NCBI GenBank assembly: GCA_026003215.1
Contig: BPGV01000001.1
Location: 981,001 to 1,045,000 of the forward strand
Length of the DNA stretch: 64,000 nt
From: Bacteroidia bacterium
GTDB taxonomy: Bacteria > Bacteroidota > Bacteroidia > SpSt-205
Direction of reading: 5' to 3'
Made by a program: the position numbers and the translations under genes. This document shows positions 1 through 64,000 of the stretch, one piece after another; positions within the stretch are counted from its first letter, which is position 1, and every line of letters starts with the position of its first letter. The notes under the pieces were generated by a model. It saw only the letters and a list, made by a program, of their open reading frames with translations. It made no database searches and was not told where the DNA came from.

Positions 1-378
1 GGCTTTTTTAGCGGTAGCTTTGGCGGTGGCTTTATCCCCCATCGCCGCTATCGCCTCCGGCGAGGGACCAATAAACTTCACCCCGTACTCTGCACAGATA
101 CTGGCAAAATTCTCATTCTCCGAAAGGAACCCATACCCGGGATGCACAGCATCCGCCCCCGTCACCTCTACTGCCGACATGATGGCAGGAATATTAAGAT
201 AGCTGTCTTTGCTGGCCGGCGGCCCAATACACACCGCTTCATCGGCAAAACGCACATGTAAGCTTTCCCTATCCGCCGTAGAATACACCGCCACCGTTGG
301 GATCCCCAGCTCCTTGCACGTGCGGATAATCCGCAGCGCTATCTCGCCTCGGTTCGCTATGAGAATCTTCTTGAACAT
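1..378 (-). CDS. accC: Biotin carboxylase subunit of acetyl-CoA carboxylase, N-terminal part (cut by window edge)
   Basis: The reverse strand reads from an ATG at 376-378 without a stop to base 1, giving the first 126 residues. It opens with [17 protein letters not shown], the hallmark start of biotin carboxylases. It continues through [10 protein letters not shown] and FIGPSPEAI, typical of the biotin carboxylase N-terminal domain that precedes the ATP-grasp. AccC carboxylates the biotin on AccB using ATP and bicarbonate, the first step of malonyl-CoA synthesis in the cytoplasm. It starts 3 bases after accB ends, so the two are surely co-transcribed and likely translationally coupled. Homologous N-termini occur in propionyl- or methylcrotonyl-CoA carboxylases, but the direct accB neighbour favours acetyl-CoA carboxylase. 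The rest of the gene lies outside the window. Confidence 0.93.
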
Positions 379-381
379 AGC

Positions 382-888
382 TCACTGTAGCGGCTCTACC
401 TCAAAAAGCGGTTGGTCATATTCTACCGGCTGGCCGTCCTCTACCAAAATGCGCACAATCCGCCCGGCAATCTCCGATTGTATCTCGTTAAAGAGCTTCA
501 TCGCCTCAATGATACATACCACCTGGCCTTTTTCAATTACGTCCCCGACCTTTACGAAAGGATCTTTATCGGGGCTGGGCCGCCTATAAAAAGTTCCCAC
601 CATAGGCGAGCGTATGTATTCTGCTTTTTTCGGTGCAGAAGGTTCTGAAGCTTCTGGGGATTTCGCTTCGGCCTGCGGAGGGGAAGGGGGTTGCGGCCCT
701 GTAGGTACCGTCACAGGCAACACCGGTGCAGCAGGCATAGGCGACACAGGCGTAGGCGACACCACAACCGGCGCTCCACCCACACCCCGCCGTATCGTGA
801 GCCGAAACTCCCCTTCTTCTACAATCACTTCACTGAGGTCGGACTTACTGACAAACCGCAGCAGCTCTAAAATAGACTTGATATCCAT
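382..888 (-). CDS. accB: Biotin carboxyl carrier protein of acetyl-CoA carboxylase
   Basis: A 168-residue protein with the classical AccB layout. There is a short N-terminal helical region ([16 protein letters not shown]), a Pro/Ala-rich flexible linker at about residues 38-90, and a C-terminal biotinyl-lipoyl domain. The biotin-accepting lysine is in EAMKLFNEI (about Lys131). Length matches the family. It carries carboxybiotin between AccC and the carboxyltransferase. It lies between efp (5-base gap upstream) and accC (3-base gap downstream); efp-accB-accC is a common bacterial order. No separate promoter is visible, so it is read from the efp side. Confidence 0.95.
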
Positions 889-893
889 AGCCG

Positions 894-1460
894 TTATGCT
901 TTGACGCGTTCTATGTATTCCTTTTTGCGGGTATCCACTTTGACTTTATCACCTACCTCAACAAAGAGCGGCACCTTGATACGCGCCCCCGAGGAAAGCA
1001 CCGCATTTTTCATAATATTTGTCACGCTATCCCCTTTGACGGCCATTTCGGCTTCTACGATTTCCAACACCACAAACTGGGGCAGTTCTACAAAAAGGAG
1101 GGTTTCCGTATCTGCATCCCAGAGCGCTTCACAACGCTGATTCTCGGTCAAAAACTCTACGCCTCGCACCTGCTCAGCCGAAGCCCCAAACTGCTCAAAA
1201 GTCTCCTCCTCCATGAAATAATACTGCGAACCATCGCTATACAAGTACTGGCAGGGCCGACGCTCTACGCGGACAGGCTCTATACGAGTACTTGAGGGAA
1301 AGTTTCGTTCAAATACGCGGCCGGTCACCACATTCTTTAGGCGGGTATAAACATACGGATTGCCTTTACCGGGCTTGACATGGAGAAACTCTACCACTTC
1401 GTACAGCTCATTCTCCAGGCGTAGTATCATGCCGTTGGAGATATCCACCGCTTGGGCCAT
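894..1460 (-). CDS. efp: Translation elongation factor P
   Basis: A 188-residue EF-P, starting at the ATG at 1458-1460 ([10 protein letters not shown]). The reading frame stays open further upstream, but family length and start fit this ATG. The KOW-like N-terminal domain carries the loop [10 protein letters not shown], with Lys32 at the tip position that is modified in many bacteria. Two OB-fold domains follow, ending in [13 protein letters not shown] binds stalled ribosomes between P and E sites and relieves polyproline stalls. First gene of the efp-accB-accC unit. Just upstream of the start is CATCTTCG, a poor match to the -7 element. No Lys34-modification genes (epmA/epmB) are in the window. 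Confidence 0.95.
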
Positions 1461-1510
1461 GCCGCGAAGATGGGAAAAATCTTTGCGATGCAGGGAACAC
1501 AGGTTTTTGT

Positions 1511-1518
1511 TACCTTTG
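1511..1518 (+). promoter_or_regulatory. -7 element TACCTTTG
   Basis: Exact TAnnTTTG ending 5 bases before the ATG at 1524. The predicted transcription start falls at or next to the start codon. Confidence 0.75.
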
Positions 1519-1523
1519 TGAGT

Positions 1524-3320
1524 ATGGCTCAAACCCTCACCCAACCGGAAGTGACACGCGGTGGCGCCTTCTTGACTCAAGCCACCCCAGCCGAGCGGGT
1601 ATTCATCCCCGAAGAATGGAGCGAAGAACAGCGCCAACTGGCCCAGCTCTGCGAGGACTTTTTAGAAAAGGAAATCTATCCCCGCTTAGATGAGATTGAC
1701 TACGGAGACCCCACCCAGATCATGCCCGAGCTGCTACGCAAGGCCGCAGAGTTAGGCCTACTCGGCTTGACGGTACCTGAAGAGTACGGCGGCTTAGGGA
1801 TGGACTTCCTTACGGGCATGCTCTTTACCGAGAAAATGGGGCCTTCCCATTCCTTTGCCGTAGCCCTCTTAGCCCACACCGGCATCGGAACCCTCCCTAT
1901 CCTCTACTTCGGCACCCCCGAACAAAAAGCTAAGTACCTCCCTAAGATTGTCACCGGCGAGCTCTTCGCCGCTTACTGCCTCACCGAACCCGGCTCCGGT
2001 TCAGACGCCTTGGGCGCCCGCACCAAAGCTATCCCCTCCCCCGATGGCAAAACTTACCACCTCACCGGCCAAAAAATGTGGATTACCAACGGCGGCTTTG
2101 CCGACCTCTTTACCGTATTTGCCAAAGTCAATGGCGAACAGTTTACGGCCTTTTTAGTAGAGCGTTCCTTCCCTGGGGTCTCGGTCGGTGCCGAGGAAAA
2201 GAAAATGGGAATCAAAGGCTCCTCTACCCGCCAAGTCTTTTTCAACGAAACCCCCGTCCCCGCAGACAATGTACTGGGGGAAATTGGCAAAGGCCATGTG
2301 ATTGCCTTCAACATTCTTAATATCGGGCGTATCAAGTTAGCGGCGGCCACCACCGGCTCCTGTAAGCGACTAATAGATATCTCGGTGCGGTACGCCAACG
2401 AGCGGCATCAGTTTGGCCGGCCCATAGCCAGCTTCGGCGCTATCCAACATAAGCTCGCCGACATGGCTATTTATACCTGGGCCAGCGAAACCGCTACCTA
2501 CCGGGCTTCCGCCGACATCCAAGCCTACGAAAAATACCTCCTGTCCCAAGGACAACCTTATGAAAAAGCCCTCTTGGGCGCAGCACAAGAATACGCCGCT
2601 GAATGCGCTATCTTGAAAGTCTTTGGCTCCGAAGCCCTGGACTATGTGGTTGATGAAGCCGTACAAATTCACGGGGGCTATGGTTACTCCGCCGAATACC
2701 CCGTAGAACGCGCCTATCGCGATAGCCGCATCAACCGCATCTACGAGGGCACCAACGAAATCAACCGCATGCTGAGCGTAGAATACCTCCTGCGCAAGGC
2801 TATGAAAGGCGAACTGGACCTCCTCAGCGCCGCCATGAAAGTCCAAGGCGAACTCATGAGCATACCCGAGTTTGGCGATACCAACGGGGCCTTCCTCGCC
2901 GCAGAAAAGAAAGCCATAGACAACCTCAAAAAAGCTATCCTTATGGTAGCAGGCTATGCCGCCCAGAAGTATATGCAAAAGCTCGCCGAAGAGCAAGAAG
3001 TCCTTATGGCGATTGCGGACATGCTTATAGATACGTACGTAGCAGAATCCATGCTCTTGCGCACCGAGAAACTGGCGCAAAAGAATGGCGAAGCCGCAGC
3101 AGCGGATGCCTTGGCTATGACCCAGGCCTTCTTGGTAGATGCTCAGGAACGGGTGGCCTCCGCGGGGCGTCGCGCCATCCTCCACGCCGCCGAAGGCGAT
3201 GAACGGCGTGTGCTCCTGATGGGGCTCAAACGCTTCACTAAGCCCTTAGAGGTAGATACCGTGGCCTTACGCCGCCAGATCGCCGCCAAGCTCATAGCGG
3301 CAAACAAGTATTGCTTCTAA
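1524..3320 (+). CDS. Acyl-CoA dehydrogenase, long (VLCAD-like) form
   Basis: A 598-residue flavoprotein that oxidises acyl-CoA to trans-2-enoyl-CoA, passing electrons to electron-transfer flavoprotein. The start is the ATG at 1524 just after a -7 box; the open frame extends 24 codons upstream but lacks support. N-terminal helical domain (EEQRQLAQLCEDF), middle beta domain (CLTEPGSGSDA, KMWITNGGFAD), and C-terminal domain with IHGGYGYSAEYPVER and the catalytic Glu408 in RIYEGTNEINRM. About 180 extra C-terminal residues follow the core, as in mitochondrial VLCAD/ACAD9 and many Bacteroidota homologues. Divergent from efp, ends in a strong terminator. Substrate chain length cannot be read from sequence. 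Confidence 0.92.
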   Translation: MAQTLTQPEVTRGGAFLTQATPAERVFIPEEWSEEQRQLAQLCEDFLEKEIYPRLDEIDYGDPTQIMPELLRKAAELGLLGLTVPEEYGGLGMDFLTGMLFTEKMGPSHSFAVALLAHTGIGTLPILYFGTPEQKAKYLPKIVTGELFAAYCLTEPGSGSDALGARTKAIPSPDGKTYHLTGQKMWITNGGFADLFTVFAKVNGEQFTAFLVERSFPGVSVGAEEKKMGIKGSSTRQVFFNETPVPADNVLGEIGKGHVIAFNILNIGRIKLAAATTGSCKRLIDISVRYANERHQFGRPIASFGAIQHKLADMAIYTWASETATYRASADIQAYEKYLLSQGQPYEKALLGAAQEYAAECAILKVFGSEALDYVVDEAVQIHGGYGYSAEYPVERAYRDSRINRIYEGTNEINRMLSVEYLLRKAMKGELDLLSAAMKVQGELMSIPEFGDTNGAFLAAEKKAIDNLKKAILMVAGYAAQKYMQKLAEEQEVLMAIADMLIDTYVAESMLLRTEKLAQKNGEAAAADALAMTQAFLVDAQERVASAGRRAILHAAEGDERRVLLMGLKRFTKPLEVDTVALRRQIAAKLIAANKYCF

Positions 3321-3345
3321 GGTCCTCTATCTACCACTACACACT

Positions 3346-3380
3346 GGGGGTGGCAGCCCAAGGCCACCCCCGTTTATTTT
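3346..3380 (+). terminator. Rho-independent terminator after the acyl-CoA dehydrogenase
   Basis: A perfect 9-bp stem (GGGGGTGGC at 3346-3354 with GCCACCCCC at 3363-3371) and an 8-base loop, followed by GTTTATTTTATTT. It lies 26 bases after the stop codon. Confidence 0.85.
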
Positions 3381-3382
3381 AT

Positions 3383-4129
3383 TTACAAGGTAAAGGCCAC
3401 ACCTATCCGGCCCCCGGCCACTCCAAAAAGCTGTTGTTCTACACGGTGGGTCACTCCGACCCAGATAAAATCCTTAAACTCCACAGGACGTGCCGGCAAA
3501 TAATCCAGCATAAAAAATACAGAGGGTAAAAATATCCGACGCTCTTGGGCATAAATAGGCCACCCTATATCCCACCGCAAATAGTATCCAACACCCACCC
3601 CAGAAGCCGATTCGCTATACCGCACCGAGCCAGACGCAGAACCAAAATATGTGGTATAACTTCCCAATTGAAGTCTCCCACCCAGAGAAGTAGCGGCTTT
3701 CTTATGCCAAGCCCAAGCAGCTCCTAAACGCAGCTTCACCATAGTCCCATGGTAGTAGGTATCATGAGGCACTGGTGGAGAGCTCCATCCCCCCATATAA
3801 GTAAATCCTTTCAGCGCCTCCCCAGCCTGCGCATATAGTTTTTTCCATAGTTCCATGCCAAACCCTGCCTCCAACTGAAGCCCATTCCCTATAGTGTAAA
3901 GGTAATCTCCGCCAAATCCCCAGCCTGTACTCATGATACTCCCCGCCATGCTATTCGGAAAAGCAGAACTCTGAGGAAACTGCCCTGCATACATCTCATA
4001 CCGCAAAAAAAGATTGAGCCGATAACTACTTTTATCTATCCCTTGCGCACAAAGAAAGGAAAAGCCTAACCCTATCCACTTCCCCAAAGAAAGCCATTTT
4101 TCTTTGGTCATTTCAATATGAAGTGACAT
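3383..4129 (-). CDS. Exported protein, probable outer-membrane beta-barrel
   Basis: A 248-residue protein. I start it at the ATG at 4127-4129 (MSLHIEMTKEKW), 4 bases after a -7 box, instead of an ATG 18 bases upstream. Residues 8-30 (KWLSLGKWIGLGFSFLCAQG) look like a signal peptide ending in AQG. The rest alternates aromatic and small residues (GYYLRWDIGWPIYA, LFGVAGGRIGVAFTL) and ends in a hydrophobic beta strand, as outer-membrane barrels do. I do not recognise a family. It is less GC-rich than its neighbours. Single-gene unit: gyrA upstream on the same strand ends at 4176, and the new promoter lies between. Confidence 0.7.
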   Translation of the reverse strand: MSLHIEMTKEKWLSLGKWIGLGFSFLCAQGIDKSSYRLNLFLRYEMYAGQFPQSSAFPNSMAGSIMSTGWGFGGDYLYTIGNGLQLEAGFGMELWKKLYAQAGEALKGFTYMGGWSSPPVPHDTYYHGTMVKLRLGAAWAWHKKAATSLGGRLQLGSYTTYFGSASGSVRYSESASGVGVGYYLRWDIGWPIYAQERRIFLPSVFFMLDYLPARPVEFKDFIWVGVTHRVEQQLFGVAGGRIGVAFTL

Positions 4130-4133
4130 AAGG

Positions 4134-4141
4134 CAAAGGTA
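4134..4141 (-). promoter_or_regulatory. -7 element TACCTTTG
   Basis: Exact match on the minus strand, 4 bases before the ATG at 4129. It separates the barrel-like gene from gyrA. Confidence 0.75.
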
Positions 4142-4175
4142 GGGCAATCCCTACTTTTTATAGCTCTGGGAAGGT

Positions 4176-6626
4176 TTAGGCTTGCTCGGCCTGGCCCTGA
4201 GCCAAAGAGACGGAGACGACTTTATCGCCTTCGCGGGGGCGAATAAGGCGCGTACCCTGCGCATCCCGCCCTAAGGTAGAGAGCTCCTTAGCCGAGAATC
4301 GGATACTCTGTCCCTCTTGCGTGACAATGAGGAGCTCTTCTTGCAAGGTAAGCAGGGGGAGCGCGGCCACGACTGGCCCGGTCTTTTCCGTGATGCGGAA
4401 GGTCCGTATGCCTTGACCCCCTCGGTGGGTCACGCGATATTCGGCAAAGGGGGTAGCTTTCCCATAACCATTTTCCGAGAGAACGAAAAGGTACCCCTCT
4501 GGATGTACTACGGGCACCAGCGCTACCAGGCTATCCGTTCCCTCTAAACGCATCCCTATTACGCCGGCAGCATCTCGGCCCATAGCCCTGACCTCCGCAT
4601 GAGGAAAACGAATAGCCTGCCCTTCCCGACTCACCAACATGGCCTCCGCCACCTTGTCTTCATCCAATAACGCTGCCCCTAAAAGGGCATCCCCTTCCCG
4701 TATATGTAGCGCTATAATCCCCTTCGCACGCGGGCGACTGTATTCTCTGAGCGGCGTTTTCTTGACCACACCCGAACGCGTCGCAAAGAGGAGCGTGTGC
4801 CGCTGCACAAAAGCCTCATCTTGCAGCGAAGAAACATTCAAATAAGCCACTATCCGTTCCTCTGGACCGATGGAGAGGAGGTTCTGGATGTGGCGGCCTT
4901 TTTGGGCGCGCTGGGCCTCGGGTATTTCATGGACACGCAGCCAGTGGCAATACCCCTTATCCGTGAATAGCAAAAGGTAGTCATGCAGACGCGCTACCAG
5001 CACATCTTGAATAAAATCTTCATCTTTGAGATCCATAGCCCGCACCCCCACGCCGCCACGCCCTTGCGCCCGATACGCACTGAGGTCTGTACGCTTGATA
5101 TACCCTTGATGGGAAATCAGCACAGCGACTTCGGTATTGGGCAAAGTATCCTCTATGGTAAGCTCGCCTTCTTCCGGCAGGATTTGTGTTCGTCGCTCAT
5201 CGCCGTACGTTTCTACAAGCTTTTGGAGCTCGGAGCGGATAATAGCTTTTTGTTCCTCGGGGTCAGCCAGTACTTTTTTATAGTAAGCGATTTTTTGTTG
5301 AAGGTCGGCGTATTCTTGCTGGATTTTTTCGCGTTCCAGCGCGGTAAGCCGTTGGAGACGCAGGTCCAGGATAGCTTGTGCCTGCGTCATAGTCAGACCA
5401 AAGGTGGTTACGAGGCCGGTGCGGGCTTCTTCGGGGGTCTGGGAACGCCGAATGAGCGCTATCACTTCATCCAAGTGGTCTAAGGCGATGAGCAGCCCTT
5501 CTAAGATATGGGCGCGTTTTTCGGCTTGGGCCAGCTCGTAAGCAGTACGCCGTAAGATGACCTGCGTCCTGTGCTCTAAGTAGGCCGAAAGCGTCTCACG
5601 CAGGGTGAGGGTTTTCGGGCGGCCCTTATACAACGCTACGCAGTAGGCGTTATAAGCTATCTCCAGCGAGCTGTGCAGGTAGAGGTTATTGAGTACCACC
5701 TTAGGCACGGCATCGCGGCGCAGCTCTACTACGACACGCACGCCTTCGCGGTCAGACTCATCGCGTACCTCGGCGATACCTTCTATTTTTTTGCTTTCCG
5801 CTAAATGGGCTATTTGTTCGACGAGGGCGGCTTTGCTGACACGGTACGGAATCTCGGTGATGATGATAGCATTTTTTCCGCCAGGCAAAGTATCTATATA
5901 GGCGCGGCCGCGCAAGCGGAGCCGTCCGCGGCCCGTGAGATACATTTGACGCACCCCTTCTTTACCCAAGAGGATGCCGCCGGTAGGGAAATCGGGCCCT
6001 TGGATGGCTTCTATCAAGGCTTCATCAGCGACTGTAGGATCGGCTAAAAGAAGGAGCAGCGCTCGTACCGTATCGCCGAGATTGTGGGGGGGGATTTCGG
6101 TAGCCATGCCTACCGCTATCCCACTGGCGCCATTCAGTAAGAGATTCGGGAGAAGGGCCGGTAAAACCGTAGGCTCTGTGAGCGACTCATCAAAGTTTGG
6201 CGCAAAATCTACGGTATCCTTATCTAAATCAGCGAGTAGGGTCAAAGCGATGGGAGCCAAGCGGGCCTCCGTATAGCGCATAGCGGCCGGTGCGTCGTTG
6301 TCCATAGAACCGAAGTTGCCCTGCCCCTCTACGAGCGGATAACGCAGAGACCAGGGCTGCGCTAACCGCACCATGGTATCATATACGGCCGCATCCCCGT
6401 GGGGATGATACTTACCTAAGACTTCCCCGACGATACGGGCGGATTTCTTGAAGGGTTTGTCCGGGGTAAGCCCGAGCTCCAACATCCCATACAATACCCG
6501 TCGTTGGACAGGTTTGAGCCCATCACGCGCATCTGGCAGCGCCCGCGCCACAATCACGCTCATGGCATAGTCTATGTAAGCGCTGCGCATCTCCTCTACT
6601 ATCGGCCGCTGCAGAATCTGACTCAC
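4176..6626 (-). CDS. gyrA: DNA gyrase subunit A
   Basis: An 816-residue type IIA topoisomerase A subunit, with GTG start at 6624-6626, 4 bases after a -7 box. N-terminal breakage-reunion domain: [29 protein letters not shown], and the catalytic Tyr118 in [11 protein letters not shown]-terminal beta-pinwheel repeats ([23 protein letters not shown]) carry a GyrA-box-like QGRGGVGV, which favours GyrA over ParC. The residue equivalent to E. coli Ser83 is Ala79; Asp87 is conserved as Asp83. GyrA and GyrB together introduce negative supercoils using ATP. gyrB is not in the window. The promoter is back to back with that of the next plus-strand gene. Confidence 0.93.
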
Positions 6627-6630
6627 GCAG

Positions 6631-6638
6631 CAAAGCTA
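6631..6638 (-). promoter_or_regulatory. -7 element TAGCTTTG of gyrA
   Basis: Exact TAnnTTTG on the minus strand, 4 bases before the GTG start of gyrA. Confidence 0.75.
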
Positions 6639-6663
6639 CCGAAAAGAGCTGGTATCCCCTTCG

Positions 6664-6671
6664 TACCTTTG
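6664..6671 (+). promoter_or_regulatory. -7 element TACCTTTG
   Basis: Exact match, 6 bases before the GTG at 6678. It is only 25 bases from the divergent gyrA -7 box. Confidence 0.75.
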
Positions 6672-6677
6672 AAGCAG

Positions 6678-7550
6678 GTGCGCTGGAGCCTGCTCTGCTT
6701 ACTCTTGGTTCATGCTTACGCTCAAGAGGGCGACTCTTTGGATATAGGTGATGAACTCTGGGAAGATTTCTTGAGCGCGCCTGCCTCAGCTCCAAAAGAT
6801 ACAGGCACTTCTCCTATATCAGAAGTGCCTTGGATGTACGACACACTCTTAGAATCCCCTAAGCCCCCTCCTCCCCTGCGATTGATTGACTCACCTATTG
6901 CGCGAGACCTTACTTCGGACCCAAAGACAAACCGTCGCATATCTACGAATCGGGCCTTCAATGTAAAGATTGTGCGGCCTATCCCTCAAAATACAAAAGG
7001 ACATCCTCTCATTCATGGCTTTGACAAATGGTACCTCTATATCGTCAAAGCCGAAGAAGTGCGCATAGAAAACCGCGTCATGCGCACCAACGGCCTTCCT
7101 GTGTATTTGGCCATCGTGAGCCCAGCCCCCCAAATAGAGGAACTACCCACCGTGTTAGAAAGCCCTGCCCTTATGCTCAAAGGCCTGGTAGATTATGGCG
7201 ATACCATCGTAAAGTATTTCAAGCAGGAAAAAAACCGGCTTAAGGCGACTTTGGACAGCCTCCTTACCCTCCCCCTCCCCCCCGACGAACTCCAAGCCGA
7301 CCAAATGGAAGCCCTCTTAACGCGGGTCGCAGACTCGCTCGTCTATGCCGAAGCCTACTACCAGCTTTACAGAGACTTCAAACGGGCCAAAGGGTCGGGT
7401 AAAGCCTTGGTGCAGTTTTTTTTGAGCTTTCCCTTCAACCGCACGCTTACCTATTCTATTTATTCCGCTCCGTATGCCTTGCCTCGATACCTCCCCCCAG
7501 AGACGACTTCCGTTCCTGAAGAACGAAAAAGAAAAGGCCGACGCTCGTAG
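6678..7550 (+). CDS. Secreted protein of unknown function
   Basis: A 290-residue protein. The frame stays open back into gyrA, but the GTG at 6678 gives a neat signal peptide, (M)RWSLLCLLLVHAYA before QEGDS, and sits 6 bases after a -7 box. The mature part begins acidic (DIGDELWEDF). It then has a segment with KWYLYIVKAEEVRIENRVM and a helical region at about residues 185-250 (YFKQEKNRLKATLDSLL, SLVYAEAYYQLYRDFKRA), and ends with a basic tail. I do not recognise a domain. Its stop codon TAG is part of the -7 box of the rhomboid gene downstream. Likely periplasmic or surface. Confidence 0.7.
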   Translation: MRWSLLCLLLVHAYAQEGDSLDIGDELWEDFLSAPASAPKDTGTSPISEVPWMYDTLLESPKPPPPLRLIDSPIARDLTSDPKTNRRISTNRAFNVKIVRPIPQNTKGHPLIHGFDKWYLYIVKAEEVRIENRVMRTNGLPVYLAIVSPAPQIEELPTVLESPALMLKGLVDYGDTIVKYFKQEKNRLKATLDSLLTLPLPPDELQADQMEALLTRVADSLVYAEAYYQLYRDFKRAKGSGKALVQFFLSFPFNRTLTYSIYSAPYALPRYLPPETTSVPEERKRKGRRS

Positions 7551-7555
7551 CTTTG
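7548..7555 (+). promoter_or_regulatory. -7 element TAGCTTTG overlapping a stop codon
   Basis: Exact match whose first three bases are the TAG stop of the preceding gene. It ends 6 bases before the ATG at 7562. Confidence 0.7.
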
Positions 7556-7561
7556 CCGCAG

Positions 7562-8113
7562 ATGCGTCACTCCGTCTTACCCCACATCATTATTATTAAT
7601 GCGCTTGTATGGCTTGCCAGCTTTCGCTTCCCTGAACTTCCGCTTCTTTTAGCGGTGCATAAAGAAGGCTTCGGCCTGGAATGGTGGCAGGTGTTTAGCT
7701 ATTTTTTTACCCACCAGAGTTTCTGGCACATTTTGGCCAATATGGTGGCGCTCTGGAGCCTTGGTGTGGCCGTAGAGGCCGTCTTAGGTAGCAGGGATTT
7801 CTTGAAGCTCTATCTTTTCACGGGCATAGGCTCTGGACTGCTCTTGGCTTTTTTGGACCCGTCTCCTATGCCGGTTTTAGGGGCCTCTACGAGTGTAAGT
7901 GGCGTTCTATCGGCTTTTGCTTTTCTTTTTCCACGTGAGCGGTTAGTTATTTTTCCTTTGCCCATCCCCATCCCTGCGCGAGGGCTGGCTATTGGGTTTG
8001 GGGTTATTTCCTTAGCGCTTTTCCTCTGGGAGCCGGTGATGGGGGGTATCTCCCACTTCGGGCATTTGTGCGGGCTCGTGCTGGGGTGGCTCTACATCCG
8101 CTGGCTGCGGTAA
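7562..8113 (+). CDS. Rhomboid-family intramembrane serine protease
   Basis: A 183-residue membrane protein of six hydrophobic segments. The TM2 motif HxxxN is present (HILANM, His56 and Asn60). The catalytic serine region reads GASTSVSG (Ser109 the likely nucleophile), and the TM6 histidine is in SHFGHLCGLVLG (His168). The usual GxSG is changed: the Gly after Ser109 is Thr. Rhomboids cut transmembrane helices of client proteins inside the membrane; the client here is unknown. The start is the ATG at 7562, 6 bases after a -7 box. The last 102 bases overlap the 3' end of scpB on the other strand. Activity is likely but the Thr change leaves some doubt. Confidence 0.88.
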   Translation: MRHSVLPHIIIINALVWLASFRFPELPLLLAVHKEGFGLEWWQVFSYFFTHQSFWHILANMVALWSLGVAVEAVLGSRDFLKLYLFTGIGSGLLLAFLDPSPMPVLGASTSVSGVLSAFAFLFPRERLVIFPLPIPIPARGLAIGFGVISLALFLWEPVMGGISHFGHLCGLVLGWLYIRWLR

Positions 8114-8671
8114 AAGTTCTTGGCTTATTTCACTTAGTCGGGGCAGCTCCTCGAGGGAACGAAGGCCCAGGAGTTCTAAAAACTTTTTTGTGGTACGATA
8201 CAAGAGCGGTTTACCTGGGAGGTCGGCTCGTCCCGCTGGCTCAATAAGCTCCAGCTCCAAGAGCTTTTCTACGGCGTAGTCGCTCTGGGCGCCGCGGAGA
8301 TGATTGATAAAGGGACGGGTAGTAGGCTGATGATACGCAATGATAGCCAGGGTCTCTAAGAGCGGTCGGGAAAGCCTAAGGGGTTGTTGTAAGCCCCAGA
8401 AACGCGCCAAGGCCTCGCCATAGCCGGGCTTCGTGCGAAGCGCATAGCCCCCAGCTACCTCTAAAAGCTCTATGCTGGTGGAGCGATAGCGCTGCCGAAG
8501 CTTCTCTATGGCCTGCTCTACCTCAGCCAACGAAATAGTTTCTCCCCGTACATACTCCACCGCTTTGTGCAGGTCTTTGAGAGCCAGCGGCTCAGGATTC
8601 ACAAAGAGGAAGGCTTCAACGAGATTTTCTAAGGGGTAAGCTTCTTGAGGCGTGGCTTCTTGGGTATTCAT
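8012..8671 (-). CDS. scpB: Segregation and condensation protein B
   Basis: A 219-residue ScpB, starting at the ATG at 8669-8671, one base after the stop of the upstream acyl-CoA dehydrogenase. It has the paired winged-helix layout: LVEAFLFVNPEPLALKDL for the first domain, then GGYALRTKPGYG and LSRPLLETLAIIAYHQPTTRP, a ScpB signature, and GRADLPGKPLLYRTTKKFLELLGL near the end. An acidic Pro/Glu-rich tail (about residues 190-219) lies in the stretch that overlaps the rhomboid gene. ScpB dimerises and binds ScpA and SMC to compact and segregate the chromosome. scpA is not in the window. Confidence 0.92.
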   Translation of the reverse strand: MNTQEATPQEAYPLENLVEAFLFVNPEPLALKDLHKAVEYVRGETISLAEVEQAIEKLRQRYRSTSIELLEVAGGYALRTKPGYGEALARFWGLQQPLRLSRPLLETLAIIAYHQPTTRPFINHLRGAQSDYAVEKLLELELIEPAGRADLPGKPLLYRTTKKFLELLGLRSLEELPRLSEISQELLPQPADVEPPQHEPAQMPEVGDTPHHRLPEEKR

Positions 8672-8672
8672 G

Positions 8673-9860
8673 CTATACAAAAGCCGATATCCCCGTAATA
8701 TCCTGTCCTGTAATCAGGAGGTGGATTTCGTGGGTGCCTTCGTAGGTGATGACGGACTCGAGGTTCATCATGTGGCGCATGATAGGATAATCGCCCATGA
8801 TCCCCATGCCGCCCAGGATTTGGCGGGCAGTGCGGGCGATCTCCAGGGCCATAGCGACATTATTGCGCTTAGCCATGGAGATTTGTTGGGGGGTAGCTCG
8901 GCCTTCGTTCATGAGCTGGCCCAGCCGGAAGGCCAGTAGCTGCGCCTTGGTGATTTCGGTCAGCATCTCGGCCAGCTTCTTCTGCGTAAGCTGGAAAGCT
9001 CCGATGGGCTTCCCAAACTGGATGCGCTCTAAGCTATACTGCACCGCTGTCCGATAGCAGTCAATAGCCGCCCCTATGGCCCCCCAAGCAATCCCATACC
9101 GGGCACTATTGAGGCAAGAGAGCGGGCCTTTGAGCCCCGTTACGCCAGGGAGGAGGTTCTCTTTGGGGACACGCACTTTATCCATAACCAGTTCCCCAGT
9201 CGCGGAAGCACGCAGAGACCATTTGCGATGAATCTCCGGCGTAGAAAAACCTTCCATACCCCGTTCTAAAATAAGCCCCCGAATCTTACCTTCCGGATCC
9301 TTGGCCCACACCACCGCTATATCCGCAAAAGGCGCATTAGAAATCCACATCTTGCGGCCGGTCACGACATAATAATCGCCTTCTTCGTAAAAGTAGCTCT
9401 CCATGCCAGCGGGGTTAGAGCCGTGATCCGGCTCAGTCAAGCCGAAGCAGCCCATAAGTTCGCCTCGAGCGAGGCGGGGAAGGTACTTGCGGCGTTGCGC
9501 CTCCGACCCAAACTTCCATATGGGGTACATCACCAGCGAACTCTGCACCGAAGCCATAGAGCGAATCCCGGAGTCGCCCGCTTCAATCTCCTGCATGATT
9601 AGCCCATAGGAGATATAATCCAGCCCTGCCCCTCCATACTCCTCGGGGATAAAGGGACCGAAAACTCCGAGCTGAGCCATCTCGGGAATGAGGTGGGTAG
9701 GACATTCGGCCCGCTGGGCATAATCATCAATGATAGGCCGCACACGCGTGTCTACCCACTGGCGTACGGCCTCTCTAATGGCCCGCTGTTCGGGCGTAAA
9801 AAACTCCTCTATCCCAAAATAATCTGTATTCACCGCGGTAGCCCGCACTGGTACTGACAT
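8673..9860 (-). CDS. gcdH: Acyl-CoA dehydrogenase, glutaryl-CoA dehydrogenase type
   Basis: A 395-residue flavoprotein, starting at the ATG at 9858-9860. Domain order is that of the acyl-CoA dehydrogenase fold: VRQWVDTRVRP, GCFGLTEPDHGSNPAG, KMWISNAPFADIAVVWAK, then the C-terminal helices. The catalytic base is Glu374 in ITYEGTHEIH. The combination TEPDHGSNP, ILGGMGIMGDYPIMRHMMNLE and LITGQDITGI is characteristic of glutaryl-CoA dehydrogenases. These oxidise and decarboxylate glutaryl-CoA to crotonyl-CoA in lysine and tryptophan breakdown. Close homologues can act on other acyl-CoAs, so the substrate is inferred. It is co-transcribed with scpB, an unrelated function. Confidence 0.85.
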   Translation of the reverse strand: MSVPVRATAVNTDYFGIEEFFTPEQRAIREAVRQWVDTRVRPIIDDYAQRAECPTHLIPEMAQLGVFGPFIPEEYGGAGLDYISYGLIMQEIEAGDSGIRSMASVQSSLVMYPIWKFGSEAQRRKYLPRLARGELMGCFGLTEPDHGSNPAGMESYFYEEGDYYVVTGRKMWISNAPFADIAVVWAKDPEGKIRGLILERGMEGFSTPEIHRKWSLRASATGELVMDKVRVPKENLLPGVTGLKGPLSCLNSARYGIAWGAIGAAIDCYRTAVQYSLERIQFGKPIGAFQLTQKKLAEMLTEITKAQLLAFRLGQLMNEGRATPQQISMAKRNNVAMALEIARTARQILGGMGIMGDYPIMRHMMNLESVITYEGTHEIHLLITGQDITGISAFV

Positions 9861-9864
9861 ACTA

Positions 9865-9872
9865 CAAAGTAA
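9865..9872 (-). promoter_or_regulatory. -7 element, near match TTACTTTG
   Basis: One mismatch to TAnnTTTG, at the usual place: 4 bases before the ATG at 9860. Confidence 0.45.
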
Positions 9873-9931
9873 CAAAGAAATGCCTCCCCGCTCCTTTCTC
9901 CACAGCCTATGAGTGAGCAGTAAGCCCCCGT

Positions 9932-11056
9932 CTATTCAGAAAAGGCTTCGGCCAATGCCTGCCTTACTAAGAGGAACTCTGCGACATTTTCCGCATCTAC
10001 GATACCCAAAAGGCGATCCCCTTCCTTCACCACCAAAAAAGGCTTATGCTCCTCTTGCAGGAGACGGAAACCCTCATGGAGGGGCAGGTCTGGGGATACG
10101 GTAAGGAGGTCCTCATCCATCACATGGGTCAGGGGGGTATCGGGCCCCCTGCCTTCATTCAACGCTTCTATGATCTGCTCACGGGAGAGGCTCCCTACAA
10201 GATTTTGCAGGGGATCCACAATCAAGAAAGACCGTACTTGCGAACCCAATAAAGCCTCCACAGCTTCTCGAAGGGTTTGGGTAGCTTTCAAGGTGGGCAC
10301 TTCTCGCATGAGGGCATCCTTTACCGTATACCCATGCATAGCGGCACGTTCTTCCACATGGCGCTTCTCCTGACTGGCTGCGATAAACACAAAGAAACCT
10401 ACGAGAATAAGGGTAGGATTCCCATATAAACCTACAAGAAAGAAAAGTATTGCAAAAGCTTGGCCCACCAACGCTGCGATTTGCGTAGCCCGTACATAAG
10501 GGAACCTCAGCGCCAAAAGGGCCCGAAGCACCCGTCCGCCATCCATCGGAAAGGCAGGTAAGAGGTTAAAAACCGCTAAAATCCCATTCATGGCTGAGAG
10601 GAGATACAACCAACTATGCAGAGACGATATACTCCCTTCGGTATAGGCCAGATACTCTATGGAAAACAAAGGCGAAACGCCCGTAAATGCAAGAAAAGTG
10701 AAGAAGATACCTATCAAAAGAAAGTTTACGAGAGGTCCTGCGAGGGCTATCACAAGCTCTTGCAAGGGTTTTTCCGGTATGCGGGCTAAGGAAGCTACCC
10801 CCCCAAAAGGATACATGGTAATGTCACGTGTAGGGATATTAAAAGCCTTGGCCGCCAACGCATGGCCTAACTCATGGAGGATGACACTCACTACCAGCCC
10901 GGCAATAAGGACAAGCCGCCCCAAAAGATAGGCCCAGCTAAATACGGCTTCCCCGAAACTCCCTAAAACCACCCATACGATAAGGAGCCAAAAACTCCAG
11001 TGGATATAGATAGGAATACCCGCTATGGTACCTATACGCCATGTGAAACGTTGCAT
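9932..11056 (-). CDS. Site-2 protease-like (M50) membrane metalloprotease with CBS domains
   Basis: A 374-residue membrane protein. Zinc motif HELGH at residues 61-65 and the second motif NLLPAFPMDGGR, with Asp172 as third ligand. About six transmembrane helices span residues 14-230, followed by a cytosolic pair of CBS domains (about 235-365: YTVKDALMREVPTL, LTHVMDEDLLTVSP). This SpoIVFB-like M50B layout with a C-terminal CBS pair is widespread; the CBS part is thought to sense adenine nucleotides. It would cleave membrane-bound regulators or leftover signal peptides; the target is unknown. The start ATG lies 4 bases after an exact -7 box. Confidence 0.92.
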   Translation of the reverse strand: MQRFTWRIGTIAGIPIYIHWSFWLLIVWVVLGSFGEAVFSWAYLLGRLVLIAGLVVSVILHELGHALAAKAFNIPTRDITMYPFGGVASLARIPEKPLQELVIALAGPLVNFLLIGIFFTFLAFTGVSPLFSIEYLAYTEGSISSLHSWLYLLSAMNGILAVFNLLPAFPMDGGRVLRALLALRFPYVRATQIAALVGQAFAILFFLVGLYGNPTLILVGFFVFIAASQEKRHVEERAAMHGYTVKDALMREVPTLKATQTLREAVEALLGSQVRSFLIVDPLQNLVGSLSREQIIEALNEGRGPDTPLTHVMDEDLLTVSPDLPLHEGFRLLQEEHKPFLVVKEGDRLLGIVDAENVAEFLLVRQALAEAFSE

Positions 11057-11060
11057 CCTA

Positions 11061-11068
11061 CAAAGGTA
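11061..11068 (-). promoter_or_regulatory. -7 element TACCTTTG
   Basis: Exact match, 4 bases before the ATG at 11056. It lies between the stop of the OmpA-family gene and the M50 protease. Confidence 0.75.
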
Positions 11069-11096
11069 TATCCTGGTCCTGCCCCTGAAACGATTC

Positions 11097-12986
11097 TTAA
11101 TCTACCGCCGCAGTACCAGCATTGGCTCGGCGTATGCCCACTACTTCCATTTCTATGCGGCGATTGAGGGCACGGCCTTCTTCTGTCGCATTAGAAGCTA
11201 TAGGACGGGCCTTTCCGTATCCTACATATTCCATCTGAATAGGATGAATGCCCTGCTCCCTGAGCCACTTATACACAGCTCGAGCTCGCCGCTCCGAGAG
11301 CTGTTGATTATATCTCTCACTACCGATATTATCGGTATGACCCGAAAAACGAATCCGAATATTGGGATTCTCCTCCAAAAGCCTTTTGATTCGGTGTAGT
11401 TCAGGGAAAGATTCGGGCTTGAGTTTGTCGCTATTGAAGTCAAAGTAAATATTGCGCAGAGCGAAAACGGCTTCCATTTCTATGGGGGTAAGGCCTATGG
11501 CCAGCGGAGTCGTCGTATCGGTAGCTTGAGGCCGAGAGACCACCTGTACATAGGTCATGTAGCCAGGGGATTGGGCATAAAGATAGAAAGTTTTTCCACT
11601 CCCCTCGGGCCAATACAGCCGAAACTCGCCATTTTCTCCTGTACGAATGCCGGCCATCTCTTTTTGAGAAACCGAGTCTACCAAAATAATCTCTCCGTCC
11701 AATCCTTTTCTGGTGGCCTTATCAAAAAGCCTACCTATCAGGGCTTTTCGTTCGGGCAGGGGAGCGGAGGTAGGGGGTGGAGCAGGGGCTTGCACGACTT
11801 CCTTAGGCGGCTCAGGCGGAGCAGGAAGGGTAAAACGTACTTGATAAACCTGCATCGTCCCTTCTCGATTAGATGAAAGATACGTATGAGCCGGAGAAAA
11901 GGGATAATAGTAAATATCATCGGCACAAGAGTTTATAGGGGCCGGGAGGCGCTGGGGAGGTCCCCACTCCCGCTCACCTATCCGCACCGCATAAAATACA
12001 TCATAGCCCCCTGCACTTTGCAAGCCATTAGACGCAAAATACAGGGTATCCCCTATAATAAAAGGGGCATCTTCATCATACGGTGTATTGATAGCACTGG
12101 GGAGACGCTCGGCTTTTGGCACGTACTTACCCCCTTGGTAGACGAATCTATAAATATCGCGCCCTGTTCCTCGTTTAGGGCCTGGGGCATGCGTAAAGTA
12201 AATATCCTGCGTTTTGGGGTCAACCACCACACTGACCCGCCCCTGAGGGCGTATAGGCACTCTGCGCCAGCGCTGAGGCTTAGTCCACCCTTTGGGTCCC
12301 ATGACCGTATAATAAATATTACCCTTCCCCCGAGAAAGGTATAAAAGCAGCGTATCGCCTACAGAGCCTATCACGGCTTGATGGTATTTATAGCGCACAG
12401 GTAGGTGCGGTACAATCTTCTCATAAGGCATTCCCATTCTATCGCGAGGACCTTGAAGGGAAGAAGACCTACTAACGGCATAAAGTTCTGTGCCTGTCCA
12501 CCAAGCTGCATATACGGGCGCCCAGGGTGTCAACGCCGAGACTTTTTCCAAAGTATAGCGGTTATCCGCAGATAAGGATTGACAATTAGCTATTTGTGCT
12601 AACGCCAGCGTAGCCAGTTCTGGATCGGTCGCCTTTTCTGCATAATTTTTGTAATAATGGGCTGCCTGTGCGGTTTCTCCTCGACGGTGTAAAAGCTGGG
12701 CATAAGCCAAGAGGTGTCTTGGGTCCCAAAAAGCAGTTCCCGTAGAAGAGGCCTGTTTGTACAGCGCATAGGCTTCTGGAAGCCGCCCTACCTGCAAATA
12801 GGCTTCGGCTACCAGCGGTAGTTCTCGGAGTGAAAAGAGATGCGAAGCCTCCTCATAGCGGGCGATAATCTTTTCATAAAATCCCAGCTCACTCCAGCGC
12901 TCTACTCGTCGAGTAAAAGCCAGCTTGCTTTGGCTCCACCCCAGCGAGAGGAATAGGAAAATTCCGCAAAAGAACGCTCTTTTCAT
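11097..12986 (-). CDS. PorE-like envelope protein: TPR, beta-propeller, CRD and OmpA domains
   Basis: A 629-residue exported protein; start ATG 12984-12986 and signal peptide MKRAFFCGIFLFLSLGWSQ. In order: TPR-like helices (about 25-135), a PD40/WD40-type propeller (about 160-385; IVPHLPVRYKYHQAVIG, DIYFTHAPGPKRG, YDEDAPFIIGDTLYFASNG, GGYDVFYAVR), a carboxypeptidase-regulatory-like beta domain (about 415-490; LIGRLFDKATRKGLDGEI), and an OmpA peptidoglycan-binding domain (YFDFNSDKLKP, GHTDNIGSERYN, LSERRARAVYKWL). This is the architecture of PorE, a type IX secretion component tethered to peptidoglycan in Porphyromonas. It forms a tandem paralogous pair with the next gene; each has its own promoter. 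Confidence 0.83.
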   Translation of the reverse strand: MKRAFFCGIFLFLSLGWSQSKLAFTRRVERWSELGFYEKIIARYEEASHLFSLRELPLVAEAYLQVGRLPEAYALYKQASSTGTAFWDPRHLLAYAQLLHRRGETAQAAHYYKNYAEKATDPELATLALAQIANCQSLSADNRYTLEKVSALTPWAPVYAAWWTGTELYAVSRSSSLQGPRDRMGMPYEKIVPHLPVRYKYHQAVIGSVGDTLLLYLSRGKGNIYYTVMGPKGWTKPQRWRRVPIRPQGRVSVVVDPKTQDIYFTHAPGPKRGTGRDIYRFVYQGGKYVPKAERLPSAINTPYDEDAPFIIGDTLYFASNGLQSAGGYDVFYAVRIGEREWGPPQRLPAPINSCADDIYYYPFSPAHTYLSSNREGTMQVYQVRFTLPAPPEPPKEVVQAPAPPPTSAPLPERKALIGRLFDKATRKGLDGEIILVDSVSQKEMAGIRTGENGEFRLYWPEGSGKTFYLYAQSPGYMTYVQVVSRPQATDTTTPLAIGLTPIEMEAVFALRNIYFDFNSDKLKPESFPELHRIKRLLEENPNIRIRFSGHTDNIGSERYNQQLSERRARAVYKWLREQGIHPIQMEYVGYGKARPIASNATEEGRALNRRIEMEVVGIRRANAGTAAVD

Positions 12987-12992
12987 CCTCCG

Positions 12993-13000
12993 CAAAGGTA
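12993..13000 (-). promoter_or_regulatory. -7 element TACCTTTG
   Basis: Exact match, 6 bases before the ATG at 12986. The spacer CGGAGG resembles a Shine-Dalgarno sequence, but it touches both the -7 box and the start codon, so it is unlikely to act as one. Confidence 0.72.
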
Positions 13001-13047
13001 TGGAAATTTCCTTAATCCAAAATCCTACCCTATTAGACGAGTAGGGA

Positions 13048-14943
13048 CTATTCCAGTGAGGACGGCTTCCCCGTGAGCGGGGTAAATTCTACACGACGAT
13101 TAAGGAACCGATTGTAAGGCGTGCTATTAGGTACAAGGGGTCTATCTTCACTATACCCTTTGGGTACGAGGCGATAAGCGGGAATCCCCTTCTCTTGCAG
13201 GTACTTATACACGGTATGAGCTCGGCGTTCGGAAAGGCCTTGGTTATACGCACGAGTACCGATGCTATCGGTATGGCCCGCTACTTCTATGCACAAAGTA
13301 GGATACTCACGCAAAAATTGTATTACCGTATCCAGGGCCGCCGGGGCTTCTGTCCGCAAGTTGTATTTATCAAAGTTGAAATGCAGGCGCGGCAAATGAA
13401 TGCGCTTAAGCACCGTTTCGGGAATCATAGGAATATCGTGCAGCATATCCCCCGTGTCGGGTACCACCAGTGGGGCGACATATTGCGCATACCCTGGAGC
13501 ATAAGCGTAGATGAGATATTGCCCAGCAGGGGGCTTTTCTCGCTGATAGGCCCCCTGAATCTCTCCTTGCCACACGCTATCCCCTGCAGAAAGCCGCACC
13601 AAGCGAACAACCGCAAGCATAAGTTGCTGGGTCTGGGTATCATACACTCGGCCAGTCAGGGTATACCCGCGCGCAGGAGGCGCCACCAGCGTATCCCTCT
13701 GCGCTATAGGGGGCTGGACGGGTTCTTTGACAATAAGGTACAGATCTATGTTCCCTAAGCCGCCCACCCGACCAGAAGAAAGATACAACGAGTCCGGATG
13801 CACAAAAAAGAGGTAGCTATCATGGGCAGGGCTGTTTATAGGCTGGGGCAGGCGCTGAGGCTTCCCCCAGCGACCATCCGCTTGACGAACGCTATAAAAT
13901 ATATCATAGCCGCCTAAGCTACGGGGCCCATCATGCGCAAAAAACAAGGTATCTCCTACAATAAACGGAGCGTCTTCATTCTCAGGGGTGTTTAGCTCAG
14001 AAATATTCTCCGGTTCACTAAACTTACCATCAGGCAAACGCCGCGTTATCCATAGGTCCTTAAGTCCTTTGCTCCCCTTACGGTCAGAACTGAAAATAAT
14101 CATGCCCGTCTTAGGGTCTACACATAGCGCGTCTTCACTGCCACGGCGGCTATTGGGGAAGGCTTTCCATTTTACGGGCTGGGTCCAGCTTGTTCCCTGA
14201 GGGTAGGCAATATAAAAATCTCCTCTTCGCCGAGCGGAACGGTATACAACGAGCGTATCCCCGACAAATCCAGCTATACCTTCATGCTTAGACCCAAAAA
14301 ATCGCACTGGCTTGGGCAGGCTATCTGCCAGGGTAGCTTCATATAAGCTTTCATAGGGGATCTGGTCATTGGGGTCTATGCCGCGCGCCGGGTCACGCCG
14401 AGAGATAAAATACACCCGTCCCTTGTGAATAAAAAGAGAATAATCCCCGGCAGCACTATTGTATGGGCGCAGATTATGCACCACCCATCGAAAGTCCTTT
14501 GGCGGGTCTTCGACATAGTTTTTGAGCTGCTGGGCTTGCGCCAGATAGAGATTTAGCAGGGCTTGCGAATCAGGCGCAGTTGTTTTTTGAAGGGCCATCT
14601 GAAAGAGTTGTATAGCCTGCGAGGTTTCCCCCCGTTCTACACACAGACGGCCATACTCAGCCAAGAAAGGCGCTTCAGCCTGGGTAGGGTCAAGCTGCGC
14701 AAAGGCCTTTCCATACAGCGTATAGGCTTCGGAGGATTGTCCTAAGCGGTAATGCGCACTGGCCCAATAGAGCAGCGTACGAGGGCTGAGCTTTTCCGCT
14801 TTTGCAGCTTTCTGGACAAGGCTTGCATAATCCCCCTTATAGTAGAGCCGTTCAATCTGGCGAGCCAAAGAAGGTTGGGCATATAACCATGCTGCCCCCT
14901 GATTAATACAAAAGGTGCAGGCGAAAAATAGTAGGACACGCAT
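13048..14943 (-). CDS. PorE-like envelope protein: TPR, beta-propeller, CRD and OmpA domains (second copy)
   Basis: A 631-residue paralogue of the gene before it. The start is the ATG at 14941-14943, 7 bases after a -7 box, with signal peptide MRVLLFFACTFCINQGAAWLYAQ. TPR helices (YYKGDYASLVQKA, SSEAYTLYGKAFAQ), propeller (DPARGIDPNDQIPYESL, NEDAPFIVGDTLFFAHDGP, GGYDIFYSVR), CRD (TGRVYDTQTQQ) and OmpA domain (LHFNFDKYNLRTEAP, GHTDSIGTRAYN, LSERRAHTVYKYL). The OmpA motif residues that bind diaminopimelate (Asp and Arg) are present. Probably anchors an outer-membrane or T9SS complex to the cell wall. Assignment to PorE is by architecture only; general OmpA-family roles are possible. Confidence 0.83.
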   Translation of the reverse strand: MRVLLFFACTFCINQGAAWLYAQPSLARQIERLYYKGDYASLVQKAAKAEKLSPRTLLYWASAHYRLGQSSEAYTLYGKAFAQLDPTQAEAPFLAEYGRLCVERGETSQAIQLFQMALQKTTAPDSQALLNLYLAQAQQLKNYVEDPPKDFRWVVHNLRPYNSAAGDYSLFIHKGRVYFISRRDPARGIDPNDQIPYESLYEATLADSLPKPVRFFGSKHEGIAGFVGDTLVVYRSARRRGDFYIAYPQGTSWTQPVKWKAFPNSRRGSEDALCVDPKTGMIIFSSDRKGSKGLKDLWITRRLPDGKFSEPENISELNTPENEDAPFIVGDTLFFAHDGPRSLGGYDIFYSVRQADGRWGKPQRLPQPINSPAHDSYLFFVHPDSLYLSSGRVGGLGNIDLYLIVKEPVQPPIAQRDTLVAPPARGYTLTGRVYDTQTQQLMLAVVRLVRLSAGDSVWQGEIQGAYQREKPPAGQYLIYAYAPGYAQYVAPLVVPDTGDMLHDIPMIPETVLKRIHLPRLHFNFDKYNLRTEAPAALDTVIQFLREYPTLCIEVAGHTDSIGTRAYNQGLSERRAHTVYKYLQEKGIPAYRLVPKGYSEDRPLVPNSTPYNRFLNRRVEFTPLTGKPSSLE

Positions 14944-14950
14944 CTCGGCA

Positions 14951-14958
14951 CAAAGGTA
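14951..14958 (-). promoter_or_regulatory. -7 element TACCTTTG
   Basis: Exact match on the minus strand, 7 bases before the ATG at 14943. Confidence 0.72.
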
Positions 14959-14987
14959 AGACATAAATGCGCTTTTCTTAAAGGTTG

Positions 14988-14995
14988 TACCTTTG
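14988..14995 (+). promoter_or_regulatory. -7 element TACCTTTG
   Basis: Exact match, 4 bases before the GTG at 15000. It lies 29 bases from the divergent minus-strand -7 box. Confidence 0.75.
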
Positions 14996-14999
14996 CTGG

Positions 15000-17198
15000 G
15001 TGCGTAGGGTTAGTCTGCTGGTAGGACAAGTATGGGCGCAAGTAGTGATAGGGCACTTGCAGGAAGGGGAAAGGGGCCTCCCTGGCATCACGGTGTGGTG
15101 GGAAGGCACTTCCATAGGGACGGTCACCGATACAAGCGGATATTTTCGTATAGGTTTCCCGCCTCGGTGGCCTGCACTCCTGCGGAATAGCTACGGGCCT
15201 GATAGCCTCTGGCTCCCAGGCCCCCCTACCGATACCCTGCACTGGTCGCTTACGCAGGGAGTGACCCTGCCCACACAACAAATAGAAGGGCAAGCTCCGG
15301 GCATAGGCCTATCCCCCCAAAGTCCCATAGCCCTCCAGACCTGGAACAGGCAAGCCCTCACTGCAGCCCCTTGCTGTAACCTCTCCGAAGCCTTTGAAGG
15401 AACAGCCTTGGTGGATGCCGCAATAAGCGATGGCGCGTTAGGCCTGCGACAGCTCCGCCTCTTAGGCTTTGAACCGGCGCATAGCCCCCTCTTGTATGAG
15501 AATAAACCCCTCTCTGCGGGACTGTATCGGCCCTGGGCGGCGCAGTTCCTGCCTGCGCTATGGGTACAGTCCTTATCCGTAGCCAAAGGTATCGGGAGTG
15601 TCCTCAGTGGGTACGACGGCCCAGCCGGCCAAATCCAAGTCCAATACCTCCCTGCCGATGCAGCCCCCTATCCCCACACCGTAGAGCTTTTCGCTCGGAG
15701 CACAGGGGAGTTTCTTTTTTCCTCTCGCCACCAGATAGAAAAAAACGCCTGGACCTTGCTCGGCCTGACTCACTTGGGCTGGACCCCCTTTCAATCGGCC
15801 TTCCTCCAAGACCATAATGGCGATGGTTTCTTAGATATACCCCTCTACCGGCATGGCCATGGACTTATCAAAGCGCTGCGCCGCGACAGTAGCGGCGACA
15901 TGGTGGAAATAGACGCGGAAGGGCTCGTAGATTCTCGCTGGGGCGGTCAGGTGAACTTCAAAACGGCGGACCAAATCGCCCGCTTAGAGGCTTGGGGCAC
16001 CCGCACAGATACCCGCATGGCCCAACTCTCGCTGCGCCGAGGCTGGGTTCTCCCTAAGGGGCAAGGCCTCAGCCTACTTGCGCAAGTAAGGTACTTGGAC
16101 GAGGCCCTGCAAGCCGGCTTCAACCGCTATGCCGCGCAGCAGCCTTGGGCGTGGATACAACTTATCTACCGGCGTCCGATTAGAGATACCCGTCTGATAT
16201 GGCAAGGCGGTATAACGGCACGAGCGGCCTATTATGCGGAGAGTCTCTCTACCTGGCAGGGGTATGATACGGTCTGGCGACGCCCCGAAGGCATAGGCGG
16301 GGCTTTTACAGAACTCACCTGGACGCCCTCGCCGCGCCTCTCGGCGGTGGTCGGGGGACGCATAGACTGGCATTCGTATTGGGGCTGGCAAGCGGTACCG
16401 CGCCTGCATCTGCGCTGGCAGTACGCTACGGCCGGCGCTATCCGTCTCTCTGGCGGGCGCAGCTGGCGCGTCCCCGACCCCTTGGCCGAAAGCTTCCCCT
16501 TCCTCCTGAGTAACCGGCAATGGACCCTTTCCTTCCCCGGCTGGCCCGCGGTAGAAAAGGCTTGGAGTTACGGCTTCTTTTGGCAGCAAAGCTTTCCAGT
16601 GGGGAGGCACCTGCTCCGCTTGGCCGTAGATGGCGTACGAGCCCACCTCCAGAACCCCCTCCTCTGGGATATAGAGCGTTCGTGGGCCATAAAGGTTTTT
16701 TCTGCCCAGCAAGCCGCCCTTTACCAAACGCTCTACGCGGAGGTCACTTATGAGATACCCGACCAGCTGCGCTTCCAACTGAGCTACAAGCACCAAGAAG
16801 TATGGTGGCCCTTAGCAGGGAGCTACCGCTTCCGTCCCCTGCTGCCTAAGGACAGATGGGTAGCCTGGCTCAGTTGGATGACCCTTTCCCGCCGCTGGCA
16901 AGTAGATGGCATCCTCTCCTGGATAGGCCCGCAACGGCTCCCTTCCACAGCTGAGAAGCCCTACCCTTACAATAGCCTACCTCCCAAAACCCCTCCCTAC
17001 GCTATACTAACCCTACAAGTCACCCACCGCATAGACCAATGGGAAATCCAAGCCGCCGTAGAAAATCTCAATAACTTCCGGCAAGCCCGGCCCGTTTTAG
17101 CTCCAGAAGCGCCCTTTTCGCCGTACTTTGACGCTTCGCTGATATGGGGACCGATTATGGGACGCATGGCCAGCCTCACGGTGCGCTATAGCTGGTAG
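15000..17198 (+). CDS. TonB-dependent outer-membrane receptor with CRD N-terminal domain
   Basis: A 732-residue outer-membrane receptor. The GTG at 15000 follows a -7 box by 4 bases and gives a short signal peptide, (M)RRVSLLVGQVWA before QVVIGH. Residues 13-85 form a carboxypeptidase-regulatory-like domain (GLPGITVWWEGTSIGTVTDT). A plug domain follows (LRQLRLLGFEPAHSPLLYEN, SLSVAKGIGSVLSGYDG), then a large aromatic-rich 22-strand-type barrel ending in MASLTVRYSW with a terminal aromatic residue. VTHRIDQWEIQAAVENLNNF is typical of the last strands. It imports some bulky ligand using TonB energy; no SusD partner is adjacent, so it is not a standard SusC pair. The ligand is unknown. Confidence 0.88.
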   Translation: MRRVSLLVGQVWAQVVIGHLQEGERGLPGITVWWEGTSIGTVTDTSGYFRIGFPPRWPALLRNSYGPDSLWLPGPPTDTLHWSLTQGVTLPTQQIEGQAPGIGLSPQSPIALQTWNRQALTAAPCCNLSEAFEGTALVDAAISDGALGLRQLRLLGFEPAHSPLLYENKPLSAGLYRPWAAQFLPALWVQSLSVAKGIGSVLSGYDGPAGQIQVQYLPADAAPYPHTVELFARSTGEFLFSSRHQIEKNAWTLLGLTHLGWTPFQSAFLQDHNGDGFLDIPLYRHGHGLIKALRRDSSGDMVEIDAEGLVDSRWGGQVNFKTADQIARLEAWGTRTDTRMAQLSLRRGWVLPKGQGLSLLAQVRYLDEALQAGFNRYAAQQPWAWIQLIYRRPIRDTRLIWQGGITARAAYYAESLSTWQGYDTVWRRPEGIGGAFTELTWTPSPRLSAVVGGRIDWHSYWGWQAVPRLHLRWQYATAGAIRLSGGRSWRVPDPLAESFPFLLSNRQWTLSFPGWPAVEKAWSYGFFWQQSFPVGRHLLRLAVDGVRAHLQNPLLWDIERSWAIKVFSAQQAALYQTLYAEVTYEIPDQLRFQLSYKHQEVWWPLAGSYRFRPLLPKDRWVAWLSWMTLSRRWQVDGILSWIGPQRLPSTAEKPYPYNSLPPKTPPYAILTLQVTHRIDQWEIQAAVENLNNFRQARPVLAPEAPFSPYFDASLIWGPIMGRMASLTVRYSW

Positions 17199-17257
17199 GT
17201 TCGTGTAGCATAAGGATACTCTTTGGGTACGAAGAAGGGGCTATTGCAAACTAACTC

Positions 17258-18313
17258 TTATAAAAAAGGAGCCGTAGCTTCGGCAAAAATGCGCTTGAAG
17301 CGTTCAACGGCGTGGGTGCGTGTATAGGAAGAAAGGATAAGGGTGCGTCCTTTTTCCGATAGGGCTTTCTTTTGAGAAAGGGGCAAGGCGAAATAGGAAA
17401 GGATTTTTTCAGCGGCCTTTTCGGCAGAGAGGGGAATAATCCCTTCTGGCCAGACCTGTCGGACGACCTCTTGGGCGCCGGTCCACTCGGAGACGAGGGC
17501 CGGCAGGCCAGCAGCCATGGCTTCTTGTACCGCTATCCCCCACGCTTCGCCCCGAGCCGGATGAAAATACAAACCGGCCTGGGCAAATACCGCTTCTATG
17601 GCCGAGACAGGCCCCAAGAATGCTACCTGTACACCGGGATAGCGGCTGAGAAGCGCCGTTTGCACGGACTCCTTCCACCGGCCAACTATCAAGCCCTGCA
17701 CAGTGGGTAGCTCTCGCTGGAGCCGCCAAATCGTCTCTACAAAAAGATCTAATCCCTTGTAATGCACCCGCCACCCCTCTTCCCCATGGGCGACCAGCAC
17801 AATCATCGGCTGCTCCAACTGCGGCTGTACCGCCGCTAAACGCTCCAGCCGCTTTTCTTCTACCCCGTTGAACCCTACATATACAGGCGGGCAGGCTGCT
17901 CCCAAGAGCTGCTTGGCCAGAGAAGCCAACATCTCCCCTATCACCAAAAACCCCGTATAATGACGAAGCGCATAAAGCAATGCCTTTCGGGTAGAAGGTT
18001 TGTAGTATCCATCGTACAAAAAGTATAGTGTTTGTTCATCAATCAGGCTCCATACGGGTTTGCGTTTGAGCTTCCCCATAAGGGGAGGCCAGATATGCGG
18101 CCCTTCTATCAGTAACCCATCATAAGCCTCCCAGGGGAAGCGCCAGGCATTGACCCACCAACGGTAATACCGCTGCCACGCAGGGAGCGCCTGGTCATGA
18201 TACCGTTTCGCCTCGTCTATAAAGTGAAAAGTAGCCCCTATCGCCTGCGCATAAGCGTTATGGATAGGATGGCCATCAGGTCGTCCGCGGAGATAGGCTA
18301 TTTTGAGCGACAT
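17258..18313 (-). CDS. Glycosyltransferase, GT4-like
   Basis: A 351-residue GT-B fold glycosyltransferase. Its C-terminal half has the GT4 pattern: VYVGFNGVEEKRLE, KGLDLFVETIWRL, GLIVGRWKESV, a glycine-rich turn, and the nucleotide-sugar site in FHPARGEAWGIAVQEAMAAGLPALVSEWTGAQEVV (quoted around Glu-x7-Glu). It starts at an ATG inside the last 38 bases of the upstream glycosyltransferase, so the two are translationally coupled. Transfers a sugar from an activated donor to an unknown acceptor, probably a glycan or glycolipid of the envelope. The stop lies 59 bases before the end of the convergent TonB receptor; that short gap has no clear terminator. Confidence 0.85.
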   Translation of the reverse strand: MSLKIAYLRGRPDGHPIHNAYAQAIGATFHFIDEAKRYHDQALPAWQRYYRWWVNAWRFPWEAYDGLLIEGPHIWPPLMGKLKRKPVWSLIDEQTLYFLYDGYYKPSTRKALLYALRHYTGFLVIGEMLASLAKQLLGAACPPVYVGFNGVEEKRLERLAAVQPQLEQPMIVLVAHGEEGWRVHYKGLDLFVETIWRLQRELPTVQGLIVGRWKESVQTALLSRYPGVQVAFLGPVSAIEAVFAQAGLYFHPARGEAWGIAVQEAMAAGLPALVSEWTGAQEVVRQVWPEGIIPLSAEKAAEKILSYFALPLSQKKALSEKGRTLILSSYTRTHAVERFKRIFAEATAPFL

Positions 18314-19463
18314 TTTTGGCTAAGAAAGCGCCTACCCGCGCAAAGTAATGTTCTACCGTGTAGTTTGCCTCCACACGCTTACGCAGAGCCTGGCCCTCCT
18401 CCTGCGGCGCTGGATGCGTGTATATGCGCTCTAAGGCGACTTGTAAAGCCTCTACATCAGCGGGGGGAATACAGCCCTCCCCCAATACGTCTGGCCCAGC
18501 ACTATGGGTAGTCGTAATAACAGGCAGACCACACGCCATCGCCTCCAAAATCACTAACCCAAAGGAATCTAACAGCGTAGGGAACACCAACGCCGTAGCC
18601 GCTTGATAGAGTTCTGGCAAAGCTTCCCTCGGCCTATGGCCCATGTACCAAAAAAAACCGTCATACTTAGCCAAGATGGGTTTCATCTCTTCCACCACAT
18701 GCCCTACAATCCATAACTCTGCTTGCGGAAAACGCGCCCTTTTCCATGCTTCAAGCAAATATTGGACTCCCTTAAGCGGATCCACTCGGCCTACATATAA
18801 AAAACGAAAGGGCTTCCGCTGAAGCTTAGCAGCGGGCCTAAATAGGTCGGCTTCCACTCCTAAGGGGAGTACCTCTATTTTCTCAGGGGGAATGCCTCTT
18901 TCTTCCATTTGGCGCCGTACAAAAGAAGAGAGCACTATCACCTTATCCGCCAGAGCCAGTTCTTTTTCCATGCGATGCACCAACTGTTTGGGCAAAAGGG
19001 CATACTTGCCTTTGCCTAAGCCCTGCAGTTGGTAGGCTTTATACGCGATGTCGTTCCACACGCGAGGATGCGATGCGGGAAACTCTAAGAACACAGGGAC
19101 CCCTAAGGCCCGGGCTTTTTGCATAGTATATAAGCTGGTGCCACTCCATGCCCACAGGAAGGTCGCTTCTGGGGGAAAGTGCCGCGCACACAGGGCATCA
19201 TACAAAGCATACTGCCACAGTCGGGGCGTTTCATAGCTTCCTATAAAGGGCAAGCGCCGCCACAGGGCCCACAGCCCCCATATCAAGCCAGAGTACCCCC
19301 AAACAGAGCGCCGAGCCCCATCTCTCTTTTCTAACGACCACTCCGGATAATAGTGAGCTACAGCATAAAGGCTTTTGCAGTGCCTCAGGGCTTGCGCCAG
19401 TAAATGCGTATAGGACCCGGGCCCTGTAAGCAAGTAGCCCCCTGGCGAGAGCCCCTCTCTCAC
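18276..19463 (-). CDS. Glycosyltransferase, GT4 family
   Basis: A 395-residue GT4 glycosyltransferase. N-terminal domain with GPGSYTHLLAQAL. C-terminal Rossmann domain with VLPLGVEADLFRP, FRFLYVGRVDPLKGVQYLLEA, AELWIVGHV, and the donor-binding motif FPTLLDSFGLVILEAMACG (Glu-x7-Glu type). The GTG start at 19461-19463 overlaps the TGA of the upstream acyl-CoA dehydrogenase by four bases (GTGA), a translational-coupling arrangement. The downstream glycosyltransferase begins inside this gene. Likely builds a surface or exported glycan. Donor and acceptor cannot be told from sequence. Confidence 0.88.
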   Translation of the reverse strand: MREGLSPGGYLLTGPGSYTHLLAQALRHCKSLYAVAHYYPEWSLEKRDGARRSVWGYSGLIWGLWALWRRLPFIGSYETPRLWQYALYDALCARHFPPEATFLWAWSGTSLYTMQKARALGVPVFLEFPASHPRVWNDIAYKAYQLQGLGKGKYALLPKQLVHRMEKELALADKVIVLSSFVRRQMEERGIPPEKIEVLPLGVEADLFRPAAKLQRKPFRFLYVGRVDPLKGVQYLLEAWKRARFPQAELWIVGHVVEEMKPILAKYDGFFWYMGHRPREALPELYQAATALVFPTLLDSFGLVILEAMACGLPVITTTHSAGPDVLGEGCIPPADVEALQVALERIYTHPAPQEEGQALRKRVEANYTVEHYFARVGAFLAKNVAQNSLSPRTT

Positions 19464-20623
19464 GCCGTCAATAGCGGCTTTTCCCCCCTACTCAAAGCCC
19501 GAGAAATCACTATGCGTTGCACTTCGCTGGTGCCTTCGTAAATCTCGGTAATCTTGGCATCCCGAAAGAGGCGTTCTACATGGTATTCCTTCACATAGCC
19601 GTACCCCCCATGTATCTGAATAGCCTCCGTCGTGACCCACATAGCGGCACGGGAGGCATACAGCTTGGCCATGGACGCTAAGAGGCCATAAGGTCGCCCA
19701 TGGTCCTTCGCTTCGGCGGCCCGAAAGCACAAGAGGCGCGCCGCATCTATCTGAGTGGCCATCTGCGCCAGCTTAAACGCTATCGCCTGATGCTTAGCTA
19801 TGGGCACGCCAAAGGTTTGCCGTTGCAGGCTATACCGCAGGGCCAGCTCATAGGCCCCCGAGGCAATCCCCAGCGCCTGCGCCGCTATCCCTATCCGGCC
19901 CCCATCCAACGTCTTCATCGCAAACTTGAACCCGAAACCCTCCTCTCCAATCCGATTTGCTACGGGAACCTTTACATCATTAAAGATCATCGTGTGCGTA
20001 TCTGACCCCCGAATGCCTAACTTGTTTTCTTTTTTTCCTACAACCACCCCTTCCCATTCCCGCTCTACGATAAACGCGCTAATCCCTCGGCTGCCCGCTT
20101 GGGGGTCAGTCTGCGCTATCACCAAATACAAGCCCGCGCGACCCGCATTCGTAATCCAGTTTTTCGTACCGTTGAGGAGGTAGTAGTCGCCTTTGCGCAC
20201 AGCACGCGTACGCTGCTGGGTAGCATCACTCCCCGCTTCCGGTTCCGATAGGCAAAATGAACCTATTACTTCACCTCGGGCAAGCAAGGGGAGATACTTA
20301 CGCTTTTGCTCTTCGGTACCATAGGTTTCTATGCCCCAGTTGACGAGGGAGTTTTGGACAGAGACCATCACACTGGCGGAGGCATCTACTTTGGAGAGCT
20401 CTTCCATCAGGAGTACATAACTGAGGGTATCCATGCCCGCCCCGCCATACTCCGGCGACACCATGAGCCCCAAAAAGCCCAGCTCCCCCATGCGCTTGAC
20501 CAGCGAGTCGGGGAAGGTCTGCGTTTCATCGCGTTCTATCACCCCAGGCAGCAGCTCACTTTGGGCAAAGTCCCGCGCCGCCTGGCGAATCATCTCTTGC
20601 TCTTCCGTAAGCCGAAAATCCAT
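19460..20623 (-). CDS. Acyl-CoA dehydrogenase, short/branched-chain type
   Basis: A 387-residue acyl-CoA dehydrogenase of the usual short-chain length. N-terminal MDFRLTEEQEMIRQAARDFA, middle domain SFCLSEPEAGSDA and NGTKNWITNAGRA, C-terminal AIQIHGGYGYVKEYHVERL, and catalytic Glu363 in TEIYEGTSEVQRIV. This Glu position fits butyryl-, isobutyryl- or other short-chain enzymes. Electron acceptor would be ETF. The start is an ATG 6 bases after an exact -7 box. It is the first gene of a three-gene unit with two glycosyltransferases, an odd partnership with no obvious metabolic link. Confidence 0.92.
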   Translation of the reverse strand: MDFRLTEEQEMIRQAARDFAQSELLPGVIERDETQTFPDSLVKRMGELGFLGLMVSPEYGGAGMDTLSYVLLMEELSKVDASASVMVSVQNSLVNWGIETYGTEEQKRKYLPLLARGEVIGSFCLSEPEAGSDATQQRTRAVRKGDYYLLNGTKNWITNAGRAGLYLVIAQTDPQAGSRGISAFIVEREWEGVVVGKKENKLGIRGSDTHTMIFNDVKVPVANRIGEEGFGFKFAMKTLDGGRIGIAAQALGIASGAYELALRYSLQRQTFGVPIAKHQAIAFKLAQMATQIDAARLLCFRAAEAKDHGRPYGLLASMAKLYASRAAMWVTTEAIQIHGGYGYVKEYHVERLFRDAKITEIYEGTSEVQRIVISRALSRGEKPLLTA

Positions 20624-20629
20624 ACCCTA

Positions 20630-20637
20630 CAAAGCTA
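20630..20637 (-). promoter_or_regulatory. -7 element TAGCTTTG
   Basis: Exact match, 6 bases before the ATG at 20623. Confidence 0.74.
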
Positions 20638-20649
20638 AGCAACTTTATT

Positions 20650-21612
20650 TTATCCCAATCGGGCCAAAAACTGCTCCCGTCGCCAAAGCAGCCTATCCAT
20701 CGTGTGTCGCCCAATAATATGCGTGAAATACGGCGAATGCAAAAGTCGTACGTAGTAATGCAGGGGACTACTACCATGGGGATACACCACAAGGTGATAC
20801 GTTTTCCCCGACCAAAGGAAGAGTCGCATCTCTGCTAAGGGGGAGAGACCGACAAGGGAGTCCGGCGGGGCCCACTCATCCGCATAAAACTTTCCGGTAT
20901 AAGCGAGGAGGTATTCGGCTACTTGAGCGGAATCGGTCGATTCGCCGGAGGCTAAGCGCCAAGGGGCCCCCGGCTGGGAACGCTCCAGCTTCCAGCTCTG
21001 GGCCGGCTCCCCCACCCATTCCAGCTGAATCGCTTGCAGATCTACGGGACGCACTTCAAAAAGAACATTAGGTTGCCATACGCTTATATCAGGATAGTAG
21101 CGCGAAGTTACATACCCTTCAAACCCTGGAACGAACACCTCGTACGGCTGGTCACTCCCCGGCCGAAGCATGTAAGAAGCCCGCTGGTCAGGCGTAGGGC
21201 CCCCTACATAAAACACCTCCTCGCGTCCATCCTTAAAGCGCAAAAAGACTTCCACGCGGTGTTCCTTGAGAAACTTGAGGACATTCCGCACCGCCGTAGT
21301 AGCCACAGGGGCTCGGGGCGTCTGCACCACCAGCGTGTGAAGGAGGGTTTGGAGCGGCTGGGAAAAAACTTCTAAGGTGTCTCCTATAAGCCAGCTTCCG
21401 TCCTTTTGCCGACGCAGGAGGATCTGGCGAAAAACCGTATCCGCATGCTTCTCTATCAGACGGATTTCTACTAAGGCGGCTGTATCCGAGAAGGAAAAAG
21501 TACGCGCGCGCCGCTCCCGAGCCTCAACAAGACGAGGACCTACGACCACTAACACCGCCGCCCCCGCCAGCACAAGAAATAACCCCACCGTCAAAAGTAG
21601 ATTACGATTCAT
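20650..21612 (-). CDS. DUF4340 domain protein, probable envelope partner of GldF/GldG
   Basis: A 320-residue protein with one N-terminal membrane anchor (NRNLLLTVGLFLVLAGAAVLVVV, residues 2-24) and a large periplasmic part of beta-rich repeats. Seen are WLIGDTLEVFSQPLQTLL, FYVGGPTPDQRASYMLRPG and YYPDISVWQPNVLFEV, which resemble the repeats of DUF4340 proteins. DUF4340 proteins often follow GldG-like ABC components. It begins 4 bases after gldG stops, so it is the last gene of gldF-gldG-DUF4340. Function is unknown; it may read out or stabilise the transporter complex. Confidence 0.75.
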   Translation of the reverse strand: MNRNLLLTVGLFLVLAGAAVLVVVGPRLVEARERRARTFSFSDTAALVEIRLIEKHADTVFRQILLRRQKDGSWLIGDTLEVFSQPLQTLLHTLVVQTPRAPVATTAVRNVLKFLKEHRVEVFLRFKDGREEVFYVGGPTPDQRASYMLRPGSDQPYEVFVPGFEGYVTSRYYPDISVWQPNVLFEVRPVDLQAIQLEWVGEPAQSWKLERSQPGAPWRLASGESTDSAQVAEYLLAYTGKFYADEWAPPDSLVGLSPLAEMRLFLWSGKTYHLVVYPHGSSPLHYYVRLLHSPYFTHIIGRHTMDRLLWRREQFLARLG

Positions 21613-21616
21613 AAGC

Positions 21617-23317
21617 TCACTTTTTTGTAATCAGCGGTCGCTTATAAATATTTCTGCGCCAGAAATACAATCCTAAGCCAAAAAGTATCATAAGCACTAT
21701 GGGCATACCTAAGTTAAACGCTTGGATAAAAGTCGCATGGGCGCGTACAATTTCAGGGTTCAGGCGTCGGATTTGGACACTTCTACTGCGCACTTGGGTC
21801 AGGGAGATTTCACCCGCCAAATAATCTACACAATTGAGGAGGAAAGTAAGGTTATCTAAGGGCACATAGTCGGCGCTTCGGCCTTGCACTTCGGCGGGGA
21901 GCGCCAGTTCGCCGTCGGTAATCAAGATAGCCTTCCCGGGCAAGCCCGAACGAGGTAAAAAGCGCGCTGTAGGCGGCTTCGGGGCAAAGCTATCGGTCGG
22001 CGGCTCCCTATCTTGAAATACCGACTCAAATATTCCCTCAGTCAGCACAGCCATAGGCCGGAAACCTTTTCCCTTAAAGGCTTCCGGAGAAGGCGGATTT
22101 TTCAGCGTAAGGTTTATATCAATGAGCTGCGTCCCCTTCACCGAACGGCTTAGGGGAGAGCTTAGGGCCAAAATAGTGTGCTGTACGCCCGGCCGCGCAA
22201 GCGTATCTACACTCCCCGCATAGCGATATAATACCGCATCCACCGTACGAGTGATAGGATGCGGGGGGAAGATATAGACGACAGGATAATACAGCCACTT
22301 TTCTGCACCCCATAACGGACCGTTGTAGTACCCGCGGATAACCTCTATAAATCCGCAGGAAAAGTCTTGCACCAAATCATAGCCGGGCCGCCAGCCCCAG
22401 CGGAAAAAGAGATCATCCAAGTTAAGCTCTCGGAGCTGGGTGAGGGCTGAGCTTTCCGTAAGGTTTATGCGGTGGTAGTCCACCAGCCAGAGGAGGCGCC
22501 CCCCGCGCAAAAGGTATTGTTCAAGCTCGTACTTCTCCCGCTCCCTAAAAGCGCTATCGGGTCCAATCACGAGGATTGCCGCATACCCATCCCCTTGCAG
22601 CTTTTGCCGGAGGCTTTCCGGCAAGAACATCTTGGCCGGGGGAAGGGCCTGACCTTCTTTTACACGCACAGGTAGCACCCGATAAAACCGTTCCAGTTCC
22701 GCCCGAAGCTGCGGCATCTGGTCTAAGGGGTATTCCCCATGGCCAGAAAGAATGCCTATGATAGGTTTTTCTCCATACACGGCTATTTGGCGCAGGGCTG
22801 CCGCTATCTTATACTCCACTTCTTGCTCGGCTTCTAAAAGGTTAATCTCGCCGGTGGGGTATAGATTGCCCTTTACCAGGTCTATCCATATCTCTTGGAA
22901 GCCACACTGCACCACCGCAACAGGGTACATGTACTGCCGACGGGTCTCTGTCTGAGATACCCGCACATTGATGGGGATAGGCTGCACCCCCCGCATCTTG
23001 AAGGACTTTAAGACTTCGGGGCTTTTACTGGGATTGACAAACGTGTAGTTGAAGGGCTTCGGGGCTACCGCCCGCATCTCCGCTAAGAGCGTTTCTATCG
23101 CCCGCTTGTACCGCTGGATAGGATAGGGAAACTCCCCCTCTAAGTACACCGTCACATACACGGCCTGGGGCAAGCGCCTAAGTAACGCCTTGGTCCCCTC
23201 GGAGAGCGTATAACGCTTCTCCGCCGTGAGGTCTATCCGTACGAAGTACCGCTGCCCTATCAGATACACCAGCACTACAGCAGCGAGAAGTACCAAAAAA
23301 TGTAGGAGGGCTCTCAT
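21617..23317 (-). CDS. gldG: Gliding-motility ABC transporter substrate-binding-like protein GldG
   Basis: A 566-residue GldG. It has an N-terminal membrane helix (residues 4-22), then the ABC-type uncharacterised region with FVRIDLTAEKRYTLSEGTKALL, a family hallmark. A periplasmic domain follows (ILSGHGEYPLDQMPQLRAEL, GGRLLWLVDYHRINL), with a C-terminal membrane helix (LGMPIVLMILFGLGLYFW) and a basic tail. In Flavobacterium, GldA-GldF-GldG form an ABC transporter needed for gliding. Its start overlaps the gldF stop (ATGA). No GldA ATPase is in the window. Confidence 0.9.
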   Translation of the reverse strand: MRALLHFLVLLAAVVLVYLIGQRYFVRIDLTAEKRYTLSEGTKALLRRLPQAVYVTVYLEGEFPYPIQRYKRAIETLLAEMRAVAPKPFNYTFVNPSKSPEVLKSFKMRGVQPIPINVRVSQTETRRQYMYPVAVVQCGFQEIWIDLVKGNLYPTGEINLLEAEQEVEYKIAAALRQIAVYGEKPIIGILSGHGEYPLDQMPQLRAELERFYRVLPVRVKEGQALPPAKMFLPESLRQKLQGDGYAAILVIGPDSAFREREKYELEQYLLRGGRLLWLVDYHRINLTESSALTQLRELNLDDLFFRWGWRPGYDLVQDFSCGFIEVIRGYYNGPLWGAEKWLYYPVVYIFPPHPITRTVDAVLYRYAGSVDTLARPGVQHTILALSSPLSRSVKGTQLIDINLTLKNPPSPEAFKGKGFRPMAVLTEGIFESVFQDREPPTDSFAPKPPTARFLPRSGLPGKAILITDGELALPAEVQGRSADYVPLDNLTFLLNCVDYLAGEISLTQVRSRSVQIRRLNPEIVRAHATFIQAFNLGMPIVLMILFGLGLYFWRRNIYKRPLITKK

Positions 23318-24039
23318 GCGTGCCTCTGGCTAAGTTGCAAGCGAGCCAATCCCAGTCCGAAAAGAATGACGCCGAGGAAATACAAAATATCCCGGCTATC
23401 TACTACCCCGCGGCTAATACTGCGGTAATGTTCCATGAGACTGAGCTGGGCAAAAAACACTTGTAATGGCTTGCCAATCGGCAGCTCAGAAATAAACTCA
23501 AATCCTATAAGCCACAGAAACCCCATAAAAAGGGCCAACAAGAACGCAATAATCGTATGCATCGTGAGGGTAGAAGCCCATATGCCCAAAGCCACCAAAG
23601 CCAATCCCATCAGAAATAGGCCGACATAGGCCCCTTGGATAGCCCCATGATCCACGGCCCCGCGAGGCTGCGCCAACCAAGCAATAGACCCATAAAATAC
23701 CAGCGTCGGCACCAGCGCAAAAGCCAGCACTACCGCTACCGCCAGATACTTCCCCCACAGAATCTCCCAGGGAGAAATAGGCGCTGTAGCTAAAAGCTCA
23801 TAAGTACCCACCCGAAACTCCTCGGAAAAACTCCGCATAGTGAGCGCTGGTGCTAAAAAAAGTAAAAACCATGGCGCTATGCTAAAAAAAACATCCATCT
23901 CTGCAGCGCCCGTCTGTATCACACTGCCCGAAAAAACCCACAGAAATAAGCCGGTACCCACCAGAAATACAGCCCATATCAGGTAAGCTATCAAGGAATG
24001 CAGGAGGGCTGAAGTTTCCTTTCGCCAGAGGGCCCACAT
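23314..24039 (-). CDS. gldF: Gliding-motility ABC transporter permease GldF
   Basis: A 241-residue permease with six predicted membrane helices. Hallmark segments are FFSIAPWFLLFLAPALTMRS followed by FSEEFRVGTYELLATAPIS, and ELPIGKPLQVFFAQLSLMEH with YRSISRGVVDSRDILYF. The start is taken as ATG 24037-24039 (MWALWRKETS), 6 bases after a -7 box that overlaps the stop codon of the MFS gene. Together with GldG it forms the membrane part of an ABC-2-type system. The ATPase GldA must be encoded elsewhere. Confidence 0.9.
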   Translation of the reverse strand: MWALWRKETSALLHSLIAYLIWAVFLVGTGLFLWVFSGSVIQTGAAEMDVFFSIAPWFLLFLAPALTMRSFSEEFRVGTYELLATAPISPWEILWGKYLAVAVVLAFALVPTLVFYGSIAWLAQPRGAVDHGAIQGAYVGLFLMGLALVALGIWASTLTMHTIIAFLLALFMGFLWLIGFEFISELPIGKPLQVFFAQLSLMEHYRSISRGVVDSRDILYFLGVILFGLGLARLQLSQRHA

Positions 24040-24045
24040 GTAGAG

Positions 24046-24053
24046 CAAAGTTA
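24046..24053 (-). promoter_or_regulatory. -7 element TAACTTTG overlapping a stop codon
   Basis: Exact match on the minus strand. Its TAA is the stop codon of the MFS transporter. It ends 6 bases before the gldF ATG. Confidence 0.7.
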
Positions 24054-25449
24054 GGAGGAGCGCTCCGAACGCAGCCGCTCATCGGGGAGAAGCAAAAGCA
24101 CCCCCACAAGCAAAATACCTAAGCCGGCCATACCTCCAAAAACCCAGCGTACCCCATACAGGAGACGACCTTGCCCCCACGTTTGCCCAGCTACATATAA
24201 GATATTCAAAAAAGCCAAGCCTACCGTAGAGCCTATCTGCCGCATAAACTGTATGGCACTCGTAGCCGACCCCACCCGAGCGATAGGGACATCATTTTGC
24301 CCAACTACACTGATAAGCGCCTGAAAAGGCCCCAGAAAGCCTGCGCCCATCACCATCAGAGTCAGTAAAAGTAGCAAAGGCATTTGGACTGGAAGAGCTA
24401 CCGCAGCTATCCCCAGAAGCAAAGCAAAGCCTATGGCACAGCCTACCAACAAAGGCTTATACCGTCCGTGCCGGCTCACCCACGCCCCCGCAGCCCCCGT
24501 GCTCACAACCCCGCCTACGGTAAAAGCTAAAAGCAGCAGGCCACTTTCAGCAGGCGGATACCCGAGTACCGATTGTAAATACAGCGGAAAGAAAGTTACC
24601 CCGCCCAAAAATATCGGGCCAAAAAAGAAACCCGCTAAAGCCGCATAGCGAAAAGTAGGTATTTCTATAAGGGATAGGGCAAACAGGGGACTGGGGTGGT
24701 CTTTTTCCACGCGTATCCAGAGGAAAAGGAAAAAAAGCGCCACCGCAAGCAAAACGCCACCCCACACGGGCGCGCCCAGCCGTTCAGGCCCCCAGAAGGA
24801 AAACGCCAGCAAAAAGGGAATAGCCCAGCCTATCAGGAGCAGAATACCCCGCTTATCCAAGGAACCGTCCTGTGGCGAGGCCCGCAGGGGTAAATACCGC
24901 CATACAAATCCCATAGCCAGCAGTAGCAGCGGAACATTCATCCAAAAGGCCCACCGCCAAGACAGATGCTGCGCAAGGTACCCCCCCTATCACAGGGCCT
25001 ATCGCAGAAGCTATCCCAAAAAGTGCTCCTACCACCCCTGCCCACCGGCTGCGTTCCCTCGGCGGGAAAAACCACGCCAACGTCGTGAACGCCAAAGAAA
25101 ATAGCGCTCCACCCCCTATCCCTTGCAAAAACCGAAAGAATATTAAGGACAGAAAAGAAAAAGCCGCCCCACAAGCCAGCGACCCCACCATAAAGAGAAA
25201 AAGCGCTCCTAAGAGTATAGGCCGCCGCGGCAGAATCTCTACCAATCGGCCGGCCACAGGCGCCGCAATCGTACTGCCCAACAGGTAGGCGACCCCTACC
25301 CACCCATACCAAGCTTGCCCGCCCAGCTCCGCTAAAATGACCGGCAAAGCCGTAGCTACCACCGTCTGGTCCAACGCCGCTAAAAACAGCCCCAAAAACA
25401 CCCCCACGAGCGTAAAGCGAACTGGCCGAGGAAGGCTTTTCTGCCCCAT
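24051..25449 (-). pseudogene. MFS drug exporter (DHA2/EmrB type), split by a frameshift in a G7 run
   Basis: Two overlapping frames make one 14-helix-type exporter. Residues 1 to about 156 read from the ATG at 25447-25449: LFLAALDQTVVATALPVI, the motif C-like GIASAIGPVIGG. After GPVIGG the frame runs into a run of seven C (24981-24987; G on the coding strand) and becomes nonsense. Removing one G restores YLAQHLSWRWAFWMNVPLLL, exactly what DHA2 transporters have there, and the rest runs to the stop at 24051. So the gene is whole but for a single-base insertion. It may be inactivated, switched by slippage, or a sequencing error. Would export drugs or metabolites by proton antiport. Confidence 0.85.
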
Positions 25450-25454
25450 GCGGC

Positions 25455-25462
25455 CAAAAGTA
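25455..25462 (-). promoter_or_regulatory. -7 element TACTTTTG
   Basis: Exact TAnnTTTG on the minus strand, 5 bases before the ATG of the MFS gene. Confidence 0.72.
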
Positions 25463-25477
25463 CTACTTCTTCTCTCC

Positions 25478-25485
25478 TACCTTTG
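25478..25485 (+). promoter_or_regulatory. -7 element TACCTTTG
   Basis: Exact match, 5 bases before the ATG at 25491. It faces away from the MFS promoter within a 41-base intergenic gap. Confidence 0.76.
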
Positions 25486-25490
25486 ACCCG

Positions 25491-25886
25491 ATGGAAGCCT
25501 TAGACCATGTGGCCATAGCTATCCCAGATAAAGAGAGCGTATCCCTTTGGGAAAAGCTCTTAGGACAGTCCCCTTTCCACACTGAAGAGGTACCCGAACA
25601 GGGCGTCAAAGTGTATTTTTTCCAGGTAGGGCCGACCAAGATTGAACTTTTAGAACCGCTTTCCCCCGAAAGTGCTGTCGCCCGCTTTTTAGAGAAAAAG
25701 GGGCCGGGCCTCCACCACATTGCCTTTTATGTAGAAGAGCTAAGCCCTGCAGTGGATAAGCTTAAGGCTGCGGGAGCCACCCCCCTTAGCGAAACCCCGC
25801 AGCCGGCCGCCCTGGGGAAAAAAGCCATTTTCTTTCATCCCCGCACTACCGGCGGTGTGCTCGTTGAACTCGTCACCTTTGCCTAA
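25491..25886 (+). CDS. mce: Methylmalonyl-CoA epimerase
   Basis: A 131-residue protein of the glyoxalase/VOC fold. It has LDHVAIAIPD at the start (His6 a metal ligand), EELGVKV-like segment QGVKVYFFQVGPTKIELLEP, GPGLHHIAFYVEE (second ligand region) and GVLVELVTF (final Glu ligand). Length and motifs match methylmalonyl-CoA epimerases, which interconvert (R)- and (S)-methylmalonyl-CoA in the propionate-succinate pathway. The mutase is not in the window. It has its own promoter; the pst operon begins 37 bases downstream. Confidence 0.9.
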   Translation: MEALDHVAIAIPDKESVSLWEKLLGQSPFHTEEVPEQGVKVYFFQVGPTKIELLEPLSPESAVARFLEKKGPGLHHIAFYVEELSPAVDKLKAAGATPLSETPQPAALGKKAIFFHPRTTGGVLVELVTFA

Positions 25887-25923
25887 ACCCTGATTTTACA
25901 CAAAGCCTGCTCCTTTACAGAGA

Positions 25924-26727
25924 ATGTGGCGGTGGGGCATAGCGCTTCTGCTTCTCAGCTGTAGCCGACGAGAACTGCTGCGTATCAAAGGTAGCGATAC
26001 GGTCCTCCCGCTCAGCCAAGCTTTTGCCGAAGCCTATATGATGTATTACAAAGCGCCCCTCATCAGCGTAACCGGTGGGGGCAGTGGTGTGGGTATCGCC
26101 GCCCTCCTGAATGGAGACACCGACATCGCCATGTCCTCGCGCCCGCTCAAACTATCTGAGCGGCTCCGCTTCCAAGAAAAAGGCAGAACCCTCATAGAAG
26201 ACACCGTAGCCTGGGATGTGCTGGCCCTCTGCGTGCATCCTTCTAATCCAATTGAACGGCTTACCCGCAGCCAAATAGCCGACATCTACACCGGCAAAAT
26301 CCGAAACTGGAAGGAGTTAGGCGGCCCTGACCTGCCTATCCTGCCTTATTCACGCGAGTCCAGCTCCGGCACTTTCGAGTTTTTCCGGGAACATGTATTA
26401 CGAGGCAAAGACTTCGCCTCAGATGTACGTTTTATCCCCGCGACAGGCATGATGGTCCAATCCGTCAGTCAAACGCCCGGGGCGATTGGGTACATCGGGG
26501 TCGCCTACGTGAGGCCCGGCGTAAAAGTCCTGGCCGTAGCTCAAGACGGCGACACCGCTTATTGCTACCCCGCCCGCAGCCGCAAAGAACTATCCCGTTA
26601 TCCTATTGCCCGCCCCCTCTACTATTACTACGATCAAACCCGCGCACCCGCCCTGGCCCCCTTCCTCCGTTTTATTCATTCTGACACCAGTAAAGCCTTA
26701 GTTACCCAAGTGGGCTATATCCCATGA
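25924..26727 (+). CDS. pstS: Phosphate ABC transporter substrate-binding lipoprotein
   Basis: A 267-residue lipoprotein: signal MWRWGIALLLLSC with the lipid-attachment Cys13. The PBP-like domain has KGSDTVLPLSQAFAEAY at the start, GGGSGVGIAALLNGDTDIAMSSRP across residues 51-74 (phosphate-binding loops), and SRESSSGTFEFF (about 143-154), the classic second phosphate loop. It binds phosphate and delivers it to PstC/PstA. Its stop overlaps the pstC start (ATGA). I see no exact -7 box before the start; it may depend on read-through from mce or on a weaker promoter in the 37-base gap. Confidence 0.93.
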   Translation: MWRWGIALLLLSCSRRELLRIKGSDTVLPLSQAFAEAYMMYYKAPLISVTGGGSGVGIAALLNGDTDIAMSSRPLKLSERLRFQEKGRTLIEDTVAWDVLALCVHPSNPIERLTRSQIADIYTGKIRNWKELGGPDLPILPYSRESSSGTFEFFREHVLRGKDFASDVRFIPATGMMVQSVSQTPGAIGYIGVAYVRPGVKVLAVAQDGDTAYCYPARSRKELSRYPIARPLYYYYDQTRAPALAPFLRFIHSDTSKALVTQVGYIP

Positions 26728-27881
26728 GAGACCGATGGGGGAAAAAGGCCTTCCAGGCTGCAGCTGCTACGACTATCCTCATCTTAGGGGGGCTGACCCT
26801 TTTCCTTTTCCAAGAAGGCCTTCCTACGCTCTGGAAAAGTCCCTATGAAGGGGTCACCTATGCCGTACATCCCCAGAATCCCCTCCCCCACCTCTCGCCA
26901 GAAGCCGTCCAAGCCTTAGTAAGAGGAGAAACCACTTGGACGGCGTTAGGTGGCCCCGAAGCACCCGTCGTACCCGTCTATCTGGCTAACTTAGATAGAT
27001 ATGTCTCTGCTCACGCGCCCGCCCCACTTTTCAAGCACATCTTAGACTCCTTAGCCACCTTGCCGGGGGTGTTATTCGCGCTGCCGCCTTCACTCCTACC
27101 CGCCCGCACCAAGCCTATCGACGTTCCCTGGAATGGCTGGAAAGCGCTCTTCGCCTCCGCCCGCTGGTCCCCTACCTACGAACCTATCCCTTCTGTAGGG
27201 GTGTGGTCTCTCCTTATAGGCAGCTTATGGGTCAGTGCCATAGGGCTTCTCGTCGTGGTACCCCTGGGCATAGCCATGGCCGTGTATGTGGTGGAGTTTC
27301 TGCCTAAAAAGCTGTATTACGCCATAAAAATGCTCTGGGAAGTGCTGGCCGGCCTTCCCTCTGTGGTAGTAGGATTTTGGGGGCTTATGGTCTTAGTACC
27401 GTGGATACAGAAGATTTTCCATTTAGAAGATGGGGAGACGGCCCTTACCGCCGGCATCCTCTTGGGATGGATGACGCTCCCGCTCATGGCCAGCCTGGTA
27501 GAAGAGGCCTTGCAAGCCATCCCGCCGCTTCTCATAGAGTCCAGTTATGGCTTGGGCGCTACCCAGTGGCAAACCATTTTACGGCTCAAGCTTCCCTATA
27601 TTATGCCTTCTATCTTTACAGCCACCCTGCTTTCTGCAGGGCGCATTTTAGGGGAGACGATGGTGGTCTTGATTGTGAGTGGGAATGCCCCTCTACTCTC
27701 GTGGAGTCCCCTGATGCCGGTGCGCACGCTCCCCGCTACCTTAGCCGCCGAACTCGGCGAAGCCCCCGTGGGCAGCTACCATTACCATGTACTTTTCTTC
27801 CTAGGGATCATCCTCTTCCTGATAACCGTAAGCCTGAATGCCTTAGCGTATGTTATCCAGCCCAAGACACGCTCCGCCTAA
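26724..27881 (+). CDS. pstC: Phosphate ABC transporter permease PstC with a PstS-like insert
   Basis: A 385-residue permease. After membrane helix 1 (residues 10-30) comes an external insert of about 120 residues, then the BPD permease core from about residue 155, with VEFLPKKLYYAIKMLWEVLAG and GLGATQWQTILRLKLPYIMP (the EAA loop). Residues 47-93 align with PstS residues 103-143: VHPQNPLPHLS and GETTWTALGGPEAPVVPV against VHPSNPIERLT and GKIRNWKELGGPDLPILP. So the insert contains a piece of the phosphate-binding protein fold. I recall similar inserts in other Bacteroidota PstC proteins. Pairs with PstA. Confidence 0.92.
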   Translation: MRDRWGKKAFQAAAATTILILGGLTLFLFQEGLPTLWKSPYEGVTYAVHPQNPLPHLSPEAVQALVRGETTWTALGGPEAPVVPVYLANLDRYVSAHAPAPLFKHILDSLATLPGVLFALPPSLLPARTKPIDVPWNGWKALFASARWSPTYEPIPSVGVWSLLIGSLWVSAIGLLVVVPLGIAMAVYVVEFLPKKLYYAIKMLWEVLAGLPSVVVGFWGLMVLVPWIQKIFHLEDGETALTAGILLGWMTLPLMASLVEEALQAIPPLLIESSYGLGATQWQTILRLKLPYIMPSIFTATLLSAGRILGETMVVLIVSGNAPLLSWSPLMPVRTLPATLAAELGEAPVGSYHYHVLFFLGIILFLITVSLNALAYVIQPKTRSA

Positions 27882-28725
27882 ACGGTGGGGCGAACACATC
27901 GCTACCCTCGCCGTAGCCCTCCTCAGCTGGGGAAGTATAGCTATCCTCGCAGGCATTATAGGCTTCTTGGTGTATCGGGGCGGGCAAGTACTAAGTTGGG
28001 AGTTTCTTACAGCGCCTATGCGGGAGGGCATGCAAAAGGGCGGTATCGCGCCTGCCTTGGTAGGAAGCCTTTGGCTGACGGCGGTAGCTATCCTCACCGC
28101 TGCCTTTATCAGTACAGCCGCCGGGGCTTACCTCAGCGAGTTTGCTCGGCCCTCCCGCTTCAAAAATCTCATAGAGTTTTTGGTTACTACCTTAGCAGGG
28201 ATCCCTTCAGTCGTATATGGGCTTTTTGGGCTGGCCCTTTTTGTGACAGCTTTAGGCCTTGGAGCCTCTATTTTAGCTGGGGGGCTCACCTTGGCCCTGC
28301 TTTCGCTCCCTTTGCTCATCCGCAATGCCCAGGAGGCCTTTGCCGCCGTACCCCGAGCCTTAAAGGAAGCCAGCTTAGGTATTGGGGCATCAGAAATACA
28401 GACTTTTTTCCGAATCACCCTGCCCATGGCGCTACCCCGTATCCTCACCGGCCTGGTCTTAGCGAGCGGCCGCGTCTTAGGCGAGACAGCCCCTATCCTC
28501 TTTACGGTGGCCGCTTACTATCTCCCCACCTACCCGCATAGCCTCTTAGAACCCACCATGGCCCTACCCTACCACCTGTATGTGCTCATCACCAGCGGAA
28601 CCAATATCCAGGCTACCTACCCTATGGCCTTTGGTACAGCCTTGGTGCTTCTACTGCTCACCTTATGCTTGACGGGAATAGCCGCTTACCTTCGCTATCG
28701 CCTAAAAAAGTCTTACCGTGTATAA
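27850..28725 (+). CDS. pstA: Phosphate ABC transporter permease PstA
   Basis: A 291-residue permease with six predicted helices. The BPD core has [35 protein letters not shown], and the EAA loop [20 protein letters not shown] followed by [14 protein letters not shown]. The C-terminal part has [15 protein letters not shown], standard for PstA. The ATG start lies 32 bases inside pstC, an overlap that implies coupling; no better start is seen later. Works with PstC as the membrane channel. Confidence 0.93.
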
Positions 28726-29470
28726 AGTAGAAGCCCACGCCGTCTCCGTCTGGTATGGAGACCACCAAGCCCTCTACAAAGTCTCCCTCCAGCTCGAGCG
28801 TAACCAAGTACTGGCGCTAATAGGCCCCTCCGGCTGCGGTAAATCCACCTTCCTGCGTCTCCTAAATCGCATGAATGACTTCATCCCAGGCTTCCGCATG
28901 GAAGGCAAAATCCTCATAGATGGAGAGGATATCTATGCGCCCCATGTAGATCCTGTGCACCTGCGCCGACGGGTCGGCATGGTCTTCCAAAAACCTACAC
29001 CGTTCCCCTTCTCTATCTATGAAAACGTGGCCTATGGCTTGCGCCTGCAAAACCGCCTCAAGGAGTCCCAGATCCGGGAGCGCGTAGAACAGGCCCTGCG
29101 GCAAGCCGCCCTCTGGGATGAAGTCAAAGACAACCTCAAAAAGTCGGCCTTAGCCCTCTCGGGCGGCCAACAGCAGCGTTTATGTATCGCCCGGGCCTTA
29201 GCAGTGCGCCCCTCCCTCCTCCTCATGGACGAACCCACCTCGGCTTTAGACCCCATCTCCACCGCCAAGATTGAAGAGCTTATCCATGAGCTCCGACAGA
29301 CCTATACGATTGTGATTGTAACCCACAATATGCAACAAGCCGCACGCATCAGCGATGTCACCGCATTCTTCCACATGGGACGGCTCATTGAGTGCAGCCG
29401 CACCAAAGACTTCTTTACCAACCCTACACATCCCGAGACTTTGCGCTATATTACAGGACGATTTGGCTAA
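28718..29470 (+). CDS. pstB: Phosphate ABC transporter ATP-binding protein
   Basis: A 250-residue ABC ATPase. Walker [10 protein letters not shown] (about residues 34-42), Q-loop [21 protein letters not shown] (typical PstB), signature [16 protein letters not shown], Walker [14 protein letters not shown] and the switch His in [13 protein letters not shown]. The GTG start at 28718 overlaps the pstA stop by 8 bases. Powers phosphate import by PstC/PstA. Its stop codon TAA is the beginning of a near-consensus -7 box in front of phoU. Confidence 0.95.
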
Positions 29471-29475
29471 CTTTA
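29468..29475 (+). promoter_or_regulatory. -7 element, near match TAACTTTA, overlapping the pstB stop
   Basis: One mismatch (final A for G) to TAnnTTTG, 6 bases before the phoU ATG at 29482. Its TAA is the pstB stop codon. Confidence 0.45.
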
Positions 29476-29481
29476 TCTATT

Positions 29482-30168
29482 ATGAGCCTGATTGAAACCG
29501 AGATTGCCAAAGTGCGCAGTCGGGCCTATCAAGTGGTACAGCACCTCCAGCAACAGCTCGCGCTTCTGGAAGAAGCCGTAACCGCCGGCGAATGGACCCG
29601 TCTCCACCAGCTGGAAAGACTCCGAGAGGAAAGCTTAGAAGGCGATATGCGATTAGACCGCCGATGCGCACGCATCCTGGCTTTGCATCAGCCCGTAGCC
29701 AGCGACCTGCGCTTCATCTTGGCGGTCATGCGCATGCACTTTTATGTAGATGAGATTGGCGAGCGGCTTGCCACCATAGGGCGACGCTTGGCCTTATATG
29801 CGCCGATCCTCCCCTCCGACGCCCTCCAAAAAATGCCCCTCCCTCAGCTTGTCCAAAGCGTCCATCGCCTCTTAATCATCTGCTTAGAGGCTTTCTTCCG
29901 CAGCGATACCGAACGCTCCAAAATGATAGACTCCGAAGACAACGCCGTAGACGAAGCCTACGAAGCTTGTATGCAAGTCATCACTCAAGCTATAACCCCC
30001 CCCCTCCCCGAAAAACAAGCCACCGCCTGGATAGAGCTCGCTATTATTGTCAAAACCTTAGAAAAGATAGCCGATTACGCGTTAGATATTGCGGATGCTT
30101 CTATTTACTACGCAGAAGGGGTGTATTATTGGCATCGGTTCGCTCGGCGCTCAGAGTCCCACTCGTAA
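29482..30168 (+). CDS. phoU: Phosphate signalling protein PhoU
   Basis: A 228-residue all-helical protein made of two PhoU repeats. Repeat 1 has DMRLDRRCARILALHQPVASD and DLRFILAVMRMHFYVDEIGE. Repeat 2 has SKMIDSEDNAVDEAYEACMQ and IIVKTLEKIADYALDIADA. The Glu/Asp-rich clusters (ExxxD) are the metal-binding patches of the family. PhoU links Pst transport to phosphate sensing and limits uptake. Start ATG at 29482, shortly after pstB. The last 18 bases overlap the 3' end of the WbqC-like gene on the other strand. Confidence 0.93.
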   Translation: MSLIETEIAKVRSRAYQVVQHLQQQLALLEEAVTAGEWTRLHQLERLREESLEGDMRLDRRCARILALHQPVASDLRFILAVMRMHFYVDEIGERLATIGRRLALYAPILPSDALQKMPLPQLVQSVHRLLIICLEAFFRSDTERSKMIDSEDNAVDEAYEACMQVITQAITPPLPEKQATAWIELAIIVKTLEKIADYALDIADASIYYAEGVYYWHRFARRSESHS

Positions 30169-30624
30169 GAGGTGGGGTAAGATAGACGCCTCTTGCCTGG
30201 CAAAGACCATCGGCTCAGGCATAAGGTCCTTTACCCAAGTTGCCTTCCAGCCATAAAGGCGAGCGAGCTCCTGCAAGACAGTATTTGTAACCTCGTATAA
30301 GGTAGTAAAGGGGGCCTCTAAGTAGAGGTATTCCAGGAAGGGCTTCCATTCATAGAAAAAGGGGGCTTTACCATACAAAGTAAGGAGCACTTTCCAGTGG
30401 TAGAGGCGCCAAGGCTTATCGGGCGGCCAGGTGGCTTGAAAAGGGGTCTTTTTCGTGGCATGAACAAGGGGTACCGTTAGCCAGTGGCCTTCCGGCAGCC
30501 AATACCGCGCATAATAGCTCCCCTTAGGCAGTAAAGGCGGATAAGCCACCGCAAACCCCCGGCTTTCCTTGGCTACTTCTATCCAGGAAAGCGGCGGCCA
30601 GAGATACGCCGGCAAGACCCTCAC
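30151..30624 (-). CDS. WbqC-like protein
   Basis: A 157-residue protein. The segments LPKGSYYARYWLPEGHWLTV and PWRLYHWKVLLTLYGKAPFF match the WbqC-like pattern, in which a long helical domain follows. The family is often found in O-antigen or glycan loci but its reaction is not established. GTG start at 30622-30624 overlapping the upstream stop (GTGA), so it is coupled to the membrane thioredoxin-fold gene. It is somewhat shorter than typical members, which run past 200 residues. Confidence 0.75.
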   Translation of the reverse strand: MRVLPAYLWPPLSWIEVAKESRGFAVAYPPLLPKGSYYARYWLPEGHWLTVPLVHATKKTPFQATWPPDKPWRLYHWKVLLTLYGKAPFFYEWKPFLEYLYLEAPFTTLYEVTNTVLQELARLYGWKATWVKDLMPEPMVFARQEASILPHLLRVGL

Positions 30625-31649
30625 GATGCCAAAGAAAACGGTTCGCCCGCTTCTATCTCCTCAAGCACAGGAAAGATAGTCGTCGGATCCAGAAACTCCC
30701 CGACATATTCCGCGCTGGAGATATACCGCACAATCCCATGCCTATCAATCAGGTAAGCGGCAGGCAGGGGGACACCAGCCTCATAGCCGGCCATAGTCTT
30801 TTGTAAAAAAGTGTTTTGGTAACTATTCCCATAGCGGCGTATGACGCTAAAGTCGGGGTCAGATAACATCTCAAAAGAGACGCCGAGCTTCCGTATCATG
30901 GCTTGATTGACGCCGAGAGGGTCTGGCCCTATGCCTAAGATGACCACATTTTTAGCGTAGAAGCGGTCTTTATACCGCTCATACGTACGAAGCATCATGT
31001 GGCACCCCGGACACCAGTCGCCCCGTACAAAAAGTAGCAGCACAGGATTATGGGGGAAAAACTGCGAGAGCTGAATAGGACGACCATGTACATTAGGCAG
31101 GGTAAAGTCTGGGACGGGGTCCCCTACTTTTAGGACATAGCCCCCTTGGGCTCCAGCTGCGATATAAGGAGCATCCTGAATATACCCTGCCGAAAGAACG
31201 ATACTGGGAAAAGCCACTAAAAACATAGGCCACGGCCACTGCCCCGTAAAGTACCCTAAAAAGCCCAGTAAGCTTATGCCCGCCCCAATAAGCAAGGGCT
31301 CCACCCATAAGTAGCGCGTATAAGTAAAAATATGCATGAATCGCTGCCGGAGGGTAAGCGCTGCCGCAAAGAAGAGTACCGCCGGCACCGCCAGAAGAAG
31401 CCGTAGCTCCCAAGCATACGGTAGCGATAGGGCTAAAAAGAGATTCCCTATGAAAGCAGCGGCATATTGCAAAGGACCTGTAAACCGCTGAAAGTCCAGA
31501 CCAATCAGATTACTTCCTATGGCACCGGCCCAGAGCGCATACGCCCTATACGGCGTATCTATCCACTGCGCGAGAAACGCCCATCCCTCCAGCCCCAAAC
31601 CTATGTACGTGAGCCAAGGAATCGTCGTGAGCCACATAGGCAACCGCAT
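30621..31649 (-). CDS. Membrane protein with C-terminal peroxiredoxin/thioredoxin-like domain
   Basis: A 342-residue protein, started at ATG 31647-31649 (MRLPMWLTTI); the open frame reaches further but into the prfA coding region. Residues 8-165 hold about five to six membrane helices. Residues 172-342 form an AhpC/TSA-type domain: VGDPVPDFTLPNVHGRPIQL, then RGDWCPGCHMML with Cys213 and Cys216 in a CPGC arrangement, and VPLPAAYLIDRHGIVRYI. CPGC is a resolving pair as in thiol-disulfide oxidoreductases or one-domain peroxiredoxins. Likely a membrane-tethered redox protein; partner unknown. Divergent from prfA with a 45-base gap. Confidence 0.8.
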   Translation of the reverse strand: MRLPMWLTTIPWLTYIGLGLEGWAFLAQWIDTPYRAYALWAGAIGSNLIGLDFQRFTGPLQYAAAFIGNLFLALSLPYAWELRLLLAVPAVLFFAAALTLRQRFMHIFTYTRYLWVEPLLIGAGISLLGFLGYFTGQWPWPMFLVAFPSIVLSAGYIQDAPYIAAGAQGGYVLKVGDPVPDFTLPNVHGRPIQLSQFFPHNPVLLLFVRGDWCPGCHMMLRTYERYKDRFYAKNVVILGIGPDPLGVNQAMIRKLGVSFEMLSDPDFSVIRRYGNSYQNTFLQKTMAGYEAGVPLPAAYLIDRHGIVRYISSAEYVGEFLDPTTIFPVLEEIEAGEPFSLAS

Positions 31650-31681
31650 ACGCTCTAAGTAACAAAACTCTCCAGAATAAA

Positions 31682-31689
31682 TACCTTTG
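31682..31689 (+). promoter_or_regulatory. -7 element TACCTTTG of prfA
   Basis: Exact match, 5 bases before the prfA ATG at 31695. Confidence 0.76.
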
Positions 31690-31694
31690 CCTCT

Positions 31695-32768
31695 ATGTGG
31701 GAAAGGCTCAACCAAGTAGTGGAACGGTTTCAAGAAGTGGAAAAACTCCTCGGCCAAGGCATTGAGGATGCTGTCCAACTTCGGGAGTTAGGGCGGGAGC
31801 ATAAGTACTTAGCCCCAATTGTGAAGCTGTATGAGCGATGGCAACGCTTGCAAGAAGCGCTACATCATGCCAAAGCGGAGTTAGAAAATACCAGAGACCC
31901 TGAGTGGCGAGAGCTGGCCGCCGAGGAAGTAGAACGGCTCACCCACGAAAAACAACAAGTAGAAGAAGATATCAAAGTAGCCCTGCTCCCTCCGGACCCA
32001 GATGACGACAAGAATGTCATTGTAGAGATACGGGCCGGCACAGGAGGGGACGAAGCAGCTCTTTTTGCCGGCGACTTAGCCCGTATGTATCAACGCTATT
32101 GCGAAAAACGCGGATGGAAGTGGGAAATCAGCGACTTTACCGAAGGTAATGTCGGCGGGTATAAAGAAATCATCCTGCAGGTACGCGGCGAAGGAGCTTA
32201 TGGCTGGCTCAAATACGAAGGGGGGGTGCACCGGGTACAACGCATCCCACAGACAGAAAGCCAGGGGCGCATACACACTTCCGCGGCCAGCGTCGCTGTC
32301 CTCCCTGAACCCGAAGAAATAGACATTGAAATCAAAGAAAGCGACATCCGAAAAGATACATACTGTTCCTCCGGACATGGAGGCCAATCGGTAAATACTA
32401 CCTATTCGGCGGTGCGGTTGGTGCACATTCCGACGGGGATTACTGTCGCTATCCAAAATGAACGCTCGCAGATTAAGAACTACGAGACGGCGTTACGCAT
32501 TTTACGAGCCCGCCTGTACGAGCTGGAACTCCAAAAAAGAAGAGCGGCAGAGGAAAACCTCCGCCGCTCCTTTATTTCTACGGGTGACCGTAGCGCTAAG
32601 ATCCGTACCTATAACTTCCCGCAGAACCGGGTGACCGACCACCGCATCGGCCTCACACTCTACAACTTAGATCAGGTATTAGACGGCGAACTCTCCGAGC
32701 TGTTAGAGGCCTTGCGCCTGGCCGACAGAACGCGTCAGTTGGCCCAGATGGAGAGTCAGGCCGGTTGA
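31695..32768 (+). CDS. prfA: Peptide chain release factor 1
   Basis: A 357-residue class I release factor. The N-terminal helical domain is followed by the codon-recognition domain with IPQTESQGRIHTSA, whose P-x-T (here PQT instead of the common PAT) marks RF1 and UAA/UAG reading. The catalytic motif GGQ is in CSSGHGGQSVNTTYSAVRL. C-terminal NFPQNRVTDHRIGLTLYNL is typical. Releases the peptide at UAA and UAG. It has its own promoter and is the only gene in its unit. Its last 13 bases overlap the 3' end of the DUF3137 gene. Confidence 0.95.
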   Translation: MWERLNQVVERFQEVEKLLGQGIEDAVQLRELGREHKYLAPIVKLYERWQRLQEALHHAKAELENTRDPEWRELAAEEVERLTHEKQQVEEDIKVALLPPDPDDDKNVIVEIRAGTGGDEAALFAGDLARMYQRYCEKRGWKWEISDFTEGNVGGYKEIILQVRGEGAYGWLKYEGGVHRVQRIPQTESQGRIHTSAASVAVLPEPEEIDIEIKESDIRKDTYCSSGHGGQSVNTTYSAVRLVHIPTGITVAIQNERSQIKNYETALRILRARLYELELQKRRAAEENLRRSFISTGDRSAKIRTYNFPQNRVTDHRIGLTLYNLDQVLDGELSELLEALRLADRTRQLAQMESQAG

Positions 32769-33724
32769 GCCTCGGGCTTAGTCGGTTCGCCCGATAGATC
32801 AGCCGCTGCCCGCAAAAGCTCCATTAGCTCACTCAGGTCTAAAAAGAACGCTTCTAAGCTCTTTACATCGGCCAGCGATCGCCACACATCCGGCTCAAAC
32901 AGATGCGAAGGAGCCGTAAGCCCTAAATACAGATTATGCCCATGACCGGCCAGGTAAAGCAACCGCTCTACATGACGTTGCCGAAACTCATTGAGCGTCC
33001 GAATAAGCTCAGGCGTTAAGTAACGCCGCACAGTCCCCTGAGAACTCGCATATATGACGAAATGTTCATCAAAAGTCGCATCTCCACTGGGATAAGCTTG
33101 CACACGGCCAGGCTGGTAGAGATCCGCGTCAGACAGCCCCTTCGGGAGGATATACAAATCACCCGCTCGCAGCTCCACAAACTGTACATGCGCAAACAGC
33201 CCCTCAAATATAGGCTCATAGCGGGCCTTTCCCTCCGCTTTCACTTGCGTGAAAGCATGCACTTCTGAAAACTCTAAAAAAGTCCCATTATCCAACTTCA
33301 TAAAACAGTAATCATCTCCCTCATACTTATGCACAGGCTTCCCAAATAGCCGACTTTTCACAAAAGTACTTGCGCTTACATAGCGATGGGGTATATAATG
33401 CAGCCGTTCATCTACATATCGGACTATCCCCTCAATCACGCGGCCCTTGAAAAGGTTATAGAACTTACGGCTACTGAGTACCTCCCGATAAAGCATATAC
33501 GCCAGAAAAAAGAAAACCAGTACATTCAAAATAATGAGAGGCACCAGATACTCTTTCCCCATGAAGGAACTACTGGCCCAAATAGCCAATATAGTCACAG
33601 GAATAGCGCCAATCCATACCAGAATAGCCCTAAAAATGGTGCCTTTCCGGGCCGCTTCCGCTACAGACAGCTCCTTAGAGAGCTGCTCTGAAAAAAACTG
33701 CCTAAAACTTTCTAGCGTTTTCAT
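32756..33724 (-). CDS. DUF3137 family membrane protein
   Basis: A 322-residue protein. Two adjacent membrane helices lie near residues 30-50 and 56-78 (AILVWIGAIPVTILAIWASS, YLVPLIILNVLVFFFLAYML). A cytosolic domain follows with SRLFGKPVHKYEGDDYCFMK, FEGLFAHVQF and FDEHFVIYASSQGTVRRYL, which matches the DUF3137 pattern (FE..F.VYA.. followed by R-x-L-TP). Function unknown. No -7 box lies close to its ATG; a -7 box 129 bases upstream drives a small ORF whose end overlaps this start. Less GC-rich than most neighbours. Confidence 0.78.
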   Translation of the reverse strand: MKTLESFRQFFSEQLSKELSVAEAARKGTIFRAILVWIGAIPVTILAIWASSSFMGKEYLVPLIILNVLVFFFLAYMLYREVLSSRKFYNLFKGRVIEGIVRYVDERLHYIPHRYVSASTFVKSRLFGKPVHKYEGDDYCFMKLDNGTFLEFSEVHAFTQVKAEGKARYEPIFEGLFAHVQFVELRAGDLYILPKGLSDADLYQPGRVQAYPSGDATFDEHFVIYASSQGTVRRYLTPELIRTLNEFRQRHVERLLYLAGHGHNLYLGLTAPSHLFEPDVWRSLADVKSLEAFFLDLSELMELLRAAADLSGEPTKPEAQPA

Positions 33725-33845
33725 AGTATTTTGAAAATGAAGTTACATGCCTATGCTTCTCTGGATGGCAAATATCATGCCACTTTTTCACCTCCCGCAC
33801 TCTGCCCTTTTGACTAAGTGTCCAAAGACACAGGCAATACCACAT
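33702..33845 (-). CDS. Candidate 47-residue leader or small protein
   Basis: An ATG at 33843-33845 lies 7 bases after an exact -7 box on the minus strand and opens a 47-codon frame. The product starts MWYCLCLWTLSQKG, with a hydrophobic Trp/Cys-rich head and a basic, His-containing tail. The stop lies 23 bases inside the start of the DUF3137 gene, in another frame. It could be a leader peptide coupling to DUF3137, a short membrane peptide, or just the chance frame inside a 5' untranslated leader. No homology is claimed. Confidence 0.35.
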   Translation of the reverse strand: MWYCLCLWTLSQKGRVREVKKWHDICHPEKHRHVTSFSKYYENARKF

Positions 33846-33852
33846 GCTTAGG

Positions 33853-33860
33853 CAAAGGTA
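33853..33860 (-). promoter_or_regulatory. -7 element TACCTTTG with a -33 TTTG
   Basis: Exact -7 box on the minus strand, with TTTG 18 bases upstream as a plausible -33 element. It would start transcription next to the small ORF at 33845 and read into the DUF3137 gene. Confidence 0.7.
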
Positions 33861-33927
33861 CGGATTTTTGGGAAATACCAAATAGCCTGTTTCTCGCAAG
33901 GTCAGGGCGTTTATGCTATCTGTGCCC

Positions 33928-33935
33928 TACTTTTG
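33928..33935 (+). promoter_or_regulatory. -7 element TACTTTTG
   Basis: Exact TAnnTTTG, 5 bases before the ATG at 33941. Confidence 0.72.
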
Positions 33936-33940
33936 CCCAA

Positions 33941-35509
33941 ATGCACCGCCTGGGCTGGCTCCTGCTTGTGCAGAGTTTGTGGGTATATGGGCAAGGATGG
34001 GAACCCTTGCGCGATTCTATGGTCATAGAAAATGAGCGGGTAGAAACCCTGGATCTTACCCAACGGCCCCTTCCTGCCATACCTGCGCTATCGCCCCCCA
34101 CTTGGCCTGCGCTGAGCTTCCCCTGGGAAAAGGCCCCTGCTCATCCGCTCCTTCAACCCGCTGTCCTCCAGCCGACGCGTCCTTCCTGGACGAAACTGGC
34201 TCCCCTCCACTTGCGCTATGGCATAGGTCGCTTTTGGACCCAGCTCGTAGAGGCTACGTGGACGCACACTCGCGATCTTGCGCGCGATGGCGGCCTCGCC
34301 TTTACCCACTTTTCTACACCACAAGGCCATGTACCCTTCGCTCGCTGGGGCTACTCTACTCTCCAGGCCTGGATAGGCCACACTACTTCCACCAGCGGTT
34401 GGGAAGCGCGCTACAAAGGTAGTTTCGAAAAGTTTTTCTTTTATGCGCCTTACGCAGAAAAATGGTATGGTTTTTCTGAAAATACCCCCGCACAAGACTC
34501 CCTAAAAGGGCATTACTGGCGACAAGAGCTGACTCTCTCTGGTTGGAGTTCAAGGTGGGGGCAAATCGCCTTACACACCCGTCGATTAGATTTTCGCCAA
34601 GGAACGCCCGAATGGCAAAACGAAATCTCTTGGCAAAGTCCTTCCTACAAGCTCCCTTACTTAGGCCAAGGGACTACATATCTGCGGGCTTTCCTGGAAG
34701 GAAAGCGGTTTCTTTTCTCAGGCACTTCCATAGGTACCTATACTTGGGGGGCGTGGCTTATACGAGGAGGCCTACAGGCAGCTTTAGCTAAGGACTCTAC
34801 CTTAAGATTTTTTGCCGCCCCTCACCTGCTTGCTGTATATCAAGGTATTTCCCCAAGCTTGTGTCCTTATATCGAACTCAAAGGCGATATTCGCCCACTC
34901 ACTTATTACGCCGCCTCAGAACTTAATCCTTATCTCTACCGAGATACTAAGGTGCTGCCTTTTACCCGAGAATGGCTTACTGCGGAAGCAGGCCTGCGCG
35001 GTCAAGGCACCGGCTGGGACTATCGTATAGCCGCAGAATACCGATATGCCCAAAACCTCCTCCGCTTCCAGCCTATGGGAGCTCGCTTTGGGATAGCTCC
35101 TCTATCTACTTTTCAAAGCATAGGGGGCATTCTAAGTCTTGCTTACACCCCCCAAGCTACGGGACCTTATGCCGAGCTTCAGGCTGCCTACCGCAGATGG
35201 CACCTTCCCACCCAGGTTGTGTATTACAGCGTCTCGCCTTGGGAGATCGCCGCGCGCGGCGGATACCAGTGGGAAAACAAGATCGCCTTTTTCCTGAGCA
35301 CCCAGATACTCGGACCTCGTTTCCTCACCGACTCGCTCCAAGTGCCCCCCTTTGTGGATATTTCGTGGGAAGCTCATGTGCGTCTATGGCCCTTTTTGAG
35401 TTTCTTTGTCCAGATGAATAATCTCTTGAATCAGCGATTCTACCGCTGGTATGGATACCGTGAGCGTCCCTTGGACGTGCGCATAGGTATATGGACTAAA
35501 ATCGGATAG
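33941..35509 (+). CDS. Probable outer-membrane beta-barrel protein
   Basis: A 522-residue exported protein. Start ATG 33941, 5 bases after a -7 box; signal peptide MHRLGWLLLVQSLWVYGQG. A Pro-rich segment (about residues 35-75) is followed by a long run of alternating aromatic/polar strands. The end, PFLSFFVQMNNLLNQRFYRW plus YGYRERPLDVRIGIW, resembles the last strands of TonB-receptor-type barrels in Bacteroidota. There is no clear plug domain, so it is more like a porin-type barrel. Followed 3 bases later by the HU/SPOR gene, probably one unit. Substrate unknown. Confidence 0.75.
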   Translation: MHRLGWLLLVQSLWVYGQGWEPLRDSMVIENERVETLDLTQRPLPAIPALSPPTWPALSFPWEKAPAHPLLQPAVLQPTRPSWTKLAPLHLRYGIGRFWTQLVEATWTHTRDLARDGGLAFTHFSTPQGHVPFARWGYSTLQAWIGHTTSTSGWEARYKGSFEKFFFYAPYAEKWYGFSENTPAQDSLKGHYWRQELTLSGWSSRWGQIALHTRRLDFRQGTPEWQNEISWQSPSYKLPYLGQGTTYLRAFLEGKRFLFSGTSIGTYTWGAWLIRGGLQAALAKDSTLRFFAAPHLLAVYQGISPSLCPYIELKGDIRPLTYYAASELNPYLYRDTKVLPFTREWLTAEAGLRGQGTGWDYRIAAEYRYAQNLLRFQPMGARFGIAPLSTFQSIGGILSLAYTPQATGPYAELQAAYRRWHLPTQVVYYSVSPWEIAARGGYQWENKIAFFLSTQILGPRFLTDSLQVPPFVDISWEAHVRLWPFLSFFVQMNNLLNQRFYRWYGYRERPLDVRIGIWTKIG

Positions 35510-35512
35510 CGT

Positions 35513-36628
35513 ATGAGTACAGCGGCACAGATAGATTTTCAGCTCTATATGGGGCTTTTAGCGGCCGAACTGCCCCGCTTTTCCGTGCCGGGCATAGGGT
35601 CCTTTACCTGGCATGTAGAGCGCGCCCATGTCGACCCTAAATCCGGCACAGTCACCCCTCCCCACCCTGCCCTCAAATACGAGCCTGGCCATAAATATTT
35701 GGCAGAAACTATCGCCTTCTTACGAGATTACTTTAGCCTAAGTGAAAAAGAAGCCGAAGCTTTATTACGAGAAGTAGGCAGGCTCACAGCCGCCTATTTG
35801 CGAGCGGCTCCCGAGATGGACCTATGGCGCCTGGGCAAGCTCAAACGCATGGGCGGCTTGTATAAAGTAGAACTTCATGAGGAGGCGCCTATACCTTTTG
35901 TGATGGACTTGGCGGAGATTTCACTACGCGCAGGGGCCTCTCCTGTGGTTACCCTTGCCCAAAGCCCCACAGCGCTTTCTGAAGCGCCTAAAAAGCATAT
36001 AGAGACCTCCCCTCGCGCTCAGCCCATAGAGACGCCCTCTCCCACGGTCCCCCCTCAGCCCCGGTCCTCTCGGCGATGGCTCCCCATAGTGCTCGGGACC
36101 GTAGCTGTCATAGTCGTCATGGGTGCCATAACGTATGTAATCACCCGCAAGCGTACGCCGCCCCAGCCCGTAGAAATAAATCTTTCTACTAAGTCTGCCT
36201 CTACTCCTGCCCCAAAAGCCGAACCGCCCAAATCCTCCAAAGAGGCCTCCACCGCAAAGCCTACGCCAGCCGAAACATCCCCTGCGCAAACCCCATCTAC
36301 CGCGAAACCCTCTGCCCCACAAGCGCCTATCGCTTCTCCGAAGCCTTCCTCCCCACCAGAAGTAGCTCCTAAATCCCCCTCTAAGGAGGTTAAGACCTCC
36401 TCCCAGCCTCGGTACTACGTCATCGTAGGCGCCTACCCTTCTCGTAGTGAAGCAGAAGCCAAAGCCACTGCCTTTCCAGGGTACACCGTAGAATATCTCC
36501 CCCACCCTTCTAAGGCAGGGTGGTTTCGTGTAAGTATTTTTAGCTCAACTAATCGCCAACAAGCGGAAGCCTTCCTTCGAAAAATCAAATCGGAGGTACC
36601 CGATGCGTGGGTATATGCTGCCCCGTAA
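35513..36628 (+). CDS. HU-like/SPOR domain membrane protein
   Basis: A 371-residue fusion. Residues 1-125 resemble the HU-type (CCDC81-like) domain of Bacteroidota SPOR proteins: RFSVPGIGSFTWHVERAHVD and VTPPHPALKYEPGH. A single membrane helix lies at about 189-210 (WLPIVLGTVAVIVVMGAITY). A long Pro/Ala/Lys/Ser-rich periplasmic linker runs over 215-295. The C-terminal SPOR domain (298-371) has RYYVIVGAYPSRSEAEAKA and WFRVSIFSSTNRQQAEAFL. SPOR domains bind denuded peptidoglycan glycan at division sites. The cytosolic HU-like head might bind DNA or protein. Likely a cell-division or envelope-organising factor. Confidence 0.85.
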   Translation: MSTAAQIDFQLYMGLLAAELPRFSVPGIGSFTWHVERAHVDPKSGTVTPPHPALKYEPGHKYLAETIAFLRDYFSLSEKEAEALLREVGRLTAAYLRAAPEMDLWRLGKLKRMGGLYKVELHEEAPIPFVMDLAEISLRAGASPVVTLAQSPTALSEAPKKHIETSPRAQPIETPSPTVPPQPRSSRRWLPIVLGTVAVIVVMGAITYVITRKRTPPQPVEINLSTKSASTPAPKAEPPKSSKEASTAKPTPAETSPAQTPSTAKPSAPQAPIASPKPSSPPEVAPKSPSKEVKTSSQPRYYVIVGAYPSRSEAEAKATAFPGYTVEYLPHPSKAGWFRVSIFSSTNRQQAEAFLRKIKSEVPDAWVYAAP

Positions 36629-36658
36629 GTAGCTTATCCTGAAAGACTTCCAAAAGCC

Positions 36659-38575
36659 ATGTGCCGCATAGGAGGGGTATGGATGCGCCAGGGGCAAGGC
36701 ATTTCTCCCTCCCTCCTGGAAAGGAAGCTTTGGCTTATCGGAGAGCAGCAGGCCCATGGAGGACCTGATGGCGCAGGCGTATGGCTTGATTCCACAAAAC
36801 CTATAGGGCTGGTACATAGGCGCTTAGCCATCATTGACCTTTCGCCACGCGGGGCACAGCCCATGAGTCGTGGCCAGCTAACGGTTACCTATAATGGAGA
36901 AATCTACAACTATATCCAGATAAAGCAGAAACTTCAATCGCAGGGGTACCCTTTCACTACGGATACCGATACCGAGGTGCTTCTGTGGGGATGGCACGCC
37001 TGGGGCTTAGAGCTTCTTCCGCAGCTGCGGGGCATGTGGGCGTTTGCGCTTTGGGATGGAGAAGCTCTCTGGCTCGTGCGTGACCGCTTCGGAGTGAAAC
37101 CGCTCTTTTACCACATCGCTCCCCAAGAAATAGTATTTGCCTCGGAACTCGGCGCTTTACTCCCTTTGCTCCCTTCCTCCCCCGAATCTACCCCCGCACA
37201 CCTCCACCACTACCTTGCGTATGGATACCTCCCAGAGCCGCATACTTTCTATAAGGACATTCAGCAAGTACCTCCTGGACATGCCCTTCGCATAACATGT
37301 ACTGCTATCGAGCCTTTCCGCTATTGGGCACCCGAAAAGCTTTTCTTTACTGCCCCCCAACCTGTCCCCATAGAGGAAGCCGAATCTACCTTATTAGAAA
37401 GCTTCCAACGCCGTTTAGTGGCAGATGTACCCGTGGGTATTTTTCTAAGTGGGGGCATAGATTCTACTTTACTGGCGACCCTCCTTAGGCAAAAGTTAGA
37501 CATACCGCTGCCGGCTTTTACCTTAGGCTTCCAAGAAAAAGCCTATGATGAGACCCCACACGCCGCCCAAGTCGCTCAGTATTTGGGCCTACCCCACCAT
37601 GTCTTATACCTCTCTGCCGAAGACCTCCTGCCTCTCATAGAAAAGCTCCCCAGCTTATATGGGCAGCCTTTTGGCGATGCCTCGGCTTTGGCGGTGTATG
37701 CCTTAGCCCGCTTCACCCGCGAAAAAGTCAAAGTGGTACTTTCTGCCGATGGGGGAGATGAGCTCTTTGCTGGCTATGTACGACAGACCCAACCCATCGC
37801 CCGCCTTCGCTTTTGGGCAAAGTTCCTGCGGCTACTCCCGCTTAGTGGCACTCACCTGAGCAAGCTCTATCCCCGACAGGCCTTTCACAATCTGCCGACA
37901 AAACTCCTTAAGTTGAAATACTTCCGTGGGGAGCATTATGGGGAGCTTATTCAGGCTTTTCCCGAAAAACTGGCGGCCTCTTTGGTTGAAGATTTTTCTA
38001 CCTCGCCCTTCTCTGCGTTCTATGGCGCGGGCACTGATTGGGAACCCGTGAAAAGCCGTCAGTACATAGACCTTACGCAGTATTTACCCGCGGATGTGTT
38101 GCAAAAGGTAGACCGGGCTACGATGGCGTGGGCCTTAGAGGCTCGGGAGCCCTTTTTAGACCCGGAGTTGGTCGCCTTAGCTGGCCGGTTACCCAAAGCC
38201 CAACGCACACGCCAAGGCCAAGGGAAAATCCTCCTACGACAAATCCTACGACGATACCTTCCCCCTACGCTATGGCAACGGCCTAAACAAGGGTTCGCTC
38301 CACCGCTGGCCACATGGTTACGCGGGCCCTTGGCAGAAAAGCTCCGCTATTTCCTGTACAGTGAGGGTAGCCCTCTTAGAAGCCTTCCCCTCAACCTCAA
38401 GAATATCCGCTTGTATCATGCCCTTCTGGAAAAGGAGCAGGACGAATGGGCTATTTTTTTATGGCATGTATTCGTTTTAGGGTTGTGGGCTGAGTGGTTT
38501 TCTACCATATCTCCAGCAAGCGATAATCCACCCCTGGCCAGAAGTGCGCCGGCTTTGGACCGGCATACTTTTTGA
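36659..38575 (+). CDS. asnB: Asparagine synthetase (glutamine-hydrolysing)
   Basis: A 638-residue class II amidotransferase. Nucleophile Cys2 follows the start Met (MCRIGGVW). Glutaminase motifs are RRLAIIDLSPRGAQPM, VTYNGEIYNY and TDTDTEVLLWGW, then VRDRFGVKPLFY. The synthetase domain has the PP-loop SGGIDSTLLATLL (Ser264-Ser269), SADGGDELFAGY and DRATMAWALEAREPFLD. Transfers glutamine amide to aspartate; homologues in polysaccharide loci amidate other substrates, so AsnB is the leading but not only reading. No -7 box precedes the ATG, 30 bases after the SPOR gene. The 3' end overlaps the convergent repeat-protein gene by 74 bases. Confidence 0.88.
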   Translation: MCRIGGVWMRQGQGISPSLLERKLWLIGEQQAHGGPDGAGVWLDSTKPIGLVHRRLAIIDLSPRGAQPMSRGQLTVTYNGEIYNYIQIKQKLQSQGYPFTTDTDTEVLLWGWHAWGLELLPQLRGMWAFALWDGEALWLVRDRFGVKPLFYHIAPQEIVFASELGALLPLLPSSPESTPAHLHHYLAYGYLPEPHTFYKDIQQVPPGHALRITCTAIEPFRYWAPEKLFFTAPQPVPIEEAESTLLESFQRRLVADVPVGIFLSGGIDSTLLATLLRQKLDIPLPAFTLGFQEKAYDETPHAAQVAQYLGLPHHVLYLSAEDLLPLIEKLPSLYGQPFGDASALAVYALARFTREKVKVVLSADGGDELFAGYVRQTQPIARLRFWAKFLRLLPLSGTHLSKLYPRQAFHNLPTKLLKLKYFRGEHYGELIQAFPEKLAASLVEDFSTSPFSAFYGAGTDWEPVKSRQYIDLTQYLPADVLQKVDRATMAWALEAREPFLDPELVALAGRLPKAQRTRQGQGKILLRQILRRYLPPTLWQRPKQGFAPPLATWLRGPLAEKLRYFLYSEGSPLRSLPLNLKNIRLYHALLEKEQDEWAIFLWHVFVLGLWAEWFSTISPASDNPPLARSAPALDRHTF

Positions 38576-40130
38576 GCCATTCGGGGAGGCGCACACGTTC
38601 CTCAGGGTAAGCCCGCACCAGCCATGCAATCTGCCGCTTGCGTATGAGTTTCTCAATCTGGATAGCCTTGGTTTCCTCTACAGAAAGCCTTTTGCGCACA
38701 AGCACCATTCCCGCGAGCTCTCCAAATCCCTCTATCCCAGGCAAACCCTTGATATACCGCCGGTTTTTACCCTTATCAGAAGCCGGCTCAGCTACCCATA
38801 CCTCTATCTGCTTCACAGCCCAGACCTTGCGCTTTTCTAACCGAGGCTTTTTGAGCGGGTACCCTTTCCTATCGTAGAAATGTGCAAAAACATACACACG
38901 CCACCCCATCTTAATGCCTGCTACAGGTACACGGCCATAGTCGCGGGTATTGATCCATTCCCCGACGGTAAAGCCACTATAAGCGCTTACCAGGTCACAG
39001 TGCTTTTTGTGGTTGGTGAAAAGGTAGCGTAAGTCATGCGCCAGCCGTTCGGTGGCTGTCATGACTCCTTTTTTCTGGGCATCACAGGGGACGTCATAAG
39101 CGGCAGGCGAGCGGTGAGAGATAGTAGGCGTGGCACAGGTATAACGGTCAAAATTCCTATGACGCAGGACAGGCGGCCGACAGGCTACCGCTTCAGCGCG
39201 GGCAGGCCGATGAGGTACTACAGGCTCCGCACAAGAATACCTATCAAAGTTTCTGTGCTTGATTGCAGGAGGCAGGCAAGCTATACCCTCTGCGCGTTTA
39301 GGACGATGTGAAACGCCAGGAGAGGCACACCTATACCGGTCAAAGTTTCTCTTACGGAGCTTCGGGGGGGTGCAGGCAAGGGCCTCGGCATACGCATGAT
39401 GAGGGATAGGCGGCGGACTACAAGCATCGCGCGAGGAGGCACGATGTCGTATGGGACGCTCCTTGTACAACGGCTTTTCTGGCGTAGGCTGATGAGAAGG
39501 CTTGTAAGTGAGGAATCGCTGCTTCTCGGCTCGCCGAGGGAAGTGCGGGATAAGCGCCAGAGGCAAAAGAAACTTCTCTGCGCGGAGGCGATGTCGTGGT
39601 CCTTCGGCCGAAACACGTATACGCTCACTTTTAGGCGGCACATGCGCCACAGCAGGGGAGGGCGGCCGGGCTTTTTCGGTCTGACGAGTACTACGCTTAG
39701 GCCTAAAGAGAGGCGGACGATACTTCTCTACCAGGGCTGGGCGATGGGAAGGGTCCGCCGTACGAGGTCGGAACCCTTCCGCTCGGCTTATAGAACGATG
39801 CGACTTAGGCGCTGCAAAGAGGCGAAAGCGTTCGGCTCGGTTTGGGTGAGGTACAGTGGGGGCATACGGCCTAAAAGCTTCCCACCGGTCCATAGGCTTG
39901 TGCCGAGGCGTATATACCGGGAAGCGGAAGCGTTCCGCCCGACGCGAAGGTTTAGGCCGACCAAACCGGTCCACCCGAGCCTCTGCTCGGTGGCGTACCC
40001 GGCGCGCAGGACGCTTTTCTTCCACTCGGAGGCGCTCCGCACACTCAGGGCCCGAACACCGAGGCGCACTTCGCAGGTCCTGAGCCCACCCCACCGCTAA
40101 GAGCAAAAAGCTACCCAAAAACCGAAACAT
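38502..40130 (-). CDS. Secreted Arg/His/Cys tandem-repeat protein of unknown function
   Basis: A 542-residue, strongly basic protein with signal peptide MFRFLGSFLLLAVGWA before QDL. Residues 48-339 are about 18 degenerate tandem repeats of 15-18 residues, each ending in P-x-x-H or similar and often starting RAExFR. The last seven (230-339) carry C-x2-P-x3-H, for example CASPGVSH, CLPPAIKH, CAEPVVPH. Two forms alternate there, RNFDRYxCA and RAExxAC, making a 32-residue (96-base) higher-order repeat. Residues 345-542 are a non-repetitive basic domain (YSGFTVGEWINTRDYGRVPV, KMGWRVYVFAHFYDRKGYP). I recognise no family. Could bind metal, heme, nucleic acid or cell wall; none is shown. Confidence 0.72.
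   Translation of the reverse strand: MFRFLGSFLLLAVGWAQDLRSAPRCSGPECAERLRVEEKRPARRVRHRAEARVDRFGRPKPSRRAERFRFPVYTPRHKPMDRWEAFRPYAPTVPHPNRAERFRLFAAPKSHRSISRAEGFRPRTADPSHRPALVEKYRPPLFRPKRSTRQTEKARPPSPAVAHVPPKSERIRVSAEGPRHRLRAEKFLLPLALIPHFPRRAEKQRFLTYKPSHQPTPEKPLYKERPIRHRASSRDACSPPPIPHHAYAEALACTPPKLRKRNFDRYRCASPGVSHRPKRAEGIACLPPAIKHRNFDRYSCAEPVVPHRPARAEAVACRPPVLRHRNFDRYTCATPTISHRSPAAYDVPCDAQKKGVMTATERLAHDLRYLFTNHKKHCDLVSAYSGFTVGEWINTRDYGRVPVAGIKMGWRVYVFAHFYDRKGYPLKKPRLEKRKVWAVKQIEVWVAEPASDKGKNRRYIKGLPGIEGFGELAGMVLVRKRLSVEETKAIQIEKLIRKRQIAWLVRAYPEERVRLPEWLKKYAGPKPAHFWPGVDYRLLEIW
39114..39398 (-). repeat. Coding 96-base tandem repeat (three degenerate copies)
   Basis: Within the repeat protein, the 32-residue unit (17 + 15 residues) recurs about three times. 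The DNA shows it as near-identical stretches around 39148, 39240 and 39335 containing variants of CGGTCAAAGTTTCT. The surrounding repeats, up to 39989, are more diverged. Confidence 0.7.
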
Positions 40131-40137
40131 TCCGCCA

Positions 40138-40145
40138 CAATATTA
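40138..40145 (-). promoter_or_regulatory. -7 element, near match TAATATTG
   Basis: One mismatch to TAnnTTTG, 7 bases before the ATG of the repeat protein at 40130. Confidence 0.4.
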
Positions 40146-40225
40146 CAACGAAAGTAGTAGTGGCTTGTCCACCACAGGTACCCATAGTCTCTTTCTATCG
40201 TACCTTGCCTCTCCCAAAAAAGCGT

Positions 40226-40233
40226 TATATTTG
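40226..40233 (+). promoter_or_regulatory. -7 element TATATTTG with a -33 TTG
   Basis: Exact TAnnTTTG, 4 bases before the ATG at 40238. TTG at 40205-40207, 18 bases upstream, is a plausible -33 element. Confidence 0.76.
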
Positions 40234-40237
40234 TGAT

Positions 40238-40876
40238 ATGGCAGGCAAACCCAGAAAAGGCAGCTTTACCTATCCTCAAGTCTTCTGGAAACAGCCATGG
40301 GAATGGCTTAGCCGCTACCGGGAGAGCAATACCTACTTGGCGATGGGATTTTATGGAGGGCTTTCTATGGCAATGTTTGCGTATGCCACCCTTAAGCAAG
40401 GGCTACCCCTTTGGCAAGCTGGGCTTTTGCTTTTGGGGGGTATTCTGACCTGGACTTTCACGGAATACCTTCTGCATCGCTGCGTCCTCCACTATGTAGA
40501 AGAACATCCCGTTATCCAGCGGTGGCATAACTTTATGCATGGGGCACACCATGATATTCCTCGGGATTTACGTTTTGTAACGGCCTCTCCTTTTGTTACT
40601 ATTCCGATAGCGGTGGTTTTTTGGCTTCTCTTTTGGGCCCTTTGGGGATGGAAATGGGTATGGGCTTTCTATGCCGGCTTTGGGATAGGTTACGCTCTAT
40701 ACGAGTACGTACATTTTGCCATTCATAAGTACCCGCATCCGCCTTTCTCTTTCCTCCGCGGCTTGTGGCAAAACCACAATCTCCATCACTTTAAGACGCC
40801 GGAGAAGCGCTTCGGGGTGACCACTACCTTGTGGGATAGGGTATTTGGCACCTACGAGCCCTCACAGGCGGCGTAA
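40238..40876 (+). CDS. Fatty acid hydroxylase / sterol desaturase family membrane protein
   Basis: A 212-residue di-iron membrane hydroxylase. The eight-histidine signature is visible: HRCVLH (His80, His85), HNFMHGAHH (His97, His101, His104, His105), HFAIH and NHNLHHF in the C-terminal part. About four membrane helices. Size and the order of His boxes fit the fatty acid 2-hydroxylase-like branch, which adds a hydroxyl to acyl chains of sphingolipids or similar lipids using O2. Bacteroidota often make sphingolipids, but no sphingolipid synthesis gene is next to it. The ATG was chosen by the -7 box 4 bases upstream. 15-base 3' overlap with the DUF2851 gene. Confidence 0.85.
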   Translation: MAGKPRKGSFTYPQVFWKQPWEWLSRYRESNTYLAMGFYGGLSMAMFAYATLKQGLPLWQAGLLLLGGILTWTFTEYLLHRCVLHYVEEHPVIQRWHNFMHGAHHDIPRDLRFVTASPFVTIPIAVVFWLLFWALWGWKWVWAFYAGFGIGYALYEYVHFAIHKYPHPPFSFLRGLWQNHNLHHFKTPEKRFGVTTTLWDRVFGTYEPSQAA

Positions 40877-42100
40877 GTACTGCCCAATAGGGCAAAGAAG
40901 GCATCGCTGAGGCTGGCAGCTCTCCCGCCATAGATGTAACTGCCCTTGGGTCTGCCAGGCATTGTGGGCAGGATAGGCCCACTGCGCGTACATCCGAGCG
41001 AAACGGTTGTTTTCCGGAGGCAGTTTCTGAAAACCTTCTATTACCGATAGGGCACGGTCTATCTGGCCAGAAGCCTTGAAATAAAAAATAGCGAAGGGAT
41101 ACAAGGCATTGATGCGTACATTGTGCCAAAGGAGGGGAGGATATTTTCTTAGCGGTACAGGCAGTTTTTTCTGCCAAGCCCAGTGGGTTTGCCAATAAGG
41201 ACTGGGCAAAGGCAACCCTGAGGGTAGATTTTCTAACAAAAGAGTAGGGCGCGGGTAAGCGTCCATGAGGGTAGCAAACGCTGCTAAACGTATCCACGGC
41301 GAAGCAACTGGCCGGCTGGATCTCCAGCGGAGGGTGAGGATAGGCCAGCTGTGTTTTTTGTGCAGGTAGTGCCAACGGGTCAAAAGAGCCTCCTCATAAG
41401 GATCTACTGGTGCCGAAACTCCTTCTAATAAGCCGGCTATTCCTAACAATAGCGCCTCTTTATCCAGCAGCGTTTCCGCATAGCGTTGAAAGCGTGGGAG
41501 AGGACAGGCTTGGGCGACCGCTCGGAAAGGTTCTCCTTGAGGCACACCAAAGCTATAAGCGAGGGCCTCCCAAAAGGCTTGAAAGAGCTCTTCTTGGGTA
41601 CGATAGGTAGCGTGACGAGCTAAGAGGCGCTTCTCTCCCCAGCGTGTATATAGCTCTATCCACAACGCTTCCGATGCCAGCCGCGCAATAGGCGCGCAAG
41701 GAAACGGACTTGGCTGCGGCCGAAGGTTTTCCACATAGCTTGCAGACACTGCCGGCCTCAGGACTACAATGGGAATGTTGCGCCCCTCACAGTCAATTGT
41801 CACTTTATGAGAACGATTATCCCAGACCACATGAAGGACGACATTCCGATAAGAGGGCGATTCGTGGTGCCTGTGTTCGTACCATTTTTCAGGATGGGTG
41901 TCTATCTCTATGTGCCCAAACCACTGCAAGGCGCCTATCTGGATATGGGCGCCCAAAAAATCAGGCCCTTCGGCGGGGTTAGGCTCACCAGGGGAAAGTA
42001 CTTGGACTGGCTCGCCCTCTGCGGTGCGCAGAGCTTGCGGGGTATACAAGCGCTTGCGCCATATCCAGTGGAGGAGGACTTCCGGGACTAAGTGAGCCAC
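40862..42100 (-). CDS. DUF2851 family protein
   Basis: A 412-residue protein. The N-terminal half has the DUF2851 pattern: VQVLSPGEPNPAEGPDFLGA, QIGALQWFGHIEIDTHPEKW, EHRHHESPSYRNVVLHVVWD. Conserved Asp/Glu/His residues there look nuclease-like, an inference only. The C-terminal half is helical and ends with a Cys-rich segment (CQPQRCLLCPIGQ). The family is mostly limited to Bacteroidota and has no known function. GTG start at 42098-42100, 13 bases inside the 3' end of the pyrR-like gene, so coupled to it. Confidence 0.85.
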   Translation of the reverse strand: MAHLVPEVLLHWIWRKRLYTPQALRTAEGEPVQVLSPGEPNPAEGPDFLGAHIQIGALQWFGHIEIDTHPEKWYEHRHHESPSYRNVVLHVVWDNRSHKVTIDCEGRNIPIVVLRPAVSASYVENLRPQPSPFPCAPIARLASEALWIELYTRWGEKRLLARHATYRTQEELFQAFWEALAYSFGVPQGEPFRAVAQACPLPRFQRYAETLLDKEALLLGIAGLLEGVSAPVDPYEEALLTRWHYLHKKHSWPILTLRWRSSRPVASPWIRLAAFATLMDAYPRPTLLLENLPSGLPLPSPYWQTHWAWQKKLPVPLRKYPPLLWHNVRINALYPFAIFYFKASGQIDRALSVIEGFQKLPPENNRFARMYAQWAYPAHNAWQTQGQLHLWRESCQPQRCLLCPIGQYLRRL

Positions 42101-42540
42101 ACTTCCCAGCCTTTGGGGGTACAGCGCACTTCTACATATTCATGGAGCGTGGTGGCTAAACGCAGTCCCACATAGTCTGGCACTATGGGAAAAAGCCGAT
42201 GTCCTCTATCTACCAATACGGCTACTTCTACGCGCGGCGGCGAAAAAGCCCATACCTGCACAAGGGCCTGGGCGAGTGTACGGCCAGTGTGTAACACATC
42301 ATCTATTAGTAGGAAAGCCTCGCCTGCGCGGAAAGTCGCAGGCGAGGTGACCAAAGCACAGGGTTGCCCTTCCTCTTCCAAGAAACGAAGGAGGGTTTCA
42401 GCAATAGAAAGCCCTCGTTCGCTGACCGGGTAAAGCTGAGGCAAAGGGACGCTAAAATGTCTTTCTATGATTTCCAGGGCTATCCGGTGGAGGGTCCGTT
42501 CTACTTCGGAGGGGGAGAGGACTAAGCGTCCCGCTACCAT
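42088..42540 (-). CDS. PyrR-like phosphoribosyltransferase (short form)
   Basis: A 150-residue type I phosphoribosyltransferase. The PRPP loop is FLLIDDVLHTGRTLAQALVQ. VAVLVDRGHRLFPIVPDYVG is the PyrR signature that separates it from other phosphoribosyltransferases. The N-terminus (SPSEVERTLHRIALEIIERH) also fits PyrR. It is about 30 residues shorter than typical PyrR; the missing part is the beta-hairpin (flexible loop) between the first domain and the PRPP loop. PyrR regulates pyrimidine genes by RNA binding and may have uracil phosphoribosyltransferase activity; whether the short form keeps either is unclear. Start overlaps the upstream hydratase stop by 7 bases. Confidence 0.78.
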   Translation of the reverse strand: MVAGRLVLSPSEVERTLHRIALEIIERHFSVPLPQLYPVSERGLSIAETLLRFLEEEGQPCALVTSPATFRAGEAFLLIDDVLHTGRTLAQALVQVWAFSPPRVEVAVLVDRGHRLFPIVPDYVGLRLATTLHEYVEVRCTPKGWEVWLT

Positions 42541-43325
42541 TCTATTTTTTCCTTGCGGAGGAAAGCCGCTACACCTCTGCGGAAGTCTTCGGTGGCACGG
42601 GCATGAGCGTTCATCTTAGCGGCAAACTCCAAGCCTGCCTGCAGGGGCATGTCTTGTAGGTCCGCAATCAGCTTCCGGATAAACTCCATGGAGGTAGGGG
42701 CGTTTTGGCGGGCGAGCTTGAGGGCCAGCTCCCGCACAAACGAGGTAATTTCTTCTTCAGGGACCACCCAGTTGAAGAGGCCGATAGCGAGGGCTTTTTC
42801 TGCGGAGAAGGGTTCAGCGGTGAGGAGCAGCTGGCGGGCCCATCCCTCGCCCACGCGTCGCAGGAGGAAGTAAGCTACCATGGCCGGCAAGAAGCCTATG
42901 CGGGCCTCAGGATATCCAATAGCCGCTTGGGGGGTAGCCACCACCAGGTCGCACACAGTGACCAGACCTGCCCCCCCCGCCAAAGCCGGTCCTTCTACCT
43001 GCGCAATAAGCGGCTTAGGATAACGATACATGAGCTGATAGAGATCCATGAGGTGCATGGAGTCCATGAGATTTTCTTGAAAGGTATACTCTTGGAGCTT
43101 GTGCAAATACTCTATATCTGCCCCCGAACAGAAAACCGGCCCCTTTGCCCTTAGTACGACCACCCGGATATCTGAAGAGTCTTGCCATTGGGTAAGGGCT
43201 TGCTTGAGCTGGGCTACTAAAGCATAGCTCAGGGCATTACGACGCTCGGGACGATTTAGGGTAATGTACCCGATGCGTTCCTCTACACTCGTCTCTATGA
43301 GCAGAGGCTTAGCGTTATCCTCCAT
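42534..43325 (-). CDS. Enoyl-CoA hydratase/isomerase family protein
   Basis: A 263-residue crotonase-fold enzyme. Oxyanion-hole segments are VFCSGADIEYL and EGPALAGGAGLVTVCDLV, and the catalytic region PEARIGFLPAMVAYFLLRRVG keeps the Glu of hydratases. The pattern is close to methylglutaconyl-CoA hydratase-type proteins of Bacteroidota (leucine breakdown), but general enoyl-CoA hydratase cannot be ruled out. First gene of hydratase-pyrR-DUF2851. ATG start 4 bases after an exact -7 box. A terminator of the upstream gldJ-type gene lies just before the promoter. Confidence 0.85.
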   Translation of the reverse strand: MEDNAKPLLIETSVEERIGYITLNRPERRNALSYALVAQLKQALTQWQDSSDIRVVVLRAKGPVFCSGADIEYLHKLQEYTFQENLMDSMHLMDLYQLMYRYPKPLIAQVEGPALAGGAGLVTVCDLVVATPQAAIGYPEARIGFLPAMVAYFLLRRVGEGWARQLLLTAEPFSAEKALAIGLFNWVVPEEEITSFVRELALKLARQNAPTSMEFIRKLIADLQDMPLQAGLEFAAKMNAHARATEDFRRGVAAFLRKEKIEW

Positions 43326-43329
43326 ACGG

Positions 43330-43337
43330 CAAACATA
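43330..43337 (-). promoter_or_regulatory. -7 element TATGTTTG
   Basis: Exact TAnnTTTG on the minus strand, 4 bases before the ATG at 43325. Confidence 0.75.
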
Positions 43338-43352
43338 CAGGTTTTAGAAGGC

Positions 43353-43384
43353 AAAAAAGGAGGGGCTCTGTGGAGCCCCTCCTT
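43353..43384 (-). terminator. Rho-independent terminator after the GldJ-type gene
   Basis: A 12-bp stem (AAGGAGGGGCTC and GAGCCCCTCCTT) with a 4-base loop. On the minus strand it is followed by a run of six T. It lies 30 bases after the stop at 43415. Confidence 0.88.
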
Positions 43385-43414
43385 GCCTATCAGGAAACGA
43401 AACTAAATACCTCC

Positions 43415-44632
43415 TTAGAAAGGACGCCCCACGCGTACCATGGCACACCGGAAGCCGACCGTAGCGGAAGCGGAATCCGCGTGTAAGAAGCGGCGGGCCC
43501 CACAGGTCACATAATACGCCACATCCGCCCAAGAGCCGCCCCGGTATACCTTAGCTGCGTCTGCGCCCAGTTCGGGCCATGAAGACCCACCGCCTTGTCC
43601 TTCTTGGCCTTGGGCAGCTAAAGCCTTAGGACTGTACAATAGGCTGGTTTTAGGGTCATAGGTATCGTCGTATTGGAACTGGTCTACCTGCACTTCGCCG
43701 CGGCGCCGATGAGGATTGAGATCTTCCGCATCTTCGTAGGTGAGCACTCGGTAGGTATCTTCAGTCCACTCAGCTACATTACCCGCCATATTGTACAGGC
43801 CGAAGTCATTCGGGTAAAAAGCCTTTACTGGAGCAGGGATCATGTAGGCATCATTTAGGCCTTCATAGAGGAGGGAACCGCCTTTGTTGGAGCGGCCGGC
43901 ATAGTCGCCTCGCCCGCGCTTGAAGTTGACCCGGAAGCGTCCCTTCATATCTCGCAGGCTGCGGCCCTCCCAGGGGTAAAGCTCTTGTTCGTAGCCGGCC
44001 CGAGCCGCATATTCCCATTCGGCTTCGGTAGGCAAGCGGTAGTCGGGATAGAGAATAGCTTCGGGGTCCCTTTCCGTAAGCTGCTTATTTACAATAGCGG
44101 TACGCCAGGCCGCAAACTCCCGGGCTTGGTGCCAGTTTACCCCTACCACCGGATACATGTGATACCCCTCATGCTGGAAGTAATAGCGCACATAGGGATC
44201 ATTGTAGGCCATCTCACGGAACCATACATTGGTATCCGGATACAGGAGTTGGGCCTTTTGGTCGCCCGAGTCTTTCTGCACGTAAAAGAGGAACTGCTTG
44301 TATTCGACATTAGGGACCTCCGTTTCGTCCATGAAAAAGCTGGCCACGGTGACTTGGCGCACTCGGGCATTGTGTTCATAATCCAGGTCTTTTTCCGTCC
44401 CGCCCATGTGGAAGGTACCCCCTTCAACAAATACCAATCCTGGCCCCGGCGGAAGCTCCCGATAAGGCTTCACATAAAAGCCTTCGCCTCCGCTCTTACG
44501 AGCAAACTTGAGTCCTGTCAAACGACTGGTGGAACCGGGGTCTTCTATGTTGCCGCCGCCACCACAGGCCACCAGGGCCAGAGCTACTACGGCTGCCCCT
44601 ACAAGAGGTATCCATTTTTTAGCCATAGGCAT
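43415..44632 (-). CDS. gldJ: SUMF1-fold lipoprotein of gliding/T9SS, GldJ/GldK type
   Basis: A 405-residue lipoprotein. The signal peptide ends in ALVAC with lipid Cys23, followed by Gly-rich GGGG. The formylglycine-generating-enzyme-like domain has GPGLVFVEGGTFHMGGTEKD, SFFMDETEVPNVEYKQFL, YPVVGVNWHQAREFAAWRT, YRLPTEAEWEYAARAGYE, NMAGNVAEWTEDTYR and VYRGGSWAD. GPGLVFVEGGTF and NDPYVRYYFQHEGYHMYPVV fit GldJ more than GldK, but both share the fold. Such lipoproteins belong to the gliding/type IX secretion machinery. Start: two ATGs fit, 44632 (3 bases after the -7 box) and 44626 (9 bases after). Adjacent PorP/SprF supports the role. Confidence 0.83.
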   Translation of the reverse strand: MPMAKKWIPLVGAAVVALALVACGGGGNIEDPGSTSRLTGLKFARKSGGEGFYVKPYRELPPGPGLVFVEGGTFHMGGTEKDLDYEHNARVRQVTVASFFMDETEVPNVEYKQFLFYVQKDSGDQKAQLLYPDTNVWFREMAYNDPYVRYYFQHEGYHMYPVVGVNWHQAREFAAWRTAIVNKQLTERDPEAILYPDYRLPTEAEWEYAARAGYEQELYPWEGRSLRDMKGRFRVNFKRGRGDYAGRSNKGGSLLYEGLNDAYMIPAPVKAFYPNDFGLYNMAGNVAEWTEDTYRVLTYEDAEDLNPHRRRGEVQVDQFQYDDTYDPKTSLLYSPKALAAQGQEGQGGGSSWPELGADAAKVYRGGSWADVAYYVTCGARRFLHADSASATVGFRCAMVRVGRPF

Positions 44633-44635
44633 GCG

Positions 44636-44643
44636 CAAAGGTA
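44636..44643 (-). promoter_or_regulatory. -7 element TACCTTTG
   Basis: Exact match, 3 bases before the ATG at 44632 and 9 before the ATG at 44626. The start that is used should show which spacing the transcript tolerates. Confidence 0.72.
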
Positions 44644-44651
44644 AGGGTTTT

Positions 44652-45635
44652 TTAGAATCTCGGACAAGGGTAGTTTCGTCTATGTTTCATCCCAAAACGC
44701 CGTTCCTTGTCAAACTCCATGACGAGCGACACCTCATGCGAGCCGGCAGAGATACGGTTAGTGAGGGTAGATATCGTATAGTCATACGAATACCCTACCC
44801 GGAACATTCCCTTTTGCAGGCCTACCAACCCGATGATAGCGTCTTGGTTTCTATACCACACCCCTATCACGATGGGGTCCAGATTCACATAGAAGCCCAA
44901 GTCTAACTGCTGGAAAGGCTGTTGGATACGATACATAATCGCGGGCCCAATAGATTGGCGGCCTTCCCGATTTCTATCAATAGGGATTTGCGCCCCAGCA
45001 AAGAAGGTCGCCCGAATAGGCAGGCGCGCTGTAGCCGGATTAGCCAACGAGACATTATAAAACCGCTGCTGCGGCTGCGTAATATGCATCACCGAAGTCC
45101 CAACATAAATGTACTTGTTGTAGTAAAGCGCTCCTGCATTCACATCTTCATGAATACGATTTTGGAAGAAGTTGCGTTCGTTGGTGGGGAGGACAAAGCC
45201 GGCGTTAGGGTCTATTTGGTCCGGGAAGCGCAGGCGATAAAAATCTATACTGGCTTGCATGATTCCCCCGGAAAGGCCCAGGCTCAAGGCGCTATTGCGA
45301 TTGAGCTCTATATGCAAGGCGTAGTTAAGGAGCACATTAAGCTTAGTGAGGTTCCCCTCACCGGCTTGGTCTGCCATGAACGACAACCCTATGCCATTAC
45401 GTACTCGCCCAAAGAAAATAGGCTGGTCATACGCCGCTGCGAAGGTGCGGTAATACCCAGGGATAGCCGTCCATTGCATCCGGTAGGCCAACGCCAGCCG
45501 CGGTCCCTCCGTAATCCCCGTAAAAGCGGGGGAGAGGATTACCTGGTTCGCAAAAAACTGCGAAAACTGCGGGTCTTGTGCCCACAACAGGGCTAAGCCC
45601 AGCCCGAGAAGAGAGTAGCCAACTTGTCTCCACAT
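44652..45635 (-). CDS. Type IX secretion membrane protein, PorP/SprF family
   Basis: A 327-residue outer-membrane protein. Signal peptide MWRQVGYSLLGLGLALLWAQ, then the family's opening DPQFSQFFANQVILSPAFTG. LALAYRMQWTAIPGYYRTFA, YDQPIFFGRVRNGIGLSFM, NAGALYYNKYIYVGTSVMHI and FRVGYSYDYTISTLTN follow, all PorP/SprF hallmarks. PorP/SprF barrels help secrete or anchor large T9SS substrates. The start is ATG 45633-45635; here the nearest -7 box is 18 bases upstream, so this mRNA should carry a short leader, unlike most genes here. Followed by the GldJ-type gene with its own promoter. Confidence 0.9.
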   Translation of the reverse strand: MWRQVGYSLLGLGLALLWAQDPQFSQFFANQVILSPAFTGITEGPRLALAYRMQWTAIPGYYRTFAAAYDQPIFFGRVRNGIGLSFMADQAGEGNLTKLNVLLNYALHIELNRNSALSLGLSGGIMQASIDFYRLRFPDQIDPNAGFVLPTNERNFFQNRIHEDVNAGALYYNKYIYVGTSVMHITQPQQRFYNVSLANPATARLPIRATFFAGAQIPIDRNREGRQSIGPAIMYRIQQPFQQLDLGFYVNLDPIVIGVWYRNQDAIIGLVGLQKGMFRVGYSYDYTISTLTNRISAGSHEVSLVMEFDKERRFGMKHRRNYPCPRF

Positions 45636-45653
45636 ACGAAGCAGGTTTCGGGG

Positions 45654-45661
45654 CAAATATA
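45654..45661 (-). promoter_or_regulatory. -7 element TATATTTG at leadered distance
   Basis: Exact TAnnTTTG on the minus strand, but 18 bases before the ATG at 45635. It predicts a leader of roughly 14 bases, an exception to the usual 3-8 base spacing. Confidence 0.6.
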
Positions 45662-45700
45662 AGCAAAAGAAAAACCCATACCTCCAAACCCGAAAGCAGG

Positions 45701-47587
45701 TTACCATCCCAGAAGGCGAAACTCTACTCGGCGATTTTTGCGCTGTCCTTCCGGCGTAGCATTGTCTGCGATAGGCCGAGCCTTCCCGTAGCCCACGATA
45801 TTAAAACGCTCACGCGCTATCCCCTTAGCCACCAAGTAATCCCGCACGGCCAAGGCCCTGGCCCGAGAAAGCTGTATCTCCGACTCCGGCAAGCTCGTAC
45901 CATCCGTATGTCCTGCCAGCTCCACCCGCACCCGCGGGTTAGCCCGTAGAAAACGCACAAACTCATCCAGCTGTCCATAAGATTCAGGTAAAAGCTTCGC
46001 ACTGCCCTTGTCAAAATGCACATAAAAAAGCGGGAACTTGAGCCCAGGACGCAGCTTCTCTACATAAATATCTACGCGATTCTCTCGGCCGGGGCGTGGC
46101 CGCACAGCCACCTCCTTCCAAATATGCCCTGGCACATGCACGCTCAGCCGAATCTCCCCCTTTACCGAGTCGGGCAGCGCCCACTGAAAAAAACCTGTAC
46201 TATCCCCTACCAAACTATCTATAAGGAGGCCTCGTTCCGTGTGGAAAAAAAGCAGAAAAGAATCCGCTTTACCCTCAGTTCGTACATATCCTATCAGGGT
46301 GGTAGGGGCCTGGGGCGAAGAAAAAGGCGTAGGGGCCGTATCTGGGCGCCACCATACCGCCCAGAAATCGGCACTTCCATAGGTACGGACGCCAAGTTGG
46401 TCGCCGGGGGAAGCGGTGGTCCCAAAGCCCACATACACGCTTTCTGCCACGGGAAAAAGTGCTACCCAGCTATCCATGTCCTTCCCGCCGAAAGTGTAGC
46501 AGAAGGCCAAGCTGTCGGTATGCCTATTCCACCGCAGGGCCCAGGCATCATACAAGCCGGCCAACCGAGGAATAAGGCCATTTCTGGAGCTGGTCATCCC
46601 TGCCACAAGCCAGTCCCCCTCCGGCGTAAGCGAAAGGGCATTTAGGCCTTCGTCGCCTGTACCCCCTCCACTCCAAGCCGCATACGCCGAACCCTCCACC
46701 TCAATGCGCCATATTACGCCATCGGCTCGGCCATACGCCGCTACCCCCCGCGAGAAACTGGTACCTGCGACCCAAACCTCGCCTTCTGGGCTAAGAGCCC
46801 AACTGTAAGGCTCCTCAAAATCGCCCCCGCCTATGTTCCAACTGCGTCGGTATCGGCCTTCTTTATCTACTTCTACGAGCCAGATGTCCATTTTGCCCAG
46901 GGGCTTTTGCACTTGACCGTCTGCGGAGGTAGAGGCACCTACCAGCCACACGGTATCGCCGGCAAGCGGTATCACCAGCCGCAGATAATCGTTTTCGCTC
47001 CCGCCGAAGGTCGCGTGCCTTAGGAGCTTCCCGTCCCGAGAGAGGCGAAGGAGCCATCCATCTATGCCGCCAAGCGGCTTAGGGTGAAGTACCGAGTCGC
47101 GCGAGCCGATCTGCCCTACTATCCATAGGGTCCCGTCTGGATGAAGGCCCACGCCTTGCGCCATGTCGTTTCCCTCTCCGCCAATCACCGCCTGCCAACG
47201 CACCTTGCCCAAAGGGTCTATGGAAAGTATATAAGCGTCCTTCTTACCATGGCTAAGCTCAGGAGAGTCCGTCCAGCCCACGAGGAGAAGCCCCCCTTCG
47301 GGCAAAAGGAGGGCATCGGTAAGCTCCTCATCTCCTTTTCTGCCATAGGTTTGGTGCCATAAAATTTCGCCGCTTTTGTCTATGCGCACCACCCACAGGT
47401 CAGCATCGTATCCTGACCGTTTGAGAAGGCCATCTCGAGAGCGCGTATGCCCGCAGAGCCAATAGCCCCCTCCATCCACCAAAGCCTCTACCATCACATC
47501 GGCCATACTGCCCCCATATACCTTTTGGTGCAAGACGTACTGAGCCGAGACAAGCGTTATACTACCGCACAGAACGAGCCACCTCAT
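45701..47587 (-). CDS. OmpA-family protein with N-terminal beta-propeller
   Basis: A 628-residue exported protein, signal peptide MRWLVLCGSITLVSAQ. Residues 20-410 form a repeat propeller with units of about 50 residues carrying D-x-W-(V/L) plus GG-x-x-x-D, such as YDADLWVVRIDKSGEILWHQ, KKDAYILSIDPLGKVRW and GIDGWLLRLSRDGKLLRH. A CRD-like beta domain (about 425-500) and an OmpA domain (YVHFDKGSAKLLPESYGQL, GHTDGTSLPESEIQLSRARA) follow. It lacks the TPR part of the two PorE-like genes at 11097-14943. Starts inside the last 26 bases of the ceramidase-like gene. Probably anchors an outer-membrane machine to peptidoglycan; next gene is PorP/SprF. Confidence 0.82.
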   Translation of the reverse strand: MRWLVLCGSITLVSAQYVLHQKVYGGSMADVMVEALVDGGGYWLCGHTRSRDGLLKRSGYDADLWVVRIDKSGEILWHQTYGRKGDEELTDALLLPEGGLLLVGWTDSPELSHGKKDAYILSIDPLGKVRWQAVIGGEGNDMAQGVGLHPDGTLWIVGQIGSRDSVLHPKPLGGIDGWLLRLSRDGKLLRHATFGGSENDYLRLVIPLAGDTVWLVGASTSADGQVQKPLGKMDIWLVEVDKEGRYRRSWNIGGGDFEEPYSWALSPEGEVWVAGTSFSRGVAAYGRADGVIWRIEVEGSAYAAWSGGGTGDEGLNALSLTPEGDWLVAGMTSSRNGLIPRLAGLYDAWALRWNRHTDSLAFCYTFGGKDMDSWVALFPVAESVYVGFGTTASPGDQLGVRTYGSADFWAVWWRPDTAPTPFSSPQAPTTLIGYVRTEGKADSFLLFFHTERGLLIDSLVGDSTGFFQWALPDSVKGEIRLSVHVPGHIWKEVAVRPRPGRENRVDIYVEKLRPGLKFPLFYVHFDKGSAKLLPESYGQLDEFVRFLRANPRVRVELAGHTDGTSLPESEIQLSRARALAVRDYLVAKGIARERFNIVGYGKARPIADNATPEGQRKNRRVEFRLLGW

Positions 47588-49172
47588 GCGTAAAAAGCAC
47601 TTTGCGGGCTTGTTCTATAGAAAGGTACGGGGGAGCCTCGGCCGGAACTAAAGTACCACTGAGCAGCTGAACCAGAACCTTTTCCACGGCAGCAAGCGTG
47701 TATTTCCCAAAGTGGGTATGCCCCCCTTCGTATCGCTGGTATTGGTACTCCCAATAAGTGGTGAGATATCCGGCATAGCCGTTGCTGTACCCTTGCACGA
47801 TAATATGCTGGACTCCTTCCCGGGCCAAGAGCGGACGAAGCCGTTCTCGGATAAGGATCCCGGCCATCGTGGTGGGTTCCATAGGGAGGGCCACGATAGC
47901 CACTGAACCGAGCTGCCACACCTGGATAGGGAGTACTTGGGGGGTGAGGGGTAGAGGTACATACTTACCTTTTTGGCGGGCTATCCACTGGAGGTATCGT
48001 ATAGCGGGGTCCATGGGCGGTAGGGGGAGAGTTTCCCAGCGGCGGGTACCAAAGATCCGTTTAGAGACGCTCTCTATGAGGAGGGGTTTATTGCCGTGGA
48101 TAGGGGGGGCCATCAGACCGCGTAAGCGGCACAGGAGCGCGATAAGGCGCACCCATTCGGGGGGGATGCCGCCGCCCTCGGCCGTGCCTCCAATAAAAGC
48201 CGGGCCGATTGCCCCCGGCCCGGTGCGACCACGGCCCATCCCTCGGGTAAAAGGTTCTTCTACCTCTGCGGCGGAGAAGTTTACCCAAGCCCACCAGCTG
48301 CGCAGTACCGGCTGAAGCCCTTCCCCAGCCTGGTTAGCCAGCGACTGGGCCATTTCGGCTTGGTACTTCCCCACCAACCGTCTATTCTCAAAAGGATTGG
48401 GCGTCGGTCCCCGTCGCACCTTAATCCCGGGAAAGGCAAAATGATTAGGCGTTACATCCCCCGCCGTCGTCTGCGCAAACGCCGCCACAATCCCGCTTTC
48501 CTCACATACCTCTGCCGCATACCCCTTATGGTCCGAAGAGATACAGAGGTTTTCCTCTTGGATAGTGGTGGTGTGGGTACCAAACCAGTTTATAAGATGG
48601 CCCTTAGGCAGGAAAGTGAGCTGGTAGGCGGTCCTATCTACGGCCAACTCAGGCTTATCGGTGGCAGCCATGGGGTTTTTCTTGTAAGCCTCTATGGCCC
48701 GATTGAACGCAATCGGCACCTCTACGGGAAACTCCCCTGTGGCATAGCGGATTTTCGTCTCAGCCAAAGACGCATACGCCTCCAGCGCGGCCTGCACGAT
48801 GCCCTCTACAATACGCGTAAAAACCCCTGCATGAAACCCGGGCGTGTTGATGTGATACAAAAGGTGGTGCGAATAGCCGCCAGGCGCAGCGTGGGTGTGA
48901 TTAGCGGTAATCATGAGATGCGCTGGCTCAAGGGTAGGTATATGGGCAGACAATCGCCTGAAGCTCTCTTGCCACAGAGCCACCGACACAAAACAAGTGT
49001 CTATTTCCACCCAAAAGTGGGGAGGGCTCTGAGCTGCCTGAAGACAAAAGGCCCGGGCATAGAGTTGAGATTCCACGGTATGTGCTACATGGCGAGAGTT
49101 ACCCCACCCCATGAGGCCAATCCCTGGCTCAAAGTAGGTGATATTGGCCCGGGCCACACCGACTTTCCACAC
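47562..49172 (-). CDS. Neutral ceramidase-like hydrolase with Thr in place of the catalytic Ser
   Basis: A 536-residue protein of the neutral/alkaline non-lysosomal ceramidase family. Zinc-site motif NHTHAAPGGYSHH (His92, His94), INWFGTHTTT (His200), CISSDHKGYA, and the amidase motif GDVTPN. In characterised ceramidases this hexapeptide is GDVSPN with Ser as the active residue; here it is Thr241. No signal peptide is seen, and it is about 100 residues shorter than secreted ceramidases, lacking the C-terminal Ig-like domain. So it may be cytosolic and act on another amide. GTG start at 49170-49172, 4 bases after a -7 box. Coupled to the OmpA propeller gene downstream. Confidence 0.8.
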   Translation of the reverse strand: MWKVGVARANITYFEPGIGLMGWGNSRHVAHTVESQLYARAFCLQAAQSPPHFWVEIDTCFVSVALWQESFRRLSAHIPTLEPAHLMITANHTHAAPGGYSHHLLYHINTPGFHAGVFTRIVEGIVQAALEAYASLAETKIRYATGEFPVEVPIAFNRAIEAYKKNPMAATDKPELAVDRTAYQLTFLPKGHLINWFGTHTTTIQEENLCISSDHKGYAAEVCEESGIVAAFAQTTAGDVTPNHFAFPGIKVRRGPTPNPFENRRLVGKYQAEMAQSLANQAGEGLQPVLRSWWAWVNFSAAEVEEPFTRGMGRGRTGPGAIGPAFIGGTAEGGGIPPEWVRLIALLCRLRGLMAPPIHGNKPLLIESVSKRIFGTRRWETLPLPPMDPAIRYLQWIARQKGKYVPLPLTPQVLPIQVWQLGSVAIVALPMEPTTMAGILIRERLRPLLAREGVQHIIVQGYSNGYAGYLTTYWEYQYQRYEGGHTHFGKYTLAAVEKVLVQLLSGTLVPAEAPPYLSIEQARKVLFTHEVARSVR

Positions 49173-49176
49173 CCCC

Positions 49177-49184
49177 CAAATCTA
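49177..49184 (-). promoter_or_regulatory. -7 element TAGATTTG
   Basis: Exact TAnnTTTG on the minus strand, 4 bases before the GTG at 49172. It supports this GTG as the true start. Confidence 0.74.
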
Positions 49185-49211
49185 CGGAACCTTCTAAGCG
49201 CTGAAGAGGGG

Positions 49212-49219
49212 TACCTTTG
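49212..49219 (+). promoter_or_regulatory. -7 element TACCTTTG of mfd
   Basis: Exact match, 8 bases before the mfd ATG at 49228. It lies 27 bases from the divergent -7 box. Confidence 0.72.
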
Positions 49220-49227
49220 CTTTACCC

Positions 49228-52200
49228 ATGGCGCATAGGCTAAACCTACCGCGGGAAATGCTTTTAGCATCGCCACGTCCCCTGCATATCACAGACCTGC
49301 GGGGGGCAGCCCCTGCTTTTGCCCTCCATACGCTATTAGATACACAGGCCGGCCCTGTACTTATCCTCACCCCGCATGCGGATGCGGCGCTGGCGCTCCT
49401 CCAAGACCTTAGCCTACTGGGCCATAAAGAACGCGTGGCCTTTCTCCCCGCCATAGGCGAGGGAACCGTCGCCCTACGCAATAGCCGAGAAGTAGAAAAA
49501 GCCTACACCCTCTCCCGCCTCCTTACTGGAGAAGCCCTCTGGGTGATTGCCCCCATGGAAAGCTTCGCTGAGCCCCTCCCGACCCCCACCGAATGGCAAA
49601 ACCACCTCATGCCCTTACGCTCCGGCAGCGCCGTCGACCGCGCTTTTCTCGTAGAGCTCCTCACCACCTACGACTTCCTGGAAGTGGATACCGTGGGCGA
49701 GCCGGGCCAGTTTGCTTGGCGAGGCGCCGTCATAGATGTATTCAGCTACGCCTACCCTTATCCCCTCCGCCTCCGCCTGGAAGCCGATACCCTCATGCGT
49801 ATCCAACGCTTCAACCCTGAAACCCAACTCTCCGAAGGCGAACTCTCCCACGCGTGGCTCCTCCCTTCCCTCTCCGCTATTACCCCTAAGCCCTCCGCCT
49901 GGGTCGCGGATTTCTTCTCGGCAGAGGCCTCCATCCTATTAATAGAAGGGCAAGCCTGCCTGGCACAGCTTAAGCGCCTCAAATCCCCTGCCGAGGAAGC
50001 CTTCCTCCCCTTAGCAAAGCGCGCGATCGAATTAGGACATGAGGCCGCAGTAGAGCCAGCTACCACGTTTTCTTATCCTACGCACGCACAACCCAGCTTC
50101 CCGCATAACTTAGATCTCCTGTATGAACACCTACGCACCTTACCCATAGAAAAGCTCTACCTCTTTGCAGAAAATGAACGCCAAAAACTCCGCTTAGAAC
50201 GGCTCTTAGCCCCGGCTGAAGTGCCCTATCCCATAGACATTCAGGTAGGCAGCCTTTCTGCTGGCTTCTATGACCCCCAGACCCGGCGGGCCCACTATAC
50301 GGACCATCAAATCTTCCGCAAGGTCTATGCGCCGCCAGTCCATCGCAGCTTCCGCCGCAGTGAAGCCCTGGTTTTGCGTGAGCTATCCGAACTGCGGGTA
50401 GGGGACATTGTCGTACATAAAAAGTATGGGATTGCGCGCTTCGGGGGCCTCGTGCCTATCCCCCATACGGACCCACCCCAAGAAGGCGTCAAGCTTATTT
50501 TTGCTGACGATGCGATTCTGTATGTGCCCATACCTCAGCTAAGCGATATTGCACGGTACCGAGCTCCCACCGATACTCCGCCTAAGCTTAGCCGTTTGGG
50601 TTCTACCGAGTGGCAACGCACCACCGAACGGGTACGCAAGCGGCTGCGTGAGGTAGCGATTGACTTAGTGCGGTTATATGCTCGGCGTAAGCTTTTGCCT
50701 GGCTATGCTTTCGGGCCCGACACCCTTCTCCAAGCCGAAATGGAGTCGCGCTTTCCTTATGAGGAGACCCCTGACCAGCTTACCGCGTCCCAAGAGGTCA
50801 AAAAAGACATGGAGAGCCCCACGCCGATGGACAGGCTCTTGTGTGGGGATGTAGGCTTTGGGAAGACCGAGGTGGCGCTGCGTGCAGCCTTCAAAACCGT
50901 GCAAGAAGGCAAGCAAGTGGCCTTTTTAGCGCCTACGACTGTCTTAGTAATGCAGCACCTGCGCACCATCCAAGCGCGCTTAGCGGACTTTCCGGTGCGG
51001 GTGGAGGCCCTGAGCCGCCTCCAAACCCCCAAACAGCAAAAAGAGATCCTACGCCGCCTCGCCACCGGCGAAGTAGATATCCTCATCGGCACCCATCGCA
51101 TTCTCTCCGACGATGTACAGTTCAAAGACCTGGGGCTGCTGATTATTGACGAGGAGCACAAGTTTGGCGTTATGGCCAAAGAAAAACTTCGCGAAAAGTA
51201 CCCCACCGTAGATACCTTATCGATGAGTGCGACACCTATCCCCCGCACCCTCCAGATGGCCCTAAGTGGGATACGAGAGATTTCGCTCATCACTACCCCA
51301 CCCCCTAACCGTCTCCCTGTGCAGACCAAGGTACGGCCTTTTTCCTGGGACTTGGTCAAGGAAGCCTTAGAGAAAGAGCTTGCCCGTGGGGGTCAAGCCT
51401 TCTTTGTACATAATAATATTAGCGAGCTGCCTCGCCTCACAGACAAGATACGGCAGCTCCTCCCTGAAGCAGAAGTCGCCTTCATCCATGCGCAGATGCC
51501 AGCCCGCCAAGTAGAGGATACCCTCCTCAGCTTCATCTACCAGCAAATAGCTGTGCTGGTGACCACAAACCTTGTGGAGTCGGGCCTGGATATTCCAAAC
51601 GCCAATACGATTATTGTGAATCAAGCGCATCGGTTTGGGCTGAGTGACCTGCATCAGCTACGGGGCCGCGTAGGACGGGGGGGACGACAAGCTTACTGTT
51701 ACCTGCTGGTGCCTGGGCTGTACCACCTGAGTCCAGACGCTCTGCGCCGCTTAGAAGCCTTAGAAGAGTTTAGCGACCTCGGAAGCGGCTTCCAGATCGC
51801 GATGCGGGACTTAGAGATACGCGGAGCGGGCGACTTCTTTGGCCGAGAACAAAGCGGCTTTATCGCCGATATTGGCTACGACCTCTACCAGCAGCTCTTA
51901 GAAGAAGCCATCGCCCAGATTCGGGAAGAGGAAGGCATAGACCTACCTGCAGACAAAGCCTCTCCTTCTATCACCCTGCAGTGCACCGTAGAGGGTGATT
52001 GGCCGGCTCGCATTCCCGCAGAATGGGTTCCCTATGCCTCCACCCGATTGGAAATATACCGGCGGATGAGCGCAGTCGCCACAGAAGACGAGCTCCAAGC
52101 CCTCTTGCGCGAACTGACCGACCGATTTGGCCCGCTGCCCGAAGCGGTATTAGGCCTGGCAGATGCCCTGCGCCTACGCTGGACAGGCGAAAAAATAGGT

Positions 52201-52428
52201 CTTTCCCACCTCACCCTTCGCAAGCAAAAAGCCCGCCTCGCCTTCGCTCAAGAAGTGCCCCTCCCCCCCCTGCTTAGCTTCTTAGAGAGCTTACGGCCAG
52301 CCCATACTTTCCGGTTTATTCCTGCCGACTCCCAGCTTATTGTAGAAATCTCTAATATTTCTGGTCCGAAGGTACTTTTAGCCCTCTTAGAAGCCTTACA
52401 AATGACCCTATTTTCTCAACCTGTATGA
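49228..52428 (+). CDS. mfd: Transcription-repair coupling factor
   Basis: A 1066-residue Mfd. Domain order: UvrB-homology region with FLPAIGEGTVALRNSREVEK, the RNA-polymerase-interacting CarD-like domain near residues 385-445 (LSELRVGDIVVHKKYGIARF), then the translocase with Walker A GDVGFGKTE (about 540-548), DEEHKFGV (about 641), SMSATPIPRTLQMA and QLRGRVGRGGRQAYCYLL. The TRCF C-terminal domain (FADALRLRW-like, about 950-1040) follows. It strips stalled RNA polymerase from lesions and recruits UvrA. Slightly shorter than the E. coli protein. Overlaps holA by four bases (ATGA). Confidence 0.95.
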   Translation: MAHRLNLPREMLLASPRPLHITDLRGAAPAFALHTLLDTQAGPVLILTPHADAALALLQDLSLLGHKERVAFLPAIGEGTVALRNSREVEKAYTLSRLLTGEALWVIAPMESFAEPLPTPTEWQNHLMPLRSGSAVDRAFLVELLTTYDFLEVDTVGEPGQFAWRGAVIDVFSYAYPYPLRLRLEADTLMRIQRFNPETQLSEGELSHAWLLPSLSAITPKPSAWVADFFSAEASILLIEGQACLAQLKRLKSPAEEAFLPLAKRAIELGHEAAVEPATTFSYPTHAQPSFPHNLDLLYEHLRTLPIEKLYLFAENERQKLRLERLLAPAEVPYPIDIQVGSLSAGFYDPQTRRAHYTDHQIFRKVYAPPVHRSFRRSEALVLRELSELRVGDIVVHKKYGIARFGGLVPIPHTDPPQEGVKLIFADDAILYVPIPQLSDIARYRAPTDTPPKLSRLGSTEWQRTTERVRKRLREVAIDLVRLYARRKLLPGYAFGPDTLLQAEMESRFPYEETPDQLTASQEVKKDMESPTPMDRLLCGDVGFGKTEVALRAAFKTVQEGKQVAFLAPTTVLVMQHLRTIQARLADFPVRVEALSRLQTPKQQKEILRRLATGEVDILIGTHRILSDDVQFKDLGLLIIDEEHKFGVMAKEKLREKYPTVDTLSMSATPIPRTLQMALSGIREISLITTPPPNRLPVQTKVRPFSWDLVKEALEKELARGGQAFFVHNNISELPRLTDKIRQLLPEAEVAFIHAQMPARQVEDTLLSFIYQQIAVLVTTNLVESGLDIPNANTIIVNQAHRFGLSDLHQLRGRVGRGGRQAYCYLLVPGLYHLSPDALRRLEALEEFSDLGSGFQIAMRDLEIRGAGDFFGREQSGFIADIGYDLYQQLLEEAIAQIREEEGIDLPADKASPSITLQCTVEGDWPARIPAEWVPYASTRLEIYRRMSAVATEDELQALLRELTDRFGPLPEAVLGLADALRLRWTGEKIGLSHLTLRKQKARLAFAQEVPLPPLLSFLESLRPAHTFRFIPADSQLIVEISNISGPKVLLALLEALQMTLFSQPV

Positions 52429-53417
52429 AGGTTCCGCCGCCGCCTTTTGTGTGGGTCCTCTATGGACAGGACGAGTTTCGGCGCAGTCAGCGACGGAAAG
52501 CCCTCGTAGAAGCCCTCATAGGGGATGGGCCGACTGACTTTATGCTTACGGTATGGCGCGGGAAAGCCTTCACCGAAGCCGCCTTTCCCCAACTGTATGA
52601 GCTACCCTTCTTAGCCCCCCACAAAGTTTCTGTGGTTCTTGAGGCCGAGGCGCTATCCAAAACACTTCTCAAAACCCTTACCCAATACGTAGAGAAGCCT
52701 GCCCCACACGGTTACTTGATTTTAGATTTCAACCAGGAGTCAGCCCCTGCATTTCCCAAGCTATCCCATGTACAGACAGAAAGCTTCTCTCCCCCTAAGC
52801 CGCGTGAGGCCATAGACTGGGTCTTGCAGACAGCTGAGGCTGAGAGCCTTGTCCTTTCGCCAGAGGCAGCTGCGCTCTTGGTAGAGACCTTAGGCCCAGA
52901 CCTACGCCTTTTGTATGAGACCCTACGCACCCTTAAAGTGTATCGGCTTTCTGCTCCCGAAGCTCCTCTTACCCCCACCGAGGTAGGCGAAGCCTTAGGC
53001 CTTCATCCCCAATACAGCATCTATCGGCTCATAGAGGCCCTCGCCGCGAAAAACTCTTCTTCTATCCTACAAATAGGTGCTTTTTTTGCAGAAGATATGC
53101 GAAACTTCCCCTTACTGCAGATTTTATGGCATTTACGGCAGTTTTTCCAGAATCTATCTATTTTACACCTCTCAGGCACGCCTGCTCGGGCTGAGGCTAT
53201 CCAAAAAAGCTTACGCCTTCGCTTTGCCTTCCAAGCCAAGCCCTACGAGCAAGCCCTTAAGCACTACTCCCTCTCTGCTTGTGGGGAGGCACTGACCCTC
53301 CTGCGGGAAACGGAAGCGCGCCTCAAGGGCGTACTTCCTTCACGCCAAAGTGAAGCCCAACTCCTACAAGGACTCCTCCTTCAGCTCATGGGGGCCCGAC
53401 CTTTGCCCCTGTTATGA
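52425..53417 (+). CDS. holA: DNA polymerase III delta subunit
   Basis: A 330-residue HolA. AAA+-like fold: FVWVLYGQDEFRRSQRRKAL (degenerate P-loop region), FLAPHKVSVVLEAEALSKTL, GYLILDFNQESAPAFPKL, then the domain III helices HPQYSIYRLIEALAAKNSSS and LPSRQSEAQLLQGLLLQLM at the end. Delta opens the beta clamp in the clamp loader. ATG overlaps the mfd stop (ATGA). Its last 6 bases overlap the convergent hpf gene. Confidence 0.88.
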   Translation: MKVPPPPFVWVLYGQDEFRRSQRRKALVEALIGDGPTDFMLTVWRGKAFTEAAFPQLYELPFLAPHKVSVVLEAEALSKTLLKTLTQYVEKPAPHGYLILDFNQESAPAFPKLSHVQTESFSPPKPREAIDWVLQTAEAESLVLSPEAAALLVETLGPDLRLLYETLRTLKVYRLSAPEAPLTPTEVGEALGLHPQYSIYRLIEALAAKNSSSILQIGAFFAEDMRNFPLLQILWHLRQFFQNLSILHLSGTPARAEAIQKSLRLRFAFQAKPYEQALKHYSLSACGEALTLLRETEARLKGVLPSRQSEAQLLQGLLLQLMGARPLPLL

Positions 53418-53705
53418 ACGGATAGTTTCTTTATACCGAGTAAGCTGGCGACGAGCGGCCAAGAGGGCTTTGTCAAACGCTTCTTGAAAGTTATCGGCTT
53501 TTTCTTCGGCAACGAGGGTTTCGCCGGGCACTTGGAAACGCAGCCGGACTTGACGAGTAGGACTTTTATCGCCCAACTCCTGCAAGTAAATATCCGTAGC
53601 TATGACAAAGGAAAAATCTGTCAGCAAACGTTCCATGCGATCTTCCACATAACTGACAAAGCTTTCGCTGACCTTAGCGGTGCCACTGTGCAGCTGGTAA
53701 CGCAT
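53412..53705 (-). CDS. hpf: Ribosome hibernation-promoting factor, short form
   Basis: A 97-residue HPF/RaiA-fold protein: GTAKVSESFVSYVEDRMERL, ATDIYLQELGDKSPTRQVRL, PGETLVAEEKADNFQEAFD and ALLAARRQLTRYKETI. Short HPF without the C-terminal dimerisation domain. It binds the 30S decoding region in stationary phase and blocks translation. The start ATG is 7 bases after an exact -7 box. Single gene unit. Confidence 0.9.
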   Translation of the reverse strand: MRYQLHSGTAKVSESFVSYVEDRMERLLTDFSFVIATDIYLQELGDKSPTRQVRLRFQVPGETLVAEEKADNFQEAFDKALLAARRQLTRYKETIRS

Positions 53706-53712
53706 ACTCCTG

Positions 53713-53720
53713 CAAATGTA
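53713..53720 (-). promoter_or_regulatory. -7 element TACATTTG of hpf
   Basis: Exact TAnnTTTG on the minus strand, 7 bases before the hpf ATG at 53705. Confidence 0.73.
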
Positions 53721-53765
53721 AGTAAGTCCCCCGGCATTTCCCCTTTGGGGTTAGGCTCCTCGCTA

Positions 53766-53780
53766 TGAGAGATCCTCTCA
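53766..53780. promoter_or_regulatory. Short inverted repeat over the -33 region
   Basis: TGAGAG-ATC-CTCTCA, a perfect 6-bp inverted repeat with 3 centre bases. It lies 12 bases upstream of the TAACTTTG box of the next gene, where -33 contacts would fall. It could be a repressor operator or chance. Confidence 0.3.
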
Positions 53781-53792
53781 GCTCAACCTTCA

Positions 53793-53800
53793 TAACTTTG
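53793..53800 (+). promoter_or_regulatory. -7 element TAACTTTG
   Basis: Exact match, 4 bases before the ATG at 53805. Confidence 0.74.
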
Positions 53801-53804
53801 CCTT

Positions 53805-55058
53805 ATGCTCAATAGCCCTTCTAAAAGCACTAATATTTTGTACCTATCAAGCTGGAGAACATTATTCGCCAATAATCATGAAGTTTTTTTTATATATGTG
53901 GCTATTCTACATATATTCGTCAGGATGATAATTCTTGCTTTTTTTTCAGATCCTCCGCATGGCTTAGAAGACTTAGATATTGCTGTACACTTGGCTCGGG
54001 GCGAAGGTTTCAGTTTTGGCGATAGGGGCCCTACGACTTGCAAAGGACCGTTTTACCCTTCATTTTTAGCCTTTTTCATCTGGATAGGATTTGATCCACT
54101 AAATCTTTGGCCAGTAGCTCTAATACAACATATCCTATTAGCCTTTGTCCCTTTTCTCATGTACAAGTTGGGCAAATACATGGGTTATCCCCGAGTCGCT
54201 CAGTGGGCAGCATTGTTTTTTGCGATTCATCCTTCTTATCTTTATGCGCCCAAAGTATTGGAAAACACTTCTCTACTTATATTTTTGAGTGTTTTGTGGG
54301 GTATAACCCTTTATCGGCTACGTGAAAATCCCAATTGGGCATGGGTAGTTTTCATAGGCCTCTGGCTGGGCCTGAGCTGGATAGAAAAACCGCCTGTTTT
54401 GCTGCCGATGGGATTAGCGATCTTGCTCATTGTCCCAAGAAAATATTGGTTGCCTATTGGTCTAATAGGGTTTTTACCTGTAGGCTTATGGGCTCTTAGA
54501 GGATATTTAGTATTCGGTTATCCCACATGGAGCAAGACATATGCAGGCCAAAGCAGCCTTCCTATTGCATGGACGCCAAGCCACAACCCCTCTCTTAAGT
54601 ACGCCTTGTCGGTAGAATTTGAATGCTATGTGGATTCTCTCCTGCATGTAGCAGAAGCCGTCAGCGGCCCCGAATTTGAACGACTAACCCAAAAAATCAT
54701 AAAAGAAAAGATTGGGCCCATTATGTTAGAAAAATCTATGATGAATGCCCTAATGTATTGGTGGATACCTTGGAGATACTGGGGAAATAACTCCCTATCC
54801 TTTTGGATAGCACGAAAAATACCAGTGATACTCATCAACACTTTTTTCCTACTCGGTGTTGTTCTGGGATTCAGGCGCTACAAAGGCCTTATATTATTCG
54901 TTTTGCTTGTCAGTGCTATTTTTACAGCTACTTATGCATTTTATCATGCTCTTTATATTCGGTATAAGTTAGACATAGAATGGCTTCAGCTTTATGTGTG
55001 TGCAATAGGAGCCTTAGAAATAAAGCAGAGGGTACAACGACTTTTGTCTGGCGACTAA
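53805..55058 (+). CDS. Multi-pass membrane glycosyltransferase-like protein (GT39/ArnT-like)
   Basis: A 417-residue membrane protein with about nine to ten hydrophobic segments. LEDLDIAVHLARGEGFSFGD early on fits the first periplasmic loop of GT39/ArnT-type transferases (two acidic residues that bind lipid-linked sugar). FAIHPSYLYAPKVLENTSLL and KPPVLLPMGLAILLIVPRKY also fit that fold. The exact family is uncertain. It is plainly more AT-rich than the genes on both sides and uses more A/T-ending codons, which suggests recent transfer or a different history. Start ATG 4 bases after a -7 box. Substrate unknown. Confidence 0.72.
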   Translation: MLNSPSKSTNILYLSSWRTLFANNHEVFFIYVAILHIFVRMIILAFFSDPPHGLEDLDIAVHLARGEGFSFGDRGPTTCKGPFYPSFLAFFIWIGFDPLNLWPVALIQHILLAFVPFLMYKLGKYMGYPRVAQWAALFFAIHPSYLYAPKVLENTSLLIFLSVLWGITLYRLRENPNWAWVVFIGLWLGLSWIEKPPVLLPMGLAILLIVPRKYWLPIGLIGFLPVGLWALRGYLVFGYPTWSKTYAGQSSLPIAWTPSHNPSLKYALSVEFECYVDSLLHVAEAVSGPEFERLTQKIIKEKIGPIMLEKSMMNALMYWWIPWRYWGNNSLSFWIARKIPVILINTFFLLGVVLGFRRYKGLILFVLLVSAIFTATYAFYHALYIRYKLDIEWLQLYVCAIGALEIKQRVQRLLSGD

Positions 55059-55073
55059 GTCAGGATGATATTG

Positions 55074-55081
55074 TATCTTCG
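55074..55081 (+). promoter_or_regulatory. -7 element, near match TATCTTCG
   Basis: One mismatch to TAnnTTTG, 5 bases before the ATG at 55087. Confidence 0.4.
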
Positions 55082-55086
55082 CCGGG

Positions 55087-57525
55087 ATGAGTGTCGCCGT
55101 AGCCACCCAGCCGACGGTAGCTGTCCGTCGGCGTATCCGTAAGGTCGCCGTCTTAGGCGCAGGCGTAATGGGCTCTCAAATAGCGTTACACTTTGCCGGG
55201 GCCGGCTTCCCTGTACTTCTCTTAGACATAGCCCCTAAGGAACTCAAACCCGAAGAAGCCGCGCAAGGTCTGTCCTTAGACTCACCACAGGTGCGTAACC
55301 GCCTCGTCCATGAACTTTTCCAGCGGGCCCTCAGGCTCTCGCCTTCGCCTACTTACGATAGCACAGTCCCCACCCGAGTCTCCTTAGGTAACTTTTCCGA
55401 TGACCTTCCCAAGATTGCCGAAGCCGACTGGATTATAGAAGTAGTCGTAGAAGACCTCTCCATAAAGCGCGCCCTCTATGAAGAAGTAGAAAAATACCGC
55501 CGTCCCGCCACCCTCATCACCAGCAACACTTCGGGGATACCCATGCGGTTTTTGACCGAAGGACGCTCTGAAGATTTTCGTCGGCATTTTGCGGGCACCC
55601 ACTTTTTCAATCCGCCTCGCTATCTCCCCCTTTTGGAGATTATCCCCGGCCCCGACACCGACCCAGAAGTACTCCAGTTTCTCATGGATTTTGGGCAGAT
55701 TCACTTAGGTAAGCGCACCGTTTTATGTAAGGATACGCCGGCCTTTATCGCCAATCGGATAGGGGTTTTTGCTATCATGCATCTTTTACATGCGCTCCCC
55801 CGCTATGGCCTCTCAGTAGAAGAAATTGACAAGCTCACCGGGCCAGCCATCGGGCACCCTAAGTCGGCCACCTTCCGTACCGCCGATGTGGTAGGGCTGG
55901 ATACCCTGGCCAAAGTGGCCCAAGGCCTCTACCAAAACTGCCCTCACGACGAAGCCCGAGAAACCTTCCGCCTCCCCGACTACTTGGAAAAAATGCTCCA
56001 AAGGGGACTTTTAGGCGAAAAGGCCGGGAAAGGCTTCTACCAAAAAATGCGCCTCAATGGTACCAGCGAGATTTACAGCTTAGACCTGGCCACCTTAGAA
56101 TACCGACCTCAGAAAAAATTGCGTTCTGCCCTGCTGGAGCAGCTCAAAAACGAAGAAGACCTCCGAAAGCGCCTCCGTCTAATAGCTAAGAGCACGGAAC
56201 CGTATGCGGAGATCCTAAAAGAAAACATGGCAGCCATTTTTGCTTATGTTTCACACAGGATACCGGAGATATCCGATGAACTCTATCCGATAGATGACGC
56301 TATCCGTGCAGGTTTTGGGTGGAAGCTGGGTCCTTTTGAAAAATGGGACGCCATAGGCCTGGAAGAAGGCCTGCATGCCATCCAGAAATACGGCTTTTCT
56401 GCGGCACCCTGGGTGCATCGCATGGTAGAGAAAGGCTATACGCGGTTCTATGAGATACGGAATGGCCGCCGCTTCGTGTATAGCCCCACCCATGAGACCT
56501 ATATAGAAGTGCCCGGCCAAGACCGCCTTATCTACTTAGATACCCTGCGCGAAGAAAAGGTCATCTGGCACAATAGCGGGGCTTCGTTGTTTGATGTAGG
56601 GGATGGGGTGCTCTGCTTAGAGTTCCACACCAAGATGAATACGATTGGTGGGGAGGTGCTGGATGCTATCAACAAAGCCGTAGATATTGCGGAGAAACAC
56701 TACGATGGGCTTATCATCGGCAATCAAGGGGAAAACTTCTCGGCGGGCGCTAATCTGGCGATGATCTTCATGCTGGCGGTGGAGCAGGAGTGGGATGAGC
56801 TGGACTTTGCGGTGCGGGCTTTTCAACGCACGGTGATGCGCTTACGGCATAGCGCCATTCCGGTCGTAGTGGCGCCCCATGGGCTTACCTTGGGAGGGGG
56901 GTGCGAAATGGCCTTACACGCCGATGGCGTACAAGCCGCCGCTGAAACCTATATCGGCCTCGTGGAAGTAGGCGTAGGCCTTATCCCCGCCGGCGCCGGC
57001 ACCAAAGAAATGGCCGCTCGCATCGCCGAACGCTACGTGGACGGTGATGTAGAACTCAACTACTTCCGCGATATACTGACCTTAATCGCTACCGCTAAGG
57101 TGGCCACCTCCGCCTTTGAAGCCCTCCAGTTTGGCCTGCTGAAGCCCCACCAAACCCGCATCACCCTCAACCGCGACAAACTCCTTTACGATGCCAAGGC
57201 CTACGTACGCCTTTTAGCGGAACAAGGGTATCGGCCGCCACAACCCCGCACCCAAATACGCGTTTTGGGCCGCACCGCCCTCGGCGGCGTAGAAGCTTCT
57301 ATTTACCAGATGTGGCAAGGCGGCTTCATCACCGAATACGATTACTTCATCACCCGTAAGCTGGCCTACGTCCTGGCAGGCGGCGACCTCACCGGCACCC
57401 AATATGTCAGCGAACAGTACCTCTTGGATTTAGAACGGGAGACTTTCCTTAGCTTGTGTGGGGAACGGCGCACCTTGGAACGTATCCAACACATGCTCAA
57501 AACCGGTAAGCCCCTGCGTAACTAA
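55087..57525 (+). CDS. fadN: 3-hydroxyacyl-CoA dehydrogenase/enoyl-CoA hydratase, FadN type
   Basis: An 812-residue bifunctional beta-oxidation enzyme. The NAD-binding dehydrogenase comes first (VAVLGAGVMGSQIALHFAGA; HFFNPPRYLPLLEIIPGPDT; DTPAFIANRIGVFAIMHLLH), then a second dehydrogenase C-terminal repeat. A crotonase domain lies at about residues 500-680 (LCLEFHTKMNTIGGEVLDAI, NQGENFSAGANLAMIFMLA, HGLTLGGGCEMALHADGVQA). This order is the reverse of E. coli FadB and matches B. subtilis FadN. It hydrates enoyl-CoA and oxidises 3-hydroxyacyl-CoA. The usual thiolase partner (FadA) is not adjacent. Confidence 0.9.
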   Translation: MSVAVATQPTVAVRRRIRKVAVLGAGVMGSQIALHFAGAGFPVLLLDIAPKELKPEEAAQGLSLDSPQVRNRLVHELFQRALRLSPSPTYDSTVPTRVSLGNFSDDLPKIAEADWIIEVVVEDLSIKRALYEEVEKYRRPATLITSNTSGIPMRFLTEGRSEDFRRHFAGTHFFNPPRYLPLLEIIPGPDTDPEVLQFLMDFGQIHLGKRTVLCKDTPAFIANRIGVFAIMHLLHALPRYGLSVEEIDKLTGPAIGHPKSATFRTADVVGLDTLAKVAQGLYQNCPHDEARETFRLPDYLEKMLQRGLLGEKAGKGFYQKMRLNGTSEIYSLDLATLEYRPQKKLRSALLEQLKNEEDLRKRLRLIAKSTEPYAEILKENMAAIFAYVSHRIPEISDELYPIDDAIRAGFGWKLGPFEKWDAIGLEEGLHAIQKYGFSAAPWVHRMVEKGYTRFYEIRNGRRFVYSPTHETYIEVPGQDRLIYLDTLREEKVIWHNSGASLFDVGDGVLCLEFHTKMNTIGGEVLDAINKAVDIAEKHYDGLIIGNQGENFSAGANLAMIFMLAVEQEWDELDFAVRAFQRTVMRLRHSAIPVVVAPHGLTLGGGCEMALHADGVQAAAETYIGLVEVGVGLIPAGAGTKEMAARIAERYVDGDVELNYFRDILTLIATAKVATSAFEALQFGLLKPHQTRITLNRDKLLYDAKAYVRLLAEQGYRPPQPRTQIRVLGRTALGGVEASIYQMWQGGFITEYDYFITRKLAYVLAGGDLTGTQYVSEQYLLDLERETFLSLCGERRTLERIQHMLKTGKPLRN

Positions 57526-57529
57526 GAAC

Positions 57530-58312
57530 GTGGGCTTGGCCCGTATCTTCCATAGCTGGCCTCGTACAGGAGCTTTTCTGCTGCCTACCATAGGGATGGC
57601 TCAGGTGCTTTCCTTAGGTTCTTGCATTGTAGAAGTACGCGAGCCGCAGGGACCTCCCACGCGGACCCTGATACTTCTGCCAGGCTGGAACTATAGCCGA
57701 GAGGCGTGGTGCAAGCAGTCCCGCGTCTGCGCTGAAGCTTTGCGCCGAGGGTATCGCCTCCTCCTCTTTGACATGGGCAAGAGCATTTATGCTTCGGCTA
57801 TTTTCCCAGAGACTCGGCCAGACTGGCGCGCCTACCCTACCCTGCGTACCTTGCTGGATACCGTGCTCCCTGAGCTGAAACGCCGCCAGCTCCTCCTCCC
57901 TAAGGGCAACTTTCTCTTGGGCCTCTCCACAGGCGGACGCGGGGTAGTCATGCTCTTAGCGCATACGGGCACCCTTTTCCAAGGAGGAGCCGCCCTTTCC
58001 GGCGACTTTGACCCGCACTTAGACCCGAGAGACCCTCTCCTACGCGGGTGGTATGGCCCCTACAGCGAGAGATGGGATACCGTAGATAATCCCCTTCGCT
58101 TGGCCGCACGCCTCCAAGCGCCACTGTTTCTCGCCCATGGCATAGCCGACAAAGTGGTCCCCTACCAACATACCCAGCGCTTGTACGAGACCCTCCGCCA
58201 AGCCCACCCTACCCTCCCCGTACAAATCCATTTAGACCCTATAGGCGGGCATGACTTCCCCTTCTGGGAGAAGTACGCCTTCCAAGCCTTAGATTTTTTT
58301 GACACCCTATGA
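57530..58312 (+). CDS. Alpha/beta hydrolase
   Basis: A 260-residue (from GTG 57530) alpha/beta hydrolase. The oxyanion region is LILLPGWNYSREAW. The nucleophile elbow reads FLLGLSTGGRGVVM (G-x-S-x-G, Ser in LSTGG), the acid is in FLAHGIADKVVPYQHTQRL (Asp), and the His is in PIGGHDFPFW. Fold and motifs resemble esterase/peptidase-like hydrolases. The start is uncertain: GTG at 57530 is 5 bases after the fadN stop; ATG at 57596 (MAQVLSLGSC) would drop 22 residues and equally suits a cytosolic protein. Coupled to the next gene by ATGA. Confidence 0.82.
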   Translation: MGLARIFHSWPRTGAFLLPTIGMAQVLSLGSCIVEVREPQGPPTRTLILLPGWNYSREAWCKQSRVCAEALRRGYRLLLFDMGKSIYASAIFPETRPDWRAYPTLRTLLDTVLPELKRRQLLLPKGNFLLGLSTGGRGVVMLLAHTGTLFQGGAALSGDFDPHLDPRDPLLRGWYGPYSERWDTVDNPLRLAARLQAPLFLAHGIADKVVPYQHTQRLYETLRQAHPTLPVQIHLDPIGGHDFPFWEKYAFQALDFFDTL

Positions 58313-58842
58313 GTGAGACCCAGTGGCTTTCCCTATTGATTGTGGCCCTGAGTGGCATTCTCAGCGTAAGTGCCGTGCTTATCTTTTTCTGGCGACGGGA
58401 GATAGCCGAACGAGAACGCCTCCTCAGGCAGCAGATACTCCAGACCACACTTCCTTTACGCCTGCAAGCCTTAGAGCGTGCCGCCCTTTTCTTAGAACGA
58501 AACGACCCAAATAATCTCTTACCCCGATTGGCCCCCCATACTTTCTCTCGCACGACCGACCTTATCCAAACCCTCTTCCAATCCATCCAAGACGAATACC
58601 TCTACAACGCTGCCCAGCAGATCTACATGGGGCCCCAAGTATGGATAGCGCTCCGAAACGCCAAAAATGCCCTGTTCCAAACCCTCCAAGCTACCATGAA
58701 TGAATATCCTCCCACACATCTTCCCCCCCTCCAGTGGGTAGAAAAGTTCAAAGAGAAATGGCGCAGTCTGACGCCTGACCCCTTTCAAGTGGGCTTAGGC
58801 GCAGTGCATGGGGCAATGCAACGATTAGTCCAAGAAAGTTAG
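58309..58842 (+). CDS. Conserved membrane-anchored protein of unknown function
   Basis: A 177-residue protein with one N-terminal membrane helix (LSLLIVALSGILSVSAVLIFFW, residues 7-28) and a helical cytosolic part. TLPLRLQALERAALFLERND, SIQDEYLYNAAQQIYMGPQVW and ALRNAKNALFQTLQA look like a conserved Bacteroidota family I have seen as hypothetical proteins, but I cannot name it. Overlaps the hydrolase stop (ATGA). Followed by the bactofilin promoter. Confidence 0.7.
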   Translation: MSETQWLSLLIVALSGILSVSAVLIFFWRREIAERERLLRQQILQTTLPLRLQALERAALFLERNDPNNLLPRLAPHTFSRTTDLIQTLFQSIQDEYLYNAAQQIYMGPQVWIALRNAKNALFQTLQATMNEYPPTHLPPLQWVEKFKEKWRSLTPDPFQVGLGAVHGAMQRLVQES

Positions 58843-58854
58843 GCAGATAAGCTT

Positions 58855-58862
58855 TATATTTG
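58855..58862 (+). promoter_or_regulatory. -7 element TATATTTG
   Basis: Exact TAnnTTTG, 4 bases before the GTG at 58867 and 10 before the in-frame ATG at 58873. The standard spacing favours the GTG. Confidence 0.74.
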
Positions 58863-58866
58863 CCGA

Positions 58867-59367
58867 GTGAGTATGTGGAAAAAAAATGGCACCTCGCCTA
58901 TTCCCCACGAAAAAGCCCTGTCTCTTTTAGGCGAAGGGAGTGAAGTAAAAGGGGAGTTTCGGACGCCGGGTGCCCTTCGTATAGAAGGGCGTTTTGAGGG
59001 AACTTTACGCGTAGAAGGGCGTCTGGTTATTGCCTCTACTGCCGAGGTGAAAGGAACTATACATGCTTCTCAGGTGCTGATTGGCGGCTTGTTTCAAGGG
59101 GATGTCTTTGCCGAAGAGTTAGTAGAGATAGCCAGTACAGCCACGGTACGTGGAGAGATCCGCACCAGAAAGTTAGAAGCACACAGTGGATCCCAGTTAG
59201 AGTTGCGTTGTTATGTGGGAGAGGGCGTCCTCCAAGCGCCCCCCTCCATGGAAAAAGGGGATAAGCTGCCTAACCGGGTCTCTTTGCCCTTAGAGGCGGG
59301 CCCGCCCCAAAAAGCGGCCAAGGACCAAAAACCCGCAGAAGAAAAAGCCTCTAAGCGTCTCCATTAA
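58867..59367 (+). CDS. Bactofilin (polymer-forming cytoskeletal protein)
   Basis: A 166-residue protein. A right-handed beta-helix core of about 100 residues has the GE-x-x-x-x-G pattern: GEGSEVKGEFRTPGALRIEG, FEGTLRVEGRLVIASTAEVKG, IHASQVLIGGLFQGDVFAEE, ASTATVRGEIRTRKLEAHSG. Disordered, Lys/Pro-rich tails lie at both ends, as usual. Bactofilins polymerise without nucleotide and shape the cell or organise envelope enzymes. GTG start at 58867 chosen by -7 spacing. LptC-like, CorC-like and flavin reductase genes follow. Confidence 0.9.
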   Translation: MSMWKKNGTSPIPHEKALSLLGEGSEVKGEFRTPGALRIEGRFEGTLRVEGRLVIASTAEVKGTIHASQVLIGGLFQGDVFAEELVEIASTATVRGEIRTRKLEAHSGSQLELRCYVGEGVLQAPPSMEKGDKLPNRVSLPLEAGPPQKAAKDQKPAEEKASKRLH

Positions 59368-59386
59368 AATCCGCCGGACAGCGGTC

Positions 59387-59992
59387 ATGTCCGAAGTCTT
59401 TTTCGGGTGTCTCCCTCCTACCCACAGGTACTCCTACCTAAGGAAGCTGTGGAGTTGGCTCAGCCTGAGCTTATGCTTAAGCCTGAGCTGCCGTTCTAAG
59501 GGTGAGGGACGCACGCCCACACCAGAATGGCTTATGACCCGCCAACGCCTTCCCCTCTACGAAGCTGCGGCTTACACAGCCGTATGGCGGGATACCTCTG
59601 AGCACCTTTACCACTTGCGAGCCACCCATGTGAGTCGTGAGCGCCGCGGCGATACCCTGGTATGGCACATGAGCCATGGCGTTTGGCTTACCCATATCGG
59701 GCCAGAGGGAGACACGCTCGAGCGCCTTTTTAGCCAGGAAGCCGACTTCTTCCCAGAAAAGGGACTCTTTTACGCCCGCTACGCTGTCCAAGTCTCCACT
59801 CATGAAGGGCTTTTTTTAGAGACGGATTTACTCTGGTGGGACCGAGAAAAAGCCCTTTTGGTGGCGCCCGGCTGGGTACGCTTACGCACCCCCAAGGAAA
59901 TGCTCCGCGGAGAAGGCTTAGAATATCACACCCAGAGGCGTACTTATCGCTTGCGCCGCACCCAAGGGCGTGTGCAATCCCCCCTGTCATGA
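59387..59992 (+). CDS. LptC-like lipoprotein (LPS export)
   Basis: A 201-residue lipoprotein. The signal helix LWSWLSLSLCLSLSC ends in a lipobox with Cys35. The rest alternates short beta strands (YHLRATHVSRERRGDTLVWH, ARYAVQVSTHEGLFLETDLL, GEGLEYHTQRRTYRLRRTQG), matching the beta-jellyroll of LptC-type proteins, with the late GxGxxY-like turn GEGLEYH. LptC bridges LptBFG to LptA. Family assignment rests on pattern only. The N-terminal 18 residues before the signal helix look out of place; a later start is possible. ATGA overlap with the next gene. Confidence 0.65.
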   Translation: MSEVFFGCLPPTHRYSYLRKLWSWLSLSLCLSLSCRSKGEGRTPTPEWLMTRQRLPLYEAAAYTAVWRDTSEHLYHLRATHVSRERRGDTLVWHMSHGVWLTHIGPEGDTLERLFSQEADFFPEKGLFYARYAVQVSTHEGLFLETDLLWWDREKALLVAPGWVRLRTPKEMLRGEGLEYHTQRRTYRLRRTQGRVQSPLS

Positions 59993-61200
59993 GCTGGCTG
60001 ATTCTCTTAGGCTTGACCCTCCTCTTGAGTGCGTGGGCCTCCGGCAGTGAGATGGCCTGGGTAAGCGCTAACCCCCTCTACTGGGAGAGCTGGCGCGGCC
60101 GGCACCCCCGCCGCTGGAAAATCGCTTCTTTTTTCCTCAGACAGCCACGTCGCTTGCTTATTACCCTCCTCCTTGCCAATAACCTGGCCCTGATTGGGTT
60201 TTCTGCGACCCTAAGCCATCTTCTCAGTCTCACAGGTCTCCAGCTTACCCCTACTGCCTCCTTTTGGATAGAGACCCTCTTCGGCACCTTAATCCTCCTG
60301 ATTGCCGGGGAATACCTCCCCAAAGCGCTTTTCAGCCAGTGGCAGCTGGCCCTCCTGCCGACCGTCGTCCCCCTTACAGGGCTTTTCTATCTCTTCCTCT
60401 CCCCACTGGTAGAAGTCGTCTACCTATTTACCCAGGGCTTATATCGCCTTTTACGCCTCCCCGAACGCGCCCTACAGAAACCGCTCACCCGGGAAAGCGT
60501 AGCCGCTTTCCTACGCCAAAGCGAGCCTGCCTTCCAAGAAGTGCTTACCAAAACCCTCGCTCTGAGCGAGACGCCCGTACGCGAGTTTATGGTGCCGCGC
60601 CGTGAAGTCGTCGCCCTCCCCCTCACCGCTTCTACCCAAGAACTCTACGAAACCTTCCTCCAAACCGAACTCTCCCGCATCCTCATCTATAAAAACACCC
60701 CCGACGAAGTAATTGGCTACGTCTATGTGCGTTCGCTCCTTCACAATCCGCGCACCGTGGAGGAAGTCATAGAACCCGTGACTTTTGTTCCAGAGACAAT
60801 GCCCGCCACCCGACTTTTAGAGGAGCTGGTACAGCAGCGGCGTTCGCTGGCTGTGGTGGTAGATGCCCGTGGCGGCATGGCCGGTATTGTAACCACCGAA
60901 GACCTCGTGGAAGAAGTCTTCGGCGAGATCCAAGACGAATACGATGAACCTGAATGGGTAGCGCATACGCCAGCGCCCGATGTGTATGAAGTAGATGCCC
61001 GCGCCGAGATAGATTACCTCAACCAAAAGTACGGCTTAGGCCTGCCCACCGACCAAGCAGTCACCTTAGGGGGATTAGCGCTGGCTCATCTCGGCCGTAT
61101 CCCCGCTAAGGGCACCGCGTGGGAAGCCTACGGCTTCCGTTGGGAAGTCTTAGACGCTACCCCTCAACGTATCCTCACCCTGAAACTCCAACGCCTATGA
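59989..61200 (+). CDS. CNNM/CorC-type transporter-associated protein (DUF21, CBS, CorC_HlyC)
   Basis: A 403-residue protein. The N-terminal DUF21 membrane domain has three to four helices (SAWASGSEMAWVSANPL; LLANNLALIGFSATLSHLLS; GEYLPKALFSQWQLALL, the EYxPK hallmark). A CBS pair lies at about residues 195-330 (VREFMVPRREVVALP, GGMAGIVTTEDLVEEVFGEI). A C-terminal CorC_HlyC domain (about 330-403) ends the protein. Linked to Mg2+ or Na+ handling, though often misnamed hemolysin. Starts in the LptC-like stop (ATGA) and its own stop overlaps the flavin reductase start. Confidence 0.9.
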   Translation: MSWLILLGLTLLLSAWASGSEMAWVSANPLYWESWRGRHPRRWKIASFFLRQPRRLLITLLLANNLALIGFSATLSHLLSLTGLQLTPTASFWIETLFGTLILLIAGEYLPKALFSQWQLALLPTVVPLTGLFYLFLSPLVEVVYLFTQGLYRLLRLPERALQKPLTRESVAAFLRQSEPAFQEVLTKTLALSETPVREFMVPRREVVALPLTASTQELYETFLQTELSRILIYKNTPDEVIGYVYVRSLLHNPRTVEEVIEPVTFVPETMPATRLLEELVQQRRSLAVVVDARGGMAGIVTTEDLVEEVFGEIQDEYDEPEWVAHTPAPDVYEVDARAEIDYLNQKYGLGLPTDQAVTLGGLALAHLGRIPAKGTAWEAYGFRWEVLDATPQRILTLKLQRL

Positions 61201-62069
61201 GCACATACCGCACCTTAGACCCAGCCAGCTTCGCGCTCAAAGACTGGCACCCTTACATGATAGGCAGCGTTATCCCGCGTCCTATCGCCTGGGTCACTAC
61301 CATAGACGCCCAAGGCCGCCCGAACTTGGCCCCGTTTAGCTACTTCAATATTTTCAGTAGCAAACCGCCGATAGCGGTATTCTCGCCCAGCACCAGCGGC
61401 CGTACCGGCCAGCCCAAAGACACCCACAAAAACCTCTTGGAAGTGCCCGAGTGCGTGATTCATATTGTGCCCTACGCGCTCGTCCCTCGCATGAATATCA
61501 CCACCGGAGAATACGAGCATGGTATTAATGAAATAGCCAAGGCCGGCTTAGAGACGCTTCCGTCGGAGGTAGTGCGTCCGCCCCGGATCGCCGGCACCCC
61601 TGTGCAGATGGAGGCCCGCCTCCGCCAGATACTTTCCTTAGGCGACACCCCAGGGGCGGGACAGCTCATGATTGTAGAGATTGTACGGCTGCATTTGGCC
61701 GAGGAGATTTTGGATGCAAAGGGTCTGCCTGACCCCCGCAAAATGGATGTAGTCGCCCGCTTAGGGGCTTTTTGGTACCTGCGCGTGCGGCCCGAAAACC
61801 TCTTCTGGATGAAGCAGCCCCGCAATCCCACCGAAGTTTTGGCGTGGGAAGAGCTACCCCAAGACCTACGAGAAAGCCGCATCCTCACCGCCGCAGATAT
61901 AGGCCACCTTCTGGCGTATCGTCCCGCCCACGCAGAACTCTTAGTCTCAGCCGCAACGCCCCCTAACCCTGATACCCTGCACCGGCAGATGCAAGCTTTC
62001 TTACCCCATGAGCCCGAAAAAGCCTGGGCCTTGTATTGCCAAGCCCTCGGCCTCCCCGTAAGCTCATAA
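61197..62069 (+). CDS. Flavin reductase-like domain protein
   Basis: A 290-residue protein with a split-barrel FMN-binding domain in its first 200 residues: GSVIPRPIAWVTTIDAQGRP, NLAPFSYFNIFSSKPPIAVF, and HGINEIAKAGLETLPSEVV. The C-terminal 90 residues are an extra helical tail not seen in minimal flavin reductases. It may supply reduced FMN or act on a small molecule as in related Bacteroidota proteins; the real substrate is unknown. Overlaps the previous gene (ATGA). 6-base 3' overlap with the convergent ANK/MATE-like gene. Confidence 0.85.
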   Translation: MSTYRTLDPASFALKDWHPYMIGSVIPRPIAWVTTIDAQGRPNLAPFSYFNIFSSKPPIAVFSPSTSGRTGQPKDTHKNLLEVPECVIHIVPYALVPRMNITTGEYEHGINEIAKAGLETLPSEVVRPPRIAGTPVQMEARLRQILSLGDTPGAGQLMIVEIVRLHLAEEILDAKGLPDPRKMDVVARLGAFWYLRVRPENLFWMKQPRNPTEVLAWEELPQDLRESRILTAADIGHLLAYRPAHAELLVSAATPPNPDTLHRQMQAFLPHEPEKAWALYCQALGLPVSS

Positions 62070-63380
62070 GGCCCGCCCCTGTGACCGCATAAGTCTACGG
62101 GCATACGGTAGAAACACCAAAAGGCTGATCCCCCTCGCCAGGGCTACGGCGCCAATAGCCACATACACCCCTACCAGCTTAAGGACCCATATACCTATGC
62201 TCATGAGGCTAAACACCGAGCCCAACTCTACTATTGCGGCGAGGAGGTTGAGGCGGGTACGATGCGCCCAGATAAAGACGCCTTTGGCATAGGCCAGATA
62301 CGCCACGATAGCTGGCATAGGCGCAGCTATGAGGAGGCTCGCATGCGCAAGCGGCAGTACCTCCCGAGGAAGCGCAAACACCCGCCCCAGCCATATTTCA
62401 TGAATTCCTGGAATAGCGGTGATGAGCAAAGCCCCCGAAGTACCCACAGCAATACCCCGAGCAACAGGTAGAAGGTACCGTTCTACACGCGTGCCTAAGA
62501 GCACTATGACCACTTCTTGATAAGCTACACCTATGCAGCTAAAAAGAAACACGGTATGGGTCACGGCGGGATAAGCCGCCAAGGACAGGATAGGGAGCTG
62601 TCCTCGAGCCATAAGCGTCGTAAGTAGGGGCGTAAGGGCCACATTGAGGAGCGAGGTAAGGAGGAGGGGAAAGTAAAAGCGTAGTATTTGCGGGTAGGCG
62701 TAGGGGGCTACGGTAGGTAAGGCAAGCCGCTTGAGATAAGGGGCAGCCCATAACCGAATCGCCAGCATCTCCGTCACCACGCCTGTAGAGAGCGCAGTAG
62801 CGGCCACCCATACCCCCGGCCAAGAAGGGAAAAGCCGAAGCGCCAAGATAGCCCCCACCCCCACGCCGACCAAGCGCAGGACGGTACCCCATGCCACCAG
62901 CCGAGAACGACCCTGCCGGATAAGCACCCCTTGCCATAGCCGACGATAGCCAATCGCCGCCGGCCACGGAATAAGTAGCCCTATGGCACCTGCTACCCGC
63001 TGAGCCACTTCCGCCGGCAGCTTCCATACCTTTCCGTTGACTACTTGAAACACCCCCGGCAGCGCCAGAAAAACTATAATGCCCGTAAGTAGCAAGTTCA
63101 TCGCTGTGGCGAAGCGCCACAGCCGTTCATAACTCAGTTTATCGCGGGTGAGGGCAGCGCCGGCACTGAGGAGCATCATAACCGGCGCTTCCACAAACAT
63201 GGCGATAGCAAAGGCCACACTAAACGCCGCGAGATTAGCGGTAGGCTCGGGCAAACGTCCTAAAAGACCTACCAGGAGGGGGCCTTCCACCGCCATCATC
63301 AGCCAGTTGAGGGCGAGCGGAATCCACAGCCGAGTTACCACCCCTACGCCCGGCTCCCGCAATACCGCTACGCTACGCAT
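62064..63380 (-). CDS. ANK/MATE-like polytopic membrane protein
   Basis: A 438-residue protein with about 12 predicted membrane helices. IPLALNWLMMAVEGPLLVGL at the start, IAMFVEAPVMMLLSAGAALT, and AIGYRRLWQGVLIRQGRSRL resemble the ANKH-like/MATE-type branch of the MOP flippase superfamily. Homologues export small anions, nucleotides or lipid-linked sugars; nothing here picks one. The ATG at 63378-63380 lies 13 bases inside the upstream ATP-grasp gene, so the two are coupled. That neighbour makes an exporter of a ligase product a fair guess. Confidence 0.7.
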   Translation of the reverse strand: MRSVAVLREPGVGVVTRLWIPLALNWLMMAVEGPLLVGLLGRLPEPTANLAAFSVAFAIAMFVEAPVMMLLSAGAALTRDKLSYERLWRFATAMNLLLTGIIVFLALPGVFQVVNGKVWKLPAEVAQRVAGAIGLLIPWPAAIGYRRLWQGVLIRQGRSRLVAWGTVLRLVGVGVGAILALRLFPSWPGVWVAATALSTGVVTEMLAIRLWAAPYLKRLALPTVAPYAYPQILRFYFPLLLTSLLNVALTPLLTTLMARGQLPILSLAAYPAVTHTVFLFSCIGVAYQEVVIVLLGTRVERYLLPVARGIAVGTSGALLITAIPGIHEIWLGRVFALPREVLPLAHASLLIAAPMPAIVAYLAYAKGVFIWAHRTRLNLLAAIVELGSVFSLMSIGIWVLKLVGVYVAIGAVALARGISLLVFLPYARRLMRSQGRAL

Positions 63381-64000
63381 GTAGAAGCCTGTCTACGACG
63401 CTCCCCCTCAGCGATAATATGCTCTAAGATCCCCAGCGGCGTATAGCCGGCGAGCGATGCCTGATGAAAAAATACTGTGGCCGGCGTCAGCCCCGGCAGC
63501 GCATTAATCTCTAAGGGCCAAAACTCTACCGCCCCCCCGCCTAAAAGCCGAACAAACCCATCTATGCGGGCATAGCCATGAAGGCCCACCGCTTTGGCGA
63601 GGGCTTCCACGGTGCGTTGTACAGCGGCTAAGGCAGCGGCGTTCGCTTGGGGGTCTGCCGGATAAAGGCGCGCCGGCGTAATATTTTGTCCAGCGCCCGC
63701 GAGAAACTTCTCCTCTAAGCGGAGGATATCTTGAGCCTTGACCGTCTCGCTGGGTAAAAACGCCTCATACCGAACCCCCTCGGCCGTGGTATGGGTGATG
63801 ACCCCTACAGTGACCTCTATCCACTCGGGACCGTGCAGATATTGCTCAAAAAGTGCCTCTGCCTTAGGAGGAAAAAACGCTTCCGCAGATACGCCCAAGC
63901 GCTCCCGCAATACTTCCGGCAAAGCCTCTTCTTCTCGAAAGATAGCTTGCAGATATCCCTCTAAGGCCCTCCTATCAGCCAAGACCAGCACGCCGCTACT
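63368..64000 (-). CDS. D-Ala-D-Ala ligase-like ATP-grasp protein, C-terminal part (cut by window edge)
   Basis: The reverse strand is open from base 64000 to the stop at 63368 (210 residues of the C-terminal part). SSGVLVLADRRALEGYL at the edge, WIEVTVGVITHT, LHGYARIDGFVRLL and EFWPLEINALPGLTPATVFF are the ATP-grasp and Mg-ligand motifs of D-alanine-D-alanine ligases (E-x-N-x-x-P-G-L-T). The N-terminal part is outside the window. It may be the housekeeping Ddl or a relative that joins other amino acids. Coupled to the ANK/MATE-like gene. Confidence 0.82.
   Translation of the reverse strand, partial: SSGVLVLADRRALEGYLQAIFREEEALPEVLRERLGVSAEAFFPPKAEALFEQYLHGPEWIEVTVGVITHTTAEGVRYEAFLPSETVKAQDILRLEEKFLAGAGQNITPARLYPADPQANAAALAAVQRTVEALAKAVGLHGYARIDGFVRLLGGGAVEFWPLEINALPGLTPATVFFHQASLAGYTPLGILEHIIAEGERRRQASTCVA

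Follow-up and report, generated by a model that had tools for sequence, protein, structure and literature searches.

Stop codons in the genome of a Bacteroidia bacterium appear to double as the first bases of the next gene's promoter, a -7 box of the form TAnnTTTG from which leaderless or nearly leaderless mRNAs would be transcribed inside apparent operons, and we give this reading a probability of about 85%. Behind it stand the position of the box relative to start codons, the enrichment of stop codons on it, the genomic context in which it occurs and its conservation among relatives.

Three Stop/Box Overlaps in the Window

The window is the whole stretch of 64,000 nucleotides analysed here (C1:981001-1045000; 54% GC), part of a single-contig Bacteroidia genome of 2,268,343 bases (2.27 Mb), termed G000 below, which belongs to an uncultured family. 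An earlier note on this DNA had claimed three places where the stop codon of one gene is at the same time the beginning of the box ahead of the next, and reading the sequence directly we found all three overlaps exactly where it had placed them. At each site the stop makes up the first three bases of the box, exactly 6 nt follow, and then comes an ATG, as seen from the listing of open reading frames (ORFs) and from the proteins, which were translated and compared with Pfam. Two of these examples hold as complete boxes, between a gene of no known family and a rhomboid gene (7548) and between an MFS and an ABC permease gene (24053, minus strand), whereas the third, at pstB/phoU (29468), does not, its box being imperfect and shared by none of eight relatives. 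The features are listed here with three other boxes of the window for comparison.

6504..7550, plus strand: upstream gene without a Pfam match, whose TAG stop supplies the opening three bases of the following, predicted promoter box; its start is uncertain and was placed at 6678 by a motif-blind gene finder
7548..7555, plus strand: TAGCTTTG, stop TAG (7548-7550) fused with the predicted -7 box of the rhomboid gene, spacer 6 nt
7562..8113, plus strand: rhomboid protease gene (Pfam PF01694), ATG at 7562, predicted near-leaderless start
24051..25467, minus strand: MFS transporter gene, its 3' part terminated by the box's TAA; extent from the matches of relatives
24046..24053, minus strand: TAACTTTG, stop TAA (24053-24051) fused with the predicted -7 box of the ABC-2 permease gene, spacer 6 nt
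23314..24039, minus strand: ABC-2 type permease gene (Pfam), ATG at 24039, predicted near-leaderless start
28718..29470, plus strand: pstB-like ABC ATPase gene (Pfam ABC_tran; the name pstB is that of the earlier note), ending on TAA
29468..29475, plus strand: TAACTTTA, stop TAA (29468-29470) with an imperfect box, its last base A instead of G; a weak candidate, not conserved
29482..30168, plus strand: phoU gene (Pfam), ATG at 29482, 6 nt after TAACTTTA
53793..53800, plus strand, comparison: TAACTTTG box 4 nt before the ATG at 53805, its TAA not the stop of a gene (L066)
44636..44643, minus strand, comparison: TACCTTTG box 3 nt before the ATG at 44632; the upstream stop begins 11 nt ahead of the box
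4134..4141, minus strand, comparison: TACCTTTG box 4 nt before the ATG at 4129, in the frame of the ORF 3383-4147

The MFS gene is frameshifted near 24982-24986 (minus strand), where the intact proteins of three relatives (472-494 codons) each match as two adjacent pieces in different frames; this is either a sequencing error or a broken gene, and because the frameshift lies upstream, the stop at the second site belongs to the 3' part of the MFS gene. At the third site, a weak promoter gained in this species only is a doubtful explanation. In its favour, the variant TAnnTTTA is found at -11 to -16 of 7 of 673 G000 genes where 0.65 would be expected from background (1/306 in the sister genome G007 and 5/318 in G004), and against it stands the pstB/phoU junction of the relatives, which lacks the box in all eight and has the pstB stop, as read, about 1-17 nt ahead of the phoU start.

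Position of the Box Relative to Start Codons

The Bacteroidetes housekeeping promoter (sigma-ABfr) is described as -33/-7 TTTG/TAnnTTTG, and in F. johnsoniae promoters aligned on the transcription start site (TSS) the G of the box lies at -5, 4-5 nt ahead of the first transcribed base; AT-rich motifs are seen near -18 and -28, and the -33 motif is much less evident (PMC6847099). The boxes studied here share this TAnnTTTG, the third site with TTTA instead. We located them relative to genes called by a simple gene finder of our own that is blind to the motif, applied to the window and 40 stretches of 20 kb (864 kb in all; 690 genes, 710 in a revised run). In the G000 sample 86 of 653 genes have a TAnnTTTG that begins at -12 relative to the called start. 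Between -20 and -9 there are 177 matches, whereas further upstream the background is about 0.00057 per gene and position, and the peak at -12 is repeated in two sister species (41/313 and 35/323 genes; 400 kb each). Counted from candidate starts, 190 of 659 sampled G000 genes carry the box 3-8 nt ahead, most commonly at exactly 4 nt. Genome-wide, TAnnTTTGN4ATG occurs 223 times in G000 and its reversed pattern 16 times.

Among the 60 genomes searched, G000 included and strands summed, all 12 of the family (G000-G011) have a strong excess of TAnnTTTGN4ATG, the fewest matches being 133 vs 6 (G006) and the least favourable ratio 178 vs 23 (G009). In most of the other 48, nearly all of different families, the excess is smaller or absent, with typical counts of 30-60 vs 20-40 per strand; five of the 48 (G020, G028, G031, G051, and G059) are clearly above the control, so that the box at the start codon is strong in this family but not confined to it. 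G051, from another family of the class, has the highest number of the five (356 vs 75 in the control), which suggests a second lineage that may be rich in leaderless genes.

Across three genomes, 403 gene-start boxes could be aligned, and 196 of them have a spacer of 4 nt and 59 one of 5 nt. The commonest spacers, 4-5 nt, thus put the predicted TSS on the start codon itself, and a leaderless mRNA is predicted for them, a leader of 1-4 bases for spacers of 6-8 nt, and one of 1-2 nt for the three sites of the earlier note with their spacer of 6. AT-rich stretches lie 4-8 and 14-16 nt ahead of the aligned boxes in modest enrichment and match the -18 and -28 elements of F. johnsoniae. A TTTG -33 element was considered and dropped, as the 403 boxes have no clear peak about 19-23 nt ahead, despite 13 exact matches genome-wide at one fixed spacing vs 0 in the reversed control.

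Transcription or Translation Signal

A short preferred distance to the start codon, such as the spacer of 4 in 196 of the 403 boxes, would also suit a translation signal in the mRNA, either for ribosome binding or for termination-reinitiation, with the overlap coupling the translation of neighbours. The gene context helps to tell the two apart. A gene was counted as having the box when it preceded the called start or another in-frame one up to 60 nt away, and 29 permuted motifs served as decoys, giving 0.3-1.1% over the three genomes.

G000: divergent 89/176; tandem with a gap of at least 100 nt 14/54; 30-99 nt 30/75; 5-29 nt 49/112; below 5 nt 8/242
G007, same order: 40/80; 1/37; 14/38; 24/48; 4/94
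G004, same order: 40/86; 4/20; 9/27; 18/58; 5/119

In G000 the box is thus found ahead of about half of the divergent genes, 44% of the tandem genes with a gap of 5-29 nt, and 3% of the abutting ones, and over the three genomes it is present in between roughly a third and a half of those close tandem pairs (gap 5-29) that resemble operons. Divergent genes have no upstream translation to couple, yet 89 of 176 have the box; coupling should count most for abutting tandem genes, and these nearly lack it (8/242). Genes in tight operons need a translation signal and are mostly without the box, therefore it behaves as a signal of transcription, and the AT-rich elements upstream fit the geometry of a promoter as well. 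We consider a translation signal highly improbable, and translational coupling was rejected on account of the abutting genes. The promoter reading accommodates what the earlier note had proposed, that independent promoters are hidden in apparent operons, given that the box in G000 is nearly as frequent before close tandem genes (49/112) as before divergent ones (89/176).

Stop Codons on the Box

The earlier note had suggested counting the stops that overlap the box, and the outcome favours its claim. With the samples of three genomes pooled, nTTTG follows TAA or TAG in 20 of 808 cases and TGA in 3 of 556 (one-sided Fisher p = 0.004). Taken singly, G000 has 9/422 vs 1/286 (p = 0.043) and G007 8/177 vs 1/145 (p = 0.036), and in G004 alone there is no significant excess (3/209 vs 1/125, p = 0.52). 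In the whole of G000, TAACTTTG-N2-9-ATG has 49 sites, 42 of them at gene starts and 14 with the TAA as the stop of the upstream gene; TAGCTTTG before ATG has 41 distinct sites, 30 at gene starts and 4 with the TAG as stop; and TGACTTTG before ATG has 17 distinct sites, 4 at gene starts and none with the TGA as stop. Genome-wide, TAACTTTG or TAGCTTTG before ATG therefore contains the stop of a gene at 18 sites at least (vs 0 for TGA), a minimum because this search was limited to C at the fourth position of the box and to ATG starts, and two further sites with GTG or TTG starts are present in the G000 sample. In both counts, then, stop usage is biased by the start signal it overlaps. Boxes within a coding frame (27 of 243) were left out.

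The promoter boxes could be real and the overlap still a coincidence, with gene ends in a compact genome simply falling on a box that starts with TA. The box supplies these two bases, a frame entering in one of three phases then needs only A or G as the third, and each genome sample contributes few cases (9, 8, and 3). Around the 403 gene-start boxes, however, the upstream stop coincides exactly with the box in 17 cases where about 2.7 would be expected from neighbouring positions, and of the 20 upstream genes whose frame meets the box as TAn, 17 end at it and 3 continue beyond; in the other boxes the third base is A or G in only 56 of 386 (14.5%), giving a binomial p = 4e-12 for 17/20. The low TGA control (3/556, and 0 genome-wide) and the overlap kept in 42 of 54 orthologous junctions, described below, also count against coincidence, which we regard as unlikely. 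A coincidental origin followed by retention is possible.

Upstream stops are also over-represented 15 and 11 nt ahead of the box (11 and 12 pooled vs about 4.6 expected; P = 0.008 and 0.003 before correction for the number of positions), a weak excess, of which the one at 15 nt coincides with the AT-rich -28 element. At six boxes (L011, L040, L152, L169, L170, and L174) the upstream gene reads through and has as its stop a TGA that overlaps the start codon, and these represent another type of compact junction.

Conservation in Relatives

Five junctions, chosen because G000 has the overlap there, were followed in orthologues: those of the rhomboid and the permease, and three ahead of genes that we take to be frr (downstream of a queC-like gene), apt, and pdhB, all four names being putative. 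The frr junction had already been seen conserved in G007, and apt and pdhB had not been looked at in relatives beforehand. Pooled and with G000 itself counted, every one of 54 orthologous junctions has the box and 42 of 54 have the in-frame stop (49/49 and 37/49 without G000), leaving 12 of 54 in which a stop within the box is not shown.

At the rhomboid junction, all 11 orthologues have TAGnTTTG, with a protein identity of 62-80% for the relatives, and in 8 of the 11 the upstream frame ends in phase on its TAG; two others (L137 and L145) have an earlier in-frame stop 5 and 3 codons ahead of the box, and L143 is ambiguous. At the permease junction the box is present in 12/12 and TAAnTTTG in 11/12, with an in-frame stop of a long upstream frame in 8/12, three of these eight frames (L124, L128, and L131) having been compared with the MFS gene of the window. 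The frr junction has the box in 10/10 and an in-frame queC-like stop in 9/10, the upstream gene in L200, read by eye, running through the box to a TGA that overlaps the start. For apt the numbers are 11/11 and 10/11, one (L202) with a different upstream tail, and for pdhB 10/10 and 7/10, the remaining three having TAT, TAT, and TAC. All these counts include the genome itself. The G007 stretches contain a close orthologue for 5 of 18 overlap sites, with stop and box kept together in 4 of the 5; for a sixth junction (L064) the box is present in the orthologue from G007, with no stop overlap shown.

Since pairwise identity is only 39-47% at the third codon positions downstream and 24-51% in the 4 bases that follow the box, the box stands out as conserved. 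In some relatives the upstream stop is elsewhere yet the box is kept (rhomboid L137 and L145, frr L200, pdhB), so the box looks constrained and the gene end adapts, which suggests that the box may be the fixed element and the end of the upstream gene what moves. In G006 (L221) the pdhB junction reads TAAGGTTTG, with one base more than the other species have in their stop/box, and a TATCTTTG box begins 11 nt after that TAA begins; possibly this is a snapshot of a stop/promoter overlap coming apart.

Rows left out of the comparison were L212 (apt, contig edge), L120 (phoU, junction not reached), L122 (second piece of the G007 phoU of L121), L041-L045 (copies of phoU junctions already counted), L146-L150 (rhomboid paralogues, 34-41% identity), and L223-L226 (pdhB paralogues). 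There was no orthologous junction for the rhomboid in G001, frr in G006 and G011, pdhB in G008 and G011, or apt in G011.

A Proposed Shared Stop and Promoter

We propose that the Bacteroidota housekeeping sigma factor would recognise TAnnTTTG as the -7 box, and that transcription from a box mostly 4 nt away from the start codon would begin at that codon or 1-4 nt before it, giving a leaderless or near-leaderless mRNA. Box, spacer, and start would fit into about 14 bp, with the AT-rich upstream part of the promoter placed in the last codons of the upstream gene; where this gene enters the box in the TAn frame, the TAA or TAG of the box would be its stop, and the same bases would terminate one protein and serve as promoter for the following gene. 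Binding of the sigma factor, the position of the TSS, and a transcription of the downstream gene of its own, besides any read-through, are here predicted from sequence. As a terminator would not fit between the genes, transcripts that read through from the neighbour probably come in addition. It is reasonable to think that leaderless transcription made this compaction possible.

On a broader view, to which we incline with less confidence, this family rebuilt its gene expression around pervasive leaderless promoters, many operon-like close tandem genes would be separate units, and selection would hold stops as joint stop/-7 boxes, a dual code conserved family-wide. With leaderless starts predicted at about half of the divergent genes, the family would offer a natural test of leaderless initiation by Bacteroidetes ribosomes. 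Operon prediction based on distance could misjudge such genomes as a consequence of the stop/promoter overlap, which is also a clear example of two codes on the same bases.

Comparison with Known Systems

The closest likeness is to the sigma-ABfr promoter of F. johnsoniae, with the same -7 box, a spacing that matches 4-5 nt to the TSS, AT-rich stretches near -18 and -28 and no clear -33 element. Unlike there, the box in this family often abuts start codons, whereas 87% of F. johnsoniae leaders are longer than 10 nt, in a phylum described as lacking Shine-Dalgarno sequences (PMC6847099). A G at the third position, reported as virtually absent from F. johnsoniae boxes (PMC6847099), is nevertheless present here, as in the TAG stops, and this counts against the leaderless-promoter reading.

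Leaderless mRNAs are reported to be rare, and most transcripts leadered, in the Bacteroidetes studied so far, which makes the family notable and also counts against the reading: 5.5% are leaderless in F. psychrophilum (PMC9723704), about 3.7% of 5' UTRs are shorter than 10 nt in B. thetaiotaomicron (PMC7366714), and a survey found such genes in only 1 of the 37 genomes it covered from Bacteroidetes/Chlorobi (2.4%), its authors stating that only Pribnow-like promoters were identified (PMC3160421). The TA-led leaderless genes which that survey describes in Actinobacteria and Deinococcus-Thermus resemble ours in having a promoter box just ahead of the start in a large share of genes; their box, however, is Pribnow-like.

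Stop codons are also described as overlapping the Shine-Dalgarno sequence of a downstream gene, with stop usage adapting (PMC2784483). Here too the stop shares bases with the start signal of the next gene and usage adapts, but the signal there is a ribosome site and here a predicted promoter, so that the neighbour can be transcribed separately. Overlapping ATGA/TGATG gene pairs, for which translational coupling is named as a potential benefit (PMC6728339), are likewise compact junctions, and differ from ours in that six boxes here are read through by an upstream gene ending on the start-overlapping TGA. Among the matches listed from the open-licence literature, as far as their text was available, stop codons within the -7/-10 boxes of leaderless genes, or conservation of that combination, were not found. 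The box, leaderless genes, and the overlap of stops with a downstream signal are each known already, and it is their combination that seems to be new here.

Follow-up and report, generated by a model that had tools for sequence, protein, structure and literature searches.

We propose, tentatively and from sequence, that a highly basic repeat protein with a regular ‘ladder’ of cysteines may act as a multivalent scaffold or tether in the periplasm, or at least in the envelope, by means of disulfides. The protein belongs to a family that lacks a match in the libraries searched, yet turns up in all the genomes sampled from one genus and across seven families of the Bacteroidia; its most constant oddity is the row of regularly spaced cysteines, carried on an extremely basic chain that is predicted to be exported. 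The gene lies in a window of 64,000 nucleotides (the whole stretch of DNA analysed, to which all coordinates refer unless stated otherwise) from a single-contig genome of 2.27 Mb.

Layout of the gene and its product

The reading frame is intact, running from an ATG at 40130 to a stop that ends at 38502; an earlier, sequence-only reading had the span right, but its strand needed correcting, as the gene is on the minus strand. The features are as follows.

38502..40130, minus strand: whole gene for the predicted exported Cys-ladder repeat protein, 542 amino acids (orthologues; dN/dS)
40080..40130, minus strand: predicted signal peptide, residues 1-17, cleavage near AQ/D, lipobox Cys absent (sequence inspection)
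40041..40058, minus strand: N-terminal CxGxxC motif, residues 25-30, CSGPEC (orthologue comparison)
39441..39998, minus strand: Cys-free basic repeats, residues 45-230, of the form RAExFR...H, with 19% Arg and 16% Pro; length differs between species
39111..39440, minus strand: Cys-ladder repeats, residues 231-340, seven Cys 15-17 residues apart, six of them in CX6H
38505..39110, minus strand: C-terminal non-repeat domain, residues 341-542, with C349 and C378 (alignment of 12; model)

At its 3' end the gene shares 74 bp with an asparagine synthase gene that converges on it (36659-38575); a fatty-acid hydroxylase gene is the divergent neighbour. That this is a real gene and not an accident is argued by orthologues in several genera, which keep the frame, and by dN values well below dS: against L031, dN is 0.11 and dS 1.84 in the C-terminal domain, where purifying selection is strongest, with corresponding values of 0.52 and 1.68 in the Cys-free repeats. 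We found no paralogue in the same genome.

The signal peptide (MFRFLGSFLLLAVGWAQ), read from the sequence as before, stands as a prediction, and many orthologues have a hydrophobic N-terminus ending near a Q. Together with the missing lipobox and the lack of a match to a sorting domain in Pfam or NCBIfam, this suggests Sec export to the periplasm; type IX secretion cargo was rejected as an identity, the C-terminal sorting domain not being found in those libraries. The mature protein has a net charge of +64 and a pI of 10.7. A simple heuristic script picked 87 exported proteins from a 464 kb sample of the same genome that takes in the window. None of them has a higher pI or Arg content than this protein, which comes second in Pro, third in His and ninth in Cys; this supports the earlier notion of an exported, Arg-rich scaffold.

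Matching residues 45-340 against themselves gives the strongest peak at a lag of 32 (58 identities, where the background is around 20), with further peaks at lags of 15-18, and the positions of His mark about 18 units of 15-18 residues each; both the tandem repeats and the two-unit, 32-residue super-repeat described earlier are thereby confirmed. In the ladder block, HRNFDRYxC units alternate with RAExxAC units. The super-repeat is further supported by tandem duplications of 30-33 codons in the DNA of four lineages (96 nt in family f1, 99 nt in f2, 93 nt in f41 and 90 nt in f65), with one of 48 nt in f49. No such DNA-level tandem repeat was found in the window copy, so its repeats are old.

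The claim that six of the last seven repeats place a Cys seven residues ahead of a His also held: His stands at +7 from C237, C268, C285, C300, C317 and C332, and not from C253 (CTPPKLRKR), whereas 100,000 shuffles gave a mean of 0.40 and a maximum of 4. A closing P-x-x-H, by contrast with what had been described, is at chance level (3 seen, 2.6 expected); P-x3-H is the commonest form (9), in part owing to the C-x2-P-x3-H units. The ladder then runs on into the non-repeat domain, whose length of about 200 residues had been correctly judged, with C349 sitting 17 residues beyond C332.

Distribution and conservation

Neither the whole protein nor its C-terminal domain matched anything in Pfam, NCBIfam, PHROGs or PDB sequences by profile and sequence searches, so that the earlier failure to recognise a family stands; we also found no published description of such a protein in the open-licence literature, and no match on viral contigs. 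One marginal domain match in genome G139 (E 0.0088, 29 positions) was taken as chance. All 11 genomes of its own genus, which belongs to f1, have the protein, as do another f1 genus and f2, a family of the same order; distant members occur in five further families of the class (f41, f49, f65, f67 and f76), and always at one place per genome. A class-wide draw found it in 22 of 395 genomes, while in a phylum-wide draw of 395 its own genome was the sole carrier; 13 genomes of f3, which belongs to the order of f49, lack it. Those relatives that carry names, KatS3mg026 and SKYG57 among them, are MAGs of uncultured Bacteroidia, probably of hot-spring origin to judge by their isolate names.

In a tree of the C-terminal domain, f1, f41 and f65 each group together; the deep branches are without support, and the tree therefore does not support vertical descent between families. 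As for gene neighbours, only the convergent asnB is conserved, in five f1 genomes, and no conserved neighbour points to a partner.

Across lineages, the ladder sits directly N-terminal to the conserved domain and comprises 4-10 Cys per protein, spaced 15-18 residues apart (once 20), with an additional Cys within the last ladder unit of f49. This register is held in f1, f2, f41, f49, f65 and f76 despite changed residues between the cysteines, and the step from the last ladder Cys to the first domain Cys is exactly 17 residues in f1, f2, f65 and f76. Within an alignment of 12 C-terminal domains, C378 is present in every sequence and C349 in 11. Other parts vary more: the Cys-free repeats span about 100 to 354 residues, and the CxGxxC motif occurs once in f1, f2, f49 and f76, twice in f41, and not in f65 or f67. 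The f67 member (L066 7356-8369, genome G186) keeps the C-terminal domain and Cys-free repeats, and has neither ladder nor CxGxxC.

The partner His is far less constant than the Cys. Of the units in f1, f2 and f65, 76%, 87% and 100% (16/16), respectively, have it at +7; CX6H is complete in G011 (7/7), and G010 keeps it in 1/4; in f49 and f76 it is found at +8 or +9 (CX7H or CX8H), and in f41 every Cys rung is retained with few His at these positions (G051) or none (G123). By family, the spacing is thus CX6H in three, CX7-8H in two and mostly lost in one, the seventh being without ladder Cys. That the Cys are kept while the His shifts favours thiol chemistry over a fixed metal site.

A proposed disulfide scaffold and its alternatives

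Among the ideas in the sequence-only reading, disulfide-linked scaffolding is the one that the sequences favour, with binding of an anionic polymer plausible on charge alone. We suggest that the repeat region is extended and mostly unstructured, and that the C-terminal domain forms the folded part, serving in anchoring or recognition, with C349-C378 possibly its own disulfide. The ladder cysteines would then form disulfides with partner proteins or with other copies of the ladder protein, such that a single chain might link a number of partners at even spacing, and the Arg-, Lys- and His-rich repeats could make charge contacts with an anionic surface (peptidoglycan, lipopolysaccharide or a partner protein). 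The kept Cys register, the 17-residue junction, the mixture of odd and even Cys totals, the duplications and the extreme pI and Arg content all argue for such a scaffold. Against it, none of the carriers examined has VKOR, one of the enzymes that form disulfides (24 genomes searched); the f67 protein has the domain without ladder Cys, so the ladder is not needed everywhere; and we also count against it that AlphaFold gave no confident structure and that the neighbours name no partner.

Also in favour of the scaffold, permanent intermolecular disulfides are known among periplasmic proteins of Bacteroidota (PMC12635249). Apart from the GldK-SprF/PorG system, hardly any such permanent links joining one periplasmic protein to another have been described (PMC12635249). 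A natural multi-Cys protein of that compartment might provide another example, or might prove to be an additional component of the GldK-SprF/PorG system.

An alternative that we consider unlikely is that the ladder is a self-contained structural repeat: each 15-16 residue unit would form a strand and a turn, disulfides within the chain would stiffen a stalk or sheet, and the C-terminal domain would do the real work. A duplication unit of two repeats in several lineages, as in a hairpin, and f65 units that resemble a strand plus a DG turn are what one would expect of it. Odd numbers of ladder and total Cys are common, however, the totals across members being 8, 10, 11, 13, 14, 15 and 18, and numbers so varied and often odd disfavour one fixed set of internal disulfides; the repeats also have 14-16% Pro and very high Arg. 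With an alignment of six close sequences, the full-length AlphaFold model has a pLDDT of 44, and the ladder repeats, at about 33-42, show no predicted strands; models from so few and such close sequences neither establish nor rule out a repeat fold. The C-terminal domain model (pLDDT 53, pTM 0.47) has beta strands followed by helices, at low confidence, and a fold search with it, in which an SH3/Tudor/CarD-like fold was considered, gave nothing significant (best PDB match E 0.56; CarD E 0.8).

Slightly harder to sustain is a metal or heme binder, in which the Cys and His of one or two adjacent repeats would bind Zn, Cu, Fe or heme and so serve in storage, detoxification or electron transfer; we regard both this binding and these roles as rather unlikely. 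The strongly non-random CX6H of the window copy, complete also in f65 and G011, speaks in its favour. Conserved spacing had been the expectation of the sequence-only reading, which proposed metal or heme binding through a regular Cys/His ladder; orthologues in f49, f76 and f41 (and G010) depart from it, though they keep the Cys rungs themselves, and the fixed ladder as a binding site is not supported. His occurs in the Cys-free repeats too, and may thus be a feature of the repeat as such, independent of any Cys site. A repeat with a fixed Cys/His metal site was rejected on the lineage-dependent spacing (CX6H, CX7H, CX8H or absent), and a c-type multiheme cytochrome because CXXCH is absent from the protein and the ladder Cys are 15-17 residues apart.

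Improbable, in our estimation, is a simple binder of polyanions (peptidoglycan, lipopolysaccharide, extracellular DNA or silica) with incidental cysteines: the pI of 10.7, the net charge of +64 and the variable Arg/Pro/His-rich repeats would fit, but nothing in the repeats is better preserved than the Cys register, which is not expected of incidental residues.

Envelope parallels and a possible link to the gliding track

In seeking parallels for a disulfide scaffold, we compared the protein with known envelope components. TonB-type periplasmic linkers are Pro/Lys-rich, basic, extended and variable in length, and the ladder protein is likewise basic, Pro-rich and length-variable, and probably extended; it differs in having a signal peptide and no other membrane anchor, a regular Cys row and a different end domain. 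The Cys-tailed outer-membrane carriers SprF/PorP and PorG of Bacteroidota have a periplasmic unstructured segment with functional Cys and engage in envelope disulfide chemistry (PMC12635249), as is proposed for the ladder protein; basic residues and Pro near the Cys are a further likeness here. Each of these carriers, however, is a barrel whose tail has one Cys or two. The ladder protein looks soluble, its tandem repeats contain 4-10 Cys, and its domain is unrelated. The OmpA oligomers of P. gingivalis and T. forsythia likewise show intermolecular disulfides in the Bacteroidota envelope (PMC12635249), but are not repeat proteins, and we detected no relation to the ladder protein. Identity with PorP/SprF or PorG was also rejected, there being no PorP_SprF match and the real PorP/SprF homologues being separate genes.

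A more specific proposal, by analogy and to our minds a long shot, is that the protein is a ‘strap’ on the GldK track of gliding and type IX secretion. The Cys tails of SprF and PorG are disulfide-bonded to a conserved Cys of GldK (Liu et al. 2025, PMC12635249). In like manner, successive ladder Cys would bond successive GldK subunits at this exposed Cys, and the protein would line, stabilise or cross-link the moving track as a molecular belt, with a rung spacing that suits the subunit spacing. Cys356 of PorK is exposed on the inner rim of a 33-mer ring with inner and outer diameters of 380 and 540 A (PMC12635249), from which each subunit works out at 36-51 A; a stretch of 15-17 residues, if extended, would cover about 46-58 A. 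The genome itself encodes a PorP-GldKLMN-type operon whose GldK has KGC, as well as GldJ-like and Cys-tail SprF-like proteins, and the SprF tails of f49 and f76 (HRTLPCPRF and HKSYPCPRF) look like ladder units (HRSLDRMCYPKL and HKSFENMCYPKL). That likeness was spotted post hoc, however, in a small set chosen by hand. Both SprF and GldK are widespread among Bacteroidia, f3 having both without the ladder protein; f67 has SprF yet no ladder Cys; and the ladder gene is unlinked to SprF and GldK genes in G009, G011 and G012. Nearness to GldJ-like and SprF-like genes some 3-5 kb away was rejected as evidence, since it is not kept in these same three genomes. Were the proposal true, the strap would be a component of the gliding/type IX secretion machinery not known before.

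Several other loci came to light. The PorP-GldK-L-M-N-type operon lies at L165 9703-15293 (about 1.836 Mb on G000:C1), its genes named from sequence pattern and gene order, with a GldK that contains KGCPLANFKPGRGDYI. Within the window, at 43415-45707 (minus strand), a PorP/SprF homologue ending KHRRNYPCPRF adjoins a GldJ-type lipoprotein of the FGE fold, likely a gliding-track pair; the lipoprotein reads KGRFRVNFKRGRGDYA, with Arg at the position where GldK has Cys. A PorP/SprF class with a basic C-tail ending CP-x-F occurs in nearly every Bacteroidia genome sampled (L131, L119, L122, L126, L137-L142, L146, L149, L151, L152 and window 44652-45707), and has a single tail Cys, as against the Cys-X-Cys of F. 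johnsoniae SprF. Finally, a gene at 35513-36628 on the plus strand encodes a protein with a C-terminal SPOR domain and an N-terminal part that is HU-like by eye.
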